The notes under the pieces are model-generated. The model worked only from the letters and a program-made list of their open reading frames with translations, was not told where the DNA came from and did not search any database. The position numbers and the translations under genes were made by a program. Of a stretch of 64,000 nt of DNA, positions 1 to 64,000 are shown piece after piece. Source of the stretch: Methanomassiliicoccales archaeon. GTDB taxonomy: Archaea; Thermoplasmatota; Thermoplasmata; Methanomassiliicoccales; UBA472. The DNA lies in assembly GCA_035527755.1 (NCBI GenBank), contig DATKZX010000026.1, positions 1-64,000 of the forward strand, read 5' to 3'. Within the stretch, counting starts at the first letter, position 1, and each line of letters begins with the position of its first letter.

Positions 1-1
1 T

Positions 2-3000
2 TACAGTTGGAACAAAAAGACCATCCAGATTAATGCCACCGACGAGACCGGTCTATATAGAACCGCCTTGATGACCATTAGGGTGAACCCGTCAGGCGAT
101 TCCAATGACAACAATTACACCAATGGTGATGGCTTCGGCAACTTCGATCTCAGCGGTCTTCAAGGGTTTGCCATATTCGAGTGGAGCGAGTGGGATGAAA
201 AGGGATTAGCCGCGACCCAGCAGAAGGAGTTCGTTCGGACTGCCGAGGACGCCGTGGTGGTAATGATCAGTAAATTGGTGGTCAACACCGAAAAGGAGAA
301 CACCTTCCAGGTACTGAATCCGATCAATAAGCAGGTGTTGGCGAGCGTATCCTCGGTCTCAGGTAACGATTTCGATTATTATGGACATGTCGCTGGGTAT
401 TATATTTATAACGTCACGATACACACGAGCGAATTACCCGACATATCAAGCTATTATTCCGTATCGGCAGTCATCACCGATAGTTACCAACCAACAGGGC
501 ACTCATTGAGGATATCCAGCGAGATATTCGTCGCCATGACCGACTCGGAGACCCCTGGGTATCCAAAGCTATTTACTTATAATGATAGTAGTTTCACCAA
601 CGCAACCACCGAATTCAGCACGTATTCCCCCACCAACAACAAGATCTACGTTGAGGTGCAGACCGATCTCAGCAATCCATACATTTTGGACTCTGGTAAC
701 GTGGAGATACGGGACTTCTATTGGAATGCGCAGTTAAAGAGGACGGTGGCGTCACCATTCCAAACCACATCAAGCCTCACATCGATAGCCAGTACCTGGA
801 ACGGTCCGGTAAGCAACCTGTGGCAGGTTCTACCAGTTCCAGCTGAGAAGGCACCAGGCACATACCGCTTCGTAATAAATTTGCAGAATGCCACCGAAGC
901 TTATCCATGGATTCCCGGTGAGAATTCATACGTCCTGCGATTCGATGTGTTCAAGACCACAGGAGAGACCCATCTATTGAACGAGGTCATACATGTCGAT
1001 TCTCCCAAGACCAAATTGGACCTGGTGGTAGGCAGCCTGCCTTCGTCATCATCCAATTCAGCCTGGTCCGGGCTCATCTCCCTGCTATACTATAGTAATG
1101 ACAATTCATGGGGCCCCCCAACCGTTCTGGTATCCACCGCGAGCAAGATCGATTATAGCCCAGAGGCAAAATTGGTACGCTCGGGCGACATGAATGGCGA
1201 CGGGAGGGGAGATGCCATCGCGGTCATCTACGACTCCGTTTACGGTGCCAAAGGCATCACCAACGTATACGCCTTCATCAGCCAGCCCAACGGTGGGTGG
1301 CTACAAAGCATCATCATCATCGATCTCTTCCCCACCACCGGGGAGGGACCTCTAGACTTCAATCTAGAAATAGGGAACGTCGATCAAGATGACGACCTAG
1401 ACGTCGTCATGACATACAACGGACAGCTCTGGCTGTACAGGAACGATGGGATGTGGACCCGAAGGATGATCGACAATGGTATGGCCGGTATCGAAGGTCT
1501 CCAATTGGGTGATATGGACCCGCCCGATACCGAAGGGAACGACCCTGAGAGGTCAATGGACATCGTGGTGGCCAACGGGGGAGAGTTCCGTATATACCGA
1601 AATACGGACCTGATCGGCAGTTACGATGTCGACGACATGATCCAGCTATCTGGGGCCTCAGCCCAATTATCAGATTATGCAATATCGGAGGAGACGATCA
1701 ACGGTACTGTGAGCTCGTATCCGGTCAATTTCTACTCGTATCTGAACACACATGGGGCGCCTGATCCGCAGCTATACGAATTAATAACAGAGGAGGAGAC
1801 GATAACCAGTCTTTCCATCTATCCGGAACATACGGATGAATCAATTGATACAGTGCCAGACGCCGTGACCGATCTGGATGATAGTGACGATCAGCCCTAT
1901 ACGGTAGGGTATGATGATGTTGCAGCCGTTCTCGATTGGGACCAGACCGGTGTAAGTGAAACGTTCGCTACGTTGAACGTCAAGTTTGTAGTGAATTACA
2001 CCACGAATGGTTACGATGCTGGTGACAGGATCGAATGGTACGATTCGGTAAATCTTGTATGGATGCCCATGATGACCATCGAGAATACAAACGGTGCCTA
2101 CAACATCAGTGAATGGGACCTCACCTCATATTTCCCCACTGCAGTAGACCTACCAAACCTGAGGGTCAGGTTTGTCAACACGGGCGATTCCGAAGCCGAT
2201 ACTGTCGAGTTCTATTCCTGGAAGATCAACACGAGTTGGGTGGTAGGTGACGGTCTAGAGCATATATGGAGGTTCCAGGTCACGCCCGGGACGGACCAGA
2301 TATTCTCAGTCTTCGCTGCCATGAACGAGGTGTCCACGGATGGAGACACCTTCGTGTTCCAATATTCCACAGATATGAGCACCTGGTTAGATCTGGTCAC
2401 CATCAACAGCATTAACTTCGGGGCACCAAAGACCATATCTCTGCCAGAGGCTGTCAGTGGGGCGGTGTATGTACGGGTGATCGATACCAACGATGTCATA
2501 AATAACGACCCTGACCTGAACGGAATCAAAGTGTCACAAATGTACATCGAGACTTTAGCCACCACTACAGACATTGGCGACGTCATTCAGTCCTTCGATC
2601 TAGCGGATGTAGATGGGGACGGTAGCACCGACATAGTGGTAGGCACCTACCACTTGAATAAAAAAGAGAGAACCGGACAGATATGGGTGCTCTATAACAG
2701 CGTCTTCACGGAGGTGCATGATGGTGTATTGGTCACGACAAGCGGAATCTTCAGGTCCGATAACCACGAAATGTACTACCAATCCGCAGTGAACGGGCCG
2801 CTCACCATAGATTCATGGACGGTTGTTGCTGGAAGCTTCTTCAATCCCTACGAAGACCAGTACCTGGATATTATGTTCGCGGATTCGAACGATGTCTATG
2901 CCATCGATCTGACCGATAGGACAACTTACAGCACATTGCTAAGCATGAATTTCATGGAGCCGACATCGCCGATTACCGTTATGTTAGCAACGGACGTGGA

Positions 3001-3163
3001 TGGCAATCGTAGGTGCGACCTGATCTTCGGGACCTTGGACGGTCGGATCATAATGTGGGCCAATTACGAAGGGTACACCACATCCTTTGGTTGGCAGTCC
3101 TATCTGGTTGACGACCTAAGTGATAGTGTGAACTCCATGGATGCAGCCACGTTCGCCATTTAA
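2..3163 (+). CDS. Large FG-GAP/VCBS-repeat surface protein, 5' partial
   Basis: The reading frame is already open at the first bases of the window, so this is the C-terminal part (about 1,050 residues) of a longer protein. The first residues look like the last strands of an Ig/PKD-like beta domain. Asp-rich calcium-binding loops typical of FG-GAP/VCBS propeller blades occur near residues 373 (DMNGDGRGD), 439 (DQDDDLD), 847 (DVDGDGSTD) and 976 (DVDGNRRCD), counting from the ATG at 68. Thr, Ser, Asn and Asp are abundant and Cys is almost absent, as expected for an exported protein. I see no C-terminal membrane anchor. Likely a cell-surface or secreted adhesion-type protein; the signal peptide would lie upstream of the window. 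Ligand unknown. Confidence 0.8.
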   Translation, partial: YSWNKKTIQINATDETGLYRTALMTIRVNPSGDSNDNNYTNGDGFGNFDLSGLQGFAIFEWSEWDEKGLAATQQKEFVRTAEDAVVVMISKLVVNTEKENTFQVLNPINKQVLASVSSVSGNDFDYYGHVAGYYIYNVTIHTSELPDISSYYSVSAVITDSYQPTGHSLRISSEIFVAMTDSETPGYPKLFTYNDSSFTNATTEFSTYSPTNNKIYVEVQTDLSNPYILDSGNVEIRDFYWNAQLKRTVASPFQTTSSLTSIASTWNGPVSNLWQVLPVPAEKAPGTYRFVINLQNATEAYPWIPGENSYVLRFDVFKTTGETHLLNEVIHVDSPKTKLDLVVGSLPSSSSNSAWSGLISLLYYSNDNSWGPPTVLVSTASKIDYSPEAKLVRSGDMNGDGRGDAIAVIYDSVYGAKGITNVYAFISQPNGGWLQSIIIIDLFPTTGEGPLDFNLEIGNVDQDDDLDVVMTYNGQLWLYRNDGMWTRRMIDNGMAGIEGLQLGDMDPPDTEGNDPERSMDIVVANGGEFRIYRNTDLIGSYDVDDMIQLSGASAQLSDYAISEETINGTVSSYPVNFYSYLNTHGAPDPQLYELITEEETITSLSIYPEHTDESIDTVPDAVTDLDDSDDQPYTVGYDDVAAVLDWDQTGVSETFATLNVKFVVNYTTNGYDAGDRIEWYDSVNLVWMPMMTIENTNGAYNISEWDLTSYFPTAVDLPNLRVRFVNTGDSEADTVEFYSWKINTSWVVGDGLEHIWRFQVTPGTDQIFSVFAAMNEVSTDGDTFVFQYSTDMSTWLDLVTINSINFGAPKTISLPEAVSGAVYVRVIDTNDVINNDPDLNGIKVSQMYIETLATTTDIGDVIQSFDLADVDGDGSTDIVVGTYHLNKKERTGQIWVLYNSVFTEVHDGVLVTTSGIFRSDNHEMYYQSAVNGPLTIDSWTVVAGSFFNPYEDQYLDIMFADSNDVYAIDLTDRTTYSTLLSMNFMEPTSPITVMLATDVDGNRRCDLIFGTLDGRIIMWANYEGYTTSFGWQSYLVDDLSDSVNSMDAATFAI

Positions 3164-3175
3164 AGGATGGTAGGC

Positions 3176-3796
3176 TCAAACCCTTTCAATCTCATTCATT
3201 TTAGCTAATAAGCCGGCACTTCTTTCCAACTCAACAATGACCAAGACCAACCTGGAACGGGATGTCACGTCGATAACCACCCTTGTCATATGGTCCTCCC
3301 GCTCTTCATTTAATTTAATAATGCCCCTGCCCCCGTTAACCTTACGATCATAATCCAGAACGAAGGATTCAGCGCTCTCCATATCGAACCTTTTCTTCGC
3401 CAGGCGGTGCGTGAAGAACGACTCCTTGACCAGCTCCATACCGCCGATGAGCTCGCAATACCGATCGGAGAACATGTCCTCGTTCATGTCGATGGGGATC
3501 AAGGGGGTGCCAAGTTCATCACAGACCTTTAGCGCCTCCAGGTAACAGGGCGGAGGTAGCTGCACTTCGCCGAACTCCTCCAGACCAGCTCGGTATGCTT
3601 CTTCCAGTTCGCTGAGCTCGATCTCTTCACCTTGATAGGTGCGTAGACCTTCCAGCTCCTCTGTGGAGATAGATATTGCCACTGCGGACGGTCGCAGCTC
3701 AAGAATCGCTGCGCGGACCTTCTCCCCCTCGCTCACCAATCCTTTGATGACCGGTAATACCCTGACCAGGGAACCGTTTACCTTAATCTCTTGCAT
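3176..3796 (-). CDS. TraB-like family protein
   Basis: A protein of about 206 residues. It opens with a short beta segment, then an 'ILELRPSAVAIS' stretch resembling the TraB/PrgY signature in which a helix is followed by a strand ending in acidic residues, and 'LGTPLIPIDMNEDMFSD' further on. TraB-domain proteins are poorly understood and have been linked to peptide pheromone shutdown. I chose the ATG at 3796 because GGAG lies about 8 bases upstream; longer forms starting at 3844 run deeper into the upstream gene. It overlaps the end of the HTH regulator gene by 14 bases, so the two are probably cotranscribed. No membrane segments are seen, unlike longer TraB proteins. The family call is tentative. 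Confidence 0.55.
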   Translation of the reverse strand: MQEIKVNGSLVRVLPVIKGLVSEGEKVRAAILELRPSAVAISISTEELEGLRTYQGEEIELSELEEAYRAGLEEFGEVQLPPPCYLEALKVCDELGTPLIPIDMNEDMFSDRYCELIGGMELVKESFFTHRLAKKRFDMESAESFVLDYDRKVNGGRGIIKLNEEREDHMTRVVIDVTSRSRLVLVIVELERSAGLLAKMNEIERV

Positions 3797-4742
3797 CCAC
3801 TTCGCTCCGGACATTGACCATCTTGCGCAGGCGCTCTGATTCATGGATCTTCTTCAATTCGTCACGTCCTATGAGCGCCGTGCCCTCGATGCTATGCCGG
3901 GTGCGTAACCGCTCGATGAATATAACCGATTCCTTGCCGGTGATGTTTGACAGGTCTGACACCATCCTCGCCTTGTCCGCCAAACGCGACTCGTCCTTGC
4001 CCAGTCCAGTAAGGATCAGGAGGTCCCTGTCGACGGTGAGCGCTTCGAACGGACACTTTACGGTTGGCTTGACCAGTAGCCCCAACTGCATTAGCATGGT
4101 GTAGATGTTCTTGCTGAAGTCATCACACTTTTCCATGTCTAGGGCCTTGCTCTCCTGGGCCGGGGGCTTATAGCCGAGGGGGTCCACCGGAACCACGATC
4201 ACTTTGCCCAGGTACTCTTCCAAGCGCAAAGCGGCGTCGATCATCGCTCCCATCCCGGTCTCGTACATCTGTATGGTACGACGAGAGACCCCAGCAACCT
4301 CGGCCAGTGTTCCCAGGCTGAGGCTTCGCTCTTCGCGAACGCGGTGCAATAGCTCGCTGTCCAGACGTACGTATAGTCCGCCCGGTGCGGCAAATATGAA
4401 TGGCGGCTCATCGTCCACAAGCAGGTCCTTCAGCGTTGCGAAGGCGATTATAGGTATGTCGAAACGAGAATAGACTATGCCCTGCTCCAGATCGCCCGAT
4501 CCGGAACGTTCGCCCACCAGTACGATCGATCCGCCCAAGGCCTCTGCCAAGACCTTCAGTTCCTCGGCGTTATCCTTTGAGAAGGCATCGATGTTGGTTA
4601 GAATCTTTATCAGCAACAGGTTCTGGTCCCGGCGAGCCACAATGTCAAAGCTGATGCTCCTCAGCTTTATCGGCATGGACGCTTTGAATCCAGAACGGAG
4701 CAACAGCTCCCTTACGGACCTAATGAGATCCTCTCGCTGCAC
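3783..4742 (-). CDS. Archaeal HTH (XRE-type) transcriptional regulator, COG1395-like
   Basis: A 319-residue protein with three parts. Residues 1-110 look like a nuclease-fold sensor domain ('FDIVARRDQNLLLIKIL', resembling an archaeal endonuclease-like core). Residues 128-185 carry a clear Cro/C1-type helix-turn-helix ('SLGTLAEVAGVSRRTIQMYE'). The C-terminal half is an alpha/beta domain. This layout matches the conserved archaeal putative HTH regulators of the MJ0068/MTH967 kind. The start is GTG with no ribosome binding site, but a TATA box sits about 27 bases upstream, so the mRNA is probably leaderless. It overlaps the TraB-like gene downstream. Target genes are unknown. Confidence 0.8.
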   Translation of the reverse strand: MQREDLIRSVRELLLRSGFKASMPIKLRSISFDIVARRDQNLLLIKILTNIDAFSKDNAEELKVLAEALGGSIVLVGERSGSGDLEQGIVYSRFDIPIIAFATLKDLLVDDEPPFIFAAPGGLYVRLDSELLHRVREERSLSLGTLAEVAGVSRRTIQMYETGMGAMIDAALRLEEYLGKVIVVPVDPLGYKPPAQESKALDMEKCDDFSKNIYTMLMQLGLLVKPTVKCPFEALTVDRDLLILTGLGKDESRLADKARMVSDLSNITGKESVIFIERLRTRHSIEGTALIGRDELKKIHESERLRKMVNVRSEVDARD

Positions 4743-4763
4743 GGGATGTAATTCGCTATAACT

Positions 4764-4773
4764 TCTATATAAC
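4764..4773 (-). promoter_or_regulatory. TATA box for the HTH regulator gene
   Basis: Minus-strand CGTTATATAG, centred about 27 bases upstream of the GTG start at 4742. This places transcription initiation at or next to the start codon, consistent with a leaderless mRNA. Confidence 0.5.
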
Positions 4774-4804
4774 GTTTGTTAAGAAAAAGAACCAGGCCAG
4801 ATTT

Positions 4805-5311
4805 TCAATTAATGGTTATCCTCTGGCCCTGGTCGGCCCGCGGTATTTTATCGATCACGACGGTCAACACTCCGTTATTGTATTCGGCGATCGCGCTGTC
4901 CGAAATCACATCGCACGGAAGGTCGATCCGCTTGCTGAACTTCTTCATTTCCGTATCCGCGGAAATGCTCAGATCACGGCCCTCGGAACGCAGGTCTATG
5001 TCCTCCTTGTCAACTCCGGGCAATTCAATGATCACCTTGATCCGGGCCTCCTCCTCGATGATATCGATCAAAGGCTCACGCTGACCGGGGTCTGAGGGAT
5101 GGTGTTCGATCGGGGGTAGATCGCCGAGCCTTTGGACAATGGGGTGTCCGTCTGCCCCCATCCTCATAGAGATACCGTAAATGAACGGGCTCCCGATGCC
5201 GTTCAGCGCCGATTCCATGAGGCGGTCCATCTGCTCCCGCATGACCTCGAACTCACCATCGAACGAATTGAACAGACCGTTCCATTCATCACCGTATCTC
5301 CGCATTGTCAT
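4805..5311 (-). CDS. hsp20: Small heat shock protein (Hsp20/alpha-crystallin)
   Basis: A 168-residue protein. The N-terminal 75 residues include a short amphipathic segment ('MREQMDRLMESALNG'). The alpha-crystallin domain covers about residues 80-168, with the core 'KVIIELPGVDKEDIDL' and the closing 'YNNGVLTVVIDKIP'. Hsp20 proteins form oligomers that hold unfolding proteins for refolding by other chaperones. It lies 4 bases after the cdc48 stop codon, so it is the third gene of an hsp20-cdc48-hsp20 operon. The second ATG at 5305 is an equally possible start. It differs clearly from the other Hsp20 in this cluster, so this is an old paralog and not a recent duplication. Confidence 0.93.
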   Translation of the reverse strand: MTMRRYGDEWNGLFNSFDGEFEVMREQMDRLMESALNGIGSPFIYGISMRMGADGHPIVQRLGDLPPIEHHPSDPGQREPLIDIIEEEARIKVIIELPGVDKEDIDLRSEGRDLSISADTEMKKFSKRIDLPCDVISDSAIAEYNNGVLTVVIDKIPRADQGQRITIN

Positions 5312-5315
5312 CTCA

Positions 5316-8004
<2,689 letters not shown>

Positions 8005-8026
8005 GAATCATCACCATACATCATAT

Positions 8027-8083
8027 CAACTAAGAGTTGTTTACTCCTAGTGATATAGAATAGTGTTAGCCCTTCTATATAAA
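8027..8083 (-). promoter_or_regulatory. Heat-shock operon promoter with candidate operator
   Basis: Minus-strand TATA box TTTATATAG lies at 8075-8083. It is followed downstream by the palindrome CAACT-AAG-AGTTG at 8027-8039, about where RNA polymerase would start or clear the promoter. The same 11-base core AACTAARAGTT occurs in the promoter of the Phr-like regulator at 9017-9027. The TATA/BRE region abuts the end of the coiled-coil gene. A repressor site is an inference from position, symmetry and recurrence. Confidence 0.55.
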
Positions 8084-8085
8084 TT

Positions 8086-8388
8086 TTACTTAAGATATTT
8101 CTTGATCTCCCGTTCAATTTTGGCGACGGTATCGTTCATGCGGTGTTGCAGTTCTTCCATCTCCTTCTTGATGGTGGGGCCGCCCTCCTTCAACTCCTGC
8201 TCCAGACGCCGCAATGCCCGTTCCGCCTCCACTCCTCCTTTCTTAGCATTCTCCGCCGCTTCTTTTACTGCATCCCTGCCCAAACGGTCAATGTCCCCCG
8301 CGGCGCTACGCATGGCCTTCTCCAGGTCCGATCCTATGCGCTTCATCTCATGTATGTACTTCTCCAGTTCGCTTTTCTCAGTACTCAT
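8086..8388 (-). CDS. Small charged coiled-coil protein
   Basis: A 100-residue protein, almost wholly helical and rich in Lys, Glu and Arg, with heptad-like spacing ('LRRLEQELKEGGPTIKKEMEELQHRM') and no Cys or membrane segment. I do not recognise a family. It overlaps the 3' end of the Phr-like regulator gene by 11 bases, so it is cotranscribed with that regulator and lies directly upstream of the hsp20-cdc48-hsp20 operon. The context suggests a stress role, for example as a co-chaperone or a partner of the regulator, but nothing in the sequence proves this. Confidence 0.75.
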   Translation of the reverse strand: MSTEKSELEKYIHEMKRIGSDLEKAMRSAAGDIDRLGRDAVKEAAENAKKGGVEAERALRRLEQELKEGGPTIKKEMEELQHRMNDTVAKIEREIKKYLK

Positions 8389-9001
8389 CCTCGCTCACCT
8401 CCAAACTCGCCAGTATCAGTTCCACAGTATCGTCTCGAAGTCCCAATCCCCGGGCCAGGTCCTTCATCTTTATCCCCGGGTGCTGTATGTATTCGTACAC
8501 CACCTTACGGCTGAGGTAATCATGGAAGTCGATATCCAAAATGTGACCCACCTCCTCAAGCAGTGATTCCTTTTGTGTGATCAACAGCGCCCTTCGTTCC
8601 TTGAGCACACCCAGCTCTTGATCCATAGTCACAAGTTCCTGTCGGAGGTCCAGCAGTCTCCGCTTTCCCCGTGTCTCCGGTCCTTCTATCGATGGTACTT
8701 CCATCGGCCGGGTGGTGGTCTCGGTATTGAACAATCCTGGTCCGATGTCCACAACGATCGAGAACCCGGTGGTAGGGAAGTATCTTCGACGGGAGGGGCC
8801 GCCCTGATCGCTCTCCTCAGAGAACGAACGCACCAGGTCCAAATCTTCCAGCATTCTTAAGTGCTTCATTATTCCCTGTTGGCTCAATCCCAGTTCCCGT
8901 GATAACTGCAAAGGGTAGTGCGGTTCTCGCACCAATGCTTCCAGTATCCGACGGCGGGTGGGGTTCTCTATCACCGAAAGCAACATGTCAAGCTCGTCCA
9001 T
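8378..9001 (-). CDS. ArsR-type winged-helix regulator, Phr-like heat-shock repressor candidate
   Basis: About 207 residues. The N-terminal 75 residues form a winged helix with the ArsR/Phr pattern 'ENPTRRRILEALV', 'LSRELGLSQQGIMKHLRMLE' and a wing 'GGPSRRRYF'. A long coiled coil follows (about 115-155), then a C-terminal helical domain. Size and layout match Phr, the Pyrococcus heat-shock repressor that controls hsp20, an AAA ATPase and itself. The same three target types sit beside this gene. ATG at 9001 is the likely start; in-frame TTG at 9010 and GTG at 9007 are alternatives. A TATA box and an AACTAAAAGTT palindrome upstream suggest autoregulation. Specificity is inferred, not shown. Confidence 0.85.
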   Translation of the reverse strand: MDELDMLLSVIENPTRRRILEALVREPHYPLQLSRELGLSQQGIMKHLRMLEDLDLVRSFSEESDQGGPSRRRYFPTTGFSIVVDIGPGLFNTETTTRPMEVPSIEGPETRGKRRLLDLRQELVTMDQELGVLKERRALLITQKESLLEEVGHILDIDFHDYLSRKVVYEYIQHPGIKMKDLARGLGLRDDTVELILASLEVSEDEY

Positions 9002-9016
9002 GGTCACCAACTACAT

Positions 9017-9062
9017 AACTAAAAGTTTACATCAATAAATTGTGAACAAATTGTATATATAA
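9017..9062. promoter_or_regulatory. Divergent promoter between the Phr-like regulator and endA, with operator
   Basis: A near-symmetric TATA element (GTATATATAA at 9053-9062) sits between the two divergent genes. Read on the minus strand it is about 26-34 bases upstream of the AACTAAAAGTT palindrome (9017-9027). Read on the plus strand it would start transcription about 25 bases before the endA ATG. One TATA box could therefore serve both directions. Confidence 0.5.
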
Positions 9063-9110
9063 TTGCCGATTGGGCGGGAATCTTTAACTAAGGAACATCG
9101 TTCAAGTGGC

Positions 9111-10154
9111 ATGGTGGGTGAGCTGGTAGGCGAGAGCGTGATCGTCGCCGACATGGCGGAAGGCAGCCAGATCTACAACAAGGGCTATTACGGATACCCT
9201 CGTGCCGGAGGGGGTCTGGAACTAGACCTGCTGGAGGCCTTGTATCTGGTGGAATGCGACAAGCTCAAGGTGGAGGTTGGAGGCAAGGATCTGGACCACG
9301 CCTCGCTGTATCGCCGAGTGGCCCGCTCTGTCGAAGGGCTGCAGCCCAATTACATCGTCTATCGTGACCTGAGGCAAAGGGGTTTCATCGTCAAGCTGGA
9401 CCAAGGCGAGTTCGATTTTCGTGTCTATTCCCGCGGCGACAACCCTCACAACTCCCAGGCCAAGAACTGGGTGCTAGCCATCTCTGAGAGGAGCATATTC
9501 AACATAGCCGCCCTGTTGGAGAAGAGCGAGACCTCGCAGCGAACGCGCAAGGACCTTCTACTAGGGGTAGTGGATGAGGAGGGGGACATCACCTACTATA
9601 CTGTGGAAGGTGCGGAACCGCACGGCCTAACGGAGGAGGCCATGACCTCGGCCGAAGGCTCCTTGATAGACGATGCGGTCATCGTGTTGGGGGAGGAGGC
9701 GGACCGTCTTTTCGAGAACGGTTACTACGGCAAGAAGATCGGCCCCATGCTTCAATTGTCCCTTTTGGAGACGGCCTATCTGATCGATAAAGGTCGTTTG
9801 GAGGTCCGCAACATACGTTCCGGTCAAAAGATGGGGGAGAAAGGTTTCCTAAGCACCGCTCGTCGCTCCCAGCCCGATTTCGCCATGCGCATGAGGGCAT
9901 ACCAGGACCTGCGCTCCCGTGGAATGGTGGTCAAGACCGGTTTCAAATACGGTACGCATTTCAGAGTGTATGAGGGGAATCCTTCCAAACATCACTCACG
10001 ATACCTGGTGCATGTGGTCCCGGATGATTATTCCACGGTCTGGGCCGAGATATCCAGGGCTGTCAGGCTAGCCCACGGGGTGAAGAAGGAGATTTTGTTC
10101 GCCAGTTCCGGGGAGTATCTCCGCTACGTCAAATTGACCAGGGTGCGACCTTAG
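9111..10154 (+). CDS. endA: tRNA-splicing endonuclease EndA (two-repeat form)
   Basis: About 347 residues with two EndA-type repeats: residues 5-150 (degenerate) and 185-345 (catalytic). The catalytic triad is visible in the second repeat: Tyr in 'HFRVYEG' near 286, His in 'KHHSRYLV' near 294, and Lys in 'VKKEILFA' near 323. The enzyme cuts introns from tRNA and rRNA precursors at bulge-helix-bulge motifs. Tandem-repeat forms of this length act as homodimers in Thermoplasma and Archaeoglobus. I chose the ATG at 9111; the upstream TTG at 9063 would overlap the TATA element. The window also has a tRNA-Lys gene with two introns, an obvious substrate. Confidence 0.93.
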   Translation: MVGELVGESVIVADMAEGSQIYNKGYYGYPRAGGGLELDLLEALYLVECDKLKVEVGGKDLDHASLYRRVARSVEGLQPNYIVYRDLRQRGFIVKLDQGEFDFRVYSRGDNPHNSQAKNWVLAISERSIFNIAALLEKSETSQRTRKDLLLGVVDEEGDITYYTVEGAEPHGLTEEAMTSAEGSLIDDAVIVLGEEADRLFENGYYGKKIGPMLQLSLLETAYLIDKGRLEVRNIRSGQKMGEKGFLSTARRSQPDFAMRMRAYQDLRSRGMVVKTGFKYGTHFRVYEGNPSKHHSRYLVHVVPDDYSTVWAEISRAVRLAHGVKKEILFASSGEYLRYVKLTRVRP

Positions 10155-11098
10155 GCGGGGCAGGTCTGGGGCTTCCTCAGTTCCTCTATTACCCTTTTAG
10201 CTCCAGCTACGTCCTCGGGGTCCAATTTTATCGCGGCGTCCAGAAGCTGGTCTGCCTCCTGCAATCGTCCCTTGTTCGCCATGACCACGGCCATCTTGAC
10301 CATGAAGTTGGTGCGTTTGCGGTTGAACTGTGTGTATTGGATGGCAGTGCGGAAAGCCTCCACCGCCTCGTCGAGGCGACCAACTTTCAGCAAGCCGTCG
10401 CCTAGGCGGGCGTACCGCGCCGAGCGGGTCTCAGGAGCAGCTTCCATCTCTGCGGTCTTGCGAAAGGTGTCGACCATGATAATCAGGCTGGCGGGCGGCT
10501 CCATGACCGTGCCGCACTTGCAGCAGGCCAGCTCGCTCTCCTTTACTTCGGTGTTGCACTTGCCGCAAAAGCGTGGCAGGTGGGTGCCGCAGTCCGGACA
10601 GAGGGTCCATTCGGCCTCTACGACCGCTGAGCACTTGGGGCATTGAGAGACCGTCTTCATCGACACTCTCGCAAATCGTTTCAGTGACGACTGCACCTCC
10701 TCCGCGGTCGGCATGAAGGACACTTTATTGACGTATACCAGTAATACGGCCAATCCTTCCAGGCCGAGCGCGGCCAGATTGAGCATGAACAACAGGTCCA
10801 CGGTCAGGAAAATTATGATCAGACGAAGCACTATCGACCCGATAAGGGTCTTCATTATACCCGACCATTCTCCCATCCGGGTTCCGGCGATGGATCGGAA
10901 CGTGGATATCTCCCAGACACCCACTACTGTGAAGAGCAGCATGAACATGATGCCGGTGACCGTCTCCAGGGTCTTGAACGCGAAAACGGCCATCACTGGG
11001 GAGATGATCAATATTAGTCCGGCAAAGATCACGCTCGCCGACGGCAATAACAGAATTGGCTTCTTGACATTCATACGAGACACCCCGATAGGGAACAC
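10151..11098 (-). CDS. Membrane protein with double zinc ribbon and TPR-like tail
   Basis: A 315-residue protein in three parts. Residues 10-125 hold about four membrane segments. Residues 150-200 hold a double zinc ribbon (CPKC...CPDC, then CGKC...CCKC). The C-terminal 85 residues hold tetratricopeptide-like helices ('ARLGDGLLKVGRLDEAVEAF', 'ANKGRLQEADQLLDAAIKL'). The zinc ribbons and TPR would face the cytoplasm if the membrane topology has an even number of spans. I recognise no named family. It converges on endA with a 4-base stop overlap. A scaffold or sensor role is possible from the domain mix only. Confidence 0.8.
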   Translation of the reverse strand: MFPIGVSRMNVKKPILLLPSASVIFAGLILIISPVMAVFAFKTLETVTGIMFMLLFTVVGVWEISTFRSIAGTRMGEWSGIMKTLIGSIVLRLIIIFLTVDLLFMLNLAALGLEGLAVLLVYVNKVSFMPTAEEVQSSLKRFARVSMKTVSQCPKCSAVVEAEWTLCPDCGTHLPRFCGKCNTEVKESELACCKCGTVMEPPASLIIMVDTFRKTAEMEAAPETRSARYARLGDGLLKVGRLDEAVEAFRTAIQYTQFNRKRTNFMVKMAVVMANKGRLQEADQLLDAAIKLDPEDVAGAKRVIEELRKPQTCPA

Positions 11099-11140
11099 TG
11101 TGCTCTCGTAAAAATGTTAAGAAGATAAGAGGTTTGCGGA

Positions 11141-12073
11141 TCAGAGCTGTATCTCTATGCCCAATTTGTCCGTCAGTTCCTTATAGCGGTTCCTAATGGT
11201 GACCTCGGTCACTCCGGCGATGTCCGCTACCTCTCTCTGTGTGCGCCTTTCGTTGCACAGGATACTGGAGATGTAAATGGCCGCCGCAGCCACTCCGGTA
11301 GGTCCACGTCCGGAGGTCAGCTCCTTCTTGGCAGCGTCCTTCAGGATGTCCGCGGCCTTGGCCTGCACCTCCCCGCTAAGCTTCAGTTCAGAGCAGAATC
11401 TCTGTACGTAGTCCTGGGGGCGGGTTGGCATAAGCTTGAGCTTCAGTTCCCTGGTCATGAACCTGTACGTGCGGCCGATCTCCTTTCGTCCGACGCGGCT
11501 GGAGCTTGCTACTTCGTCCAGGGTACGTGGAACATTGCACTGACGACAGGCGGCGTAAAGCGACGCTGCGACGACGCCTTCTATGCTCCTTCCACGGATC
11601 AGGTTCTTGTTGACCGCTTTACGGTATACCATGGCCGCTGTTTCGCGCACGTTGCGGGGCAGTCCCATGGCCGAAGCCATACGGTCCAGCTCACTGAGGG
11701 CGAACGCCAGGTTACGTTCCGTAGCGTTGGAGACACGGATGCGCCGCTGCCATTTTCTCAAACGATACAACTGTGCCCTATTCCTCGTAGGGATGCTCTT
11801 ACCATAGGAGTCCTTGTTCTTCCAAGAGATCTCGGTCGACAATCCCTTGTCATGAATGGTGTAGGTCATGGGAGCGCCTGTCCTGGCCCTCTTCTCTCCC
11901 TGCTCCACATCAAAGGCCCTCCACTCAGGACCCAGGTCTATGAACTGGTCATCTATGACCAATCCGCATTCCTCGCAGATCAGTTCGCCCCGTTCATAGT
12001 CCCTGACTAGATGTCCGCTGTTGCATTCCGGGCAACGGGTTATCTCCTCTGCCCCTTCCTTTTGTTTTACCAT
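11141..12073 (-). CDS. tfb: Transcription initiation factor TFB
   Basis: About 310 residues. An N-terminal zinc ribbon ('[10 protein letters not shown]' ... '[10 protein letters not shown]') is followed by the B-finger/linker region and two cyclin-like repeats, with the BRE-recognising helix-turn-helix at the C-terminus ('[21 protein letters not shown]'). TFB binds TBP-TATA and BRE, and recruits RNA polymerase. ATG at 12073 has GGGGTC 8 bases upstream; in-frame ATGs at 12079, 12085 and 12091 are alternatives. It overlaps the 3' end of gar1 by about 80 bases, which is unusually long even for this compact genome. Gar1-TFB is a well-known conserved archaeal gene pair. Confidence 0.97.
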
Positions 12074-12308
12074 GGTCATCGACCCCATCAATGTACACCT
12101 GCCTTCCAGCTACGGAAAGCAGACTGGTGTCCCCGGTCGGTTCTACGGTCACATAAGGTGAATCCACTGGCCCAAAGATCCTGATAATATGGCCAATCAA
12201 TTTCTTACGGTTATCCCAGACCCTGTCGCGGGGTTTTGGGGTGAAGGTTGCGCGAACTACTAGCTTGCCGTCCACGGTCACTTCCTGTACGTTCCCAAGA
12301 AACTGCAT
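11994..12308 (-). CDS. gar1: H/ACA RNP subunit Gar1
   Basis: A 104-residue protein with the Gar1 core: '[19 protein letters not shown]', '[26 protein letters not shown]' and the closing 'AGRQVYI'. Gar1 joins Cbf5, Nop10 and L7Ae in H/ACA RNPs that make pseudouridine in rRNA. The last 26 or so residues (Gly/Arg/Lys-rich, then '[13 protein letters not shown]') are encoded in DNA that also encodes the start of TFB in another frame. The core domain ends before this overlap, so the tail may be dispensable. A TATA box (minus-strand reading of 12360-12372) lies about 55 bases upstream of the ATG. Confidence 0.92.
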
Positions 12309-12528
12309 GGTTCACCATGTTCACCGCTTCTTAACCGGTGTTGAGAAACAGGATTATTAAATGTATATATAAAGGTTACGCAAACGTATATTTATCAGAC
12401 AGCTCAAAGCTTATATTCTTTGCTCAAAAACCTCGCTTCTTTGGGTATTTAATCCTATCAGATAAGACCAATTCCGTTATGGGTGAGAGGGCCGCACAGT
12501 TTATGTCAGAGCACGCTTTCTACTTGAC

Positions 12529-13278
12529 ATGCGCATCTCCGAGGACCATCCCAGATACCGATCATTGGTCACCAGGGAGAGGATGGCCGAGATGGTGACT
12601 GAGGGAGTGGTCTCAGTTACTGGGCTGATCGCCCACGGCCGAGGGGAGGCGTTCGATTACCTTTTAGGAGAGAGGACCACCCCAGAGGCGGAGGCGGCGG
12701 AAATGGCCGCGGCTGCCCTTCTGGTGTTATCCGAACGACCGATAATCACCGTCAACGGCAACGCAGCTGCTCTGGCCGTCAAAGAACTGGGTGAACTGTC
12801 CCGCATCTCAGACGCAATGTTGGAGGTCAACCTTTTCCACCGCAGCGATGAACGCATGGAGAAGGTCTGCGCCTTTGTTGAGGCAGGATCAGGTGAGCAA
12901 GTGCTGGGCCGGATACAGGACGGTATCCTGGAAGGCATAGCCTCTGATCGAGCCAGGTGTTGCCGGGCCGGTCTAATGGCAGCGGATGTCGTGCTTATCC
13001 CACTGGAGGACGGGGACCGAGCCGAGGCCATGGTCCGCGTGGGGAAAAAAATAATCTCCATCGACCTGAACCCGTTGTCCCGTACCAGCCAAGCGGCCAC
13101 CGTGGCCGTGGTGGACGAACTGACCAGGGCCCTTCCCAACATCTCTGCCTGGGTAGGTAAGCTGAGAAAGGACCCGCAGGAAGCAGGTCGGGTGTTGAAA
13201 AATTTCGACAACCGAAAGAACCTGACATCGGTGTTGGACCGTATCTGTCATGATCTGCGGGAACCAAGCTCCGACTGA
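12529..13278 (+). CDS. 4-phosphopantoate--beta-alanine ligase (phosphopantothenate synthetase)
   Basis: A 249-residue protein with the hallmarks of the archaeal phosphopantothenate synthetase family (COG1701): N-terminal 'HPRYRSL', 'GLIAHGRGEAFDYLLGE', 'VNGNAAAL' and 'NLFHRSDERMEK'. It joins 4-phosphopantoate to beta-alanine using ATP in the archaeal CoA route that replaces bacterial PanC. The start ATG at 12529 has no strong ribosome binding site. The next gene (SAH hydrolase) follows after 14 bases, so they probably share a transcript. Upstream 220 bases contain the gar1 promoter and AT-rich DNA, but no further gene. Confidence 0.92.
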   Translation: MRISEDHPRYRSLVTRERMAEMVTEGVVSVTGLIAHGRGEAFDYLLGERTTPEAEAAEMAAAALLVLSERPIITVNGNAAALAVKELGELSRISDAMLEVNLFHRSDERMEKVCAFVEAGSGEQVLGRIQDGILEGIASDRARCCRAGLMAADVVLIPLEDGDRAEAMVRVGKKIISIDLNPLSRTSQAATVAVVDELTRALPNISAWVGKLRKDPQEAGRVLKNFDNRKNLTSVLDRICHDLREPSSD

Positions 13279-13292
13279 AACGAGGGAATCAA

Positions 13293-14534
13293 ATGGACCG
13301 AGAATTACTGTTGAAAGGATCGCGCCGGCTAGGATGGGCCGAGGCCCATATGTCCGTGCTCCGGGAGATCGGAGAGCGATTGGAAAAGAACGGATCTCTT
13401 AGAGGGGTCAAAGTAGGCATGGCCTTGCATGTGGAGGCCAAGACAGGCATGCTCGCGGTGACCTTGGCCAAGGCGGGTGCCAAGATACGTCTGGCCAGCT
13501 GCAACCCACTGTCCACCGACGACTCGGTGTCCTTGGCGTTGAAGGAGGAAAGAGGCATCGAGGTATACGCCCGCAGAGGGGAGAGCAATTCGGAATATTA
13601 CGAAAATCTGAACTCCGTCCTGGACATGCGCCCCGATTTCGTTATCGACGATGGAGCGGACCTCATCACCATGCTGCACACCGTGCGAAGGGAGCAGCTG
13701 GAGGAGATCAAGGGGGGGAACGAGGAGACCACAACCGGGGTCATTCGCCTCAAGGCGATGGCCCGGGACGGAAAACTGAAGTTCCCGGTCATGGCGGTCA
13801 ACGATGCCCGCATGAAGTACCTTTTTGATAATCGATACGGAACGGGGCAGAGCACCTTCGATGGTTTCATGAACGCCACTAACCTGTTGATCGCTGGAAA
13901 GGAACTGGTGGTGGCAGGGTACGGTTGGTGCGGCCGGGGAGTGGCCATGCGGGCCAAGGGCCTGGGGGCGAACGTGATCGTCACAGAGGTGGACCCCATA
14001 AGGGCGATCGAGGCCAAGCTGGACGGGTTCCAGGTGCTGCCCATGATGCAAGCGGTCCGCCTAGCGGACATAATCATCACGGTCACCGGGTGCAAGGACG
14101 TGGTGCGAAAGGAGCACCTGGCGGTCATCAAGGATGGCTGCGTTCTCGGCAACTCCGGGCATTTCGATAACGAGATATCCAAGAAGGCCTTGGAAGAGGC
14201 AGCCACTCCCCCGGTCAGGGTAAGGGAGATGGTGGAACGTTACGATCTATCGAACGGACGTAAGGTATACCTCGTCTCAGAAGGCCGATTGATGAACCTG
14301 GCCTCTGGACAGGGACACCCGGTGGAGATAATGGACATGAGCTTTTCCATACAGGCGCTCAGCCTAGAACACTTGGTTAGGAACCACGCGAGCATGGCAC
14401 CGAATGTGCATTCAGTGCCGCCAGAGATGGACGAACTGGTGGCCCGGATCAAACTCAAGACGATGGGTGTCAGCATCGATGAGCTCACCCCGACGCAAAA
14501 GAAGTATCTCGATGATTGGCAAGAGGGAACCTAA
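13293..14534 (+). CDS. ahcY: S-adenosylhomocysteine (or S-inosylhomocysteine) hydrolase
   Basis: A 413-residue protein. The NAD-binding Rossmann motif 'VVAGYGWCGRGVA' is near residue 207. The substrate-binding features typical of the family are present ('DDGADLITMLH', 'FDNRYGTGQSTFDG', 'ASGQGHPVEIMDMSFS'). The enzyme splits S-adenosylhomocysteine into homocysteine and adenosine after methyl transfers. Some methanogens use the inosine analog instead, and sequence alone cannot decide here. It lacks the C-terminal Lys-Tyr extension of animal forms, as usual in archaea. Its TAA stop overlaps the ATG of a PfkB-type kinase by one base (TAATG), which suggests translational coupling and a shared pathway. 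Confidence 0.96.
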   Translation: MDRELLLKGSRRLGWAEAHMSVLREIGERLEKNGSLRGVKVGMALHVEAKTGMLAVTLAKAGAKIRLASCNPLSTDDSVSLALKEERGIEVYARRGESNSEYYENLNSVLDMRPDFVIDDGADLITMLHTVRREQLEEIKGGNEETTTGVIRLKAMARDGKLKFPVMAVNDARMKYLFDNRYGTGQSTFDGFMNATNLLIAGKELVVAGYGWCGRGVAMRAKGLGANVIVTEVDPIRAIEAKLDGFQVLPMMQAVRLADIIITVTGCKDVVRKEHLAVIKDGCVLGNSGHFDNEISKKALEEAATPPVRVREMVERYDLSNGRKVYLVSEGRLMNLASGQGHPVEIMDMSFSIQALSLEHLVRNHASMAPNVHSVPPEMDELVARIKLKTMGVSIDELTPTQKKYLDDWQEGT

Positions 14535-15442
14535 TGAAACCATTCATGTGTGTATATGGGCATACGAACATCGATCATTTACTGACCATGGCGGAATTGC
14601 CAGAGAAGAACACTTCAGGGAACGTACTAAGCAAGAAATGTCATTTCGGGGGCACTGGCGCGAACCTGGCCACCATGGCCTCTGCGTTGGGGGTGCCGAC
14701 AGCCTTGGTCTCCTATGTAGGAAAGGACCTACCCCTGGCATTCCGAGATCTGATGTCATCGAAAGGGGTCATACTGGACGAGATGATCGAGGTGGAGGGG
14801 GCGGAGACACCGACGGTGTGGATCGCCTCTGACGACCATCAGGACCAAGTGGCCTATGTCTTCCAGGGTGCCATGGCCAATATGGGCGATCATCCTCTTC
14901 AGATCAAAGGGGCCAAGGATGCTTTGGTTGTGCACATGATGACCGGGTCGCCGGATTATTACTTACGTTTGATCGAGAAGCCTTTCATGTTGCGCAAGAA
15001 AAAATCGTTGGACCCTTCGCAAGAAATTCACCATGTCTGGGATGCGGTCCGTTTCCAGAAGGCGTTGAGCGGTTCGGACATGTTCTTCTGCAATCAGAGC
15101 GAAATGGCCACTGCCCTCCGCTATATTGGAAAGGAAAGTCCAGAGGACCTATTGTCCAAGATACCTGTGTTGGTAAGCACGTTGGGTGCAAAAGGGGCTC
15201 GCATATACACCAGGAACGAAACGGTCGATGTTCCCGCGGCGCGAACCGATGTTCTCGACCCCACCGGGGCGGGGGACGCGTTCCGGGCCGGGTTCTACGC
15301 CGGTCTATACAGAGGCAAAGGGTGGCTGGAATGCGGACTATTGGGTTGTGCCACCTCATCTTTCGTGATATCTGCCCGGGGATCATTGGATAGCGTACCG
15401 ACATGGGATATGGTACAGGAAAGGGCCGAGCACCTGATATGA
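14534..15442 (+). CDS. PfkB-family carbohydrate/nucleoside kinase
   Basis: A 302-residue ribokinase-fold protein. It has 'YGHTNIDH' at the start, the GGTGAN-type 'GGTGANLATMA' substrate loop near residue 40, and the catalytic 'DPTGAGDAFRAGF' near residue 243, with Asp as base. The family phosphorylates sugars or nucleosides. Its start overlaps the SAH hydrolase stop, so adenosine (or inosine) made by that enzyme is a good candidate substrate; this is inference from context. I chose the ATG at 14534 over the GTG-type upstream frame extension because it gives the family-typical N-terminus. Confidence 0.88.
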   Translation: MKPFMCVYGHTNIDHLLTMAELPEKNTSGNVLSKKCHFGGTGANLATMASALGVPTALVSYVGKDLPLAFRDLMSSKGVILDEMIEVEGAETPTVWIASDDHQDQVAYVFQGAMANMGDHPLQIKGAKDALVVHMMTGSPDYYLRLIEKPFMLRKKKSLDPSQEIHHVWDAVRFQKALSGSDMFFCNQSEMATALRYIGKESPEDLLSKIPVLVSTLGAKGARIYTRNETVDVPAARTDVLDPTGAGDAFRAGFYAGLYRGKGWLECGLLGCATSSFVISARGSLDSVPTWDMVQERAEHLI

Positions 15443-15537
15443 GCCTTTGAATACCTGCTGGATACCACGATCCGCTCTATGGGTGGGGAGAAAATTATAA
15501 TAACTGAAAAACCGTAGAGGCGGCCCAAGGTGAACGA

Positions 15538-15666
15538 ATGGCATTGGGATCGGTCCTGTCTGTCCTGTCCGCACTGGATGCGAAGGACAAGGCAAGGTTT
15601 CGCTCACTGGTCATCGACACCAATGTCCTAGTAATATCAATTAAAGGTGATCAAGAATGGAACTAA
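15538..15666 (+). CDS. Candidate small protein (42 residues)
   Basis: A short open frame with its own signals: a TATA-like element (AAATTATAAT near 15492), AAGGTGA 4 bases before the ATG, and an overlap of 10 bases with the following membrane-protein gene. The first half is moderately hydrophobic ('LGSVLSVLSALDAK') and the second half is mixed. I recognise no family. It could be a real small protein, or a leader that couples translation to the next gene. Confidence 0.4.
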   Translation: MALGSVLSVLSALDAKDKARFRSLVIDTNVLVISIKGDQEWN

Positions 15667-15950
15667 TGGATTTCCTGACGGTGCTCCTGCTGACTTTCAG
15701 CCTGTTCATGCTACTTGCTGGAGTTTTTACGGCGTATTTCGGAAGCGGTAAGAGCAGGATGATCGGCGTCGTCTTATTGGTGGTTGGTTTGATCGTAGGT
15801 CTGGTCTGGGGTTACCTAGCGGGTTTCACCGACCAGATCATAGTAAACCTTTCTGACGTTATCTGGGGTGCCTTCGTGAACATCCTAGCTGCGCTGATCG
15901 GTGCATTGGTCGCGGTGGGCGTGTTCCTGCTGGCCATAATGAAGAGCTGA
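15657..15950 (+). CDS. Small membrane protein, three predicted spans
   Basis: A 97-residue hydrophobic protein with membrane segments at about residues 5-27, 35-57 and 69-94, separated by short loops (one with 'GSGKSRM'). A strong ribosome binding site (AAAGGTGATC) lies 5 bases before the ATG. No family is recognised. Downstream is a 67-base gap before purE with a short T-rich stretch (16000-16007) that could terminate transcription. Function unknown. Confidence 0.75.
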   Translation: MELMDFLTVLLLTFSLFMLLAGVFTAYFGSGKSRMIGVVLLVVGLIVGLVWGYLAGFTDQIIVNLSDVIWGAFVNILAALIGALVAVGVFLLAIMKS

Positions 15951-16026
15951 ACAGCTCTTCCCCTTCACCATCATTACCTCCTCGGGAGGCAAATCCTTTT
16001 TTATTTGAACTCTGTCAGTGGCCATA

Positions 16027-16494
16027 ATGCCTGCGGTACTCATCATTCTCGGGAGCAAGAGCGACGTGGAAGTAGGCCGGAAGGCCCTGGACCTTTTGAA
16101 ACGCTTCGGTGCGGAGGCTAAGATGGTCGTAGCATCCGCTCACCGTACTCCGGACCGGGTCAAGGACCTGGTCACACAGAGCGAGGCGGACGTCTTCATC
16201 GCCGTGGCCGGTATGGCCGCGGCACTACCTGGCTCGGTGGCATCGTTCACCACCCGTCCGGTCATCGGCGTACCGATCTCCGGAAAATTGGGGATCGATT
16301 CCATACTCTCCATCGTTCAGATGCCCCCTGGCATACCTGTGGCCTGCGTGGGTCTCGATCGCGGAGACAACGCCGCGCTACTAGCTTTGTCCATCCTCGC
16401 TCTTCACGATCAAAGGCTGGCCAAGGAGCTTGTCAGCTACCGCAAGGAGATGGCCGATATGGTGGAGAACGATTCTAAAGAGGTGCAAGCCTGA
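16027..16494 (+). CDS. purE: N5-carboxyaminoimidazole ribonucleotide mutase PurE
   Basis: About 155 residues with the PurE motifs 'ILGSKSDVEV' at the start, 'VASAHRTPDRV' near residue 41 and 'AVAGMAAALPG' near 62. It carries out the carboxylation/rearrangement step that yields CAIR in purine synthesis. GTG at 16018 is an alternative start three codons upstream. The TGA stop overlaps the ATG of the GMP synthetase subunit (ATGA-type overlap), which makes a purine operon. Confidence 0.95.
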   Translation: MPAVLIILGSKSDVEVGRKALDLLKRFGAEAKMVVASAHRTPDRVKDLVTQSEADVFIAVAGMAAALPGSVASFTTRPVIGVPISGKLGIDSILSIVQMPPGIPVACVGLDRGDNAALLALSILALHDQRLAKELVSYRKEMADMVENDSKEVQA

Positions 16495-17441
16495 TGTTCG
16501 ATCCCAAGTCGTTCGTGGAAGAGAAGATAGATGAGCTGATGACGAAGATCCCCGAAAAGGCCATCATAGCCTGCTCTGGCGGTGTAGACAGCACCGTAGC
16601 GGCGGTATTGGTCGACCGAGCCATAGGTCAGCGTCTGCTGACCGTTTACGTGGACACCGGACTGATGCGAAAGGGCGAGACCGATTACGTCCGCGGCATG
16701 TTCGATAAGCTAGGCGTGCACTACAAACTGGTGGACGCCCGGGATGAGTTCTTTGACTCCCTCGTGGGAGTGACCGATCCAGAGAAGAAGAGGAAGATCA
16801 TCGGCGAACGGTTCATACGCGTGTTCGAGCGGGAGGCCAAGATATTCGGTGCAAAATATCTGGTCCAGGGGACCATCGCCCCGGATTGGATCGAGAGCGG
16901 GGACGACCTGCGAGACACCATAAAAAGTCATCATAACGTCGGTGGTCTGCCCAAGGATATGGCGCTCACACTGGTGGAACCGCTTTGGGACCTATACAAG
17001 GACGAGGTACGTCTGGTCGCACGCTATCTGGGTGTGGAGGTCTCCGAAAGGCAACCCTTCCCCGGGCCAGCTCTGGCCATAAGGGTGATGGGCGAGTCTA
17101 GCCGCGAATCCGTAGACGTGGTGCGAGACGCATGCGCCATCGTGGAGGACGAGCTAGAGAAGGCGGCCGATCAAGGAAAAATGGTCCTCCCCTGGCAGTA
17201 CTTCGCCGTGCTGCTGCCGGTACAGTCGGTCGGAGTGCAAGGTGACAGGCGTGCCTATGGCCGCACGATCGCCATACGCTCGGTGGAGTCGATCGACGGC
17301 ATGACCGCCGCGTTCTCGCGCATTCCCTACGATGTGCTCGAACGCATCTCCCTGCGCATCACCAACGAGATGAAGGCCAATATCAACCGGGTAGTGTACG
17401 ATGTGACCCACAAGCCCCCGGCCACCATAGAATGGGAATGA
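16494..17441 (+). CDS. guaAB: GMP synthase subunit B (ATP pyrophosphatase domain)
   Basis: A 315-residue PP-loop protein with 'ACSGGVDSTVAAVL' near residue 23-36 and the dimerisation domain at the C-terminus ending 'KPPATIEWE'. It activates XMP with ATP and accepts ammonia from the amidotransferase subunit to make GMP. In many archaea the two domains are separate proteins, as here: subunit A lies at 18259-18834. It is coupled to purE by a 4-base overlap. Its stop abuts the stop of the convergent HAD gene with no spacer. Confidence 0.97.
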   Translation: MFDPKSFVEEKIDELMTKIPEKAIIACSGGVDSTVAAVLVDRAIGQRLLTVYVDTGLMRKGETDYVRGMFDKLGVHYKLVDARDEFFDSLVGVTDPEKKRKIIGERFIRVFEREAKIFGAKYLVQGTIAPDWIESGDDLRDTIKSHHNVGGLPKDMALTLVEPLWDLYKDEVRLVARYLGVEVSERQPFPGPALAIRVMGESSRESVDVVRDACAIVEDELEKAADQGKMVLPWQYFAVLLPVQSVGVQGDRRAYGRTIAIRSVESIDGMTAAFSRIPYDVLERISLRITNEMKANINRVVYDVTHKPPATIEWE

Positions 17442-18158
17442 TCAGTCCAAAAGACCGTCCAGCTCTTCCCAGCCGTCCACGGTATCATCTGGTACGATAT
17501 CATCGTCCGGTTGGAAATAGCCAGATCTCTTTAGGACCGCCCTCATTCCCACCCCTTTCGCTCCTTTCACGTCCGCCTGCAGCGAGTTGCCCACGTACAT
17601 CGACAATTCCCGCTCCGCTCCTAGGTTGAAAAGCGACATCTTGAACATCTTGGGGTGTGGTTTGCGCAGTCCCACGTCGCTGGAGAATATCATATCGTCG
17701 AAGAAACGGTCCAGGTGGAAATGACGTATGTCCCGTAGTGGGAACTCGGAAGGCAATCCCCAGGCCACATCAGATATCAATCCGATGGCGTAACCCTTAT
17801 CCCTGACCCGTTCCAGCATCTCGATGGTGCCGGGGATCAGACATCGATCCTCTTGGAGGGCGGTATAGAACAGCTCCAGGCCATCATGGATTAGATCTTC
17901 ATCGACCTGACAGCCTGCTGAGCCCATGATGTCATACAATACCTCTTCCAAAGGGATCTCCAACAGGTCCCTGACCTTTCTCTCCCGGTTACGTTCCAGG
18001 GTGACCAGGACCGACCTGCGGAACTCCGTTTCCTGGACCTGAGATCCCGCTTCCATCACCAGTTTGTAGAGGCGGCTGACCGTTCGCTCCTCTGGACCGG
18101 TCCAATCGTGATAATAGTCGATCAGGGTGTGTCCAAGGTCGAAGATAACGGCTTTCAT
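17442..18158 (-). CDS. HAD-superfamily hydrolase
   Basis: A 238-residue HAD hydrolase. Motif I is 'VIFDLGHTLID' (nucleophile Asp at residue 6), motif II 'GLISDVAWG', motif III Lys in 'GLRKPHPKMF' and motif IV 'YVGNSLQADVKGAKGVGM'. The alpha-helical cap lies between motifs I and II, the C1-type seen in phosphoglycolate phosphatase and YjjG-like nucleotidases. It sits on the opposite strand between the two GMP synthetase genes. Substrate unknown; a nucleotide is plausible only from its position. Confidence 0.9.
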   Translation of the reverse strand: MKAVIFDLGHTLIDYYHDWTGPEERTVSRLYKLVMEAGSQVQETEFRRSVLVTLERNRERKVRDLLEIPLEEVLYDIMGSAGCQVDEDLIHDGLELFYTALQEDRCLIPGTIEMLERVRDKGYAIGLISDVAWGLPSEFPLRDIRHFHLDRFFDDMIFSSDVGLRKPHPKMFKMSLFNLGAERELSMYVGNSLQADVKGAKGVGMRAVLKRSGYFQPDDDIVPDDTVDGWEELDGLLD

Positions 18159-18258
18159 ATGGGATGTGATTCACCGCACCGAGGATATAATCGTTTCCTG
18201 AGCCCCTTCCACCAGTCCGACCAATCCCTTTATACCTCTCATCGATAATCCTGACACG

Positions 18259-18834
18259 ATGCGGGTCTACGTTATCGATAACGGGGGGCAGTGGACGCAC
18301 AGGGAATGGCGTGTCTTGAAATACCTCCAGGTGGAGACCAGGATCGTACCGAACAGCACTCCCTTTGAGAAACTGGCAGAGGTGGACGCCCTGGTATTGT
18401 CCGGGGGCGCTCCGGACGTAGCATCCGAGGCCGGCCGCATGGGGAACAACGGCGAGTACCTGGACAAGGCCGACTTCCCGATCCTGGGCATCTGCGCCGG
18501 CATGCATCTCATGGCCACTCATTTTGGCGGCACCACCGGGCCGGCCATTCGGGCGGAGTTCGGGCGTACCCATCTGTATGTCGATGAGCCGGACCATCTC
18601 TTCTCCGGGCTGCCTAAGGAGTTCGACGTATGGGAGTCCCACAATGACGAGGTGAAGGTCGTTCCCGAGGGGTTCCAGGTATTGGCTCGCTCAGACACCT
18701 GCCTGGTGGAGGCCATGCGTTCTTTGAATAGGCCGTTGTACGCGCTGCAGTTCCATCCCGAGGTCGAGAACACCGATTTCGGCATGGATATTTTCCGTAA
18801 CTTCCTCAAGGTGGTCGAGGACTGGTCTAAATGA
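18259..18834 (+). CDS. guaAA: GMP synthase subunit A (glutamine amidotransferase)
   Basis: A 191-residue class I amidotransferase. The nucleophile Cys lies in 'LGICAGMHLMA' near residue 78, and the His/Glu pair in 'LQFHPEVENT' near 164-166. It releases ammonia from glutamine for GMP synthetase subunit B. A TATA-like CTTTATACC precedes the gene by about 25 bases, so the mRNA is probably leaderless or nearly so. Its TGA overlaps the start of the next small gene by 4 bases. Confidence 0.95.
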   Translation: MRVYVIDNGGQWTHREWRVLKYLQVETRIVPNSTPFEKLAEVDALVLSGGAPDVASEAGRMGNNGEYLDKADFPILGICAGMHLMATHFGGTTGPAIRAEFGRTHLYVDEPDHLFSGLPKEFDVWESHNDEVKVVPEGFQVLARSDTCLVEAMRSLNRPLYALQFHPEVENTDFGMDIFRNFLKVVEDWSK

Positions 18835-19049
18835 AGGCAGAGAGCTGGTGTGCTCTGGCCACAGCTCTGAAGAAGCGGCGAAGGGACGACTCCCTGGAGC
18901 GGGCGGTCGGCCGAGAGGTCCGAAAGGTCGAACTCTCCTATCAGGATTATATGGAGATCATGGAAATGGTGCGCGCTCATGCCCGTAAGCATAAGCTCGA
19001 TGATTGGGAGTCGGCCCAGCAGATCTCAAAGGAGCAAGAGGAACAATAG
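18831..19049 (+). CDS. Small conserved-looking hypothetical protein
   Basis: A 72-residue, highly charged, helical protein ('ALKKRRRDDSLERAV', 'YMEIMEMVRAHARKHKLD') without Cys pairs or membrane segments. It starts inside the guaAA stop (ATGA overlap), so it is translated from the same mRNA. Its last 24 bases overlap the end of the convergent DUF131 gene. I do not recognise a family. Coupling to guaAA suggests a link to GMP synthesis, but that is only context. Confidence 0.7.
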   Translation: MKAESWCALATALKKRRRDDSLERAVGREVRKVELSYQDYMEIMEMVRAHARKHKLDDWESAQQISKEQEEQ

Positions 19050-19415
19050 GGCCGCAAGTACGGCCACCGCCACCATCAAAACGATGATGGCCGTACTTCG
19101 GTCAGTGCCGAACATTATGGGGATGGGCCCTATGAACAGGACTCCTCCGGCCGAGGGCCTATCGCGCCCCTCTTCCACCTTGAGGCTGGCACGAGGGAGC
19201 AAGTTCGATAGAAGTACGATAAAGGCGGCGAAGGCCAAGAGCAAGGACGCCGCTCCCCACCAACCGTCCGCGCGCAGAACTGGTACGATCAGGAAGAGAT
19301 AGAGTTCCAGCTCCCCCTTTCCCTCCGCCACCCCACCCAGGACAACGGCTGCCGCGGCCAAGGCGATGAGCATCACCCAACCCTGTTTTCGCTCCACGCA
19401 CTTCCATCGTTCCAT
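19026..19415 (-). CDS. DUF131 / TIGR00304-family membrane protein
   Basis: A 129-residue protein with about three membrane segments (residues 13-30, 36-72 in two blocks, 105-129). It contains the family signature 'AGGVLFIGPIPIMFGTDR' near residues 88-105, which I recognise from archaeal DUF131/TIGR00304 proteins of unknown function. It overlaps the 3' end of the convergent small gene by 24 bases. A divergent promoter is shared with the DUF523-DUF1722 gene. Confidence 0.82.
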   Translation of the reverse strand: MERWKCVERKQGWVMLIALAAAAVVLGGVAEGKGELELYLFLIVPVLRADGWWGAASLLLAFAAFIVLLSNLLPRASLKVEEGRDRPSAGGVLFIGPIPIMFGTDRSTAIIVLMVAVAVLAALLFLLLL

Positions 19416-19449
19416 ACCCTTTTTTAGTTACTCATTCGTAATTATTATC

Positions 19450-20433
19450 ATGATCCTACCCCGACCCCGGGTGGTCATCAGCCGTTGCATAGAGTTCGAA
19501 GCCTGCCGTTACGACGGTGCCAAGATACCCAGTTTGTTCGTTCTAAAGCTCATGCCATATGTGGATCTTTTCCCGGTATGCATGGAGGCCGACATCGGTC
19601 TGGGCGTTCCCCGGGACCCCGTTCGCATCGTGCGTAAAGATGGAGCGGACCATCTTATCCAACCAGCCACCGGACGGGACGTGACCGAGGAGGCGGTGCA
19701 CTTCACCCATGACCACCTTTCCAAGCTGAAGAACATTGACGGGTTCATTCTCAAGGGGCGGTCACCCTCCTGTGGCATAAAGGACGTCAGGGTCTATCCG
19801 CCAGGGGAGGAGAAGGCCCCCATCACCAGCAAGGGCACCGGTATGTTCGCCAGGAATGTAATGGAGGACTTTTCGCACCTGGCCGTGGAAGACGAGTCCC
19901 GCCTGCTCAACGAACGTATCGCGGACCATTTCCTCACCAGGATATTCACCTTCGCCCGCTTCCGGAGGTCTCGGGAGACCGGGAGGTCCAGGGACCTCAT
20001 GGATTTCCATACCAGACACAAACTGTTGCTCATGGGGTACCATCAAGAGGCTTTGCGACGCATGGGGAGGATCGTCGCTTCCAACACATCCATGGTAGAA
20101 CGTTTCCAGCAGTATTCTGAGGAGCTTTACACCGCCTTGCGTCGTCCACCTCGTTGCCGTTCATGGAACAACGTCCTTATGCACGCCATGGGATATTTTT
20201 CCGACCATCTTCAACCCAAGGAGAAAGCGCATTTCCTGCAAATGCTGGAATGGTATGGGGAGGGCAAGGTGCCCCTGACCGCCCCGATGCTCCTGGTGAG
20301 GGCCTGGGCCCTTCACTATGACGATCCGTACCTGCAGGAACAGGTGTTCTTTGAACCGTATCCATTGGAGTTCATGAAACTGATGGGAAACGATTCCTGT
20401 ACCGGGCGGGAACTTTGGGAGGGCGTCCGATAA
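19450..20433 (+). CDS. DUF523-DUF1722 fusion protein (TudS/YbbK plus YbgA domains)
   Basis: A 327-residue protein. The N-terminal DUF523 part has Cys residues near 13 and 18 ('SRCIEFEACRYDG') and near 107 ('GRSPSCGIKDV'). The matching Cys residues in the thiouracil desulfidase TudS hold a [4Fe-4S] cluster. The C-terminal 150 residues match DUF1722 ('FHTRHKLLLMGYHQEALRRMG'), a helical domain of unknown role. ATG at 19450 is chosen because longer frames have no family similarity and would cross the promoter. A sulfur-removal reaction on a nucleobase-like compound is plausible by homology only. Confidence 0.87.
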   Translation: MILPRPRVVISRCIEFEACRYDGAKIPSLFVLKLMPYVDLFPVCMEADIGLGVPRDPVRIVRKDGADHLIQPATGRDVTEEAVHFTHDHLSKLKNIDGFILKGRSPSCGIKDVRVYPPGEEKAPITSKGTGMFARNVMEDFSHLAVEDESRLLNERIADHFLTRIFTFARFRRSRETGRSRDLMDFHTRHKLLLMGYHQEALRRMGRIVASNTSMVERFQQYSEELYTALRRPPRCRSWNNVLMHAMGYFSDHLQPKEKAHFLQMLEWYGEGKVPLTAPMLLVRAWALHYDDPYLQEQVFFEPYPLEFMKLMGNDSCTGRELWEGVR

Positions 20434-20473
20434 CCTATTTATTCCCAGGGGCATTTCCCCCGCACAGGATTTT

Positions 20474-21400
20474 ATGACGACCTTGTCTACGGTGCTGAAG
20501 GACATACTCGAGTCCAGGAAATTCCTGGTCGATCAGAGCGGCCCCTTCGTAAATGGGAGAAAGGAGGGTGTCGAGCTACACTTCTTCCCTTACGCCCGGC
20601 ACTCACCGGCAGCCTTGGAGGAGTTCCAGAAGGCCGTTCCCGGGTTAAACGGAAAGGTCATATTGGCGGCCCTGGTGCCCTTGGCCGAAAGCACATTGGC
20701 CAACATCCCTTCCGACGTCGTCATCTGGGACCGCGAGGCCATCGAGCATGAGGTCGGACGGACTAGGATCGAAGCCATGGTGGGAGAGGAGGACCATGGC
20801 CTGATCGACGATCTTTACGCCGATGATTTCCCACCGGTGATGAAGGCGGAGAACATGGAGGAAGATCAGGAGGAGCGCATCGCCCCGATGCAGATCGGCC
20901 TTCAGGCCGTCGTGGAACTCTCCGCCAAGACGGTGAGCGGGTTCAGCCACCGGTTGGAGCTGATACCTCATTTCCTTTTCAGTTACAACGCACCGCTGTA
21001 CGTGGGGGAGGGGCGCATAGGCAGCAAGGAAGGCATACTGGCCGTGAACGCTCTGACCAATGCGGTAGAGCCCTGGGAAGAAATTCCGGCAACGGTGACC
21101 AAACTGGAACAGGGATACAAACGCCTGGAACCGGTCTTGGACGAGGAAGAGGCCAGCGCTTTAGTGCGGGTGGCGGTGGAGAAGGAACACACGCACGAGA
21201 GGGACATGGTGAAGGAGAACGGGCAGGTCACCATGACCGAAAGGGTGGTGGTCCATCCCCGTTTGGACCAAGGGTCGGTAAAACGGATGGGCATGATCTA
21301 CGTACCCATTTGGTGCGTCGAAGGAACCAAAGGGGTCATGATAATCAACGCCAGCACCGGTAAGGTGCTCAGCGAGGATTATTTCCGGGACATTTGCTGA
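20474..21400 (+). CDS. Archaeal hypothetical protein, nuclease-like N-terminus and repeated C-terminal motif
   Basis: A 308-residue soluble protein. Residues 25-105 alternate strands and helices in a way that recalls restriction-endonuclease-like or sensor folds ('KVILAALVPLAESTL', 'SDVVIWDREAIEHEVG'), but I see no clear catalytic motif. The C-terminal half holds two degenerate copies of a unit: 'GILAVNALTNAVEPWEE' near 195 and 'GVMIINASTGKVLSEDY' near 290. Each follows an aromatic 'IPHF'/'VPIW' segment. An acidic linker (about 125-140) separates the halves. No function is assigned. It converges with, and overlaps, the Mut7-C gene by 32 bases. Confidence 0.7.
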   Translation: MTTLSTVLKDILESRKFLVDQSGPFVNGRKEGVELHFFPYARHSPAALEEFQKAVPGLNGKVILAALVPLAESTLANIPSDVVIWDREAIEHEVGRTRIEAMVGEEDHGLIDDLYADDFPPVMKAENMEEDQEERIAPMQIGLQAVVELSAKTVSGFSHRLELIPHFLFSYNAPLYVGEGRIGSKEGILAVNALTNAVEPWEEIPATVTKLEQGYKRLEPVLDEEEASALVRVAVEKEHTHERDMVKENGQVTMTERVVVHPRLDQGSVKRMGMIYVPIWCVEGTKGVMIINASTGKVLSEDYFRDIC

Positions 21401-21845
21401 TAGCATCCAAACGTCGCCGTATGTTCTTCCAATGGGCTCCCTGCCAGTATATCTTTCCACATATCCGGCATCGGAAAAATGCGTCGTATCCTTTCCAGGT
21501 GCCCTCCGCCACCTCATTCTGAACGGTGCTCTTGTCCACCGTCTGCAGTTCACCATTGCACGCAGTGCACCTCCTGAGGTCCGGCTGCAGGCGTAATCCA
21601 AGCCGGTTCTCCAGCCACATGAGCTGGGAGTTCAGGTCCGTCATGGTGATGAGAACTCCCCTGTCCCCGGCCCTCTCCGCCAATTGACGGTCGCGCGTAA
21701 GGAGCAGACGATCGTTCCCTTGAAGCAGGGAGAGCATCTCTCTGTCCGAAGCGTCCCGTACGTATTCGGCATCGTATCCCAGGAGGCGCAGCCACCGAGA
21801 CAAAGAGCCGAGCATGCCGTCTAGCAGGAACGATGGATCAGTCAT
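21369..21845 (-). CDS. Mut7-C RNase domain protein with zinc ribbon
   Basis: A 158-residue protein of the Mut7-C (DUF82/COG1656) family. The PIN-like fold starts with 'FLLDGMLGSLSRWLRLLGYD', carrying the acidic residue of the active site, and continues with 'LLLTRDRQLAER'. A C-terminal zinc ribbon has two pairs, 'CTACNG' and 'CRICGK'. Family members are predicted ribonucleases. It overlaps the upstream reductase gene by 8 bases, so it is probably in the same operon. RNA target unknown. Confidence 0.9.
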   Translation of the reverse strand: MTDPSFLLDGMLGSLSRWLRLLGYDAEYVRDASDREMLSLLQGNDRLLLTRDRQLAERAGDRGVLITMTDLNSQLMWLENRLGLRLQPDLRRCTACNGELQTVDKSTVQNEVAEGTWKGYDAFFRCRICGKIYWQGAHWKNIRRRLDAISKCPGNNPR

Positions 21846-22473
21846 CCTTAACGACCTCGTAGGTCAAGTGCACCCCCCCGCCCAATCTTTCGACCGAGAT
21901 CAGTCGCATAGGTATCTGCTCTCCAGGACGGAAACCGCCCCCGTCCACCGGTGAGGGGGCCTCCCTTCCCCCAATGATATAATCGCCTATGTAGACGGAA
22001 TACAGGTCGACCATACCGGCCTGGAAGAACGAGAATATGGTCTCCCCGCCCCCCTCCACCAACAAGGTGGAAACGCCCCTTTCTTCCAGCACCTGCAGCA
22101 AGGCCGGCAGATCGATCCGTCCCTTTCCCAGACGGGCCGTTTCCGCTCCAGGATATTGGCGGATGCATTCCTCGCAGGTCACCATCAGGGTACGGGCCCG
22201 CTGGTCCAGCACCAAGGAGGTCCCCGGCACCCTACCCCGGGGGTCCAGCACCACTCGGAGGGGCTGCTTGTCATACGGCATCCCCTTCACCGACAAGTGG
22301 GGGTCGTCGGCCAGAATGGTGCCCGCGCCTACTAGGATGGCCTGACATTCCGAGCGTACTCGTCGCACTCTGTCCATATCCTCCGGTGAGGAGATCCTCA
22401 GCTGCCTCCTCTCGGTGCCAGCGATCTTGCCGTCCGGCGACATGGCGCAATTGACGATCACCCTGGGTCTCAT
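21838..22473 (-). CDS. RibD-C-type reductase (2,5-diamino-6-ribosylaminopyrimidinone 5'-phosphate reductase)
   Basis: About 211 residues with the RibD C-terminal/DHFR-like fold: 'VIVNCAMSPDGKIAG' at the start, 'SECQAILVGAGTILADDP' near residue 50, and 'TLLVEGGGETIFSFFQAG' near 140. Archaeal enzymes of this type reduce the ribosylamino pyrimidine to the ribitylamino form with NADPH, in riboflavin and F420/F0 precursor synthesis. I chose the ATG at 22473; three earlier ATGs come from an ATG repeat and give no family-like sequence. It shares its operon with the Mut7-C protein. Confidence 0.9.
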   Translation of the reverse strand: MRPRVIVNCAMSPDGKIAGTERRQLRISSPEDMDRVRRVRSECQAILVGAGTILADDPHLSVKGMPYDKQPLRVVLDPRGRVPGTSLVLDQRARTLMVTCEECIRQYPGAETARLGKGRIDLPALLQVLEERGVSTLLVEGGGETIFSFFQAGMVDLYSVYIGDYIIGGREAPSPVDGGGFRPGEQIPMRLISVERLGGGVHLTYEVVKDD

Positions 22474-22548
22474 GACCGAGATAACGACGAGCATCATCAT
22501 AATGATGATGGGGCGGAGATTAATAGGACCAAATCGATATCGGCCACG

Positions 22549-23337
22549 ATGAATGATTTCGACATCATCGAGCTGAAGAGGTCCAATTTGAAAGGGGCTA
22601 CGGTCATCGAAGGCTTCTCCAGCATAGGTTTAGTGGGATCCATCACCGCTAACTACCTGGTCAACCTGCTGGACCTGGACCTGGTGGCCATTATCGATTC
22701 ACCATATCTTCCGTCGGTTTCCATCGTGCGTGACGGCGTCCCCTACTCACCAGTACGGGTATACTCAGGTACAATTGGTGAGAAAGGTAGCGATAAGATC
22801 GTGGTCATCGTCTCCGAGTTCGAACCGCCGCAGGAGATACTCAAACCTCTTGCCTGGGCCATCATGGACTGGGTGGAGTACAAGCGTTGCCGCATGGTAA
22901 TCTCCCCTGAAGGCTTGGCCAACAAGGCCGGCGAGGGGGTAGATGACATCTTGGGTCCGCAGACCGAGGAGACGGTCGATTTCAAGGTGTTCGCCGTAGC
23001 TTCCACGCCCAGGGCGAGAAAGATGCTGATCAAGAACGATATCCCCATCTTCGAGAACGGGGTGGTGGTCGGCCTGGCAGGAGTGCTTTTGAACGAAGGG
23101 GTCAACCGTAACTTCGATGTGGTCTCCATACTCTCTGAAGCGCATTCCGATTACCCCGATGCCCGGGCGGCCGCAGCGGCCACCGAGGCCATCGACAAGT
23201 TGTTATTACACACCCAGCTGGATACCAAGCCCCTGCTGGAAGAGGCCGCGCTGATAGAGGAGACCCTGAAGGAGATCAAGAAAAAGACCGGAGAGAGCGA
23301 AGAGCTGGCCAAGAAGCGCTCCATCATGTACGGTTGA
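22549..23337 (+). CDS. PAC2-family protein (proteasome assembly chaperone-like, PbaB type)
   Basis: A 262-residue protein. The PAC2 core shows 'GATVIEGFSSIGLVGSITANYL' early, 'DSPYLPSVSIVRDGVPYSP', and 'PEGLANKAGEG' in the middle. It ends in a charged helical tail ('EETLKEIKKKTGESEELAKK'). Archaeal PbaB proteins help assemble proteasome alpha rings or act as ATP-independent chaperone partners. Its end overlaps the convergent rtcA gene by 14 bases. Whether it serves the proteasome here is not shown. Confidence 0.9.
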   Translation: MNDFDIIELKRSNLKGATVIEGFSSIGLVGSITANYLVNLLDLDLVAIIDSPYLPSVSIVRDGVPYSPVRVYSGTIGEKGSDKIVVIVSEFEPPQEILKPLAWAIMDWVEYKRCRMVISPEGLANKAGEGVDDILGPQTEETVDFKVFAVASTPRARKMLIKNDIPIFENGVVVGLAGVLLNEGVNRNFDVVSILSEAHSDYPDARAAAAATEAIDKLLLHTQLDTKPLLEEAALIEETLKEIKKKTGESEELAKKRSIMYG

Positions 23338-24340
23338 TCACTTCTATGAGATAGGGGGAACCTTCCCCTATCCGAAGGTCGATCGGAACGAACTGAGGAA
23401 CGAGCCACATCTGTGTTCGCAGATGGCCACTGATCTCTCGGACCGTGAAGCACGAACCCTCATTGGCCATGGCCATGAACGGTAGAAGCTGGTCGGCGGT
23501 ATGCACGTCCAAGATGCCTCCGCCCTCCATCTCCTCCATTAATCCAGCGGCCGCTACCCGGCCGACCCTCTCGGCGGCCACCCCCTGTTCTCCCAACGAA
23601 TTCCATCCTAGCACGGTGTTCTCATACTCCGCCGCCAAGGCCACTCCGGCCCCGGTGGAGGCACCGGAGGAGACGTTAAGGGTGATATCAAGGTCAACAC
23701 CTGGAAGCCCCGTTCGTGCCCCCTGCATCAGGCGCTCTCCCACCTTTGCAGGCAGGTTCTGGACGAAGGCCGTTCCTAGGACGCGACGCAGTTCCCCACG
23801 CTGCTGAGGACCGAACCCGCCTATTTTACCTCCGCTCACCTTAAGATGCACCGCCCCGCCCCCCTGTGGATAGAATCCGCGCCTTTTCGCGTTCATCTCC
23901 AATCGGGCGCCCATCAAACGCAGTATCGGAAAAAGGACCTGGGCGTAATGGTCGATGGGCGGAGACCAGCGCACATCGGTCCCTCCGATCAGTTCCAGCT
24001 CGGTCTCGATGGGAGAGACGACCAGAGCTGGCAGGACCGTCTGCATAAGGAGCGTGAGGGAACCAGCGGTCCCTATATCAAATCGATAACGACCGCCGCG
24101 CATCTGGCCGGGATGGAATTCCAGAGAATCCGATCCTATTTGATCACCAGTGACCTCTGCGGAGGATATTTCATTCATCAACCGAATTCCAGCCAGATGT
24201 TGTGGTCTCAATCCCGGGTCGTCGCGTCCAGCACGTATATTTTCCATACGGAACCCTTTTCCGGTGAGCACCGAGAGGGAGAGGGCAGTACGCAGGACCT
24301 GTCCGCCACCTTCACCATGAGATCCGTCCAGCTCTATCAT
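23324..24340 (-). CDS. rtcA: RNA 3'-terminal phosphate cyclase RtcA
   Basis: A 338-residue protein with the RtcA N-terminus 'DGSHGEGGGQVLRTALSLS', 'GLRPQHLAGI' and 'SAEVTGDQIGS', and the four-repeat fold including 'GGAVHLKVSGGK'. It converts RNA 3'-phosphates to 2',3'-cyclic phosphates using ATP, through an AMP-histidine intermediate. Such ends matter for RNA repair and tRNA splicing, and EndA is in the same window. Its start overlaps the stop of the P-type ATPase gene by 4 bases. Confidence 0.95.
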   Translation of the reverse strand: MIELDGSHGEGGGQVLRTALSLSVLTGKGFRMENIRAGRDDPGLRPQHLAGIRLMNEISSAEVTGDQIGSDSLEFHPGQMRGGRYRFDIGTAGSLTLLMQTVLPALVVSPIETELELIGGTDVRWSPPIDHYAQVLFPILRLMGARLEMNAKRRGFYPQGGGAVHLKVSGGKIGGFGPQQRGELRRVLGTAFVQNLPAKVGERLMQGARTGLPGVDLDITLNVSSGASTGAGVALAAEYENTVLGWNSLGEQGVAAERVGRVAAAGLMEEMEGGGILDVHTADQLLPFMAMANEGSCFTVREISGHLRTQMWLVPQFVPIDLRIGEGSPYLIEVINRT

Positions 24341-27075
24341 GCGGTTCTCCGATGCTTGCGTGCTGCCATCACCTTCCAGAGCTCATTGAACGCCATGGCG
24401 CACAGGGACATGGGCAATAGGATGAGCCATTCTTCCCAACCCAACGCGACAGTACGGAAAGCATCGCTAAGTCCAGGGACGTATACCACCGACAGCTGCA
24501 ACAGTGCCGATACGATGACAGCGAGGATCAGCTTCATGTTGGTGAAGACCCCGATCTGACGAATTGTCTGCCTCTCCGAACGGGCTGAGAGGGCGTAGAA
24601 CAGCTGGGAGAACACCATGGTGCAGAAGGCAACGGTCCGGGCGTGAACCACCGCACTTTCCTTGCCGAGGCTTTCGAGCGCCCCCTGGAACTCCAGTTGG
24701 AACGCCAATATCGAGGCCACTGCCAGGATACCGCCAACGGCCAATATGCGAATGGCGTTGCTGCGGTTTACTGGCGGCTCCTTAGGGTCGTTAGGCGGGC
24801 GGTCCATGATGTTGGACGGGGTCGGGTCGATGCCCAGGGCCAAGGCCGGGAAACCGTCCGTCACCAGGTTCATCCACAATAAATGGATGGGTAACAGGAA
24901 TGGCAGGAACAGAGGGTCGACGAACAACAGGCTGGCGGCGAACATGGCCGCCACCTCGCCGGAGTTGCAGGACAGCAGGAAGGTGACGAACTTCTTGATG
25001 TTGTCGTAGACACCGCGCCCCTCCTCCACCGCATTGACGATGGAAGCAAAGTTATCGTCCATCAGGATCATCTGCGACGCTTCCTTGGAGACGTCCGTGC
25101 CAGTGATGCCCATGGCCACCCCGATGTCGGCCTTCTTCAGCGCCGGGGCATCATTGACCCCGTCACCGGTCATGGCCACGATCTCCCCCTGGTTCTGCAA
25201 CATTTCCACGATGCGAACCTTATGCTCAGGCGCTACTCTGGCGAAGACGTTAACGCTTTTAAGTAGTCCGGACAATTCCGCATCCGAGGCTGTATCCAGC
25301 ATCTTTCCGTTGATGACCTGGTCCTTACCCGGTTCGGCGATGCCCATCTCCATGGCTATGGCCCTGGCGGTCAGTTCGTGGTCCCCGGTGATCATTATGA
25401 CGCGTATGCCGGCGGTGTGGCATTTCTTGATGGCCACGATCGCCTCCTTTCGTGGGGCATCGATCATGCCCACCAGGCCTAGCAGGGTGAAGTCCTTCTC
25501 TATAGAAACTTCATCAAGAACATCATCTGTGACATCACGCATGGCGATGGCCAAGACCCTCAAAGCTCGATCGGCCATCTCATTGTTCTTTGCCTGAACA
25601 GCTTCTGCCATCTGCGGGGTGATGTCCACGGTACGGTCGCCCATCCGTCGCCTGGTGCACAATGGCACCACGCGTTCGGCCGCTCCCTTCATGAAAGCCA
25701 ACTTCCTCCCGTCGACCTCGTGTACTGTGGTCATGCGTTTCTTGACCGAATCAAAGGATATCTCGAAGATACGGGGGCTGTTCTTGGCCAACTGTTCCAC
25801 TTCGATACCCGCTTTGCGGGCAGTGACGACGAGGGTGCCTTCCGTTGGGTCCCCTCGCACCTTCCACTTGCCCTCCTCTTGGTAAAGGGAGGAATCATTG
25901 CACAGGGCGCCGGCCACCAGCAGCATGGAGAGGTCCTCCCTCTCCGCGGCGTTCAGCAGATCCCCCTGGGCCATGAAATGTCCATCGGGCTCGAAACCTT
26001 CTCCAGTGACATTGATGATGTCGTCCATGTAGATCTCGCGGATGTTCATCTCGCCCTTGGTCAGGGTACCGGTCTTGTCTGTGCAGATGACAGTGGCGCT
26101 ACCTAGTGATTCGACCGCTGGCAGTTTTCTCATGACCGCCTTTCTTTTGGCCATGCGTTGCAATCCCAATGCTAACGAGATGGTCACGATGGCCGGCAGA
26201 CCTTCGGGAATTGCCGCCACAGCCAGACTGACCGAGGTGAGGAACATCTCCTCCACCGGAACACCTCTCATGATCCCCACGGTGAAGATGAATATACAAA
26301 CACCCAGGATACCGATGCCCAGCTGCTTACCCAGTTTGTCCAGCTTCTTCTGCAGCGGAGTGCTCTCGTCGTTGGTCTGAACCATCGTAGCGATCCGGCC
26401 AAGCTGAGTTTGCATTCCGGTGGAGGTCACGACCGCCCTCCCCCGTCCATGGTCCACGTTGCAACCGGAGAAGACCATATTGGTCCTCTCCGCCAGGAAG
26501 ACCTCTGGGCTGAGGATGTCTCCCGTCCGCTTGTTCACCGGCAGCGACTCCCCGGTCAAAGAGGCCTCGTTGGTCTTGAGGTTGACCGTCTCCAGTAAAC
26601 GTGCATCGGCCGAGACCCGGTCCCCCGCTGCAAGTAATACGATGTCCCCTGGTACCAGGTCCTTGGAGGGCACGCTTTCCTCTCTCCCCTCCCGGATGAC
26701 ATTGGCCCTGGGGGCGGCCATGTCCTTCAATGCCTGCATGGTCTTCTCGGCCCGGTAGGTCTGCAGAAATCCCAACGTGGCGTTGATTATGACGATGACC
26801 AAGATTACCCCCGCGTCCAACCACTCCTCGGTGGACCCATTGACGGTAGCGATGGCGCCGGAGATGATGGCGGCGAAGATCAAAATGATCACCATGAAGT
26901 CCTTGAACTGGTCCAGGAAGATCTTGAGGGGGGAAATCCTACGGCCTTCGCTCAGCTCGTTGGGACCATATTTCTCAAGTCTCCTAGCCACCTCTTCGAC
27001 CGATAGTCCCTGAGCGCTACTGCCCAAGGTTTTCAAGGTCTCCTCACCGCTCATGGCATGGAAATCGCTCGCCAT
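24337..27075 (-). CDS. P-type cation-transporting ATPase (P2-type, SERCA-like)
   Basis: A 912-residue pump with an N-terminal actuator domain ('TGESLPVNKRTGD'), the phosphorylation site 'DKTGTLTKGEM' near residue 335, and the hinge 'TGDGVNDAPALKKADIGVAMG'. There are about ten membrane helices, with 'IPEGLPAIVTISLALG' in helix 4. The PEGLP motif and C-terminal cation-ATPase domain point to the Ca2+/Na+ P2 group. The N-terminus ('SAQGLSVEEVARRLEKYGPNEL') matches the cation ATPase N domain. The metal cannot be decided from sequence. It is the first gene of a two-gene operon with rtcA. Confidence 0.95.
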   Translation of the reverse strand: MASDFHAMSGEETLKTLGSSAQGLSVEEVARRLEKYGPNELSEGRRISPLKIFLDQFKDFMVIILIFAAIISGAIATVNGSTEEWLDAGVILVIVIINATLGFLQTYRAEKTMQALKDMAAPRANVIREGREESVPSKDLVPGDIVLLAAGDRVSADARLLETVNLKTNEASLTGESLPVNKRTGDILSPEVFLAERTNMVFSGCNVDHGRGRAVVTSTGMQTQLGRIATMVQTNDESTPLQKKLDKLGKQLGIGILGVCIFIFTVGIMRGVPVEEMFLTSVSLAVAAIPEGLPAIVTISLALGLQRMAKRKAVMRKLPAVESLGSATVICTDKTGTLTKGEMNIREIYMDDIINVTGEGFEPDGHFMAQGDLLNAAEREDLSMLLVAGALCNDSSLYQEEGKWKVRGDPTEGTLVVTARKAGIEVEQLAKNSPRIFEISFDSVKKRMTTVHEVDGRKLAFMKGAAERVVPLCTRRRMGDRTVDITPQMAEAVQAKNNEMADRALRVLAIAMRDVTDDVLDEVSIEKDFTLLGLVGMIDAPRKEAIVAIKKCHTAGIRVIMITGDHELTARAIAMEMGIAEPGKDQVINGKMLDTASDAELSGLLKSVNVFARVAPEHKVRIVEMLQNQGEIVAMTGDGVNDAPALKKADIGVAMGITGTDVSKEASQMILMDDNFASIVNAVEEGRGVYDNIKKFVTFLLSCNSGEVAAMFAASLLFVDPLFLPFLLPIHLLWMNLVTDGFPALALGIDPTPSNIMDRPPNDPKEPPVNRSNAIRILAVGGILAVASILAFQLEFQGALESLGKESAVVHARTVAFCTMVFSQLFYALSARSERQTIRQIGVFTNMKLILAVIVSALLQLSVVYVPGLSDAFRTVALGWEEWLILLPMSLCAMAFNELWKVMAARKHRRTA

Positions 27076-27162
27076 TATTGACCCATATCTAAACCCTCGT
27101 CCAATTAATTAAATACGACGCTCGCCAAGAAACGTGAGTGCCACGGCGACTCTACAAATGTG

Positions 27163-27290
27163 GGCAATTATTAATAGCCAGTATTACTATCGAGAAACGG
27201 GATGCACTAGGGACCGCGCTCTTGAGGCGGGCCCCTCGACCACTGGATGGTATGCCTCCATCTAAGGGAGGTTGGCACGTCCAGAATGCA
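27163..27290 (+). promoter_or_regulatory. Promoter and structured leader of the antiporter gene
   Basis: A TATA-like AATTATTAATA (about 27165-27175) predicts a start near 27195. The leader can form two mutually exclusive hairpins. In the first, 27244-27250 pairs with 27258-27264 (7 bp, one G-U). In the second, 27254-27259 pairs with 27267-27272 (6 bp, one G-U). The second hides the strong Shine-Dalgarno sequence GGGAGGT at 27266-27272. This two-state layout is typical of translational riboswitches or attenuators. No known class is recognised. Confidence 0.35.
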
Positions 27291-27316
27291 TGGCCGTATT
27301 CGTCCGGGTATGCACG

Positions 27317-29191
27317 ATGATAGCCATTGACAACGTGATGTTTGAGGTCGGTATCATAATGCTGGTCTCCTTTATCGGAGCAGCATTGGCTACGAAGGCC
27401 AAACAGAGCGTCATACTCGGTTACATACTGGCAGGAATGCTCATCGGGCCTTACATGTATTTTGAGGTGGGCGGTTTCGTCTATGAGGGGCTTATAAAGG
27501 ACACCACTTTCATCCAATTCCTATCCAGCATGGGTCTGACCCTGCTGATGTTCTTCGTGGGGCTGGGGTTCTCCATTTCCAAGTTGCAGAAGACCAGAGC
27601 CCCGGCGATCATACTGGCGCTGATAGATGTCGGAATAGGCATGTTCCTAGGCATACTCATCGGCTTCTCCCTGGGCTGGCCCATCATTGACACGGTATTC
27701 CTGGCAGGGGTCATATCCATGAGTTCGGTGGCCATAACCGGGAAGGCCTTGCAAGAGATGAAGCGCATAAATACCCCGGAGACGGAGTACTTGCTAGGCA
27801 TGGTCGTCGTGGAGAGCTTCCTCTCCATGGTGCTTCTGACCATCGCTGGAGGACTGATGTTCAAAAGCGATGTCGGTGGGCAGATGACCATGACCCGTCT
27901 CATCGTCGGTATATTGGCCTTCTACGGTTTCTTCATCTTTTTGGCCATCGTGGTCATTCCTAGGGTGGTGAACTACTTCCACAGCATCAAGAGCAACGAG
28001 ATGTTCGTGCTGTTCGCCCTGGGGTTAGTGTTCCTGTCCGCTGCTTTGGCCGAGGTCTCGGGCGTACCGGCCATCATAGGGGCGTTCTTCCTGGGCATGG
28101 TGTTTGCCGAGACCAAGCTTGTGGAACGCATCGAAGACCGCATCACCCCTTTCAGGGACGCTCTAGTGGCGGTTTTCTTCGTATCCTTTGGAATGCTCAT
28201 CGACCTGCGTATGCTGGGCAGCATCATCCCCCTGTTGTTGATCGCTGTGCCGGTAGTGCTGTTCTACGAGGTCATAGTACTGAGCGTGGTATCCTATCTT
28301 TTAGGATTCACCAGTAAGTCCTCGATATTCATGAGCACATCGGTGACCGGACGCGGGGCGGAGTCCGTCATGTACGCCAGCGTAGGTAGTAATTCCCCGG
28401 CGTTGATCAAGGGGGCGGAGCTGAACCCTTTCGCAGGGGCCTTTTGCTTCGTCATGAGCGTAATTTCCCCCGGAATGATGAAGGGGAGCTTGCGGTTGAC
28501 CCGATGGCTCGCCCGGATCACCCCCAAATTTCTGAGGTATGGCGGTTCTTTGATGAACCGCACCATGAGCAAGATCATACTGCCAGTACCACTTAAGCTG
28601 TTCCAGAGGACCCGCCGCCTGGAGGTGCTTGTGATGCTATACTTCGTGGCCTTGGTGGCGGTGATGGTCCTGTCGTTCCCGTATAATATGGCGCTGTTCG
28701 TCATCGGAGGGGCGCTGGTAGTGATCACATATAGCATGCTAGAGGGCGATCTGTTCCTCGTCGTCCGCATGACCAACTACGACAATCTCGGAGTGGTGAC
28801 CCGCGATCCTGGCAATATCAGCCGCTTCATCGCCGGATTCATAAGCCTGAGCTTGGTGACGATCCTCTCCCTTGCCTTCATCTTTCCCCTGTGGTGGCCA
28901 TCTTCTTTCGTCGTCCTTCTGGCCTACTTCATCATCGTCATGATGATGACCCACAGTGTCTACAATCTCACTAGGACGCCATCCTTTAACTTGACATCAA
29001 AACCGGTCGAACGTCGTCAGGGGCGCAAGAAAAAGGAGAAGATGCCTGCCCCGAAGTTCAATCCCCCGGTGGTCAGGGACGATCCCGGTTGGGGCACTGA
29101 ACCGGCTCCCGGCCGGAATCTGGATATCCCTGAAAAGGTATCGATCGACGAGATCGGTAAGAAGGACGATTCGAAGTGGAAGAACCTTTGA
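27317..29191 (+). CDS. CPA2-family Na+(K+)/H+ antiporter
   Basis: About 624 residues. The first 400 form 11-13 membrane helices of the CPA2 (KefB/NapA-like) exchanger type, including 'GYILAGMLIGPYM', 'VFLAGVISMSSVAITGKAL' and 'IIGAFFLGMVFAETKL'. A second hydrophobic block follows (about 435-560), then a Lys/Pro-rich cytoplasmic tail. It exchanges Na+ or K+ for protons at the cell membrane. The ATG at 27317 overlaps the stop of a short upstream frame (ATGA). ATG at 27290 is an alternative, nearer the Shine-Dalgarno sequence. It is divergent from the P-type ATPase, so two ion transporters share this locus. Confidence 0.92.
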   Translation: MIAIDNVMFEVGIIMLVSFIGAALATKAKQSVILGYILAGMLIGPYMYFEVGGFVYEGLIKDTTFIQFLSSMGLTLLMFFVGLGFSISKLQKTRAPAIILALIDVGIGMFLGILIGFSLGWPIIDTVFLAGVISMSSVAITGKALQEMKRINTPETEYLLGMVVVESFLSMVLLTIAGGLMFKSDVGGQMTMTRLIVGILAFYGFFIFLAIVVIPRVVNYFHSIKSNEMFVLFALGLVFLSAALAEVSGVPAIIGAFFLGMVFAETKLVERIEDRITPFRDALVAVFFVSFGMLIDLRMLGSIIPLLLIAVPVVLFYEVIVLSVVSYLLGFTSKSSIFMSTSVTGRGAESVMYASVGSNSPALIKGAELNPFAGAFCFVMSVISPGMMKGSLRLTRWLARITPKFLRYGGSLMNRTMSKIILPVPLKLFQRTRRLEVLVMLYFVALVAVMVLSFPYNMALFVIGGALVVITYSMLEGDLFLVVRMTNYDNLGVVTRDPGNISRFIAGFISLSLVTILSLAFIFPLWWPSSFVVLLAYFIIVMMMTHSVYNLTRTPSFNLTSKPVERRQGRKKKEKMPAPKFNPPVVRDDPGWGTEPAPGRNLDIPEKVSIDEIGKKDDSKWKNL

Positions 29192-29272
29192 TTCGAACAT
29201 CCAATTCGTAATTATTACCGCATCGGAAAAAGGCGTTCTAACCCCTTCCATATCTCATAAAAACTAATGAAG

Positions 29273-29344
29273 TGCGGGCACCGGGATTCGAACCCGAGTT
29301 CGAAGCTTGGGAAGCTCCAGTCCTAACCACTAGACTATGCCCGC
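29273..29344 (-). tRNA. tRNA-Gly (anticodon CCC)
   Basis: It folds as a complete cloverleaf. The acceptor stem is GCGGGCA/TGCCCGC and the anticodon stem is GGAGC/GCTTC with loop TTCCCAA, giving anticodon CCC (Gly, codon GGG). The T arm has GTTCGAATC. The discriminator base is A at 29273. No intron is present and CCA is not encoded. Confidence 0.95.
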
Positions 29345-29412
29345 CTGATGGCTACTACATCGCCGGCCGATTTTTATAGTTTATCACCCGGTGCCTGACG
29401 ACATATCGGACA

Positions 29413-29688
29413 TCACTTGTTAGCATCTCTCAACAGGTTCTCCAGTTCGGAGACGATCCTATAGATCATGGTGCGCCCGTGCATGGGGATGTTCGGGTCG
29501 TTCGCCAGATCATCCAACTTCCCTACGACTCCAGCAACCTTTACGTCCATAGCCTCGGTCGTCTGGCTCAACCGGCTCTTGGCCTCGGTGGCCCCTCTCC
29601 TGATATTCCTGGGAACGGAGGTATCCTCCGACAACTGATCCAATACGTCGATTATCTGATTGAGTTTTGTTTTGGCATCATATTCCAT
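29413..29688 (-). CDS. UPF0147 family protein
   Basis: A 91-residue all-helical protein with the UPF0147 pattern 'IIDVLDQLSEDTSVPRNIRR' and 'LDDLANDPNIPMHGRTMIYRI'. The two Asp/Pro-rich repeats are characteristic. The family is conserved in archaea and has no proven function. A good ribosome binding site (GGATGGTGATTGT before the ATG) supports the start. It follows the Lrp/AsnC ligand-domain gene by about 48 bases on the same strand. Confidence 0.9.
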   Translation of the reverse strand: MEYDAKTKLNQIIDVLDQLSEDTSVPRNIRRGATEAKSRLSQTTEAMDVKVAGVVGKLDDLANDPNIPMHGRTMIYRIVSELENLLRDANK

Positions 29689-29736
29689 ACAATCACCATC
29701 CTATTGACATCATTGAGACCGATATCGCACGACGCC

Positions 29737-30057
29737 CTAATCGGCGACGTACTTCGGTTCTCCATTTTCTTTGAATGTTGCTACTGCCATGAGGGTCTTG
29801 GTGTCCCTGAGTCCTTTGATGTGGGACAGGTCCTCTACTAAAAACTTCTTAAGATGGATATAATTCTGTAATTTGGCCTTCACCACAATATCCGTGTCCC
29901 CCGTCACCAGGAACACGTCCACGACCGGATCCAATAAAGATATGCTCTGGCAGACCTGGTCCGCGTCCCTTGTTTCTACCTTGAGAGTGATGATAACGGT
30001 TACTTCCTCATCGCCGTAGTATGAGGATAATATCGAGTTGTTCTCGTCCTGTTGCAT
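29737..30057 (-). CDS. Stand-alone Lrp/AsnC ligand-binding (RAM) domain protein
   Basis: About 106 residues and no DNA-binding domain. The beta-alpha-beta RAM fold is recognisable: 'TVIITLKVETRDADQVCQSI', 'PVVDVFLVTGDTDIVVKAKL', 'LVEDLSHIKGLRDTKTLMAV'. Such single-domain proteins bind amino acids or mix with full Lrp regulators. ATG at 30057 is preferred because GGAGGG lies 6 bases upstream; TTG at 30063 is also in frame. The extra N-terminal 20 residues are polar and probably flexible. Confidence 0.85.
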   Translation of the reverse strand: MQQDENNSILSSYYGDEEVTVIITLKVETRDADQVCQSISLLDPVVDVFLVTGDTDIVVKAKLQNYIHLKKFLVEDLSHIKGLRDTKTLMAVATFKENGEPKYVAD

Positions 30058-30136
30058 ACGCAACCCTCCTCAGCCACTAATGATATACCACCTAGATGGT
30101 CATACTATTTATGGCGTGGTGAAAAATCGGAATGAT

Positions 30137-30304
30137 TCACATCACGTTTTCGAATTCCTCTTGCAGGTCGATGATGACCTGCTCCAGAACCTCTTCCAAA
30201 TTTGGGCTCTGGTATTCTCTAAGGCCTCCGAGCTCGCTTTGCACTCGTGCTATGAAATTGTTGTTATCTTTAAGGAACTCAACATTGCAAAGAGACTCTT
30301 CCAT
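30137..30304 (-). CDS. Small acidic protein (55 residues)
   Basis: A short frame with good coding signals. GGGGTGA is about 6 bases before the ATG at 30304 (another ATG at 30310), and a TATA box (TTATATAG, minus strand, near 30369) lies upstream. The protein has 'VEFLKDNNNFIARVQSELG' and ends in an acidic helix ('PNLEEVLEQVIIDLQEEFENVM'), a pattern that looks folded and not random. I recognise no family. It lies alone between the RAM-domain gene and the acetyltransferase pair. Confidence 0.6.
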   Translation of the reverse strand: MEESLCNVEFLKDNNNFIARVQSELGGLREYQSPNLEEVLEQVIIDLQEEFENVM

Positions 30305-30451
30305 GGTCATTCACCCCAGTCCAACATCTCGTGAACGTTGGTCTGTTCGAGCGAATGCTTGGTTCCCTATATAATAATTGTCTTGGAATGTACTTTTGTA
30401 GAGCCAGTTATCTGGATGAAATAATATATTCACTATTATAAATATATAAAA

Positions 30452-30856
30452 TTATGGAAGTATCTTCTCCATGTAATGGGCGGGACGATCCTTCCCAAAA
30501 TAATTCGCCAAATCTCCTTTAATCTGATAACCAAACGATTCCAGTGGGAGCATGGTCTCGCTCCTTGGGTCCACTTCTAAAGTGATCTTCACCGTTCCCG
30601 CTCGGCGAGCAGCCTCTTCTCCAGCCTGCAGCAGTTCGGTAAGTGCTGTGCCTAAAAGCATCAGCAGCCGGCTCTTGCCGCCCTTCCCTTCATGATAAAG
30701 GACCATCGCTGAATCTCCGGCCACGTGCACAGTGAAGTCCGGGGCCATCGTGAACATTTCCAGCACGGACAATGAGAAGGAGGGTCCCCCGAGGAGGTTC
30801 TCCTTTCCCTGCATCCATTTCAGATCACTAAGTTTTGCCGTCTTCACCTTCGCCAT
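30452..30856 (-). CDS. Divergent GNAT-like hypothetical protein
   Basis: A 134-residue protein whose second half looks like a degenerate GNAT fold: 'KSRLLMLLGTALTELLQAG' in the place of the CoA-binding helix, and a closing 'LESFGYQIKGDLANYFGKD' as in RimI-like proteins. The usual R/Q-x-x-G-x-G/A loop is not evident, so acetyl-CoA binding is doubtful. It begins one base after the stop of the RimI-like gene and is surely cotranscribed with it. It may be an inactive partner of that enzyme. Confidence 0.6.
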   Translation of the reverse strand: MAKVKTAKLSDLKWMQGKENLLGGPSFSLSVLEMFTMAPDFTVHVAGDSAMVLYHEGKGGKSRLLMLLGTALTELLQAGEEAARRAGTVKITLEVDPRSETMLPLESFGYQIKGDLANYFGKDRPAHYMEKILP

Positions 30857-30857
30857 T

Positions 30858-31304
30858 TCACTCCTCCAGATGCTTGACCATCATGTTCGCGTCAGACCCC
30901 TTTCCGTAGTAGTTACGGCAACGGGCCAACACCTTATACCCCTCTGAAAGGTAAAGGTCGACCGCCGCCTGGTTCTCGGGTCGCACGCATAGCATCACAG
31001 TCTCCGTCCCAGAATCGGCGATCGATCGTTCCACCTCCTGAATCAATCCCCGCCCTAGGCCTCTCCGGCGATGGAGGGGGGACACGGCCAGAGACAGAAC
31101 CTCGACCGTATGATACGCGGGGGACGAACGGATCATGGCATAGGCGACCACCGCTCCCTCCGCTTCCACGATCAATGTGGTCACCAGAGGGTCATGGAGC
31201 AGATCCAGCACAAACGCCTCAGAGAACCGTTTTGGACCAAAGGCTCCCTCTTCCAATGCCATGAGGCTCGGCAGGTCATTGACACCCCCTGATCTAGTAC
31301 GCAC
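30858..31304 (-). CDS. GNAT acetyltransferase, RimI-like
   Basis: A 148-residue GNAT enzyme. The acetyl-CoA loop is 'VSPLHRRRGLGRGLIQEVE' near residues 72-92, and the C-terminal part is 'NQAAVDLYLSEGYKVLARCRNYYG', where the Tyr is the usual general acid. Archaeal RimI-like enzymes acetylate protein N-termini (Ard1/Nat type). The start is GTG. A divergent promoter region of 96 bases separates it from asnS. Confidence 0.9.
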   Translation of the reverse strand: MRTRSGGVNDLPSLMALEEGAFGPKRFSEAFVLDLLHDPLVTTLIVEAEGAVVAYAMIRSSPAYHTVEVLSLAVSPLHRRRGLGRGLIQEVERSIADSGTETVMLCVRPENQAAVDLYLSEGYKVLARCRNYYGKGSDANMMVKHLEE

Positions 31305-31400
31305 ACTTCGAAATCCTTCCTTCCGGTATATCCATTTGCCCCCATACGACCGAAATTATGGAATACATAGATGCCGTTCTTTACAGGCCAGGTATTTATT

Positions 31401-32699
31401 ATGAAGTCCTTTTCGAGCATTCGCTCGCTACTGGGTACCCCAGACCTCGACGGGCAGGTCATGTTGCGGGGATGGATATACCGCACCAGGAGCAGTGGTA
31501 AGATCGTTTTCACAGTGATACGCGATTCCACCGGAATAATGCAGATCACCATCAAGAAGGGCAACCTTCCCGATCAGCAATTTGAGGGGGCGCTATCCGC
31601 TTCCATCGAGTCTTCCGTGGAGATCATGGGAACGATACACAAGGACGAGAGGGCGCCTGGAGGTTACGAGGTACGGGCCTCATCTTTCAACATCGTCGGT
31701 ACCGCTACGGCCTTCCCCATTACCGAATATCAGAGCGAGGAACTGCTTCTGGACAACCGCCACCTATGGATAAGGTCCCGGGAGCAGACCGCGGTGATGA
31801 AAGTGAAGGCGACCCTGCTGGCCGGGGCCCGGGAATGGTTGATGGAGAACGATTTCACTGAGGTTACGCCCCCGATATTCACCCAGAACGCCTGCGAGGG
31901 CGGTGTGACCCTGTTCAAACTGAAATACTTCGATCGCGAAGCTTTCCTAAGTCAGAGCGCCCAGATGTACCTGGAATCTCTAGTATTCTCATTGGAGAAG
32001 GTTTATTCCATCACCCCCTCGTTCCGCGCGGAGAAGTCCCGAACATCTAGACACCTTACCGAGTACTGGCACATGGAATTGGAGGAGGCTTGGACGGACA
32101 ACGAGGGCAATATGAGGATACAGGAGGAGCTCGTTTCGGCCATGGTGTCCAAGGTCCTTAAGGAGAGGAAGGAGGAGCTGGGGCTGCTTAAGCGGGACGC
32201 GGAGCCCTTAAAAGCGGTAAAGGCTCCCTTCAAGCGGGTGCGTTATTCAAAAATGATCGATCTGCTGCAGGAAAAGGGATTCGAGATCACCTACGGTTGT
32301 GACCTGGGGGCATTGGAGGAACGATCCATCACCGAAGAGGAGGTCGCCCCGGTGTTCGTGACCAATTATCCTAAGGAATGCAAGGCCTTCTACATGAAGG
32401 AGGATGAGGATGATCCTCGGACGTACAAATGCGCCGACCTCTTGGCTCCGTTCGGGTTCGGGGAGATCATTGGAGGCAGTGAGAGGGAGACGGACCTCAA
32501 CAAACTTTTACAGCGTCTTGAGGAACAGGGCATTCCCGAAGACCCCTATCGTTGGTATCTGGACCTGAGACGCTATGGTTCCGTGCCTCATTCCGGTTTC
32601 GGTCTGGGGGTGGAACGCATCGTGAAATGGGTATGTGGGTTGGAACACATCCGGGACGCCATGCCCTATCCCAGGACGGTCTCTCGGGTCTATCCCTGA
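31401..32699 (+). CDS. asnS: Asparaginyl-tRNA synthetase
   Basis: About 432 residues. An N-terminal OB-fold anticodon-binding domain (1-100, 'VMLRGWIYRTRSSGKIVF') is followed by a class II catalytic core with 'FLSQSAQMYLES', 'YSITPSFRAEKSRTSRHLTEYWHMELE' and the motif 3 'GFGLGVERIVKWV'. The 'SAQMYLE' and 'HLWIRSREQTAVMK' features point to AsnRS, as opposed to archaeal AspRS. It charges tRNA-Asn directly. ATG at 31401 is chosen over the ATG at 31371, which lies close to the likely transcription start. It overlaps the convergent M20 gene by 10 bases. Confidence 0.92.
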   Translation: MKSFSSIRSLLGTPDLDGQVMLRGWIYRTRSSGKIVFTVIRDSTGIMQITIKKGNLPDQQFEGALSASIESSVEIMGTIHKDERAPGGYEVRASSFNIVGTATAFPITEYQSEELLLDNRHLWIRSREQTAVMKVKATLLAGAREWLMENDFTEVTPPIFTQNACEGGVTLFKLKYFDREAFLSQSAQMYLESLVFSLEKVYSITPSFRAEKSRTSRHLTEYWHMELEEAWTDNEGNMRIQEELVSAMVSKVLKERKEELGLLKRDAEPLKAVKAPFKRVRYSKMIDLLQEKGFEITYGCDLGALEERSITEEEVAPVFVTNYPKECKAFYMKEDEDDPRTYKCADLLAPFGFGEIIGGSERETDLNKLLQRLEEQGIPEDPYRWYLDLRRYGSVPHSGFGLGVERIVKWVCGLEHIRDAMPYPRTVSRVYP

Positions 32700-33730
32700 A
32701 GTTTGCGGGCCAGGTCGCAGTAGAGGCGGTAGGCGCTCTCCAACTGGTACCTTTCCACGTACTCGTCCTTGGTGTGGGCCATGCCTGGGCTGCCAGGGCC
32801 GCACACGGCCACCAATGGGTTGATCGCTGAATAGACGGCCGCCTCGGTGGCATATGGTACGGTTGTAAGTTCACCGGCTCCACAGGCCAGCAGCTCTTGT
32901 ATCAAAGGGGTATCGGGAGAGGTCTCGAAGGCCGGCAGTTCGTACTGCATCACAATGTCGTAGGTCTCCCCCTCCAAGGTGCGCATGATCCTCTCACGGA
33001 CCTCCCTTGCCGTCAATGGGTAGGGGTAGCGGGCGTTTAGATGTGCTTCGCACCTCTCGGGCACTATGTTATTGCGCGTGCCCCCGTTGATGGTCGAGAC
33101 CACCAGGGTAAGATCATCAGTGGGACCTTTCGGCACCCTGAGCATGGGGGCCAGCCGGTCTAGCAGGTGGGTCATGTGCATGATGGCATTGTCACCCTTC
33201 CAAGGCATACTGGCATGGGCGGCGATGCCGTGCGCTGTCAAGGCCAATCTGGATACGCCCTTCTCCTTCCAGGCGACCCGCAGGTCGGTGGGCTCACCGA
33301 CCAGTATTCCTTTGGCCATCCTGACCTCCGGGCGTTTGGTCAGGAACTCCGCACCGGTCATCAGCTCCTCCTCGTCAGTGGTGATCAGCAGGTAGAACGG
33401 CACTCCCTCGTCCTTCAGGGTACGGGCGGCGGCCAGCATGGCGGTCGCTCCCCCCTTCATGTCCGCCGCTCCCAGTCCATAGATGCGCCCCGCTTCGACC
33501 TCACCGTCGTCCCTGGTCCACGCGTTCCCGGCAGAAACCGTGTCCAGGTGGGCCGAGAAGGCAATTCCGCCTTCGCCATGGGCGGCGACCAGGGCCGGGC
33601 TGTCCGGTACGCCTCCGGTGACGATACGCAGGTCCATTTCCTCCAACTTGGCCCGTACCAGCTCGAACAGTAACTTCTTTCCTTCGTTGGTATCACTCCG
33701 CAAGTGGAGAAGCTCGATCAGATCATGCAT
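32690..33730 (-). CDS. M20-family metallopeptidase (ArgE/DapE/CPG2 type)
   Basis: About 346 residues. The metal site is visible: His in 'FSAHLDTVSAGN' near residue 60, Asp in 'GLGAADMKGG' near 85, the base Glu-Glu in 'TTDEEELMTG', and a later Asp/Glu and His ('CGPGSPGMAHTKDEYV'). A dimerisation domain is inserted in the middle ('VSRLALTAHGIAAHASMPWKGDNA'). Substrate could be an N-acyl amino acid such as acetyl-ornithine/lysine or succinyl-diaminopimelate. ATG at 33730 follows the gcvT stop by 19 bases; TTG at 33745 is an alternative start. Confidence 0.9.
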   Translation of the reverse strand: MHDLIELLHLRSDTNEGKKLLFELVRAKLEEMDLRIVTGGVPDSPALVAAHGEGGIAFSAHLDTVSAGNAWTRDDGEVEAGRIYGLGAADMKGGATAMLAAARTLKDEGVPFYLLITTDEEELMTGAEFLTKRPEVRMAKGILVGEPTDLRVAWKEKGVSRLALTAHGIAAHASMPWKGDNAIMHMTHLLDRLAPMLRVPKGPTDDLTLVVSTINGGTRNNIVPERCEAHLNARYPYPLTAREVRERIMRTLEGETYDIVMQYELPAFETSPDTPLIQELLACGAGELTTVPYATEAAVYSAINPLVAVCGPGSPGMAHTKDEYVERYQLESAYRLYCDLARKLQG

Positions 33731-33749
33731 CAATTCGCTGGACAAGTCA

Positions 33750-34865
33750 TCACTTCCGATAGAAAGGAGTCTCCACCACCTGCGCTGGCACATGTTCATT
33801 GCGGATGGAGATCGCCAGTTCCGTTCCGATGCCAGAGAGGTCCTGGGGCACATAGCCCATGGCAATACCAACGCGTTTGCAAGGGGACATGTTGCCGCTG
33901 GTAACCTTTCCAACGACATTCCCGCGATGAATTATATCATAACCGTGCCGGGGGACCCCCCGGCCCAGAAGTTGCAACCCCACCAGGACCTCATAGGGAT
34001 TCTCCTTCTGTCGCAAAAGAACGTCCCGCCCGATGAAATCATGGTCCAGTTTGACCACCCAGGGGGGGCCGGTCTGCAAGGAGGTCTGCCTACCATCAAA
34101 GTCAGTTCCAGATAAAAGATAACCCATCTCCAGGCGCAAGGTGTCCCTGGCCCCCAGACCGATCGGTCTCAGGTGTCCCTCTCCCTCTGTCAACAGCCTT
34201 TTCCAGAGCCAGGTGGCGTTCCTATCCTCCACCAGTACTTCGAAGCCGTCCTCTCCAGTATAGCCTGTGCGACCGATGTAGCAGCCCACCCCCTTTCCGG
34301 TCTGAGGTAGTAGGTCCTCAAGAAAAGTCGAGTCCGGTCCGTTCATGAAGGCGAATCGACCTTGGAAGCGTTTCATGCTAGTAAGATCGCTGGAACACAA
34401 TCGTTGCAGGATCCCCGGGGCCAGTGGTCCCTGGACCGCGATGCAGGCCAGTCGGGTGGACAGGTCCACCACCTCCAATCCCTCGGTCCTGCTCTTCACC
34501 CATTCGCGTACCCGGTCCACGTTGGAGGCGTTGGGGACCATGAGATACTGCCCCTCGGCCATATGATAGTTAATGACGTCGTCGATGATGTGGCCATCAT
34601 CATTTAGCAGGTGTCCGTAGACCGCCTTGCCCACCGGGGCCTTGCCCAAGGGATTGGTCAACAATCCATCCAATTGTCGAGCGGCGTCCGGTCCGCGAAT
34701 AAGCAGATCTCCCATATGGGAAACGTCGAAGATCCCGGCTTGACGACGGACGATACCGTGCTCCTCGATGATGCCAGTGTATTGAATGGGCATCTCCCAT
34801 CCTACGAACTCGACCATCCTGGCTCCCAGGGCCAGATGTTCAGGGTAAAGCGGGGTCCTCTTCAT
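33750..34865 (-). CDS. gcvT: Aminomethyltransferase (glycine cleavage T protein)
   Basis: A 371-residue GcvT with 'LGARMVEFVGWEMPIQYTGIIEEH', 'GIFDVSHMGDLLIRG' near residue 47, the folate-binding core 'CYIGRTGYTGEDGFEVLVED' near 200, and C-terminal 'VGKVTSGNMSPCKRVGIAMGYVP'. It moves the methylene group from the lipoyl H-protein to tetrahydrofolate. No gcvH or gcvP is in the window. It heads the pair gcvT-M20 peptidase. Confidence 0.95.
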   Translation of the reverse strand: MKRTPLYPEHLALGARMVEFVGWEMPIQYTGIIEEHGIVRRQAGIFDVSHMGDLLIRGPDAARQLDGLLTNPLGKAPVGKAVYGHLLNDDGHIIDDVINYHMAEGQYLMVPNASNVDRVREWVKSRTEGLEVVDLSTRLACIAVQGPLAPGILQRLCSSDLTSMKRFQGRFAFMNGPDSTFLEDLLPQTGKGVGCYIGRTGYTGEDGFEVLVEDRNATWLWKRLLTEGEGHLRPIGLGARDTLRLEMGYLLSGTDFDGRQTSLQTGPPWVVKLDHDFIGRDVLLRQKENPYEVLVGLQLLGRGVPRHGYDIIHRGNVVGKVTSGNMSPCKRVGIAMGYVPQDLSGIGTELAISIRNEHVPAQVVETPFYRK

Positions 34866-34909
34866 ATGTTCATTTCCACAATGGGGTGCAAATTATCAAA
34901 ACCTTTCCG

Positions 34910-36067
34910 TTAATGGGCGCCAAGGCTCTCCTCCAGCCTGACGCGTACCACCTTTGCCGGAACGTCCGGCAGGGAGATATAGGTCGTCCGTCCCCCGCTC
35001 TCCTCGTTGGCCACACGGGTACCGACCAGCCCTTGGTTGGAGAGGTCCTGTAGGTAGGACCAGAACATGGTATGCCCTCTGGCCTTCTCCCCGTATTCTT
35101 CCGCTACGATGTGATACACCGCCTCCGCCTCTGGAGTACGTACGTACGCCTGGTCCTTGATGCTGCGCGCGACGGCTAGCAATACCATCTTGCGTTGCTT
35201 GTCCAGGTCTTCGATCTTGGACTCGGTGACCACGGAGTACGTCAGCGCCTTGGCGCCCCGTACATGTTCTGGAGCTAGATGTTCAGCGCCTTCCTCCTCG
35301 CCCAGCATCCCCGCCTTATCCAGCAGTTCAATGGCGAAGCGGGCGTCGCCGAATTCGGAGGCGATATCGGCCATCAGGTCCAGTGAATCCTGTCGCACCG
35401 CCCCGGGGAAGAAGGCCAGGTCCGTCCTAAAGCGCAGGATGTCCGAAAGCTCCTTTATGCCATACCGATCGAAGCGGATGGTGTTGGCCCGACGGAAGGT
35501 GGATGTGGATGCCGCATCCAGCATATCCAACACGTTCTTCTGTGAGATCATGATGACCGACATTGACGGTCTACCTCTCACCACCTCCTCATCGAAGCGC
35601 GTCAGTTGATAGATGATGTCGCTTGCCCCCTTCACCAACAGCACGTCAGCCTCGTCCAGAACTACCACCAGGTGCATGCGGCGCTTTTCAAGATGCTTGC
35701 GAATGGAGCGCAACATCTCCTCGGTGGAGAAACCTCTGTCTGGAAAGTTCTCGTCGAAATGCATGACGATGCGGCGAAGTACCGCAACCTCGGTTGAGCG
35801 CTGCCGGCAGTTGACGATGATATAATCCATCATCCGTCCCTTCTCATGGGCGGTCCTCATCAGGTCCAGGCAGAAGCGTTTTGAGGTGGCGGTCTTTCCC
35901 GTACCCACGCTGCCGATCAGGAACGCCGTCTGCGACATTATACCTTCCAGCACTGGGCGGAATATCATCTCCAGCTTCTCTAGCTGAGCCTCACGATGGC
36001 ACAGCTTCTCTGGAACGTAATCGAATGAAAGCTTGGATTGGTCCTTGAACAGGCGTGGGTTGCGCAT
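34910..36067 (-). CDS. cdc6: Orc1/Cdc6 replication initiator
   Basis: A 385-residue AAA+ protein with Walker A 'GSVGTGKTATS' near residue 50, Walker B 'LVVVLDEADVLL' near 135, Sensor 1 'SVIMISQKN', and a C-terminal winged helix (about 295-380, 'TMFWSYLQDLSNQGLVG'). It binds origins and helps load MCM. I see no clear ORB motif in the flanking 300 bases. A small gene and a palindrome lie directly upstream. Whether it starts replication or acts as a regulator is not decidable here. Confidence 0.95.
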   Translation of the reverse strand: MRNPRLFKDQSKLSFDYVPEKLCHREAQLEKLEMIFRPVLEGIMSQTAFLIGSVGTGKTATSKRFCLDLMRTAHEKGRMMDYIIVNCRQRSTEVAVLRRIVMHFDENFPDRGFSTEEMLRSIRKHLEKRRMHLVVVLDEADVLLVKGASDIIYQLTRFDEEVVRGRPSMSVIMISQKNVLDMLDAASTSTFRRANTIRFDRYGIKELSDILRFRTDLAFFPGAVRQDSLDLMADIASEFGDARFAIELLDKAGMLGEEEGAEHLAPEHVRGAKALTYSVVTESKIEDLDKQRKMVLLAVARSIKDQAYVRTPEAEAVYHIVAEEYGEKARGHTMFWSYLQDLSNQGLVGTRVANEESGGRTTYISLPDVPAKVVRVRLEESLGAH

Positions 36068-36112
36068 ATCTTACTCCGACCTTCTCACACGAATGGGTCC
36101 GGAACAGGGGAT

Positions 36113-36334
36113 CTAACCCCGTTCTTCCGATCTGTAAGCTAGCAGGTTCATGTACCGGGGGCTCGAGGCCACGTGCCTGGAGATGACCACATTCAGGTGG
36201 TTCTTCCTCTCTTCCTCTGAACGCGCCTCTGGTATATGCATGAGCACCACTACGCATACTCCGGCATCGGCCAGCTTCTTGAACATCTCCTTGGCCAATT
36301 GGATGGCGAACCGGAAGATGTCCTGGAGCTTCAA
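36113..36334 (-). CDS. Small hypothetical protein upstream of cdc6
   Basis: A 73-residue protein with an amphipathic N-terminal helix ('DIFRFAIQLAKEMFKKL'), a hydrophobic strand ('GVCVVVLMHI') and a basic, polar tail. I recognise no family. It ends 45 bases before cdc6 on the same strand and may be cotranscribed. A TATA-like ATTTATGAG (36358-36366, minus strand) and a 19-base palindrome lie upstream. Codon use looks native. Confidence 0.6.
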   Translation of the reverse strand: MKLQDIFRFAIQLAKEMFKKLADAGVCVVVLMHIPEARSEEERKNHLNVVISRHVASSPRYMNLLAYRSEERG

Positions 36335-36370
36335 CTGAACGGATAAGATGGGTGCGGCTCATAAATTGAT

Positions 36371-36389
36371 TTCTGTCCGCCGGACAAAA
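36371..36389. promoter_or_regulatory. Palindrome upstream of the small gene/cdc6
   Basis: TGTCC-GCC-GGACA (36374-36386), extended by two A/T pairs on each side across one mismatch. It lies just upstream of the TATA-like element of the 36113-36334 gene, where a repressor or activator would bind. Half-sites TGTC/GACA resemble the palindrome before the ribbon-helix-helix gene at 44945, but with wider spacing. Confidence 0.4.
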
Positions 36390-36413
36390 GCTACGCTCGC
36401 AGTATGAAAAATA

Positions 36414-36468
36414 TGAAAAAGTAAATGGTTTGAAAGGCCTGAGAAGGTTCGGTAACTGGAGACCGACC
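36414..36468 (-). terminator. Possible terminator after the ribosomal P1 gene
   Basis: On the minus strand a GGTCGGT/ACCGAACC-type hairpin (36446-36468, one mismatch) follows the P1 stop, then T-rich stretches (ACTTTTTC and ATTTTTC). Archaeal termination depends mainly on T-runs, so the T-rich part is the stronger evidence. Confidence 0.4.
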
Positions 36469-36481
36469 CTTTCTGGCTTTT

Positions 36482-36784
36482 TCAGCCGAACAGAGCGGAG
36501 AGACCGGCAGCGGCCTCTTCCTCGGTCACAGCTTCTTCTTCCTTGACTTCTTCCTTGGCCGGAGCGGCCGCGGCGGCCTGAGCCGGAGCGGCGGCAGGTG
36601 CGGCGGCAACCATCGCGGAGGCGATAGCCTCATCGATGTCGACACCCTCTAGGGAAGCGGTCAAGGCCTTTATCCTGGATGCATCCGGCTCGACACCGGC
36701 GCTCTTCAAGATAACGGCGACTGCATCCTCAGAAACCTGCTTTCCAGCGGCGTGAAGGACCAAAGCGCTGTATATGTATTCCAT
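36482..36784 (-). CDS. rpl12: Ribosomal protein P1 (L12e family)
   Basis: A 100-residue acidic stalk protein. The N-terminal helical dimerisation domain ('[20 protein letters not shown]') leads to an Ala-rich hinge and the conserved C-terminal tail '[13 protein letters not shown]', which recruits translation GTPases. It is the last gene of the L1-P0-P1 operon, 12 bases after P0. The P0 tail at 36797 is nearly identical, as expected. Confidence 0.97.
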
Positions 36785-36796
36785 TTCCTTACCTCC

Positions 36797-37792
36797 TCAA
36801 TCAAACAGAGAACTCAGACCAGCTGCGGCTTCTTCCTCGCTGACCTGTTCCTCTTCTTCTTCATTCTTAGCCTCTGCGGCCTTGGTTTCGCTCACCGGTT
36901 GGGCTGCGGGCACCGCAGCCATGCGGTTCTTAATCCTCTCATCTTCTAAACCGATGATCGAAGCCAAAGTCATCATTTGCGCATCCGCCTTGGCCAGGAT
37001 AGCACCGATGCTCTCCCTGGTCGGGAATGCGCCAGCCACGCTCAAGGCCATCGCTTGGCGATATGCCTTGGATAGCAAGGGCGTGACAGTCTGAGGCGTA
37101 ACGTAAGCTATAGACAAGCTCAAGCCTAGGGCGCTCCTGGCGGCCAACCCCAACATGTTGGTGTAGTAGTCCGCCGGTACATTTAGGACGTCCTTCCCGT
37201 AGAGCACTCCATCTTCGAAGGCGGCCCGAAGGTCCATGCCCACGATCATGGGTAGGATCTCCAGCTTGGCCAATACCTTGGCGACCTCATCCGGGACTGG
37301 CTCGCCCTTGGGGACGAGGACCTTGTCCTTCTTGATGATGATCTTCCCGGACTCTATGGCCGCGGGAATACCAGCCTTCTGCAGTTCGCCAATGATGGGG
37401 CCGGGTTTGAAGGGGGTGTCTCCCGCCTTCACCGCGATGTCCTCCGGCGCGATATCTCCGGTCTTGGCCGGGGCCGGGGTCTTGGTACCCTCCATCTGGC
37501 GGAATAGCTTGAACGGGTTGACGTCCGAAGTGACGATCGCGCACTGTCCGTCAACAATCGGCCTCAGTTGCTCCAGGCCCGGCCTCAGCTTGGCTGCCTC
37601 GGTGATCGCCAGGTCCATCAATGTGTTCCTGGTCATGCTCACGTTGGCCTTGCCGCGCAGTCCGGCGCGCATGGAGATCATCTGGGCGGCGGGAATGCCG
37701 TGCAGATCGACGATGCCGACAACGTGGCTGTGGGCCATGAGGTCCACGAGCTCCTGCACCCTCTCCCTTTTCCAATTCGCGACGTGTGCCAT
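36797..37792 (-). CDS. rplP0: Ribosomal protein P0 (L10e)
   Basis: A 331-residue archaeal P0. The N-terminal rRNA-binding domain ('AHVANWKRERVQELVDLMAH' to 'GKIIIKKDKVLVPKGEPV') is followed by the second domain, the spine helices that bind P1 dimers, and an acidic tail '[13 protein letters not shown]'. It anchors the ribosomal stalk. It lies 13 bases after L1 and 12 before P1. Confidence 0.97.
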   Translation of the reverse strand: MAHVANWKRERVQELVDLMAHSHVVGIVDLHGIPAAQMISMRAGLRGKANVSMTRNTLMDLAITEAAKLRPGLEQLRPIVDGQCAIVTSDVNPFKLFRQMEGTKTPAPAKTGDIAPEDIAVKAGDTPFKPGPIIGELQKAGIPAAIESGKIIIKKDKVLVPKGEPVPDEVAKVLAKLEILPMIVGMDLRAAFEDGVLYGKDVLNVPADYYTNMLGLAARSALGLSLSIAYVTPQTVTPLLSKAYRQAMALSVAGAFPTRESIGAILAKADAQMMTLASIIGLEDERIKNRMAAVPAAQPVSETKAAEAKNEEEEEQVSEEEAAAGLSSLFD

Positions 37793-37805
37793 GCTAAGAA
37801 CCTCC

Positions 37806-38444
37806 TCAAATCACCTTCTCGGAGGGTCCCATGGTGGTCTTCACGAAAGCGGACCGGATGTTCATGGTGCCCTTTTCGAGTCTGAGTCCCAATCTCTTGA
37901 TGATCAGCTCGATGTTGTCAGCTATGTCTTCTGGCGTCATGTCCGCGGTCCCGACGGAGGTGTGGAAGGTCATCTTGTCCCTGCTCCTGATGAACACCGA
38001 CTTGCGAAGGTTTTCTATCATGAGCTTTGGGTCCGCTCCCGGTGGGATGGGCTTGGGCATCTTGCCGCGAGGACCGAGTACGATACCCAATCTCTTACCG
38101 ATAACGGGCATCAACGGGGCCTCCGCGATGAAATATTCAAACTCGTTAGCCATCTTCTTAGCCTGTTTCTTGTCGTCAGCGATGGTTCCGAGCTCTTCCA
38201 CGGAAATGATCCTATCGGCCACTTCCTTGGCTTTGATCAGCATTTCACCGCTGCCGATTACACAGACCTTGATCGGCTTTCCCCTACCGTGAGGCAGAAT
38301 GATGTCCTCCTGTATCCTGTTTTTGGGTATGGACAGGTCCACATCCTTCAGGTTGATGGACAGGTCGACCGTTTGCTTAAAATTGCGCTTTGGAGAATTC
38401 CCCAAGGCTTTCTTAACGGCCGTAATAGTTGATTTTTCTGCCAA
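37806..38444 (-). CDS. rpl1: Ribosomal protein L1
   Basis: A 212-residue L1 with 'LGIVLGPRGKMPKPIPPGADP' near residues 115-135 and 'MTFHTSVGTADMTPEDIADNI'. It binds the L1 stalk of 23S rRNA. In methanogens L1 also represses its own operon by binding mRNA. The start codon is TTG, fixed by GGAGGG 6 bases upstream and by the family N-terminus. A hairpin directly before the ribosome binding site is described separately. Confidence 0.97.
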   Translation of the reverse strand: MAEKSTITAVKKALGNSPKRNFKQTVDLSINLKDVDLSIPKNRIQEDIILPHGRGKPIKVCVIGSGEMLIKAKEVADRIISVEELGTIADDKKQAKKMANEFEYFIAEAPLMPVIGKRLGIVLGPRGKMPKPIPPGADPKLMIENLRKSVFIRSRDKMTFHTSVGTADMTPEDIADNIELIIKRLGLRLEKGTMNIRSAFVKTTMGPSEKVI

Positions 38445-38450
38445 TTCGAT

Positions 38451-38530
38451 CCCTCCTGTAGTTCCAACGAACCAACGAAGGTTCTCCTACAGTTTGGTGA
38501 GACCCCCTAATCACCCTACTATTTATAAAG
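38451..38530 (-). promoter_or_regulatory. L1 operon promoter and hairpin leader (candidate L1-binding site)
   Basis: The minus-strand TATA element is CTTTATAAAT (38521-38530). The roughly 50-base leader ends in a two-part hairpin: outer arms CTGTAG/CTACAG (38487-38492 with 38456-38461), inner arms GAACC/GGTTC (38480-38484 with 38469-38473) and an asymmetric internal loop of 2 and 7 bases. The outer arm overlaps the first base of the Shine-Dalgarno GGAGGG (38451-38456). Two helices around an asymmetric loop is the general plan of L1-binding mRNA sites. Confidence 0.45.
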
Positions 38531-38575
38531 ATATCGTATTAAAAGAGAAAAGAAAATGTTTTACTGGAAAGGGTT

Positions 38576-39055
38576 TCAGGCTTTCAATTGGTCATCCCAG
38601 TTACCGGCCTTGATATCCTGTTGCATGTCCTTGGGCTCTTTGCCCTCGACAGTTATGCCGCAGGAGACGCAGGTTCCGATGACCTCTAACACCTGGGCTT
38701 TAATGTCAGCCCCGGTAAGCGAGTCCTGCTTCATGTGAGCGATCTTGACCGCTTGCTGAATGGTGATGTTCCCGGCCTTGGCAGCCTTGGGCGCACCAGC
38801 ACCCTTCTCGATGCCCAGCTCTTTGAAGAGCAGGGCGGAGGTGGGAGGGGTACCGACCTTGATCTCGAAGGTCTTGGTCTTCTGGTCTATAATGACCTTG
38901 ACCGGGACCTTCATGCCGATAAACCCTCTGGTCTTCTCGTTTATCGCGGCTACGACCTGAACGACATTGATCCCCGTGGGGCCCAAGGCGGGTCCAAGCG
39001 GCGGACCTGGGGTGGCCTTTCCGCCATCCACTAACACTTCGATAGTCTCTACCAT
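38576..39055 (-). CDS. rpl11: Ribosomal protein L11
   Basis: A 159-residue L11. The N-terminal domain has the Pro-rich 'GGKATPGPPLGPALGPTGINV', and the C-terminal rRNA-binding domain includes 'AALLFKELGIEKG'-type sequence and 'ITIQQAVKIAHMKQDS'. It forms the GTPase-associated centre with 23S rRNA. The ATG has GGAGAGAT upstream and follows the spt5 stop by 4 bases. The L1 promoter lies downstream, so L11 belongs to the secE-spt5 transcript. Confidence 0.97.
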   Translation of the reverse strand: MVETIEVLVDGGKATPGPPLGPALGPTGINVVQVVAAINEKTRGFIGMKVPVKVIIDQKTKTFEIKVGTPPTSALLFKELGIEKGAGAPKAAKAGNITIQQAVKIAHMKQDSLTGADIKAQVLEVIGTCVSCGITVEGKEPKDMQQDIKAGNWDDQLKA

Positions 39056-39059
39056 TTTA

Positions 39060-39920
39060 TCATCTCTCCTTCTCGAGGACCCTCACGCTGTCCCCGCGGA
39101 CGGTGACAGGGATGGGCACGGTGGCCTCGAAAAGCTCTACCGTGATCTCTTCCTTGCTCTCGTCTATCTTCTGCACCCTGGCCTTCTCTCCTTTGAACGG
39201 ACCGGCGACCAATTCCACCACGTCACCCTCCGAAATGCCAGAGACAAGGGGTTTGGGGGTCAGGAAATGCTCTATCTCTGCAAGATTGGTCTCCCCGTCC
39301 ACCAATCCTTTGGCCTTGCGGACACCCCTACAGGTCTCCCTGACCAGGTCCGTGTTCATCGCTTCCATGAACAAATAGCCGTCAAGCTTTCCCGGGGCTA
39401 GCAGGGCGAATATGCCCTTGTCCCCGGTCTTTGCCTTTCCGGCCACACCGTCGGCCACAGCTCTTTCGTGCCCGATGGAGGTCTTAAGGATCAGGATGGA
39501 CTGCATGGTGTTGGCGTAGAATTCCATGCTTCCGCTCTCCTGCCCCTCGGCAAAGACCTGCATCCGCATACGTACTTCATCGTCAATGCGGGCCCCGCGG
39601 GGGGACTCCGCCTCCAAGATCAATTCCTTTCCGCCGCCCCCGTCCATATTGAAAATCACTTCGGGCGAGGTCAGCTTGGCGCTCTCCCATAGCGTACCAG
39701 AGGTATCGGCGAGGCGCACATCCCATTCAGGGGAGTCCTCGGTACCGTAGTTGATGGTCAATAAGACCTTTACCTTTAGCTTGCCCGCTTGTCGGGGCTT
39801 GAGGACCAATTTCCAGACGGCCCGACTGCCTGCGGTTACCCTCTGGGATGTGTTCTCCCCGGATAGGGTGATCGGACCGTTCCCGTTCTGTGGGAATGAA
39901 GTTGCTTCTTGACCGTTCAT
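39060..39920 (-). CDS. spt5: Transcription elongation factor Spt5 with extra N-terminal beta domain
   Basis: A 286-residue protein. The last 145 residues are a normal archaeal Spt5: an NGN domain ('SILILKTSIGHERAVADGV' to 'HFLTPKP') and a KOW domain ('EGDVVELVAGPFKGEKARV'). It clamps RNA polymerase with Spt4 and promotes elongation. The first 140 residues are an added domain, rich in beta strands ('AVWKLVLKPRQAGKLKVKVLL', 'MRMQVFAEGQESGSMEFYA'), with a Gly loop 'MDGGGGKEL'. Archaeal Spt5 is usually about 150 residues, so this is double length. ATG at 39920 has AAGAGGG 6 bases upstream; TTG at 39926 is also in frame. Confidence 0.92.
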   Translation of the reverse strand: MNGQEATSFPQNGNGPITLSGENTSQRVTAGSRAVWKLVLKPRQAGKLKVKVLLTINYGTEDSPEWDVRLADTSGTLWESAKLTSPEVIFNMDGGGGKELILEAESPRGARIDDEVRMRMQVFAEGQESGSMEFYANTMQSILILKTSIGHERAVADGVAGKAKTGDKGIFALLAPGKLDGYLFMEAMNTDLVRETCRGVRKAKGLVDGETNLAEIEHFLTPKPLVSGISEGDVVELVAGPFKGEKARVQKIDESKEEITVELFEATVPIPVTVRGDSVRVLEKER

Positions 39921-39944
39921 ATGCAACCCTCTTGAGTTTATACT

Positions 39945-40169
39945 TCAGCCGAGTAGGCCAGGGAGATATCTGATTATCAGATATATGGCGAATCCAAGCC
40001 CCCCTATGAGGGCAAGACCGAGACCGGTGATCAAAATGGTTTTAATGTATTCATCATTGGTGGGTTTCCTGGCCATCTTCAATACTCGGCCGTATCTGCC
40101 CCTCCCGAACCTCTTGACCCGTTCCTCGATCCTTTTTTGGATCTCCCAGGATTTTTCGACAATATCCAT
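39945..40169 (-). CDS. secE: Protein translocase subunit SecE (Sec61 gamma)
   Basis: A 74-residue protein with an N-terminal amphipathic helix ('SWEIQKRIEERVKRF'), the conserved 'RKPTNDEYIKT' hinge and one membrane helix (about residues 44-70). It clamps the two halves of SecY. It sits in the usual archaeal order before spt5 and L11. It has its own TATA box in the gap after ftsZ, so it need not depend on ftsZ transcription. Confidence 0.96.
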   Translation of the reverse strand: MDIVEKSWEIQKRIEERVKRFGRGRYGRVLKMARKPTNDEYIKTILITGLGLALIGGLGFAIYLIIRYLPGLLG

Positions 40170-40203
40170 TTGTATGCACTCTTGAGTTGGCCCTAATCCT
40201 TCA

Positions 40204-40212
40204 TTATAAATA
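40204..40212 (-). promoter_or_regulatory. TATA box of the secE-spt5-L11 operon
   Basis: Minus-strand TTATTTATAA in the 52-base gap between ftsZ and secE, about 35-43 bases before the secE ATG. This gives a short leader. Confidence 0.5.
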
Positions 40213-40221
40213 ATCCTTTCT

Positions 40222-41325
40222 TTACTTTATGAAGTCGACCGTCATCCCCTTAGGCATGGCGGACTCCTTCGGTCCGAGTATGAACTTGGACTTGACACCA
40301 GTGACAACGACCATCACTCTCATCTTGTTTTCCAGAGCTGGGTCCACGGAAGCACCCCAGATGATCCTGGCGTTGGGGTTGACCTTGCCCTGGATTATCT
40401 CAGCTACTTTCTCGGCCTCGCTGACGGTCATGTCCTCGCCACCGACGACATTGATGAGCACCCCGTTCGCTCCGGTGATGTCCACATCGATAAGGGGGGA
40501 GTTGATCGCTTCGTCTATGGATTGCTCCACCTTGTCCTCGCCCTCGCCCTCTCCCATGCCGATCATGGCCACTCCACCGCTCTTCATGATGGTCTTGAGG
40601 TCATTGAAATCAAGGTTGACCAGTCCGGGACGGGTGATCAGCTCCGTTATGCCTTTGATGGCCCTAACAAGAACCTCATCCGCCACTTTGAAAGCGGCGT
40701 TAATGGAATAGCGAGGCACCAGGTCCAGGAGCTTATCGTTCGGGATCACGATCACCGTGTCGGCCACCGATCTCAGCCGTTCCATTCCCCACTCGGCGTT
40801 CTCGGCGCGTACGGAACCCTCGGCCTTGAAAGGGGAGGTGACAATAGCGATGGTCAGTGCCCCCATCTCCTTTGACATCTGCGCTATGTAAGGGGCGGCT
40901 CCAGTACCAGTTCCGCCACCGAGGCCTGCGGTCACGAAAACGATGTCCGCGCCAGTAAGTGACTTGCGTACATCCTCCTCCGCTTCTCGGGCTGCCTCTT
41001 CGCCCACCTGTGGGAGCGCTCCAGCGCCCAATCCTCTGGTGCTTCTCCTTCCCAGCAGGATCTTTTTATGAGCTCTAGTGATCAGTAGGTGCTGTGCGTC
41101 GGTGTTGGCGGCGAACAGTTCCGCATCCTTGATGTTGGTGGCGTACAGGCGGTCGATGGTGTTGGAACCACCACCTCCACAGCCGATGATTTTAATGTTG
41201 GTCCTCAGGCTCATCAAGATCTTTTCAAGTTCTTCGTCCTCAGCGGACGAAGCCTTGAAAGAAGGCGCGCTGATCGAGTTCGCCGGACCGGCTCGGGACA
41301 TAGCATCACTAATGAACGATTTCAT
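40222..41325 (-). CDS. ftsZ: Cell division protein FtsZ (paralog 1)
   Basis: A 367-residue tubulin homolog with the T1 loop '[15 protein letters not shown]', the signature '[17 protein letters not shown]' near residue 135 and the T7 catalytic loop '[13 protein letters not shown]'. It polymerises with GTP at the division site. The N-terminal 45 residues are a linker-like extension. The C-terminus 'MTVDFIK' resembles that of paralog 2 ('DLDFIR') and may be the short peptide that binds partners such as SepF. Position before secE is the classical archaeal ftsZ locus. Confidence 0.96.
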
Positions 41326-41429
41326 GGAGGGGCCTCAAACGAACGTCGCTCGAGGCTCAGGCCCTCGGCTACCGCTCGTCTGAGAACGATGACGCAATGT
41401 ATATGTTAAAGCATTTCGGTGCCAAACCC

Positions 41430-41599
41430 TTACAATAATATTATATTGTAAATAGTATTCCAACAATATTTGTTGAACTGGTAGTGTCAAAATAACCGAA
41501 TAATAATTCCAAACGGAATATTATATTTGTTTGATGTAAATATAAATATACAAAAAGTAATGTTTATTTTACAAAAAGTAATGTTATATATTCAAAAAG
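41430..41599. promoter_or_regulatory. AT-rich intergenic region with three palindromes and three 21-bp-spaced repeats
   Basis: The 304-base gap between ftsZ (leftward) and the XRE gene (rightward) is strongly patterned. Palindromes: TTACAATA-6-TATTGTAA (41430-41451), CAACAA-TAT-TTGTTG (41461-41475), ATTCC-AAAC-GGAAT (41506-41519). Direct repeats ACAAAAAGTAATGTT start at 41550 and 41571, and a third, degenerate copy starts at 41592, each exactly 21 bases apart. A TATA box (TTATATATT, 41584-41592) lies between repeats 2 and 3. Confidence 0.7.
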
Positions 41600-41629
41600 T
41601 CACTATTGCTTTACATCAGGTGAAGGTTA

Positions 41630-41824
41630 GTGCGCAATCGTCTACGGGTCTATCGATCAATGACTAACTTGACGCAAAGGGAATTGGCGGAGAAGTTGGG
41701 TATAACCCGACAGACGATCCTCGCCATAGAGAAGGAAAGATACGATCCATCATTGAATTTGGCGTTTAAAATGGCCGCATTATTCAAGGTCTCGATAGAG
41801 GACATCTTTCAATATGGAAAATAG
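41630..41824 (+). CDS. XRE-family small HTH regulator (YozG-like)
   Basis: A 64-residue protein that is nearly all helix-turn-helix: 'LTQRELAEKLGITRQTILAIEKERYDPSLNLAFKMA'. It is close to the YozG/Xre group of compact regulators that act as dimers. Start is GTG with GGTGA 6 bases upstream. The upstream region has phased repeats flanking the TATA box, which suggests binding by this protein to its own promoter. It lies between two ftsZ genes, so control of cell division is possible by context. Confidence 0.9.
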   Translation: MRNRLRVYRSMTNLTQRELAEKLGITRQTILAIEKERYDPSLNLAFKMAALFKVSIEDIFQYGK

Positions 41825-41856
41825 AATTAATACGGGGGATGGCCCCCGCGAAGATT

Positions 41857-42978
41857 TTACCGGATAAAGTCCAGATCGGCCTTGCGCAGCTTCTCGGTGT
41901 CGTTGGGCGTTCCCAGGATCTGCTTGGACTTGACCCCGGCCACCACGACCATCACCCTGATGGTGTGCTCCAACGCCGGGTCTACGGCCGCACCCCAGAT
42001 TATCCTGGCGTTGGGGCTGACCCTCCTCTGCACTTCTTCAGCGATGAACTCGGCGTCCGAAATGGTCATGTCCTCTCCGCCTATGACATTGACAAGCACT
42101 CCGTTCGCTTCGGTTATATCCACTTCCAGCAAGGGAGAGCTCAAGGCGCGTTCGATGGCCTCCTTGGCCCGGTCCTCGGCATGACCATCGCTCTCTCCAA
42201 GTCCGATCATGGCAACCCCTGCTCCTTTCATTATCGTTCGGACATCGTTGAAGTCCAAGTTGACCAGGCCGGGTTTGGTGATAAGTTCGGTGATCCCTTT
42301 GATGGCCTTGGTAACGATCTCGTCCGCCACCTTGAATGCCTGATTTAGACCGAGGCGCGGGTAGAGCTCGATGAGCTTGTCGTTAGGTATGACTATTACT
42401 GTGTCGGCTGAGTTCCTCAGGCGCTGCAGTCCCCACTCGGCATTCTCCATGCGCATGCGCCCCTCGCCCTTGAAGGGGGTAGTGGTGACCGCGATGGTCA
42501 ACGCCCCCATCTCCCTGGCCATCCCGGCCACGACGGCGGCGGCCCCGGTTCCGGTGCCTCCGCCCATGCCGGCGGTGACAAAGACGATATGAGCATCGGC
42601 GACACCTTTCCTAATCTCTTCCTCAGCCTCTCTGGCTGACTGTTCCCCAACCTGTGGGAGCGCTCCAGCGCCCAATCCCCGGGTGCTCCTGCGGCCCAGT
42701 AGGATCTTGTGTTGCGCCCTGGCGGCCAACAAGTGCTGGGCATCTGTGTTGGCGGCGTAGGTCTCCACCCCGGAGATGTTCTCTTCGGAGATGCGGCTGA
42801 TGGTGTTCGAACCGCCTCCCCCCACGCCGAAGATCTTAATGTTCGTTTTCAGTTTCTGTAAAAGTTCTACCAGCTCAGCGTCCGTGGAATCCAACTGCTG
42901 GTATCCGAAATTCGGTGCGGCCTCCATCCTGACTGGGGCGGCTTCCTTCGCTAGAGCTTCCTCAACAAGTGATTTCAT
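41857..42978 (-). CDS. ftsZ: Cell division protein FtsZ (paralog 2)
   Basis: About 373 residues with '[14 protein letters not shown]', '[19 protein letters not shown]' near residue 138 and '[13 protein letters not shown]'. It is clearly related to paralog 1 along its whole length but differs at many positions, so the duplication is old. Many archaea carry FtsZ1 and FtsZ2 with separate roles in assembly and constriction. The C-terminal 'ADLDFIR' is kept. ATG at 42978 is chosen; upstream extension in the same frame enters non-coding AT-rich DNA. Promoter: TATA-like TTTAATATAAAG (minus strand, around 43032-43042). Confidence 0.95.
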
Positions 42979-43069
42979 CATCCATCCCTTCCTCTGGCCA
43001 CGGCCAAATATAGAGTTCTGCTCCCATATGATCTTTATATTAAATATTCTTGCTCCCCAGACTGACCGG

Positions 43070-43089
43070 GATAGATAATGATAGATAAT
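43070..43089. repeat. Tandem GATAGATAAT repeat
   Basis: Two exact 10-base copies next to each other in the gap between ftsZ paralog 2 and acylphosphatase, followed by a partial third (ATAGAT). They overlap the likely TATA region of the acylphosphatase gene. Confidence 0.6.
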
Positions 43090-43117
43090 TATAGATCCGA
43101 AATCTGATGATATCATC

Positions 43118-43390
43118 ATGGTGTACCGCGTCTCGGTCGTTTTCGAAGGAAGGGTCCAAGGGGTCTATTTCCGTCAATATGCGCGGCAATGGGCACAGGT
43201 GCTCTCCATCAGCGGTCATATCAAAAATATGCCCGATGGGACGGTCAACGCAGTTTTCGAAGGGCACCGTCAGGCGGTACAAGAACTGATCAGAAAGCTC
43301 AAGAACGAACACCCCAAAGCCGAGGTGATCCGGATGGACATCAAGGTGGAAGAGCCTGAGGGATTAGAGGGCTTTCAGGTCCTGCACTAG
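43118..43390 (+). CDS. acyP: Acylphosphatase
   Basis: A 90-residue protein with the acylphosphatase signature 'EGRVQGVYFRQYARQWA' (catalytic Arg in 'YFRQ') and 'GHIKNMPDGTVNAVFEG' with the conserved Asn. It hydrolyses carboxyl-phosphate bonds such as in carbamoyl phosphate or acyl phosphates. The TATA region lies about 25-30 bases before the ATG, so the mRNA is probably leaderless. Its end overlaps the convergent TatD-type gene by 4 bases. Confidence 0.95.
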   Translation: MVYRVSVVFEGRVQGVYFRQYARQWAQVLSISGHIKNMPDGTVNAVFEGHRQAVQELIRKLKNEHPKAEVIRMDIKVEEPEGLEGFQVLH

Positions 43391-44223
43391 AACTCTACGT
43401 CGTAGACCTTCTCGGGATTGTCCTTATTTATTTTCCAGAGGACCGATTCGTCGATACCCTTCCCCACTAGCTGACGCATCCTCTTCGGTACTGTGGTGAT
43501 TGCCAGCACCGCCCCTGGACGTTCTGGGTCGTCAAAATAATCCGTTTCCAAAAGGAAACGGTCCCCTTTGCCAAAAGCCTCATTCACCGATGGTCTCGAT
43601 GCCAATATTGAAGGATAAAGCCCCCGGCACTCCTCCGGGGTGATCAATGGCGTGCAGTAATGCTTCACAACTTTTTCTCTGGAGAGTCCGACCTTGTCCG
43701 CCATTCTTCCAAGGTCCTCCATGCTGTCAGGGGTGGCGCTCTCTGCATGGATGACCACCGGACAACCACACTCCTTGGCCAATTGCATTCCGTATGACAG
43801 AATATCGTTGGAAGCGGTCATGATCTCGTCCGACACTGGAAAATGAGGTCTCCCTATCTCGCCCAGTCCCACTGCCAATCCTTCACGGACCAGATCCGCT
43901 GCGCGGTCCATCCCGCCCTTCATGACCTCCACGGCCGCTTCCAAAGGCATGCGCTCGACCAACCCCAGAAGCTCTACCGGGTATGGCCCCAAGGTGACAA
44001 ATGTACGTGCCCCTGCAGAACGCGCCTTCTCCGCGAGGCTCAGGGTGACCGCGTATGCCATCGAGAAATCGTCAGACGATCGGATGGGCACCTCGTCATA
44101 AGGCATGTGGCTGAGCACCAGATGGGTACCACCAACCTTTAAAAATTCTTTGACGGCCTCGACATTCCGGCCCGAAGGCTGGAGATGAATGTGATTGTCG
44201 AGGACCGGAAAGGGAAAAATCAC
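43387..44223 (-). CDS. TatD-related metal-dependent hydrolase (archaeal type)
   Basis: A 278-residue TIM-barrel hydrolase. Metal ligands are visible: 'LDNHIHLQPSG' at the start, Glu in 'GLGEIGRPHF' near 132, His in 'VVIHAESATP' near 160, His in 'VVKHYCTP', and Asp in 'LLETDYFDDP' near 238. This arrangement fits the archaeal COG1099-type relatives of TatD. Substrate unknown; TatD enzymes act on DNA or peptides. Its start overlaps the tbp stop by 4 bases, so it is in an operon with TBP. Confidence 0.88.
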   Translation of the reverse strand: MIFPFPVLDNHIHLQPSGRNVEAVKEFLKVGGTHLVLSHMPYDEVPIRSSDDFSMAYAVTLSLAEKARSAGARTFVTLGPYPVELLGLVERMPLEAAVEVMKGGMDRAADLVREGLAVGLGEIGRPHFPVSDEIMTASNDILSYGMQLAKECGCPVVIHAESATPDSMEDLGRMADKVGLSREKVVKHYCTPLITPEECRGLYPSILASRPSVNEAFGKGDRFLLETDYFDDPERPGAVLAITTVPKRMRQLVGKGIDESVLWKINKDNPEKVYDVEF

Positions 44224-44777
44224 TTCAACAAGCCCGCAGCCTTCAGTTCCTCAGTGATCTTGTTGACCGCTGCCTCTACATCCTCTTCCTTCTTTGCTCC
44301 GGTGCATACCAGCTTACCGGATCCGAAGAGCAGTACTACCACCTTGGGCACATCGATGCGGTAGACAAGTCCTGGGAACTGTTCGGGCTCATACTCCACA
44401 CGCTCCAGTCCCAATGAGATGGCAATGGCGTTGAGATTGATCTCTTGTCCTAGGTCAGAGGAGGCCACGATGTTCTGCACATCCGGCTTTGGTTGCATCT
44501 TGAGCTTGATGCCCGCCTTCTCGATCTGCTTCGCCACCTTCTTGATGGCGACCTCAACTTGCTCCAGGCTCTTTGCGCCGGTGCACACGACCTTGCCACT
44601 GCGGAAGAGCAATGTCGCGGTCTTCGGGTCCTTCAGCCGGTATATCAGTCCAGGGAACTGCTCCGGTTCGTATTCAGCGCCATCCAAGGTGAGGGCGATG
44701 GTCTGCAGGTCAAGTTCTTCCCCTAATGTTGTGGAAGCCACGACATTCTCAATTTTTATCTTGGCCAATCGGGTCAC
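44220..44777 (-). CDS. tbp: TATA-box binding protein
   Basis: A 185-residue TBP with the two direct repeats ('IENVVASTTLGEELDL' ... 'YEPEQFPGLIYRLKDPK' and 'VQNIVASSDLGQEINL' ... 'YEPEQFPGLVYRIDVPK'), each followed by 'GKVVCTGAKS' or 'GKLVCTGAKK'. It binds TATA boxes and recruits TFB. It lacks the acidic tail seen in some archaea. A TATA element (TATTTATATACC read on plus, around 44790-44801) precedes it closely. TFB is at 11141-12073. Confidence 0.98.
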   Translation of the reverse strand: MTRLAKIKIENVVASTTLGEELDLQTIALTLDGAEYEPEQFPGLIYRLKDPKTATLLFRSGKVVCTGAKSLEQVEVAIKKVAKQIEKAGIKLKMQPKPDVQNIVASSDLGQEINLNAIAISLGLERVEYEPEQFPGLVYRIDVPKVVVLLFGSGKLVCTGAKKEEDVEAAVNKITEELKAAGLLK

Positions 44778-44920
44778 CTACGCCAGGTTATTTATATACC
44801 CATTTATAAAGATTTGCGGTATTTCCTTATATTAGGAGAACCGGCAAACATGAAATCACAACACCGTGGGACGACCTGGGTTTAACATTAAAAGCGCAGG
44901 TCCTGGCCAGTCGCCAACAT

Positions 44921-44981
44921 TTATATATCTTCAAGATTATCATCTATTTGTCTGACAAATATTGATTTATTGTCGGACGAA
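44921..44981 (+). promoter_or_regulatory. Promoter of the ribbon-helix-helix/ftsZ3 operon with two operator-like palindromes
   Basis: The TATA box TTATATATC (44921-44929) predicts a start near 44950. A perfect 17-base palindrome TATTTGTC-T-GACAAATA covers 44945-44961. A degraded second copy, TTGTC-G-GACGA, is centred at 44975, 22 bases further on. Both lie over or just after the predicted start, where a repressor would block transcription. Confidence 0.6.
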
Positions 44982-45000
44982 GTATGGTCAGGGCATTGGT

Positions 45001-45312
45001 ATGAGCGACAGCGAGAGGATAACCGTTAGGATTCAAACGGATAAGTTAGGGGCATTACAGGCGCTCATCGATGGCGGTAAATACCAGACCATATCCGACG
45101 CCATCCGAGCGGCCATTGACTCCTTCATCGAGACGAACTTCACCCCTGATCACATTCAAAGGGTGACCGTAGAGCTGCCCAAGGTCAAGGTGGTGGAATT
45201 AGAGTCCCTCATCAGGGACGGTGATTCCGTTTCTATCGATGACGCCATTCGTAATGCGGTTCGGGAATACGTCCGCATGAGGTTGGAAAAAGCCGTGAGC
45301 GAGTTGAGGTGA
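45001..45312 (+). CDS. Tandem ribbon-helix-helix (CopG-like) regulator
   Basis: A 103-residue protein made of two RHH units. Unit 1 is 'ERITVRIQTDKLGALQALI' with 'YQTISDAIRAAIDSFIE'. Unit 2 is 'QRVTVELPKVKVVELESLI' with 'SVSIDDAIRNAVREYV'. One chain therefore carries what is usually made by a dimer. It begins the operon with the third ftsZ gene, 28 bases downstream. The two promoter palindromes 22 bases apart are candidate binding sites, which suggests autoregulation and control of ftsZ3. Confidence 0.88.
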   Translation: MSDSERITVRIQTDKLGALQALIDGGKYQTISDAIRAAIDSFIETNFTPDHIQRVTVELPKVKVVELESLIRDGDSVSIDDAIRNAVREYVRMRLEKAVSELR

Positions 45313-45340
45313 CCTCCCGGCCGGTCGCAGGAGCTGAGGG

Positions 45341-46372
45341 ATGGGGTCGCGCTTCGAGGGGCTGGACGAGTCCGAGGTAGAGCTGCACGAGCTCAACATC
45401 CTGGTGGTCGGTTGTGGGGGAGGAGGATGCAATAGCATCACTCGTCTCAACCAGATCGGCATAGAGGCAGCTACGACGGTCGCCATCAATACCGACCAGA
45501 GGTCCCTCAAGGTCACGGAATGTCCCAATAGATTATTGATAGGCGCGGAGTACACCAAGGGTCTAGGTACCGGGGGTCGTCCTGATGTTGGCGAGGAATG
45601 CGCACTAAACGCATCGGTGCTCCTTTCCAAGATCTTCCAGGGAGTCGACCTGACGTTCATAATCACCGGTCTAGGTGGAGGTACTGGCACAGGCGCTTCC
45701 CCTGTGGTTGCCGACATTGCTAGACGATGCGGTTCAATGGTCATCACCATCGCCACCACTCCCTTCAGTTTCGAGGGCGCTACACGTCGAAATATCGCCC
45801 TGAAGGGGCTGAAGCGCCTCAGAGATGCGTCGAACAGCATGCTGGTGCTGGACAACGATCGTCTTCTGCACATGGTGGAAAACATACCGGTCGATCAGGG
45901 ACTGGCGGTGATCGACCAGCTGATCTCTGAACTGATCAAAGGTACCGTTGATGTCCTGACCTTGCCTTCGCTCATAAATCTAGACTTCGCCGACCTGCGC
46001 ACGATCATGGAGCAGGGTGGCGTGTCCACCATTCTCTACGGGGAGAACGCCGATCCAGAGGCCGTTGTCCGTGAAGCCATCGAAAATCCGTTGCTGGATG
46101 TGGACATTCGCGGTGGCACTGGTGCCCTGATCCACATAGCCGGAGGGAGCGGTCTGACCATGCGTCGTGCGAATCGCATCATCGCCAGCATCACCAAGGT
46201 CCTGGACGAGGATGCGACGATCAAGTTCGGGGTGCGCATGGAGGAGGAGATGGAGGGAAACATCCGAATGATCGCCATCATCACGGGAATCTCGGAGATG
46301 AGCGGTCCCTTCGCCCCCACGTTCGCTCCAGGGGACGATCTGGGAAAGGTACTGGGAAAGTACAGTCCGTGA
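45341..46372 (+). CDS. FtsZ-family protein, divergent third paralog
   Basis: A 343-residue FtsZ with intact GTPase loops: 'ILVVGCGGGGCNSIT', '[20 protein letters not shown]' near residue 108, and T7 'LINLDFADLRTIM' near 208. It should bind and hydrolyse GTP. It differs from the two other FtsZ copies in most positions and ends 'GKVLGKYSP', without their D-F-I-K/R tail. It also has a shorter N-terminus. The operon partner is a tandem RHH regulator. Its stop lies one base from that of convergent trmJ. Confidence 0.92.
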   Translation: MGSRFEGLDESEVELHELNILVVGCGGGGCNSITRLNQIGIEAATTVAINTDQRSLKVTECPNRLLIGAEYTKGLGTGGRPDVGEECALNASVLLSKIFQGVDLTFIITGLGGGTGTGASPVVADIARRCGSMVITIATTPFSFEGATRRNIALKGLKRLRDASNSMLVLDNDRLLHMVENIPVDQGLAVIDQLISELIKGTVDVLTLPSLINLDFADLRTIMEQGGVSTILYGENADPEAVVREAIENPLLDVDIRGGTGALIHIAGGSGLTMRRANRIIASITKVLDEDATIKFGVRMEEEMEGNIRMIAIITGISEMSGPFAPTFAPGDDLGKVLGKYSP

Positions 46373-46373
46373 A

Positions 46374-47075
46374 TCACTTCTTCTTAATGATCTTGACCGC
46401 ATCACCGAAAACGCCCATGATAGTATGGAACTCCCATCTGCTAGGTAATGCCCTTCCCATGATCCTGCGGAACATTATGGATGTCCGTTCTCTACGGAAC
46501 TCCGGATAATCTATCGCATCCAGCAGATCGTCGAAGAACTGGATCAACCGTTCTCTCTCCGGTTCGCTGGCCTTCTTGGGCGAGCCGATGTGGATGGATC
46601 TCTGATATAGCTCGTACAGAACGATGCTGACGGCGTGGGAAAGGTTGAGGATAGGATATTCCTCATGCGAAGGTATGCTGACCAGAAGGTCGCATCGTGC
46701 CAATTGCTCCTGGCTTAGGCCCATGTCCTCCCGACCGAACACCAATGCTATCTTCTCCTCCACCCCCTCCAAACGGTCGGTGAACTCCTTCGGTGTCAGA
46801 GGTATACGTATGTAATGTTTCTCTCCAGCGGTCACTATGCCGCTGGTACCTACCACGTGGAAGCAATCGGCGATCGCATCCTCGAAGCTGCTGACGATCG
46901 TCGCCTCCTTCAATATGTAATTAGCGTGCTTAGCGCGCTTGAACGCCTCGTCCGTTAAGGTGCATGGGTTTACCATGCAAAGCTCACGGAAACCAAAATT
47001 GGCCATAGCCCTGGCCACCGCCCCGACGTTCCCGTCTACCCTGGGCTCCACGAGAACCACCTTGACCTCCGGCAT
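46374..47075 (-). CDS. trmJ: TrmJ-type tRNA 2'-O-methyltransferase (SpoU/TrmH family)
   Basis: A 233-residue SPOUT enzyme with 'VLVEPRVDGNVGAVARAMANFG' at the start and the knot motifs 'IALVFGREDMGLSQEQLARCD' and 'PILNLSHAVSIVLYELYQ' near 130-170. A C-terminal helical extension follows. Archaeal TrmJ methylates ribose at tRNA position 32. A TATA-like ATATAGA sequence lies just upstream in the divergent region shared with truA. Confidence 0.9.
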   Translation of the reverse strand: MPEVKVVLVEPRVDGNVGAVARAMANFGFRELCMVNPCTLTDEAFKRAKHANYILKEATIVSSFEDAIADCFHVVGTSGIVTAGEKHYIRIPLTPKEFTDRLEGVEEKIALVFGREDMGLSQEQLARCDLLVSIPSHEEYPILNLSHAVSIVLYELYQRSIHIGSPKKASEPERERLIQFFDDLLDAIDYPEFRRERTSIMFRRIMGRALPSRWEFHTIMGVFGDAVKIIKKK

Positions 47076-47160
47076 CGTTCCTGGGACACCTCAGCCGTTA
47101 TATAGAGATTTTCAGAAGACGACTGCAAAGGATTTAGTCCAGCTTTCGGATATCCGAGGC

Positions 47161-47976
47161 GTGGTCGGTAGGATCGCGGTTAAGTTCGCTTACGACGGGA
47201 CAAAGTTCATGGGCTCCCAGAGACAGCCCCACGCCCACACCGTGGAGAGCGAACTGCTGGCCGCTTTAAAAAATATCGGCGCCATTTCCTCCGTGGACGA
47301 GAATCGTTTCCGTGTCGCCAGCCGAACCGACCGGGGGGTCAGCGCCCTGGGGAACGTGTTCGCTATAGATACGAACTTCCGTCGGCAAGAGCTGCTGCGA
47401 GCGGTTAACGCAGTCTGCCGGGACGTGTACTGCATAGCACTGGCGGAAGTTCCAGATAATTTCTCCCCCCGTCGCGCCCGTGGTCGTTGGTATCGTTACT
47501 ACCTGCCGTATCGTGGGCATGACCTTTCCCGAATGTCCATGGGGGCCCAGGAGTTCGAAGGCGAGCACGAGTTCCGTTTGTTCTGCAAGCCGGACGGCAA
47601 GATTACCCTGCGTTCCTTGAACTCGGTCAAAGTGGAACGCATCGGCGACATGGTGGTGATCGACCTTCAAGCCAGGGAGTTCATGCGCAACATGGTCCGA
47701 AGGATCGTATCAGCGCTGGACCAGGCGGGACAAGGCAAGGTGACGTTGGAAGAGATCAGGACCGCCTTGCGAGGAGAGGGACGGTCCATGGGGACGGCCG
47801 AGCCGGAAGGCCTGTTCCTTATGGACGTGGACCACGGCCTGGAAATGAGCGGCAGCTCGTTCGGACCGATGAGGGAAAGGGTAATCCGAGAAAAGGACCA
47901 GGCTTGGTTGCGATGGCAATTCAACGATCTATTATTGAAAAATACTGGTATGGACGTTAAAAGGCTTGGAAAATGA
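47161..47976 (+). CDS. truA: tRNA pseudouridine synthase A
   Basis: About 271 residues with the catalytic Asp in 'RVASRTDRGVSALGNVFA' near residue 58 and 'KFAYDGTKFMGSQRQP' at the start. The middle has 'SPRRARGRWYRYYLP', and the C-terminal half 'FMRNMVRRIVSALDQAGQG'. It makes pseudouridine at tRNA positions 38-40. The start is GTG at 47161. An open frame extends upstream into trmJ antisense sequence, but a TATA box (TTATATAG, 47098-47105) lies inside that extension, so it is not coding. Confidence 0.92.
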   Translation: MVGRIAVKFAYDGTKFMGSQRQPHAHTVESELLAALKNIGAISSVDENRFRVASRTDRGVSALGNVFAIDTNFRRQELLRAVNAVCRDVYCIALAEVPDNFSPRRARGRWYRYYLPYRGHDLSRMSMGAQEFEGEHEFRLFCKPDGKITLRSLNSVKVERIGDMVVIDLQAREFMRNMVRRIVSALDQAGQGKVTLEEIRTALRGEGRSMGTAEPEGLFLMDVDHGLEMSGSSFGPMRERVIREKDQAWLRWQFNDLLLKNTGMDVKRLGK

Positions 47977-48073
47977 TATTTAACCTTAATTGTAGCATGC
48001 TCTCCCCCTCTTGATATACCCTGGTATCATTTGTTCCTTTATCCTCATGTGATTGGAGAAGGTCCGCGGGGAG

Positions 48074-48099
48074 CGAGGGGGCCACCTCGGGCCCCCTCG
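48074..48099 (+). repeat. Strong GC hairpin between truA and the AK6-type kinase gene
   Basis: An inverted repeat with a 10-bp perfect stem (CGAGGGGGCC/GGCCCCCTCG) and a 6-base loop, followed by CATCATCTTTTG. It stands out in an AT-rich 159-base gap. It could be a terminator for truA, a leader element of the kinase gene, or a small structured RNA. Confidence 0.5.
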
Positions 48100-48135
48100 A
48101 CATCATCTTTTGTACCCGCAGTCTATTCATGTGGG

Positions 48136-48660
48136 ATGATCATCGCTTTGACCGGAACGCCCGGCACCGGCAAGAGCACCGTGGCCCGATCCCTATCATC
48201 TCAAGGTTGGAAGGTATTGGAGATCAACGAACTTGCCAAGAGATACGGGCTGCTGAAGAGCAAGGACATGACCCGGGACAGCTTTGAGCTCGACCCGGAC
48301 GATCTGCAGCAGGCGTTAGTGCAGGAAGGCATCGGAGAAGGAGTGCTGGTGGGGCATTTTGCCCATCTCCTGGATGTGGACATGGTCATCGTACTGCGCT
48401 GCCATCCGTCCAAACTCGCGGAACGGCTCGCCGATCGTGGATGGCCGCTGGCCAAGGTGAGGGAGAACGCGTTGGCCGAAGCCTTGGACATCATACTGGC
48501 CGAATCGATGGACGGGGAAGCTCCGGTCTTTGAGATCGATACCACCGAGATGACACCTGAGGGGGCAGCGGAGGCGACATTGTCAATACTGGCCGGGGAA
48601 AATGAAAAGTACGCAGTTGGAAATATCGACTGGAGCGAGGAGGCGTTGCGATGGTGTTAG
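48136..48660 (+). CDS. AK6/Fap7-type adenylate kinase
   Basis: A 174-residue NMP-kinase-like P-loop protein with 'MIIALTGTPGTGKSTVARSL' at the start, a short NMP domain, and 'RLADRGWPLAKVRENALAEAL' resembling the lid of human AK6/Fap7. Members have adenylate kinase or ATPase activity and help late maturation of the small ribosomal subunit. I chose the ATG at 48136; the earlier frame is non-coding. It overlaps the next gene by 10 bases, a pairing seen in several archaea. Confidence 0.9.
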   Translation: MIIALTGTPGTGKSTVARSLSSQGWKVLEINELAKRYGLLKSKDMTRDSFELDPDDLQQALVQEGIGEGVLVGHFAHLLDVDMVIVLRCHPSKLAERLADRGWPLAKVRENALAEALDIILAESMDGEAPVFEIDTTEMTPEGAAEATLSILAGENEKYAVGNIDWSEEALRWC

Positions 48661-49289
48661 ACGCGAAGAGGGACAAGGTCAACTTCATCATGGATCCGAT
48701 AGCCAACGTCTTCAAGGGGGTGCATCCCGACATCATATCCTTCACCGCTTTGGGGCTAGCAGCTCTGGCGGGAGTGGGCATTTACTTCTCATACGATCAC
48801 TGGCAGTTGCTGCTGCCATTGTCCGCCTTCCTGGTGATCATCAGTGGGTTGTTCGACGGGCTGGATGGTAAAGTGGCTCGTCTGGCAGGGAAAGCGAACA
48901 AGCGCGGCGATTTCCTGGACCACGTTCTGGACCGGTACGCCGATGTATTAATGATCGGGGCCGTGGCCGTGAGCGCCTGGTGCAGTCCATACCTAGGCAT
49001 GATGGCCATAATCGGTGTGCTGCTCACCAGCTATATGGGTACCCAGGCCCAGGCCGTAGGTGTCAAGCGCATGTACGGGGGATTGTTGGGTCGGGCGGAC
49101 CGCATTGTTCTCTCCTTCGTCATACCTTTAGTCCAATTCGTCATGATGCTCCTCGGCTACCGGGAGATAGGGATAATGGGATTCGAGGTCAACGCCTTCG
49201 AGGTCATGATGCTGTGGTTCGCCGTGGTAGGGAACCTGACCGCGGTGCAAAGGGCGGCGATCACCTGGAAGGGGTTGAAGGGGGCGTAG
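48651..49289 (+). CDS. CDP-alcohol phosphatidyltransferase (archaetidylinositol phosphate synthase-like)
   Basis: A 212-residue membrane enzyme with about six helices. The catalytic motif is complete: 'DGLDGKVARLAGKANKRGDFLDHVLDRYADV', residues 67-97 (D-G-x2-A-R-x8-G-x3-D-x3-D type). The N-terminus 'PIANVFKGVHPDIISFTALG' is typical of archaetidylinositol-phosphate synthases. It would join CDP-archaeol to inositol phosphate in polar lipid synthesis. Overlaps both neighbours: 10 bases with the kinase gene and 29 with convergent priL. Confidence 0.9.
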   Translation: MVLDAKRDKVNFIMDPIANVFKGVHPDIISFTALGLAALAGVGIYFSYDHWQLLLPLSAFLVIISGLFDGLDGKVARLAGKANKRGDFLDHVLDRYADVLMIGAVAVSAWCSPYLGMMAIIGVLLTSYMGTQAQAVGVKRMYGGLLGRADRIVLSFVIPLVQFVMMLLGYREIGIMGFEVNAFEVMMLWFAVVGNLTAVQRAAITWKGLKGA

Positions 49290-50328
49290 CGTCCTTCTCG
49301 ACCTTCTTCTCCTTTCCCTTGTCATAGGAACGTATTCTGTAATATGTCAGGGGATGTTGGACCCGTCTCCCGTTGCACAGTTCATCTGGCTCGAAGCACA
49401 GTCCGGTCGTCCTCATGGTGGCGCATTCTGGCGGTGTGTATCTCTTCCCTAGGCCGTCACCAGTGATATGCCTGACCTGGTACGCCGTCTTGGAGTGATC
49501 GAAGTCCGGGGAACTGCAGAACAGCTTGATGATATCGTCCACTGGCATTCCTATGAAGCTAAGGAAGCTGGTCAATGCGAAGCGCCCCGCGTGTGGCATG
49601 TTCTGCCCCGCCTGCGCCATGGCCACCAACTTCTTCATGCATGGGGGGAACTTTAAAATGCTTACTTCGCCGAAGCCCTCTCCCCGATACTTCTCCTTGA
49701 ACTCCTCAAGGGCAGCGACGATGTCTTCCAGCTCATTTTCGATGGCCGTGAGAAGCTCATCGTTCACCGGTAGCGGTAGATCGTCCTCGATCCTCTCGTT
49801 CAAGGCCTGCTCCAGCACCCGCACGAACTTGTTCTTTTCCAGTTGGACGTAACCGGATCTGAGGTCCTGATTCACCAGCTTCCATTCCGGCCCCCTCAGT
49901 CCGGATGTGTAGTTCAGGAAATCAGTGAAATGCATGCGCAAGGCGTTATCGCCACGCACCGCCTCCACTTCCAGTTCACCTGCCAGGAAGACGACCATTT
50001 CCATATCCTCCTTGCGCAGGCGCTCATTAAAGGTTTTAGCTTCGGCCAAAGCGTAGCGTCGCACCAGGACGTCATCCCCAATGCAGGAGACCAGTATCCG
50101 AGCGTAAGGGTAGCTCAGTATCTCCTGCACAGCCTCATCCTCAGAAGTGACAGGATTGTTAGGCACGGTCAGATCGCTGATGGCCGAGAGCACTCTGGCC
50201 TTTCCTCGTCTCCGGGCCTCGGCCATGGTGGTGTGTTTCAGAAGATCGTCCAGTCCCAGCTCTCGCTCCTTTACGAAATGGGTGGCGTCCTTAAGGAACG
50301 GATAGCGAGCGAGGGCGCGAAATTCCAT
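49261..50328 (-). CDS. priL: DNA primase large subunit PriL
   Basis: About 355 residues. The N-terminal helical domain is followed by the iron-sulfur domain with four Cys: 'FPPCMKKL' near 228, 'LFCSSPDF' near 271, 'TPPECATM' near 299 and 'GLCFEPD' near 308. These hold a [4Fe-4S] cluster needed for primer initiation with PriS. The tail is Lys-rich. ATG at 50328 has AGGT 8 bases upstream; the longer frame upstream is not family-like. PriS is not in this window. It follows the radical SAM gene by 29 bases. Confidence 0.94.
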   Translation of the reverse strand: MEFRALARYPFLKDATHFVKERELGLDDLLKHTTMAEARRRGKARVLSAISDLTVPNNPVTSEDEAVQEILSYPYARILVSCIGDDVLVRRYALAEAKTFNERLRKEDMEMVVFLAGELEVEAVRGDNALRMHFTDFLNYTSGLRGPEWKLVNQDLRSGYVQLEKNKFVRVLEQALNERIEDDLPLPVNDELLTAIENELEDIVAALEEFKEKYRGEGFGEVSILKFPPCMKKLVAMAQAGQNMPHAGRFALTSFLSFIGMPVDDIIKLFCSSPDFDHSKTAYQVRHITGDGLGKRYTPPECATMRTTGLCFEPDELCNGRRVQHPLTYYRIRSYDKGKEKKVEKDATPPSTPSR

Positions 50329-50357
50329 GGCCGGAACCTGATTCGCTTTGCCTCTAT

Positions 50358-51977
50358 TTAGGATTGGACTTGATCGAACATGAGGAACTTCAGAACAGAA
50401 TCGGCGATACGGGGGTCGTCCAAGGCCTTCCGGAGGTCCGAACCATCCTTGAGCGGACGGGCGTGGAACAGCCTGATCGCTCTCTTGCGTCCCAATCCAG
50501 GCAATGCCTCCAAGGCGGCGATGGGGCAACTGTTGACGTTCAATGGATAGGTCACACCGCTGATGCTGCGGAAACCGTGCCCTACCACGGCCACATCGAC
50601 GAACTTGTTCAGATCGACCGGGTGCGGTATCCCGACCAACAGTGGATATGTCCCTATCTGACGGCCGAAGGTCACCTTCCCCTCCCTGATCTCAGTATAG
50701 ATCCCTCGGAGCACTGTGCCCACCGGTACCAGGCGCTCCAGCATGGGCCTGTCGATCTGGGTTCGTACCTTCTCCTTGAACTTCAAGAAGGCTGAATGGC
50801 TCACGGTCTGTGGGAACTCCCTGCGCACAGGCATGACCTGCCGGATGTTTATGCGGCGGAGGAGCAAACCCTCATCAAGGATATTCTGCAGGAAACGTAG
50901 GTCCAGGTCCAATGAGGTGGGCGTTTCCCCCATCAGGCCGACCAGTACATTGATGCCCGGCAGCAGGATGGGCATGCCGTTGCTTCCCCTCTCCCCGCCC
51001 AAACGGTTGATGGTCCGAACGGACCACAGCACCTCCTCCGGGGTGGCGTTCAGATTGTTCATCCTGACCACCTCGGGGTCCGCGGTCTCCATCCCCAGTG
51101 CCAGAACGTTCCCTGGGGTGCAGTGTCTGACCAAGGAGCGTAGGATCATCTCTGTTTCCTCTGGGTGCCGGGCCATAACCGCCGGGTTGGCGTTGTCCAC
51201 ATGCAATATATCGGGTTTGAGCGCAGATACCCCCGATAGCAGCTCTTCCAAGGCCTTCGGGTTCGGTCGGGGGCAGTCAGTCCCGTCCAGTTCGGCCTTG
51301 TAGGATATGATGCAGGTCTGAGAGCCTAATCTGAAATTGACGACACCCCTCTCCCTAAGGGCCCGTACCTCGGCTACTATCGCCCCAGGCTCACGGCATA
51401 TTGGACGACCTTTTAACGGCTCCACGCAGAATGAACAACCTCCGTTCACGTAGCGTACGCAGCCTCTATACGTCTCTATCTCGGCTATCAACGGTTGGGG
51501 ATGGTCCGGATGAGAAAGGACGCAATCCGCTCCCAGCATCATCCAGCGGTCCCATTCCTCCAATTCCCTCCAACGGTCCTTGGCCACGCCTTTCTCTAAA
51601 AGGTCAAAGGTGGCGGAGGCCGGGTCTAGGTAATGGGCACGATGGAACCGGTCCTTCAAACCCGGGTCCAGGGCCGCTGGTCCTCCCAGAACTGTCTCTC
51701 CCCTAAAATTATCGATCAGTTGGAACAGTTCGCGGTGGGAGGCCGGCATGCCGCGCAAATAGCGCCCAGGTACAGACATTCCAGATAGGACGACCAATAG
51801 ATCGACCTTTGGCATTGAGTGGCCATGACGCCATTGGTCAATGGTCATGTAATGGGGCGTGTTTCCGGAATCCTTCACCGCTCCGAACACCGCCCTTACC
51901 ATGGGGTGGATGTAGGGAGGAACTCCCAATGAACCAGGCTCGTCAATGTAGCCGTCGAATATCAGGACGTCGGACAT
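50358..51977 (-). CDS. Radical SAM protein with C-terminal helix-hairpin-helix (COG1031-like)
   Basis: A 539-residue protein. The N-terminal 170 residues are Rossmann-like, as in B12-binding radical SAM enzymes. The radical SAM core follows, with 'ETYRGCVRYVNGGCSFCVEP', a CX7CX2C cluster site that departs from the usual CX3CX2C. The C-terminus has a helix-hairpin-helix ('LPGLGRKRAIRLFHARP'), suggesting binding to DNA or RNA. The archaeal family has no proven reaction. It sits between EF-1beta and primase genes in one transcript. Confidence 0.88.
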   Translation of the reverse strand: MSDVLIFDGYIDEPGSLGVPPYIHPMVRAVFGAVKDSGNTPHYMTIDQWRHGHSMPKVDLLVVLSGMSVPGRYLRGMPASHRELFQLIDNFRGETVLGGPAALDPGLKDRFHRAHYLDPASATFDLLEKGVAKDRWRELEEWDRWMMLGADCVLSHPDHPQPLIAEIETYRGCVRYVNGGCSFCVEPLKGRPICREPGAIVAEVRALRERGVVNFRLGSQTCIISYKAELDGTDCPRPNPKALEELLSGVSALKPDILHVDNANPAVMARHPEETEMILRSLVRHCTPGNVLALGMETADPEVVRMNNLNATPEEVLWSVRTINRLGGERGSNGMPILLPGINVLVGLMGETPTSLDLDLRFLQNILDEGLLLRRINIRQVMPVRREFPQTVSHSAFLKFKEKVRTQIDRPMLERLVPVGTVLRGIYTEIREGKVTFGRQIGTYPLLVGIPHPVDLNKFVDVAVVGHGFRSISGVTYPLNVNSCPIAALEALPGLGRKRAIRLFHARPLKDGSDLRKALDDPRIADSVLKFLMFDQVQS

Positions 51978-52034
51978 GTACTCGCCGCTTGAAAATAAAG
52001 GAAGGGGGGCCTCGTTCGGCCGGAAAACGGACTA

Positions 52035-52301
52035 TCAGAGCAAAGTGATCTGTTCGGTCACAACGTTCTGAATTCCCGGAATGGCGCGCAAGGTTTCCTC
52101 GAGCGTGTCGATGAGTCCCTCAGCGTCCTCCATGACGAAGACGGCCTCCAATTTCTTAAGTCCAAAGGCCATGGGGAGGATGTCCGCCTTGGCCACTTTG
52201 ATATTGGCCGAAACGATCCCTGGCAACTTCGTTAGCAGGGTATCGAAATCGAAATCGGTATCCTCGGGCATGAGGGTGTACGTAGCTGCTACGGTTCCCA
52301 T
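52035..52301 (-). CDS. ef1b: Elongation factor 1-beta (aEF1B)
   Basis: An 88-residue protein with 'AATYTLMPEDTDFDFDTL' at the start and 'PMAFGLKKLEAVFVMEDAEG' in the middle, the pattern of archaeal EF-1beta. It exchanges GDP for GTP on EF-1alpha. ATG at 52301 has GGTGATT 5 bases upstream. The small zinc-ribbon gene lies 11 bases upstream, the standard archaeal pairing. Confidence 0.95.
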   Translation of the reverse strand: MGTVAATYTLMPEDTDFDFDTLLTKLPGIVSANIKVAKADILPMAFGLKKLEAVFVMEDAEGLIDTLEETLRAIPGIQNVVTEQITLL

Positions 52302-52312
52302 TCCAATCACCC

Positions 52313-52480
52313 TTAAGGTCCGACGAAGCCGCACTTCTTACATTCGTACTTGACGCTCTGGTCACGGCATTGGGCGCAGCGGCCTATCTCTTCAACACCA
52401 CATATCGGGCACTTGAAGAAGGTGATGCCATTGCCCACCAGCCGAATTCCGCATGAATTGCAAACCTTTTCATTCTCCAT
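52313..52480 (-). CDS. Small zinc-ribbon RNA-binding protein (COG2888-like)
   Basis: A 55-residue protein with four CxxC pairs: 'CNSC', 'CPIC', 'CAQC' and 'CKKC', making two zinc ribbons. The end 'YECKKCGFVGP' matches the archaeal zinc-ribbon protein commonly encoded next to EF-1beta, thought to act in translation. It is short and easily missed. A TATA element (TTATATATATA, around 52511-52521) lies about 35 bases upstream. Confidence 0.9.
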   Translation of the reverse strand: MENEKVCNSCGIRLVGNGITFFKCPICGVEEIGRCAQCRDQSVKYECKKCGFVGP

Positions 52481-52813
52481 AGGTCATCGCTTTGTGCAGG
52501 ATTATAGTCCTTATATATATACGTGATTCTAGAAAAAGGGTACGCGTCGAGTCCCTATCTGGGTCCCGAACAACCAGAAATCATTGGGTGATAGTAATAA
52601 GATCGCCGGCAATAAAATTTGTTATTATAATATATAATTAAGTTTTGCGCAAGTTCTTATACATTACTTTGATTATGGGGATATTAGTGGAATCATCCGG
52701 GAGGTCCAAGGCGATCGGCGTGCCTAAACGACCTCGATTCTGTGGTGGATGGGAAATCTTAAATAATACAAGGATTTACTCTCTCGTTCACACGCCGGCA
52801 CTTACTTACCAAT
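52481..52813. other. Intergenic region, promoters only
   Basis: No gene is seen in these 333 bases. The left side holds the TATA box of the zinc-ribbon gene. The middle (52610-52640) is very AT-rich (TTATTATAATATATAATTA). A TATA-like TTAAATAATA near 52760 probably drives the tRNA-Lys gene. I looked for box C/D or H/ACA RNA features and found none convincing. Confidence 0.5.
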
Positions 52814-52834
52814 GGGCCCGTAGCTCAGCTAGGT

Positions 52835-52863
52835 TGGGCCTTCGGTGACGAAGGTCCCTAGAG
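52835..52863 (+). other. tRNA-Lys intron 1 (D loop, position 20/21)
   Basis: 29 bases. The inner helix GGGCCTTCG/CGAAGGTCC (9 bp, one G-U) has loop GTGA. The central 4-bp helix CTAG/CTAG joins 52829-52832 to 52858-52861. The 3-base bulges are GTT (52833-52835) and AGA (52862-52864). Two bases (AG) separate the central helix from the D stem, so this is a slightly relaxed motif. Confidence 0.88.
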
Positions 52864-52902
52864 AGAGCATCTGGCTTTTAACCAGGTGGTCCGGGGTTCG
52901 AA

Positions 52903-52932
52903 AGGTACGCGGTAATTCCGTGTATGCGGAAA
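52903..52932 (+). other. tRNA-Lys intron 2 (T loop, position 59/60)
   Basis: 30 bases. The inner helix TACGCGG/CCGTGTA (7 bp, one G-U) has loop TAATT. The central helix TTCG/CGGA (one G-U) joins 52897-52900 to 52927-52930. The 3-base bulges are AAA (52901-52903) and AAT (52931-52933). The T stem serves directly as the outer helix, giving a full bulge-helix-bulge. Confidence 0.9.
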
Positions 52933-52956
52933 TCCCCGCGGGCCCGCTTGGGTAGG

Positions 52957-52966
52957 TGAAAATATA
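52957..52966 (+). promoter_or_regulatory. TATA box of the RNA polymerase operon
   Basis: GAAAATATATGC-type element right after the tRNA-Lys gene, about 100 bases before the proposed rpoH start. This gives a leader of about 75 bases unless the ATG at 52998 is used. Confidence 0.45.
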
Positions 52967-53066
52967 TGCAGACCGAAGTATCCAAACCCCGTTCCCGATG
53001 CATTTTTACAAGGTCGACAATTGGTGGAGGAACAGTCCGGTTTCTGCATGGTATGAGGTGATTCAT

Positions 53067-53333
53067 TTGGAGGAGTCCGTACCATTTAACGTATTGAGCC
53101 ACAAGATGGTTCCAGTCCATGAACTATTGAGCGACGAGGAAGTGGATAAGGTCCTGAAACGGTTGAAGGTGACCCGGGACCAGCTTCCTAAGATAAAGGA
53201 AAACGATGCCTGTATCAAAATGCTCGAGAAGGCCATGGGTAGGAGCATCCCGGAAAGGAGCATAGTGAGGATAGTTAGAGACAGTGAGACCGCCGAGATA
53301 GCGGAAATCTATCGTCTCGTTATAAGAGGGTGA
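53067..53333 (+). CDS. rpoH: RNA polymerase subunit H (Rpb5 C-terminal type)
   Basis: About 88 residues with the family core '[20 protein letters not shown]', '[17 protein letters not shown]' and a C-terminal '[11 protein letters not shown]'. It matches the small archaeal H subunit that equals the C-terminal half of eukaryotic Rpb5. I chose TTG at 53067 because GAGGTGAT lies 4 bases upstream and the sequence then begins near the conserved region. ATG at 52998 would add 23 residues without family similarity, but could be used by a nearly leaderless mRNA. It overlaps rpoB by 4 bases (GTGA). Confidence 0.9.
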
Positions 53334-56300
53334 ATTTAGTGAGGGACCTCGTCGAACTTTATTTTAGAGAGAGCAGCATAGTCAACCATCACATCGCAAG
53401 TTTTAATGATTTTCTAGCAACGCAGGAAAACCCCAACAGTCGTATGCAGAAGATCGTGGACAACGTTCGGGTGTCGGCCGAGGACCCCGAGAGAGGGTTG
53501 ATCACGCTGGACCCAGAAAAGACAGACGGCAGGGTCATCCAGATCCGCGTCGGTCGTCGTCGCGATGAAAAGACCGGGCACGTGGACCCGCTCATCAAAC
53601 CTACCTTGCACATCGATAAGCCGATGGTGCGTGAGGCAAACGGTTATGTGCACCCCATCGACCCCATGGAGGCACGCCTCAGGAACCTCAATTACCTATC
53701 ACCCATCTACCTGGACTTCACAATAATCGAGGACGGCCTGGAGAAGGAGCCTGAACGGGTTCACATCGGTGACCTGCCCATCATGGTCAAGTCCCGTAAA
53801 TGTAACATTCACAGGGAGCGTCTCGAAGAGGACTACGAACTCGATGATGAGAAATATGGCGCCGAGCTGATGAAGAAGGGCGAAGACCCCATGGACTCTG
53901 GTGGATACTTCATCATCGGGGGCACCGAGAGGGTACTGATCACCCTGGAAGACCTTGCACCCAATAGGGTAATGGTCGAGCTCAGCGAGCGCTACGGGAC
54001 CAGCATGGAAGTGGCCAAAGTGTTCTCCCAGAGGGAGGGACACCGTGCCTTGACATTGGTAGAGAAGAAGCGCGACGGCATGCTCATGGTCACGGTACCC
54101 GCGGCATCCGGGCAGATACCCCTGGTTGCCCTAATGAAATCCCTGGGCATGGAGAACGACCAGGAGATCTATGAGGCCATTGTCTCCGCCCCAGAGATGG
54201 CCAACATCGTTTACGCGAACCTGGAAGAGATCCAGGACCCCAAGGTGTATGGGCCGACCGGTATTTTCAGCACCGAGCACGCCTTGACATATCTGGAAAA
54301 GAAGTTCGCCACTGGCCAGGCCAAGGAGTACAGGGTGAAGAAGGTCGAGTCCATCATCGACCGCTCCCTGCTACCTCATCTGGGCGATATCAAAGAGGAC
54401 CGCCTTAAGAAGGCCATATTCCTGGGCAGGATCGCCCGGTCCGTGTTGGAGCTTTCCCTGGGAAAGCGAAAGGAGGACGACAAGGACCATTATGCCAACA
54501 AGCGCCTGAAACTGTCTGGTGACCTCATCGAGGACCTGTTCCGTGTTTCTTTCACCAACCTGATGAAGGACCTTAAGTATCAACTGGAGAGGTCCTACGC
54601 CAGGAAAAAGGACCTGCGTATTAGCAGCGCCATACGCCCCGACCTCATGACCCACCGTCTTTTGCACGCGTTGGCCACCGGGAACTGGGTCGGCGGAAGG
54701 GCAGGTGTGAGCCAGCTACTGGACCGCACCTCCAACATGAGCACCCTTTCCCATTTAAGAAGGGTCACATCGTCCCTTACCCGTAGCCAGCCTCACTTCG
54801 AAGCTCGTGATCTGCATCCAACTCAATGGGGTAGACTGTGCCCGAACGAGACTCCGGAAGGACAGAACTGCGGTCTAGTGAAGAACGCCGCTCTGATCAT
54901 TAACGTCTCCGAGGGTTTCCGTGAGGAGGACGTCACCTTCCTGCTCAAGGACCTGGGCATACACGAGGTCAAGGGGCAGCAGATGGCCGGTACCCGTGTC
55001 TACGTGAACGGGGACCTGAAGGGTGTGCACGATAACCACGTCTTCTTGGTCAGTGAGATGAGGAACCGCCGCCGCTCCGGATTGCTCTCGGACGAGATCA
55101 ACATCCGCTATGTCGAGGAGATGGACGAGGTCATCATCAACTGCGATGAAGGCCGATTGCGCCGTGCACTACTCGTTGTAAAGGACGGAAAATTGGCCCT
55201 CACAAGAAAGCACATCGAGGACATCCGTGTGGGCAAGGTGCACTGGTCCGATCTGGTCCGTGAAGGAGTGCTGGAATGGGTCGACGCCGAGGAAGAGGAG
55301 GACACCTTCATCGCCGTAGAACCTTTCGAGGTGCCCCGAAAGTGCGTCAATTGCGAGCGAGACCTCTCGCCCCTGGATATGGACTGGATGAACCCAGGCA
55401 CATCCGATGCGAAGGCCGAGCTGAAGTGCAAGCACTGCCACGAACTGATGAAGGTCGATTTCATACTCAATAAGAACCACACCCACATGGAAGTGGATCC
55501 CATGGTCATCCTAGGGATCTGCGCCGGAATGGTTCCGTATCCCGAGCACAATTCTTCTCCGCGTGTCACCATGGGCGCCGGAATGGCCAAGCAATCATTG
55601 GGACTGTCGGCGAGCAATTACCGAAAACGCCCGGACACTCGCGGGCACATTTTGCACTACCCGCAGAAGCCGATGGTCCAGACCAAGTTCATGGACTTCG
55701 TGTCCTTCAATGACCGCCCAGCGGGTCAGAACTTCGTCGTGGCCGTACTGTCATACCACGGTTACAACATGGAAGACGCCCTCATTCTCAATCAGAGCAG
55801 CGTGCAACGCGGTCTGGGACGTTCTTCTTTCATGAGGACCTATCGAACCGAGGAACGCCGCTATCCCGGTGGTCAGGAGGACCATTTCGAGATCCCATCG
55901 CCAGACGTCAGAGGGGCAAGGACCGATATGGCCTACAGCAACCTGGGCGAAGATGGGTTGATCTCCCCGGAGACCAAGGTTATGGGAGGCGACGTCCTGG
56001 TGGGAAAGACCTCTCCCCCCCGTTTCGTGGAGGAGGAGGATACGAACTTCCTCACGCCGCAGAAACGCCGGGAAACGTCGGTGATCTGCCGGTCCGGTGA
56101 GACTGGATGGGTGGACAGCGTCATGCTCACGGAGTCGGAGAACGGCTCCCGGTTGGTGAAGGTCAAGGTCAGGGATGAAAGGGTCCCGGAACTGGGGGAC
56201 AAGTTCGCCTCCAGGCACGGACAGAAGGGAGTGGTGGGACTGCTGGTCCCCAGCTCCGACATGCCCTTTACCGCGGACGGGATCATTCCCGACCTGGTGA

Positions 56301-56931
56301 TCAATCCCCATGCCATTCCTTCACGTATGACCGTGGCCCATGTGCTGGAGATGATCGGTGGCAAGGTAGGCGCCCTCGAAGGACGCCTGGTGGACGGTAC
56401 CGCCTTCAGCGGAGAGCGCGAGGACGCTCTCAGACAATCTCTGGTGGAGTCCGGGTTCCAGAAGACCGGCCGCGAGATCATGTACGACGGTATCACCGGT
56501 CGAATGATCCAGGCGGAGGTATTCATCGGGGTGATCTACTATCAGAAATTGCACCACATGGTCTCCGGCAAGATGCATGTCAGGAGCCGCGGCCCGGTGC
56601 AGATATTGACCAGACAGCCTACTGAGGGAAGGTCGAGACAGGGTGGTCTGAGGTTCGGAGAGATGGAGAGGGACTGTCTGATCGGTCACGGTGCGGCCAT
56701 GGTCATAAAGGACCGGTTGCTGGACGAGTCTGACGGTACCTATCAATGGGTTTGCGGCAATCCCAACTGTGGCCACATGGCCATGCTTGACGCCAAAGGC
56801 TCGTTGCGTTGCACGGTATGCAACAACAACACCAACGTGCACCTCATTCAGACCTCGTACGCTTTCAAGCTGCTTCTGGATGAACTGCTTTCGCTTGGAG
56901 TAGCCATGCGTTTACAACTGGAGGATTTAAG

Positions 56932-56935
<4 letters not shown>
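53330..56935 (+). CDS. rpoB: RNA polymerase subunit B (unsplit)
   Basis: A 1,201-residue beta-like subunit. It includes '[26 protein letters not shown]' in the fork region, a zinc site in the middle ('KCVNCERD', 'CKHCHELM', near residues 670-705), the lid '[14 protein letters not shown]', and a C-terminal zinc clamp ('CGNPNCG', 'CTVCNNN'). In many methanogens this subunit is split into B'' and B'; here it is one chain, as in Thermoplasmatota and Thermococci. Start GTG at 53330 overlaps the rpoH stop; GTG at 53339, 5 bases after GGTGA, is an alternative. It overlaps rpoA1 by 4 bases. Confidence 0.98.
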
Positions 56936-61501
<4,566 letters not shown>

Positions 61502-61503
61502 AC

Positions 61504-61932
61504 ATGACCACTGAGATAACTTTCACTGAGGAGACCCTGCGCTATATCGCCCTTTTCGAGAAGGTGACCAAGGCCAGGGTCCGCGATTGCATGGAGACCG
61601 AGGACAAGCTGGTATACGTTGTCGACCCGGGCCAGGCCAACCGAGCGGTGGGCAAGGGCGGGGAGAACGTGATCATGCTGAAGAACACCACCGGCAAGAA
61701 CATCCAAGTGGTGGAGTTCTCCGACGACCCCGAGACGTTCATCAAGAACGTCTTCTACAATTACGGGCCGGAGAAGGTGGAGATCGAGACCCGCGGCACC
61801 ATCGTGCACGCCACGGTCACGGTCGATCCCGCGGTCAAGGGACGTGCTATCGGCAAGAACGGTAAGAACTTGAAGATAGCCCGGGACCTGGTCAACCGGC
61901 ACCACAACGTCCAAAGCATATCTGTGGCCTGA
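61504..61932 (+). CDS. nusA: NusA-like transcription termination/antitermination factor
   Basis: About 142 residues with two KH domains: 'NRAVGKGGENVIMLKNTTGK' near 43-62 and 'GRAIGKNGKNLKIARDLVNR' near 115-135. It lacks the N-terminal polymerase-binding domain of bacterial NusA, as usual in archaea. It binds RNA and probably modulates elongation. TTG at 61498 is an alternative start. The operon ends here: ribosomal S12 and S7, which follow nusA in many archaea, are absent and the next gene is on the other strand. Confidence 0.95.
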   Translation: MTTEITFTEETLRYIALFEKVTKARVRDCMETEDKLVYVVDPGQANRAVGKGGENVIMLKNTTGKNIQVVEFSDDPETFIKNVFYNYGPEKVEIETRGTIVHATVTVDPAVKGRAIGKNGKNLKIARDLVNRHHNVQSISVA

Positions 61933-62997
61933 TCAGTTCAAAGGCTCCCGTTCCACTTCCAGGCGGTCCGCGGTGGGGTACTCCTCCACCAGGTAGCACT
62001 GTAAGGGAAGTCGGGAAGCCAGGTCCTCCAACACCCAGGAGGCCACCTCTAACCTTTTCCTTTTCTCATCCAAGAACATTAGCTCCAGAGGTACTTCGTA
62101 TTCCTTTTCCAGCAAACGCATGGCCCACACCGGGTCATCTGCCTCCACTATGCCAAGCAGGATCATTCCCTCGCGGGTCACCAGGTCCATGGGACGGGCC
62201 ACGCGCTTGGCCCTCCTTTTCAGCCTTTCCCGCAGCTGCACCCGGTCCTTGAAGCTCGATGAGCAGAAGTGAATGGCAACGTCTGCCCCCATTGTGTTCA
62301 CGACCTCCCGGGCTAGGCCCTCACTGTCCTGGATAGCGCTGGAGGTGTCAGAACGTATGGTCAATCCCCTTCCCAACAACGCCTGGGAATTGGTCTCCGA
62401 TATTTCCAGCTCGTTAAGGTTAACGAAGCCTAGATCGTGCTCGGAAGCGTAACGACATAGCGCTAACAATCCCTCCCTCTCTCCGGGGATCGCAGGCACC
62501 TCGAACCCAACATCGATGGTCAGTCCTTCCAGGCTTTCAGCGATCCCTAGCTCGTCCAAATGGCCCCAGTTATCCACAGGGGGATGTAAACGCAGCTCAT
62601 CGAGGCCGCTCTCCTGCAATCTGAGAAATTTATCCCGATCGATAGTGGAGGTGTACAGATGAATGTGATGCTGGCTACCGAAACGCTCTTTGAGCATTTT
62701 GATATAATGAACCGTCCTGTCAATGACCGCCAATGGGTCGCCCCCAGTGATGCCAGTGCCCCTAGCACCTATGGCCATCGCTTCCTCTAAAACATCTTCG
62801 TCCTTCTCCACAAGACGTTCGTTGGCGTACACCACATCCCGGTTCTTCTTTTTCTCGGACAGAGGACAATAGTAGCAGGACATCGCGCACTTTCCGGTCA
62901 CCAGCAGGACCATCTTAGTTCCCTTACGGCAAAGCCGGCAACCGCGGGGTAGGCGCCTGGTGTAGAACGATGACGATTCCATGGGGATGGTACGCAT
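61933..62997 (-). CDS. Radical SAM protein (COG2108-like)
   Basis: About 354 residues. An N-terminal Cys pair ('GCRLCRKG') precedes the radical SAM site 'TGKCAMSCYYCPLSEKKK' (CX3CX2C, near residues 42-52). The TIM-barrel core has 'GARGTGITGGDPLAV'. The protein is related to pyruvate-formate-lyase activating enzymes and is found in many archaea without a proven reaction. ATG at 62997 is chosen (GGTGATC directly upstream); ATG at 63006 is possible. Its stop abuts the nusA stop with no gap. Confidence 0.88.
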   Translation of the reverse strand: MRTIPMESSSFYTRRLPRGCRLCRKGTKMVLLVTGKCAMSCYYCPLSEKKKNRDVVYANERLVEKDEDVLEEAMAIGARGTGITGGDPLAVIDRTVHYIKMLKERFGSQHHIHLYTSTIDRDKFLRLQESGLDELRLHPPVDNWGHLDELGIAESLEGLTIDVGFEVPAIPGEREGLLALCRYASEHDLGFVNLNELEISETNSQALLGRGLTIRSDTSSAIQDSEGLAREVVNTMGADVAIHFCSSSFKDRVQLRERLKRRAKRVARPMDLVTREGMILLGIVEADDPVWAMRLLEKEYEVPLELMFLDEKRKRLEVASWVLEDLASRLPLQCYLVEEYPTADRLEVEREPLN

Positions 62998-63079
62998 GAT
63001 CACCATACCATCACGGGCAGACTTAACGCTTATCCATGCCAAATCCTATATTCGCCTTTCCCCTTCGGAGAAAGGGAAC

Positions 63080-63733
63080 ATGAGGAAGGAAAGCAGGGTC
63101 ATTCTGGCGCTGGACGAAGTGCGGGGCGAGCGAGCATTATGGGTGGCGGGCCAGGTAGCTGATCTAGTGGACGCCATAAAGATCAATTGGCCGCTGGTAC
63201 TGTCGACATCTCCGGAGATCATTACCGAGCTTTCCAAACTCGCACCGGTCATCTGCGATTTCAAGGTGGCGGATATACCGAACACCGTATCCCTGATCGT
63301 CAGCCAGGCGATCAAGCGTGGCGCTGAAGGGGTCATCGTCCATGGTTTCACAGGCAGTGACTCTGTCAAGGCAGCTGTGCAGGCCGCGGAGGACCGTAAG
63401 ATATTCGTTGTCACCGAGATGAGCCATCCCGGAGGCACTGAGTACACCGCCTCGGCCGCGGAGTCTCTGGCCAGGATGGCAGTGGATTGCCATGCTTCAG
63501 GTATCATCGCCCCGGCCACAAGGCCGGAGAGGGTGGCGGCGTTACGCAGGATAGTAGGGGATCTGCTCATATTATCCCCGGGTGTAGGGGCACAAGGGGG
63601 AAGTGCCTCGATCACCCTCGAAAAGGGGGCAGACTATGTCATCGTCGGTCGGAGCATATACGGGGCGGAAAACCCTCGAGAAGCTGCGTTGCAGGTTGTA
63701 AGAGAGATAAAAAGTGCCTTCCCACAGAGGTGA
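63080..63733 (+). CDS. pyrF: Orotidine 5'-phosphate decarboxylase
   Basis: About 217 residues. It shows 'SRVILALDEVRGERALWVAG' at the start, and the catalytic 'ICDFKVADIPNTVSLIV' with the Asp-Lys-x-x-Asp tetrad in its usual order near residue 70. 'VHGFTGSDSVKAAVQ' and 'LSPGVGAQGGSA' follow, with the phosphate-binding 'VIVGRSIYGAENP'. It decarboxylates OMP to UMP. ATG at 63080 follows GGAGAAAGGGAAC. An upstream frame from 62981 is antisense to the radical SAM gene and is not coding. Confidence 0.95.
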   Translation: MRKESRVILALDEVRGERALWVAGQVADLVDAIKINWPLVLSTSPEIITELSKLAPVICDFKVADIPNTVSLIVSQAIKRGAEGVIVHGFTGSDSVKAAVQAAEDRKIFVVTEMSHPGGTEYTASAAESLARMAVDCHASGIIAPATRPERVAALRRIVGDLLILSPGVGAQGGSASITLEKGADYVIVGRSIYGAENPREAALQVVREIKSAFPQR

Positions 63734-63849
63734 CGAATTATCACCAATTGCGTTCACTGCCAGACACCTTTTTTTATAATCTGGAAGGAACCAACGTTTT
63801 TATACGGGGTCTGATATCAGTTGATAATTACCCCAGAGGAGATTTATTG
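63734..63849 (+). promoter_or_regulatory. pyrF terminator and promoter of the next gene
   Basis: After the pyrF stop, a T-run (CCTTTTTTTTATAA, 63767-63780) can stop transcription. A second element, GTTTTTATACGG (63797-63808), looks like a TATA box for the next gene, whose ribosome binding site GAGGAG lies at 63835-63840. Confidence 0.5.
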
Positions 63850-64000
63850 ATGGCTACGAAACAGGGGGGGTCCAGTCGCCCTACTGATAAGCAGCGTTCT
63901 ACTTCGTTGTTTAATTTCTCCCGGAACCTATCGGATTCTTGGATCGGAAGAAATTGGCAGACGGCGCTGTTAATAGTAATGTTGGTGTTCCTGGCATTGT
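63850..64000 (+). CDS. Membrane protein N-terminus, 3' partial
   Basis: The first 50 residues are visible: a polar, basic cytoplasmic start ('MATKQGGSSRPTDKQRSTSL') and then a membrane helix ('WQTALLIVMLVFLALF'-like). The pattern is compatible with a multi-spanning protein such as an oligosaccharyltransferase (AglB/STT3), whose N-terminus looks like this, but the fragment is too short to be sure. Confidence 0.55.
   Translation, partial: MATKQGGSSRPTDKQRSTSLFNFSRNLSDSWIGRNWQTALLIVMLVFLAL

Follow-up and report, generated by a model that had tools for sequence, protein, structure and literature searches.

A tRNA-Lys(UUU) gene with D-loop and T-loop introns in a Methanomassiliicoccales archaeon, and the recurrence of its intron pattern across Thermoplasmatota

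Can a lysine tRNA gene that is interrupted in both its D loop and its T loop, and left whole at 37/38, be a working gene, and how would its transcript be spliced? The question is raised by a locus in the window, which here means the whole stretch of 64,000 nucleotides that was analysed. The uncut locus gave no call with ARAGORN or Rfam RF00005, and ARAGORN still found no tRNA there when only one insertion was removed. With both insertions removed, the 74-nt product was called as tRNA-Lys(ttt), which bears out the sequence-only reading of this DNA as a tRNA-Lys(UUU) gene with D-loop and T-loop introns and none at 37/38. Its coordinates were right, as were the sizes and positions of the insertions (29 nt at 20/21 and 30 nt at 59/60). 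The locus is laid out as follows.

52758..52766 (+), TATA-box-like element CTTAAATAA, some 50 nt before the tRNA
52814-52946 (+), tRNA-Lys(UUU) gene, 133 nt in its interrupted form
52814..52834 (+), exon 1, nt 1-20: acceptor 5' strand, D stem 5' strand and AGCTAGGT
52835..52863 (+), D-loop intron at 20/21, 29 nt, TGGGCCTTCGGTGACGAAGGTCCCTAGAG; placed by the empty site in relatives (L171-L177) and by covariation
52864..52902 (+), exon 2, A21 to A59, with the anticodon loop CTTTTAA uninterrupted
52903..52932 (+), T-loop intron at 59/60, 30 nt, AGGTACGCGGTAATTCCGTGTATGCGGAAA; placed by its absence from an otherwise similar gene (L170) and by covariation
52933..52946 (+), exon 3: T60, T stem 3' strand, acceptor 3' strand and discriminator G

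Written out, the gene reads GGGCCCG TA GCTC AGCTAGGT [29 nt] A GAGC A TCTGG CTTTTAA CCAGG TGGTC CGGGG TTCGAA [30 nt] T CCCCG CGGGCCC G, without an encoded CCA. Orthologues within the order have a TTTAAATAA-like box at a similar upstream distance. Downstream, from 53330, lie RNA polymerase genes for subunits of 1201 and 929 aa. Elsewhere in the window, three FtsZ-like genes are clustered at 40222-41325 (-), 41857-43119 (-) and 45341-46372 (+).

The intron borders were read from relatives, 57 of 61 of which gave matches to the gene region. Exon-by-exon parsing within the order yielded 42 genes, 41 with both introns and one (L170) without the T intron, and in the latter TTCGAAT is present where the intron would sit. 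All 42 come to 74 nt after in-silico splicing, and the spliced products of 21 of them, the window's included, are identical. The introns themselves vary in sequence across the order and in length (29-37 nt for D, 29-33 nt for T). Orthologues of family f2, which is taken to be Methanomethylophilaceae because a Candidatus Methanoplasma genome also has a 74-nt gene, are intronless and carry the predicted joins AGCTAGGTA and TTCGAAT. The joins that had been proposed for the D loop and the T loop are thus matched by natural empty sites.

The gene is most likely the working one. Reading AAA requires a UUU anticodon, and 11 genes of the window use 66 AAA and 287 AAG codons. A second intact tRNA-Lys(UUU), named beforehand as the finding that would speak against a working gene, was sought in the host assembly (1.68 Mb, 26 contigs, 99.7% complete) and none was found; the tRNA-Lys(CUU) gene is the only intact one of the two lysine tRNAs. 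That standard tRNA finders miss the gene might suggest a decayed tRNA-Lys pseudogene with two insertions, AAA being read by another tRNA. We consider this very improbable, as 21 genomes share identical exons despite diverging introns, no other tRNA-Lys(UUU) turned up and the stems show compensatory changes. Both this reading and that of an assembly artefact were rejected on conservation. Judged from the compared sequences, the interrupted gene most likely encodes a real, conserved tRNA that is spliced.

Pairing in the proposed structure was assessed in a 38-sequence alignment, where 97.4% of the cells pair vs 34-50% when the partners are slid. Pairs changed on both sides number 14 vs 6.8 in shuffles, and 8 of the 14 lie in the intron stems. 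Phylum-wide, 101 of 106 genes show full pairing of the D intron's 4-bp central helix and use 13 sequence combinations for it, among them CTAG/CTAG, CCAG/CTGG, GTAG/CTAC, ATAG/CTAT and CCCG/CGGG; shuffling, which ignores relatedness, gives a mean of 75.8 and a maximum of 81. For the 4-bp central helix of the T intron, pairing is complete in 100 of 107 genes, and its exon side is nearly invariant. Shuffling of its 3' partners leaves 97 fully paired and gives the helix no support, which says little because T54-G57 hardly vary. The proposed T helix therefore has conservation and four genes with TCCG/CGGA in its favour.

Both central helices are as the sequence-only reading had them, but neither bulge-helix-bulge (BHB) motif is perfect. 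On the exon side of the D motif, A14-G15 stand opposite three bases, so that a 2x3 internal loop takes the place of a clean 3-nt bulge; in the T motif, a G-G mismatch adjoins the 5' bulge. Neither is a strict hBHBh' motif, which would have two 3-nt bulges and both outer helices directly next to the central helix, and they are relaxed, HBh'- and hBH-like forms.

The predicted ensemble prefers an alternative fold, with a probability of 0.07 for the D stem and 0.12 for the T central helix. The T-arm BHB lies only 0.9 kcal/mol above the local optimum, and the full cloverleaf-plus-BHB form reaches -65.1 vs -68.8 kcal/mol for the unconstrained fold. Dinucleotide shuffling gave a z of -5.2, which is weak evidence and was set aside because tRNAs fold well anyway. 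It had also been suggested that processing order matters, since neither the D arm nor the T arm could fold correctly until both introns are gone. This is too strong, for the introns leave room for both stems, and the T stem itself makes up the outer helix of its splicing target; the anatomy implies no fixed order of splicing. For an algal tRNA with three introns, those of the D and T arms are believed to be removed first (PMC9602550). Before splicing, only the D and T loops are blocked, and with them the elbow that their contact forms; the splicing endonuclease EndA would therefore be unable to rely on the mature elbow here.

The window also encodes the candidate splicing enzyme, in the only PF01974-domain gene of the genome.

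9111..10154 (+), EndA, tRNA-splicing endonuclease of 347 aa (ATG at 9111) with two fused PF01974 units

The catalytic Tyr, His and Lys occur in the C-terminal unit only, and Y288, H296 and K327 are invariant in 29 sequences, in which the N-terminal unit has no conserved His. The protein is 97% identical to EndA of a Methanomassiliicoccus sp. MAG, on which basis the host is placed in Methanomassiliicoccales, phylum Thermoplasmatota. A single-chain model (pLDDT 91) matches, over nearly its full length, both Archaeoglobus 2gjw/1r11 (TM 0.79-0.91) and the Methanopyrus fusion 5x89 (TM 0.86-0.89). By sequence and predicted fold, the enzyme is assigned to the alpha'2 type. RtcB is encoded by one gene on contig 2.

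The 11-residue specificity-loop stretch of A. pernix (Aeropyrum) is missing from this EndA, and no insertion at the CSL/ASL site occurs in the 29 aligned relatives, which places the enzyme outside the CSL/ASL class of broad-specificity EndAs, marked by a loop insertion with a conserved Lys beside the active site. Diversified introns are said to track special EndA loops (PMC6379350, PMC12397907), and the alpha'2 enzymes of Archaeoglobus and Thermoplasma are rated narrow (PMC6379350). As relaxed motifs have been linked to the CSL/ASL loop that this EndA lacks, and both motifs deviate from the strict BHB, the introns might be real and yet be removed by an additional or altered activity, such as a helper protein or a guide, and not by EndA alone. 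We regard this as improbable. There is one PF01974 gene only and RtcB is present; the Methanopyrus EndA, the closest solved enzyme, also lacks the CSL and is rated constrained-broad (PMC6379350, PMC12397907); and homodimeric EndAs are reported to be able to cut BHL-like motifs (PMC8707768).

Our preferred reading, which we hold with high confidence, is that of a working tRNA-Lys(UUU) gene spliced by an alpha'2-type EndA and RtcB, with introns that are probably old and were probably lost piecemeal. We infer the following route. The gene's own TATA-type promoter would drive a precursor holding the 133-nt interrupted tRNA. Pairing of T54-G57 with intron CGGA would extend the T stem into a local BHB-type target, and pairing of the D-loop CUAG with intron CUAG would form a second one. 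The homodimeric EndA would cut each target after the second bulge base, and RtcB would presumably join the exons into a 74-nt tRNA reading AAA codons. Counted against this reading are the ensemble's preference for another fold, and the rating of alpha'2 EndA as narrow (PMC6379350) together with the imperfect BHBs.

Other tRNA genes of the host genome (G000) are interrupted as well, at least four further introns lying outside 37/38. D-loop introns occur in tRNA-Ala(CGC) (L025), tRNA-Thr(CGU) (L028) and tRNA-Leu(CAA) (L039), those of Ala and Thr being strict hBHBh' motifs. tRNA-Arg(CCG) (L209/L215; contig 19, 98707-98797, -) has a 28-nt T-loop intron at 59/60 in which TTCG pairs with CGAA, and it was detected only via a sub-threshold RF00005 hit. 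Standard searches of this genome gave no tRNA for His, Cys, Gly(GCC), Leu(UAG), Pro(GGG/CGG) or Arg(GCG); these genes may also be interrupted, or lie in assembly gaps.

Two further loci were seen in the same genome. Near 32590 of contig 2 (L182), the 3' part of a tRNA-Leu(GAG) gene, with the intact copy some 850 bp away at 33437-33520, resembles an integration remnant. At 56600-56900 of contig 8 (L208) there is probably a tRNA-Trp whose long intron at 37/38 includes stretches resembling C/D boxes; a long intron with C/D-box sequences is a known feature of archaeal tRNA-Trp.

The distribution of the introns was assessed by covariance-model searches of 300 genomes of the class (Thermoplasmata), 28 chosen genomes and 194 of the phylum, after which the fetched genes were parsed. 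The parser chose the best-fitting cloverleaf and most families hold 1-4 genes, some of them mixed, so that single cases in the following list may be wrong (family labels are the search tool's own numbering). D and T introns occur together in the window's order (f1, f3-f6) and in f8, f10, f11, f13, f14, f15, f21, f24, f29 and f32. Eight families (f7, f16, f19, f23, f25, f27, f28, f31) have D, 37/38 and T introns. D and 37/38 introns are found in f26 and, in other classes, in f37, f50, f54 and f61. Only the D intron is present in f17, f41 and f57, only the T intron in f9, f35 and f58, and none in f2, f18, f22, f30 and f33. One three-intron tRNA-Lys(UUU) (L271, genome G132) reaches 291 nt, its T-loop intron having 145 nt vs the usual 30.

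Two non-canonical introns in one tRNA had been thought unusual for a euryarchaeote. The host is indeed a euryarchaeote in the wide sense, but the pattern is no one-genome oddity: it is spread over the phylum, with three introns in some families, and Methanopyrus and Methanothermobacter had already been listed as euryarchaea with multiple-intron tRNAs (PMC4033280).

This distribution is most simply read as presence in the ancestor followed by piecemeal loss. In the full form of this reading, the ancestor of Thermoplasmatota would have had a three-intron tRNA-Lys(UUU) (20/21, 37/38, 59/60), which most of the phylum would have kept in whole or in part, with splicing by a loop-free fused EndA. We put this forward tentatively, as not quite an even call. 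Repeated gain of the 20/21 and 59/60 introns by transfer between tRNA genes, as in Thermoproteales, would compete with the antiquity only and leave the splicing untouched. It has to be considered because introns sit at comparable places in further tRNAs of the host genome (T loop of Arg(CCG); D loop of Ala, Thr and Leu), and the tRNA-Lys(CUU) of a distant relative (L249, genome G070) carries a T-loop intron at 59/60. The patchy distribution also fits such gains. The same tRNA, positions and motif layout nevertheless recur in about 30 families, with partial states in which D, anticodon-loop and T introns are all present, D and T, D and anticodon-loop, D only, T only or none. We hold repeated gain to be possible but somewhat less likely than not.

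Multiple introns of this kind are already known; what is new is the combination of the lineage, the loop-free fused EndA and the phylum-wide recurrence in one isoacceptor. Non-canonical introns were described in 2011 as almost exclusively crenarchaeal (PMC3218864), and a review gives euryarchaeal tRNAs, mostly with alpha4 or alpha2 EndA, only single canonical introns (PMC4090602). In Thermoproteales, where multiple non-canonical tRNA introns are known (PMC8450103), Pyrobaculum and relatives likewise have BHB-type ones, up to three per tRNA (PMC8450103, PMC4033280). Their EndA is a heterotetrameric (alpha-beta)2 enzyme, typically with the crenarchaeal loop, whereas the one here is of the fused homodimeric type without a loop, and it is in a single isoacceptor that the pattern followed here recurs across the phylum.

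Methanopyrus kandleri and Methanothermobacter thermautotrophicus share multiple introns in a euryarchaeal tRNA, and the Methanopyrus EndA is the closest solved structure to that of the window, also without CSL; however, they are listed as single species (PMC4033280), and the Methanopyrus EndA consists of two separate subunits. The red alga Cyanidioschyzon merolae has a tRNA-Ile(UAU) in which BHB introns of the D, anticodon and T arms come together (PMC9602550), as they do in the tRNA-Lys of eight families here, but in a eukaryote and at 12/13, 37/38 and 53/54. Korarchaeum, with an alpha2 EndA, was said in 2014 to be the only archaeon with a homodimeric enzyme and non-canonical introns (PMC4033280); its EndA has a special loop, unlike that of the window. 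No description of the Thermoplasmatota pattern was found among open-licence papers.

One essential tRNA thus carries introns in its D, T and anticodon loops in a phylum with a loop-free fused EndA, against the rules given in reviews. If the ancestral reading is true, it would be an exception to the co-evolution of relaxed, non-canonical introns with the CSL/ASL loop, and one that went unnoticed because well-studied lineages (gut Methanomethylophilaceae and probably Thermoplasma) lost the introns. As natural states with three, two, one and no introns all occur, the co-evolution rule can be tested directly, and so can the order in which introns were gained or lost. Simple tRNA finders would miss tRNA-Lys(UUU) in many archaeal genomes.
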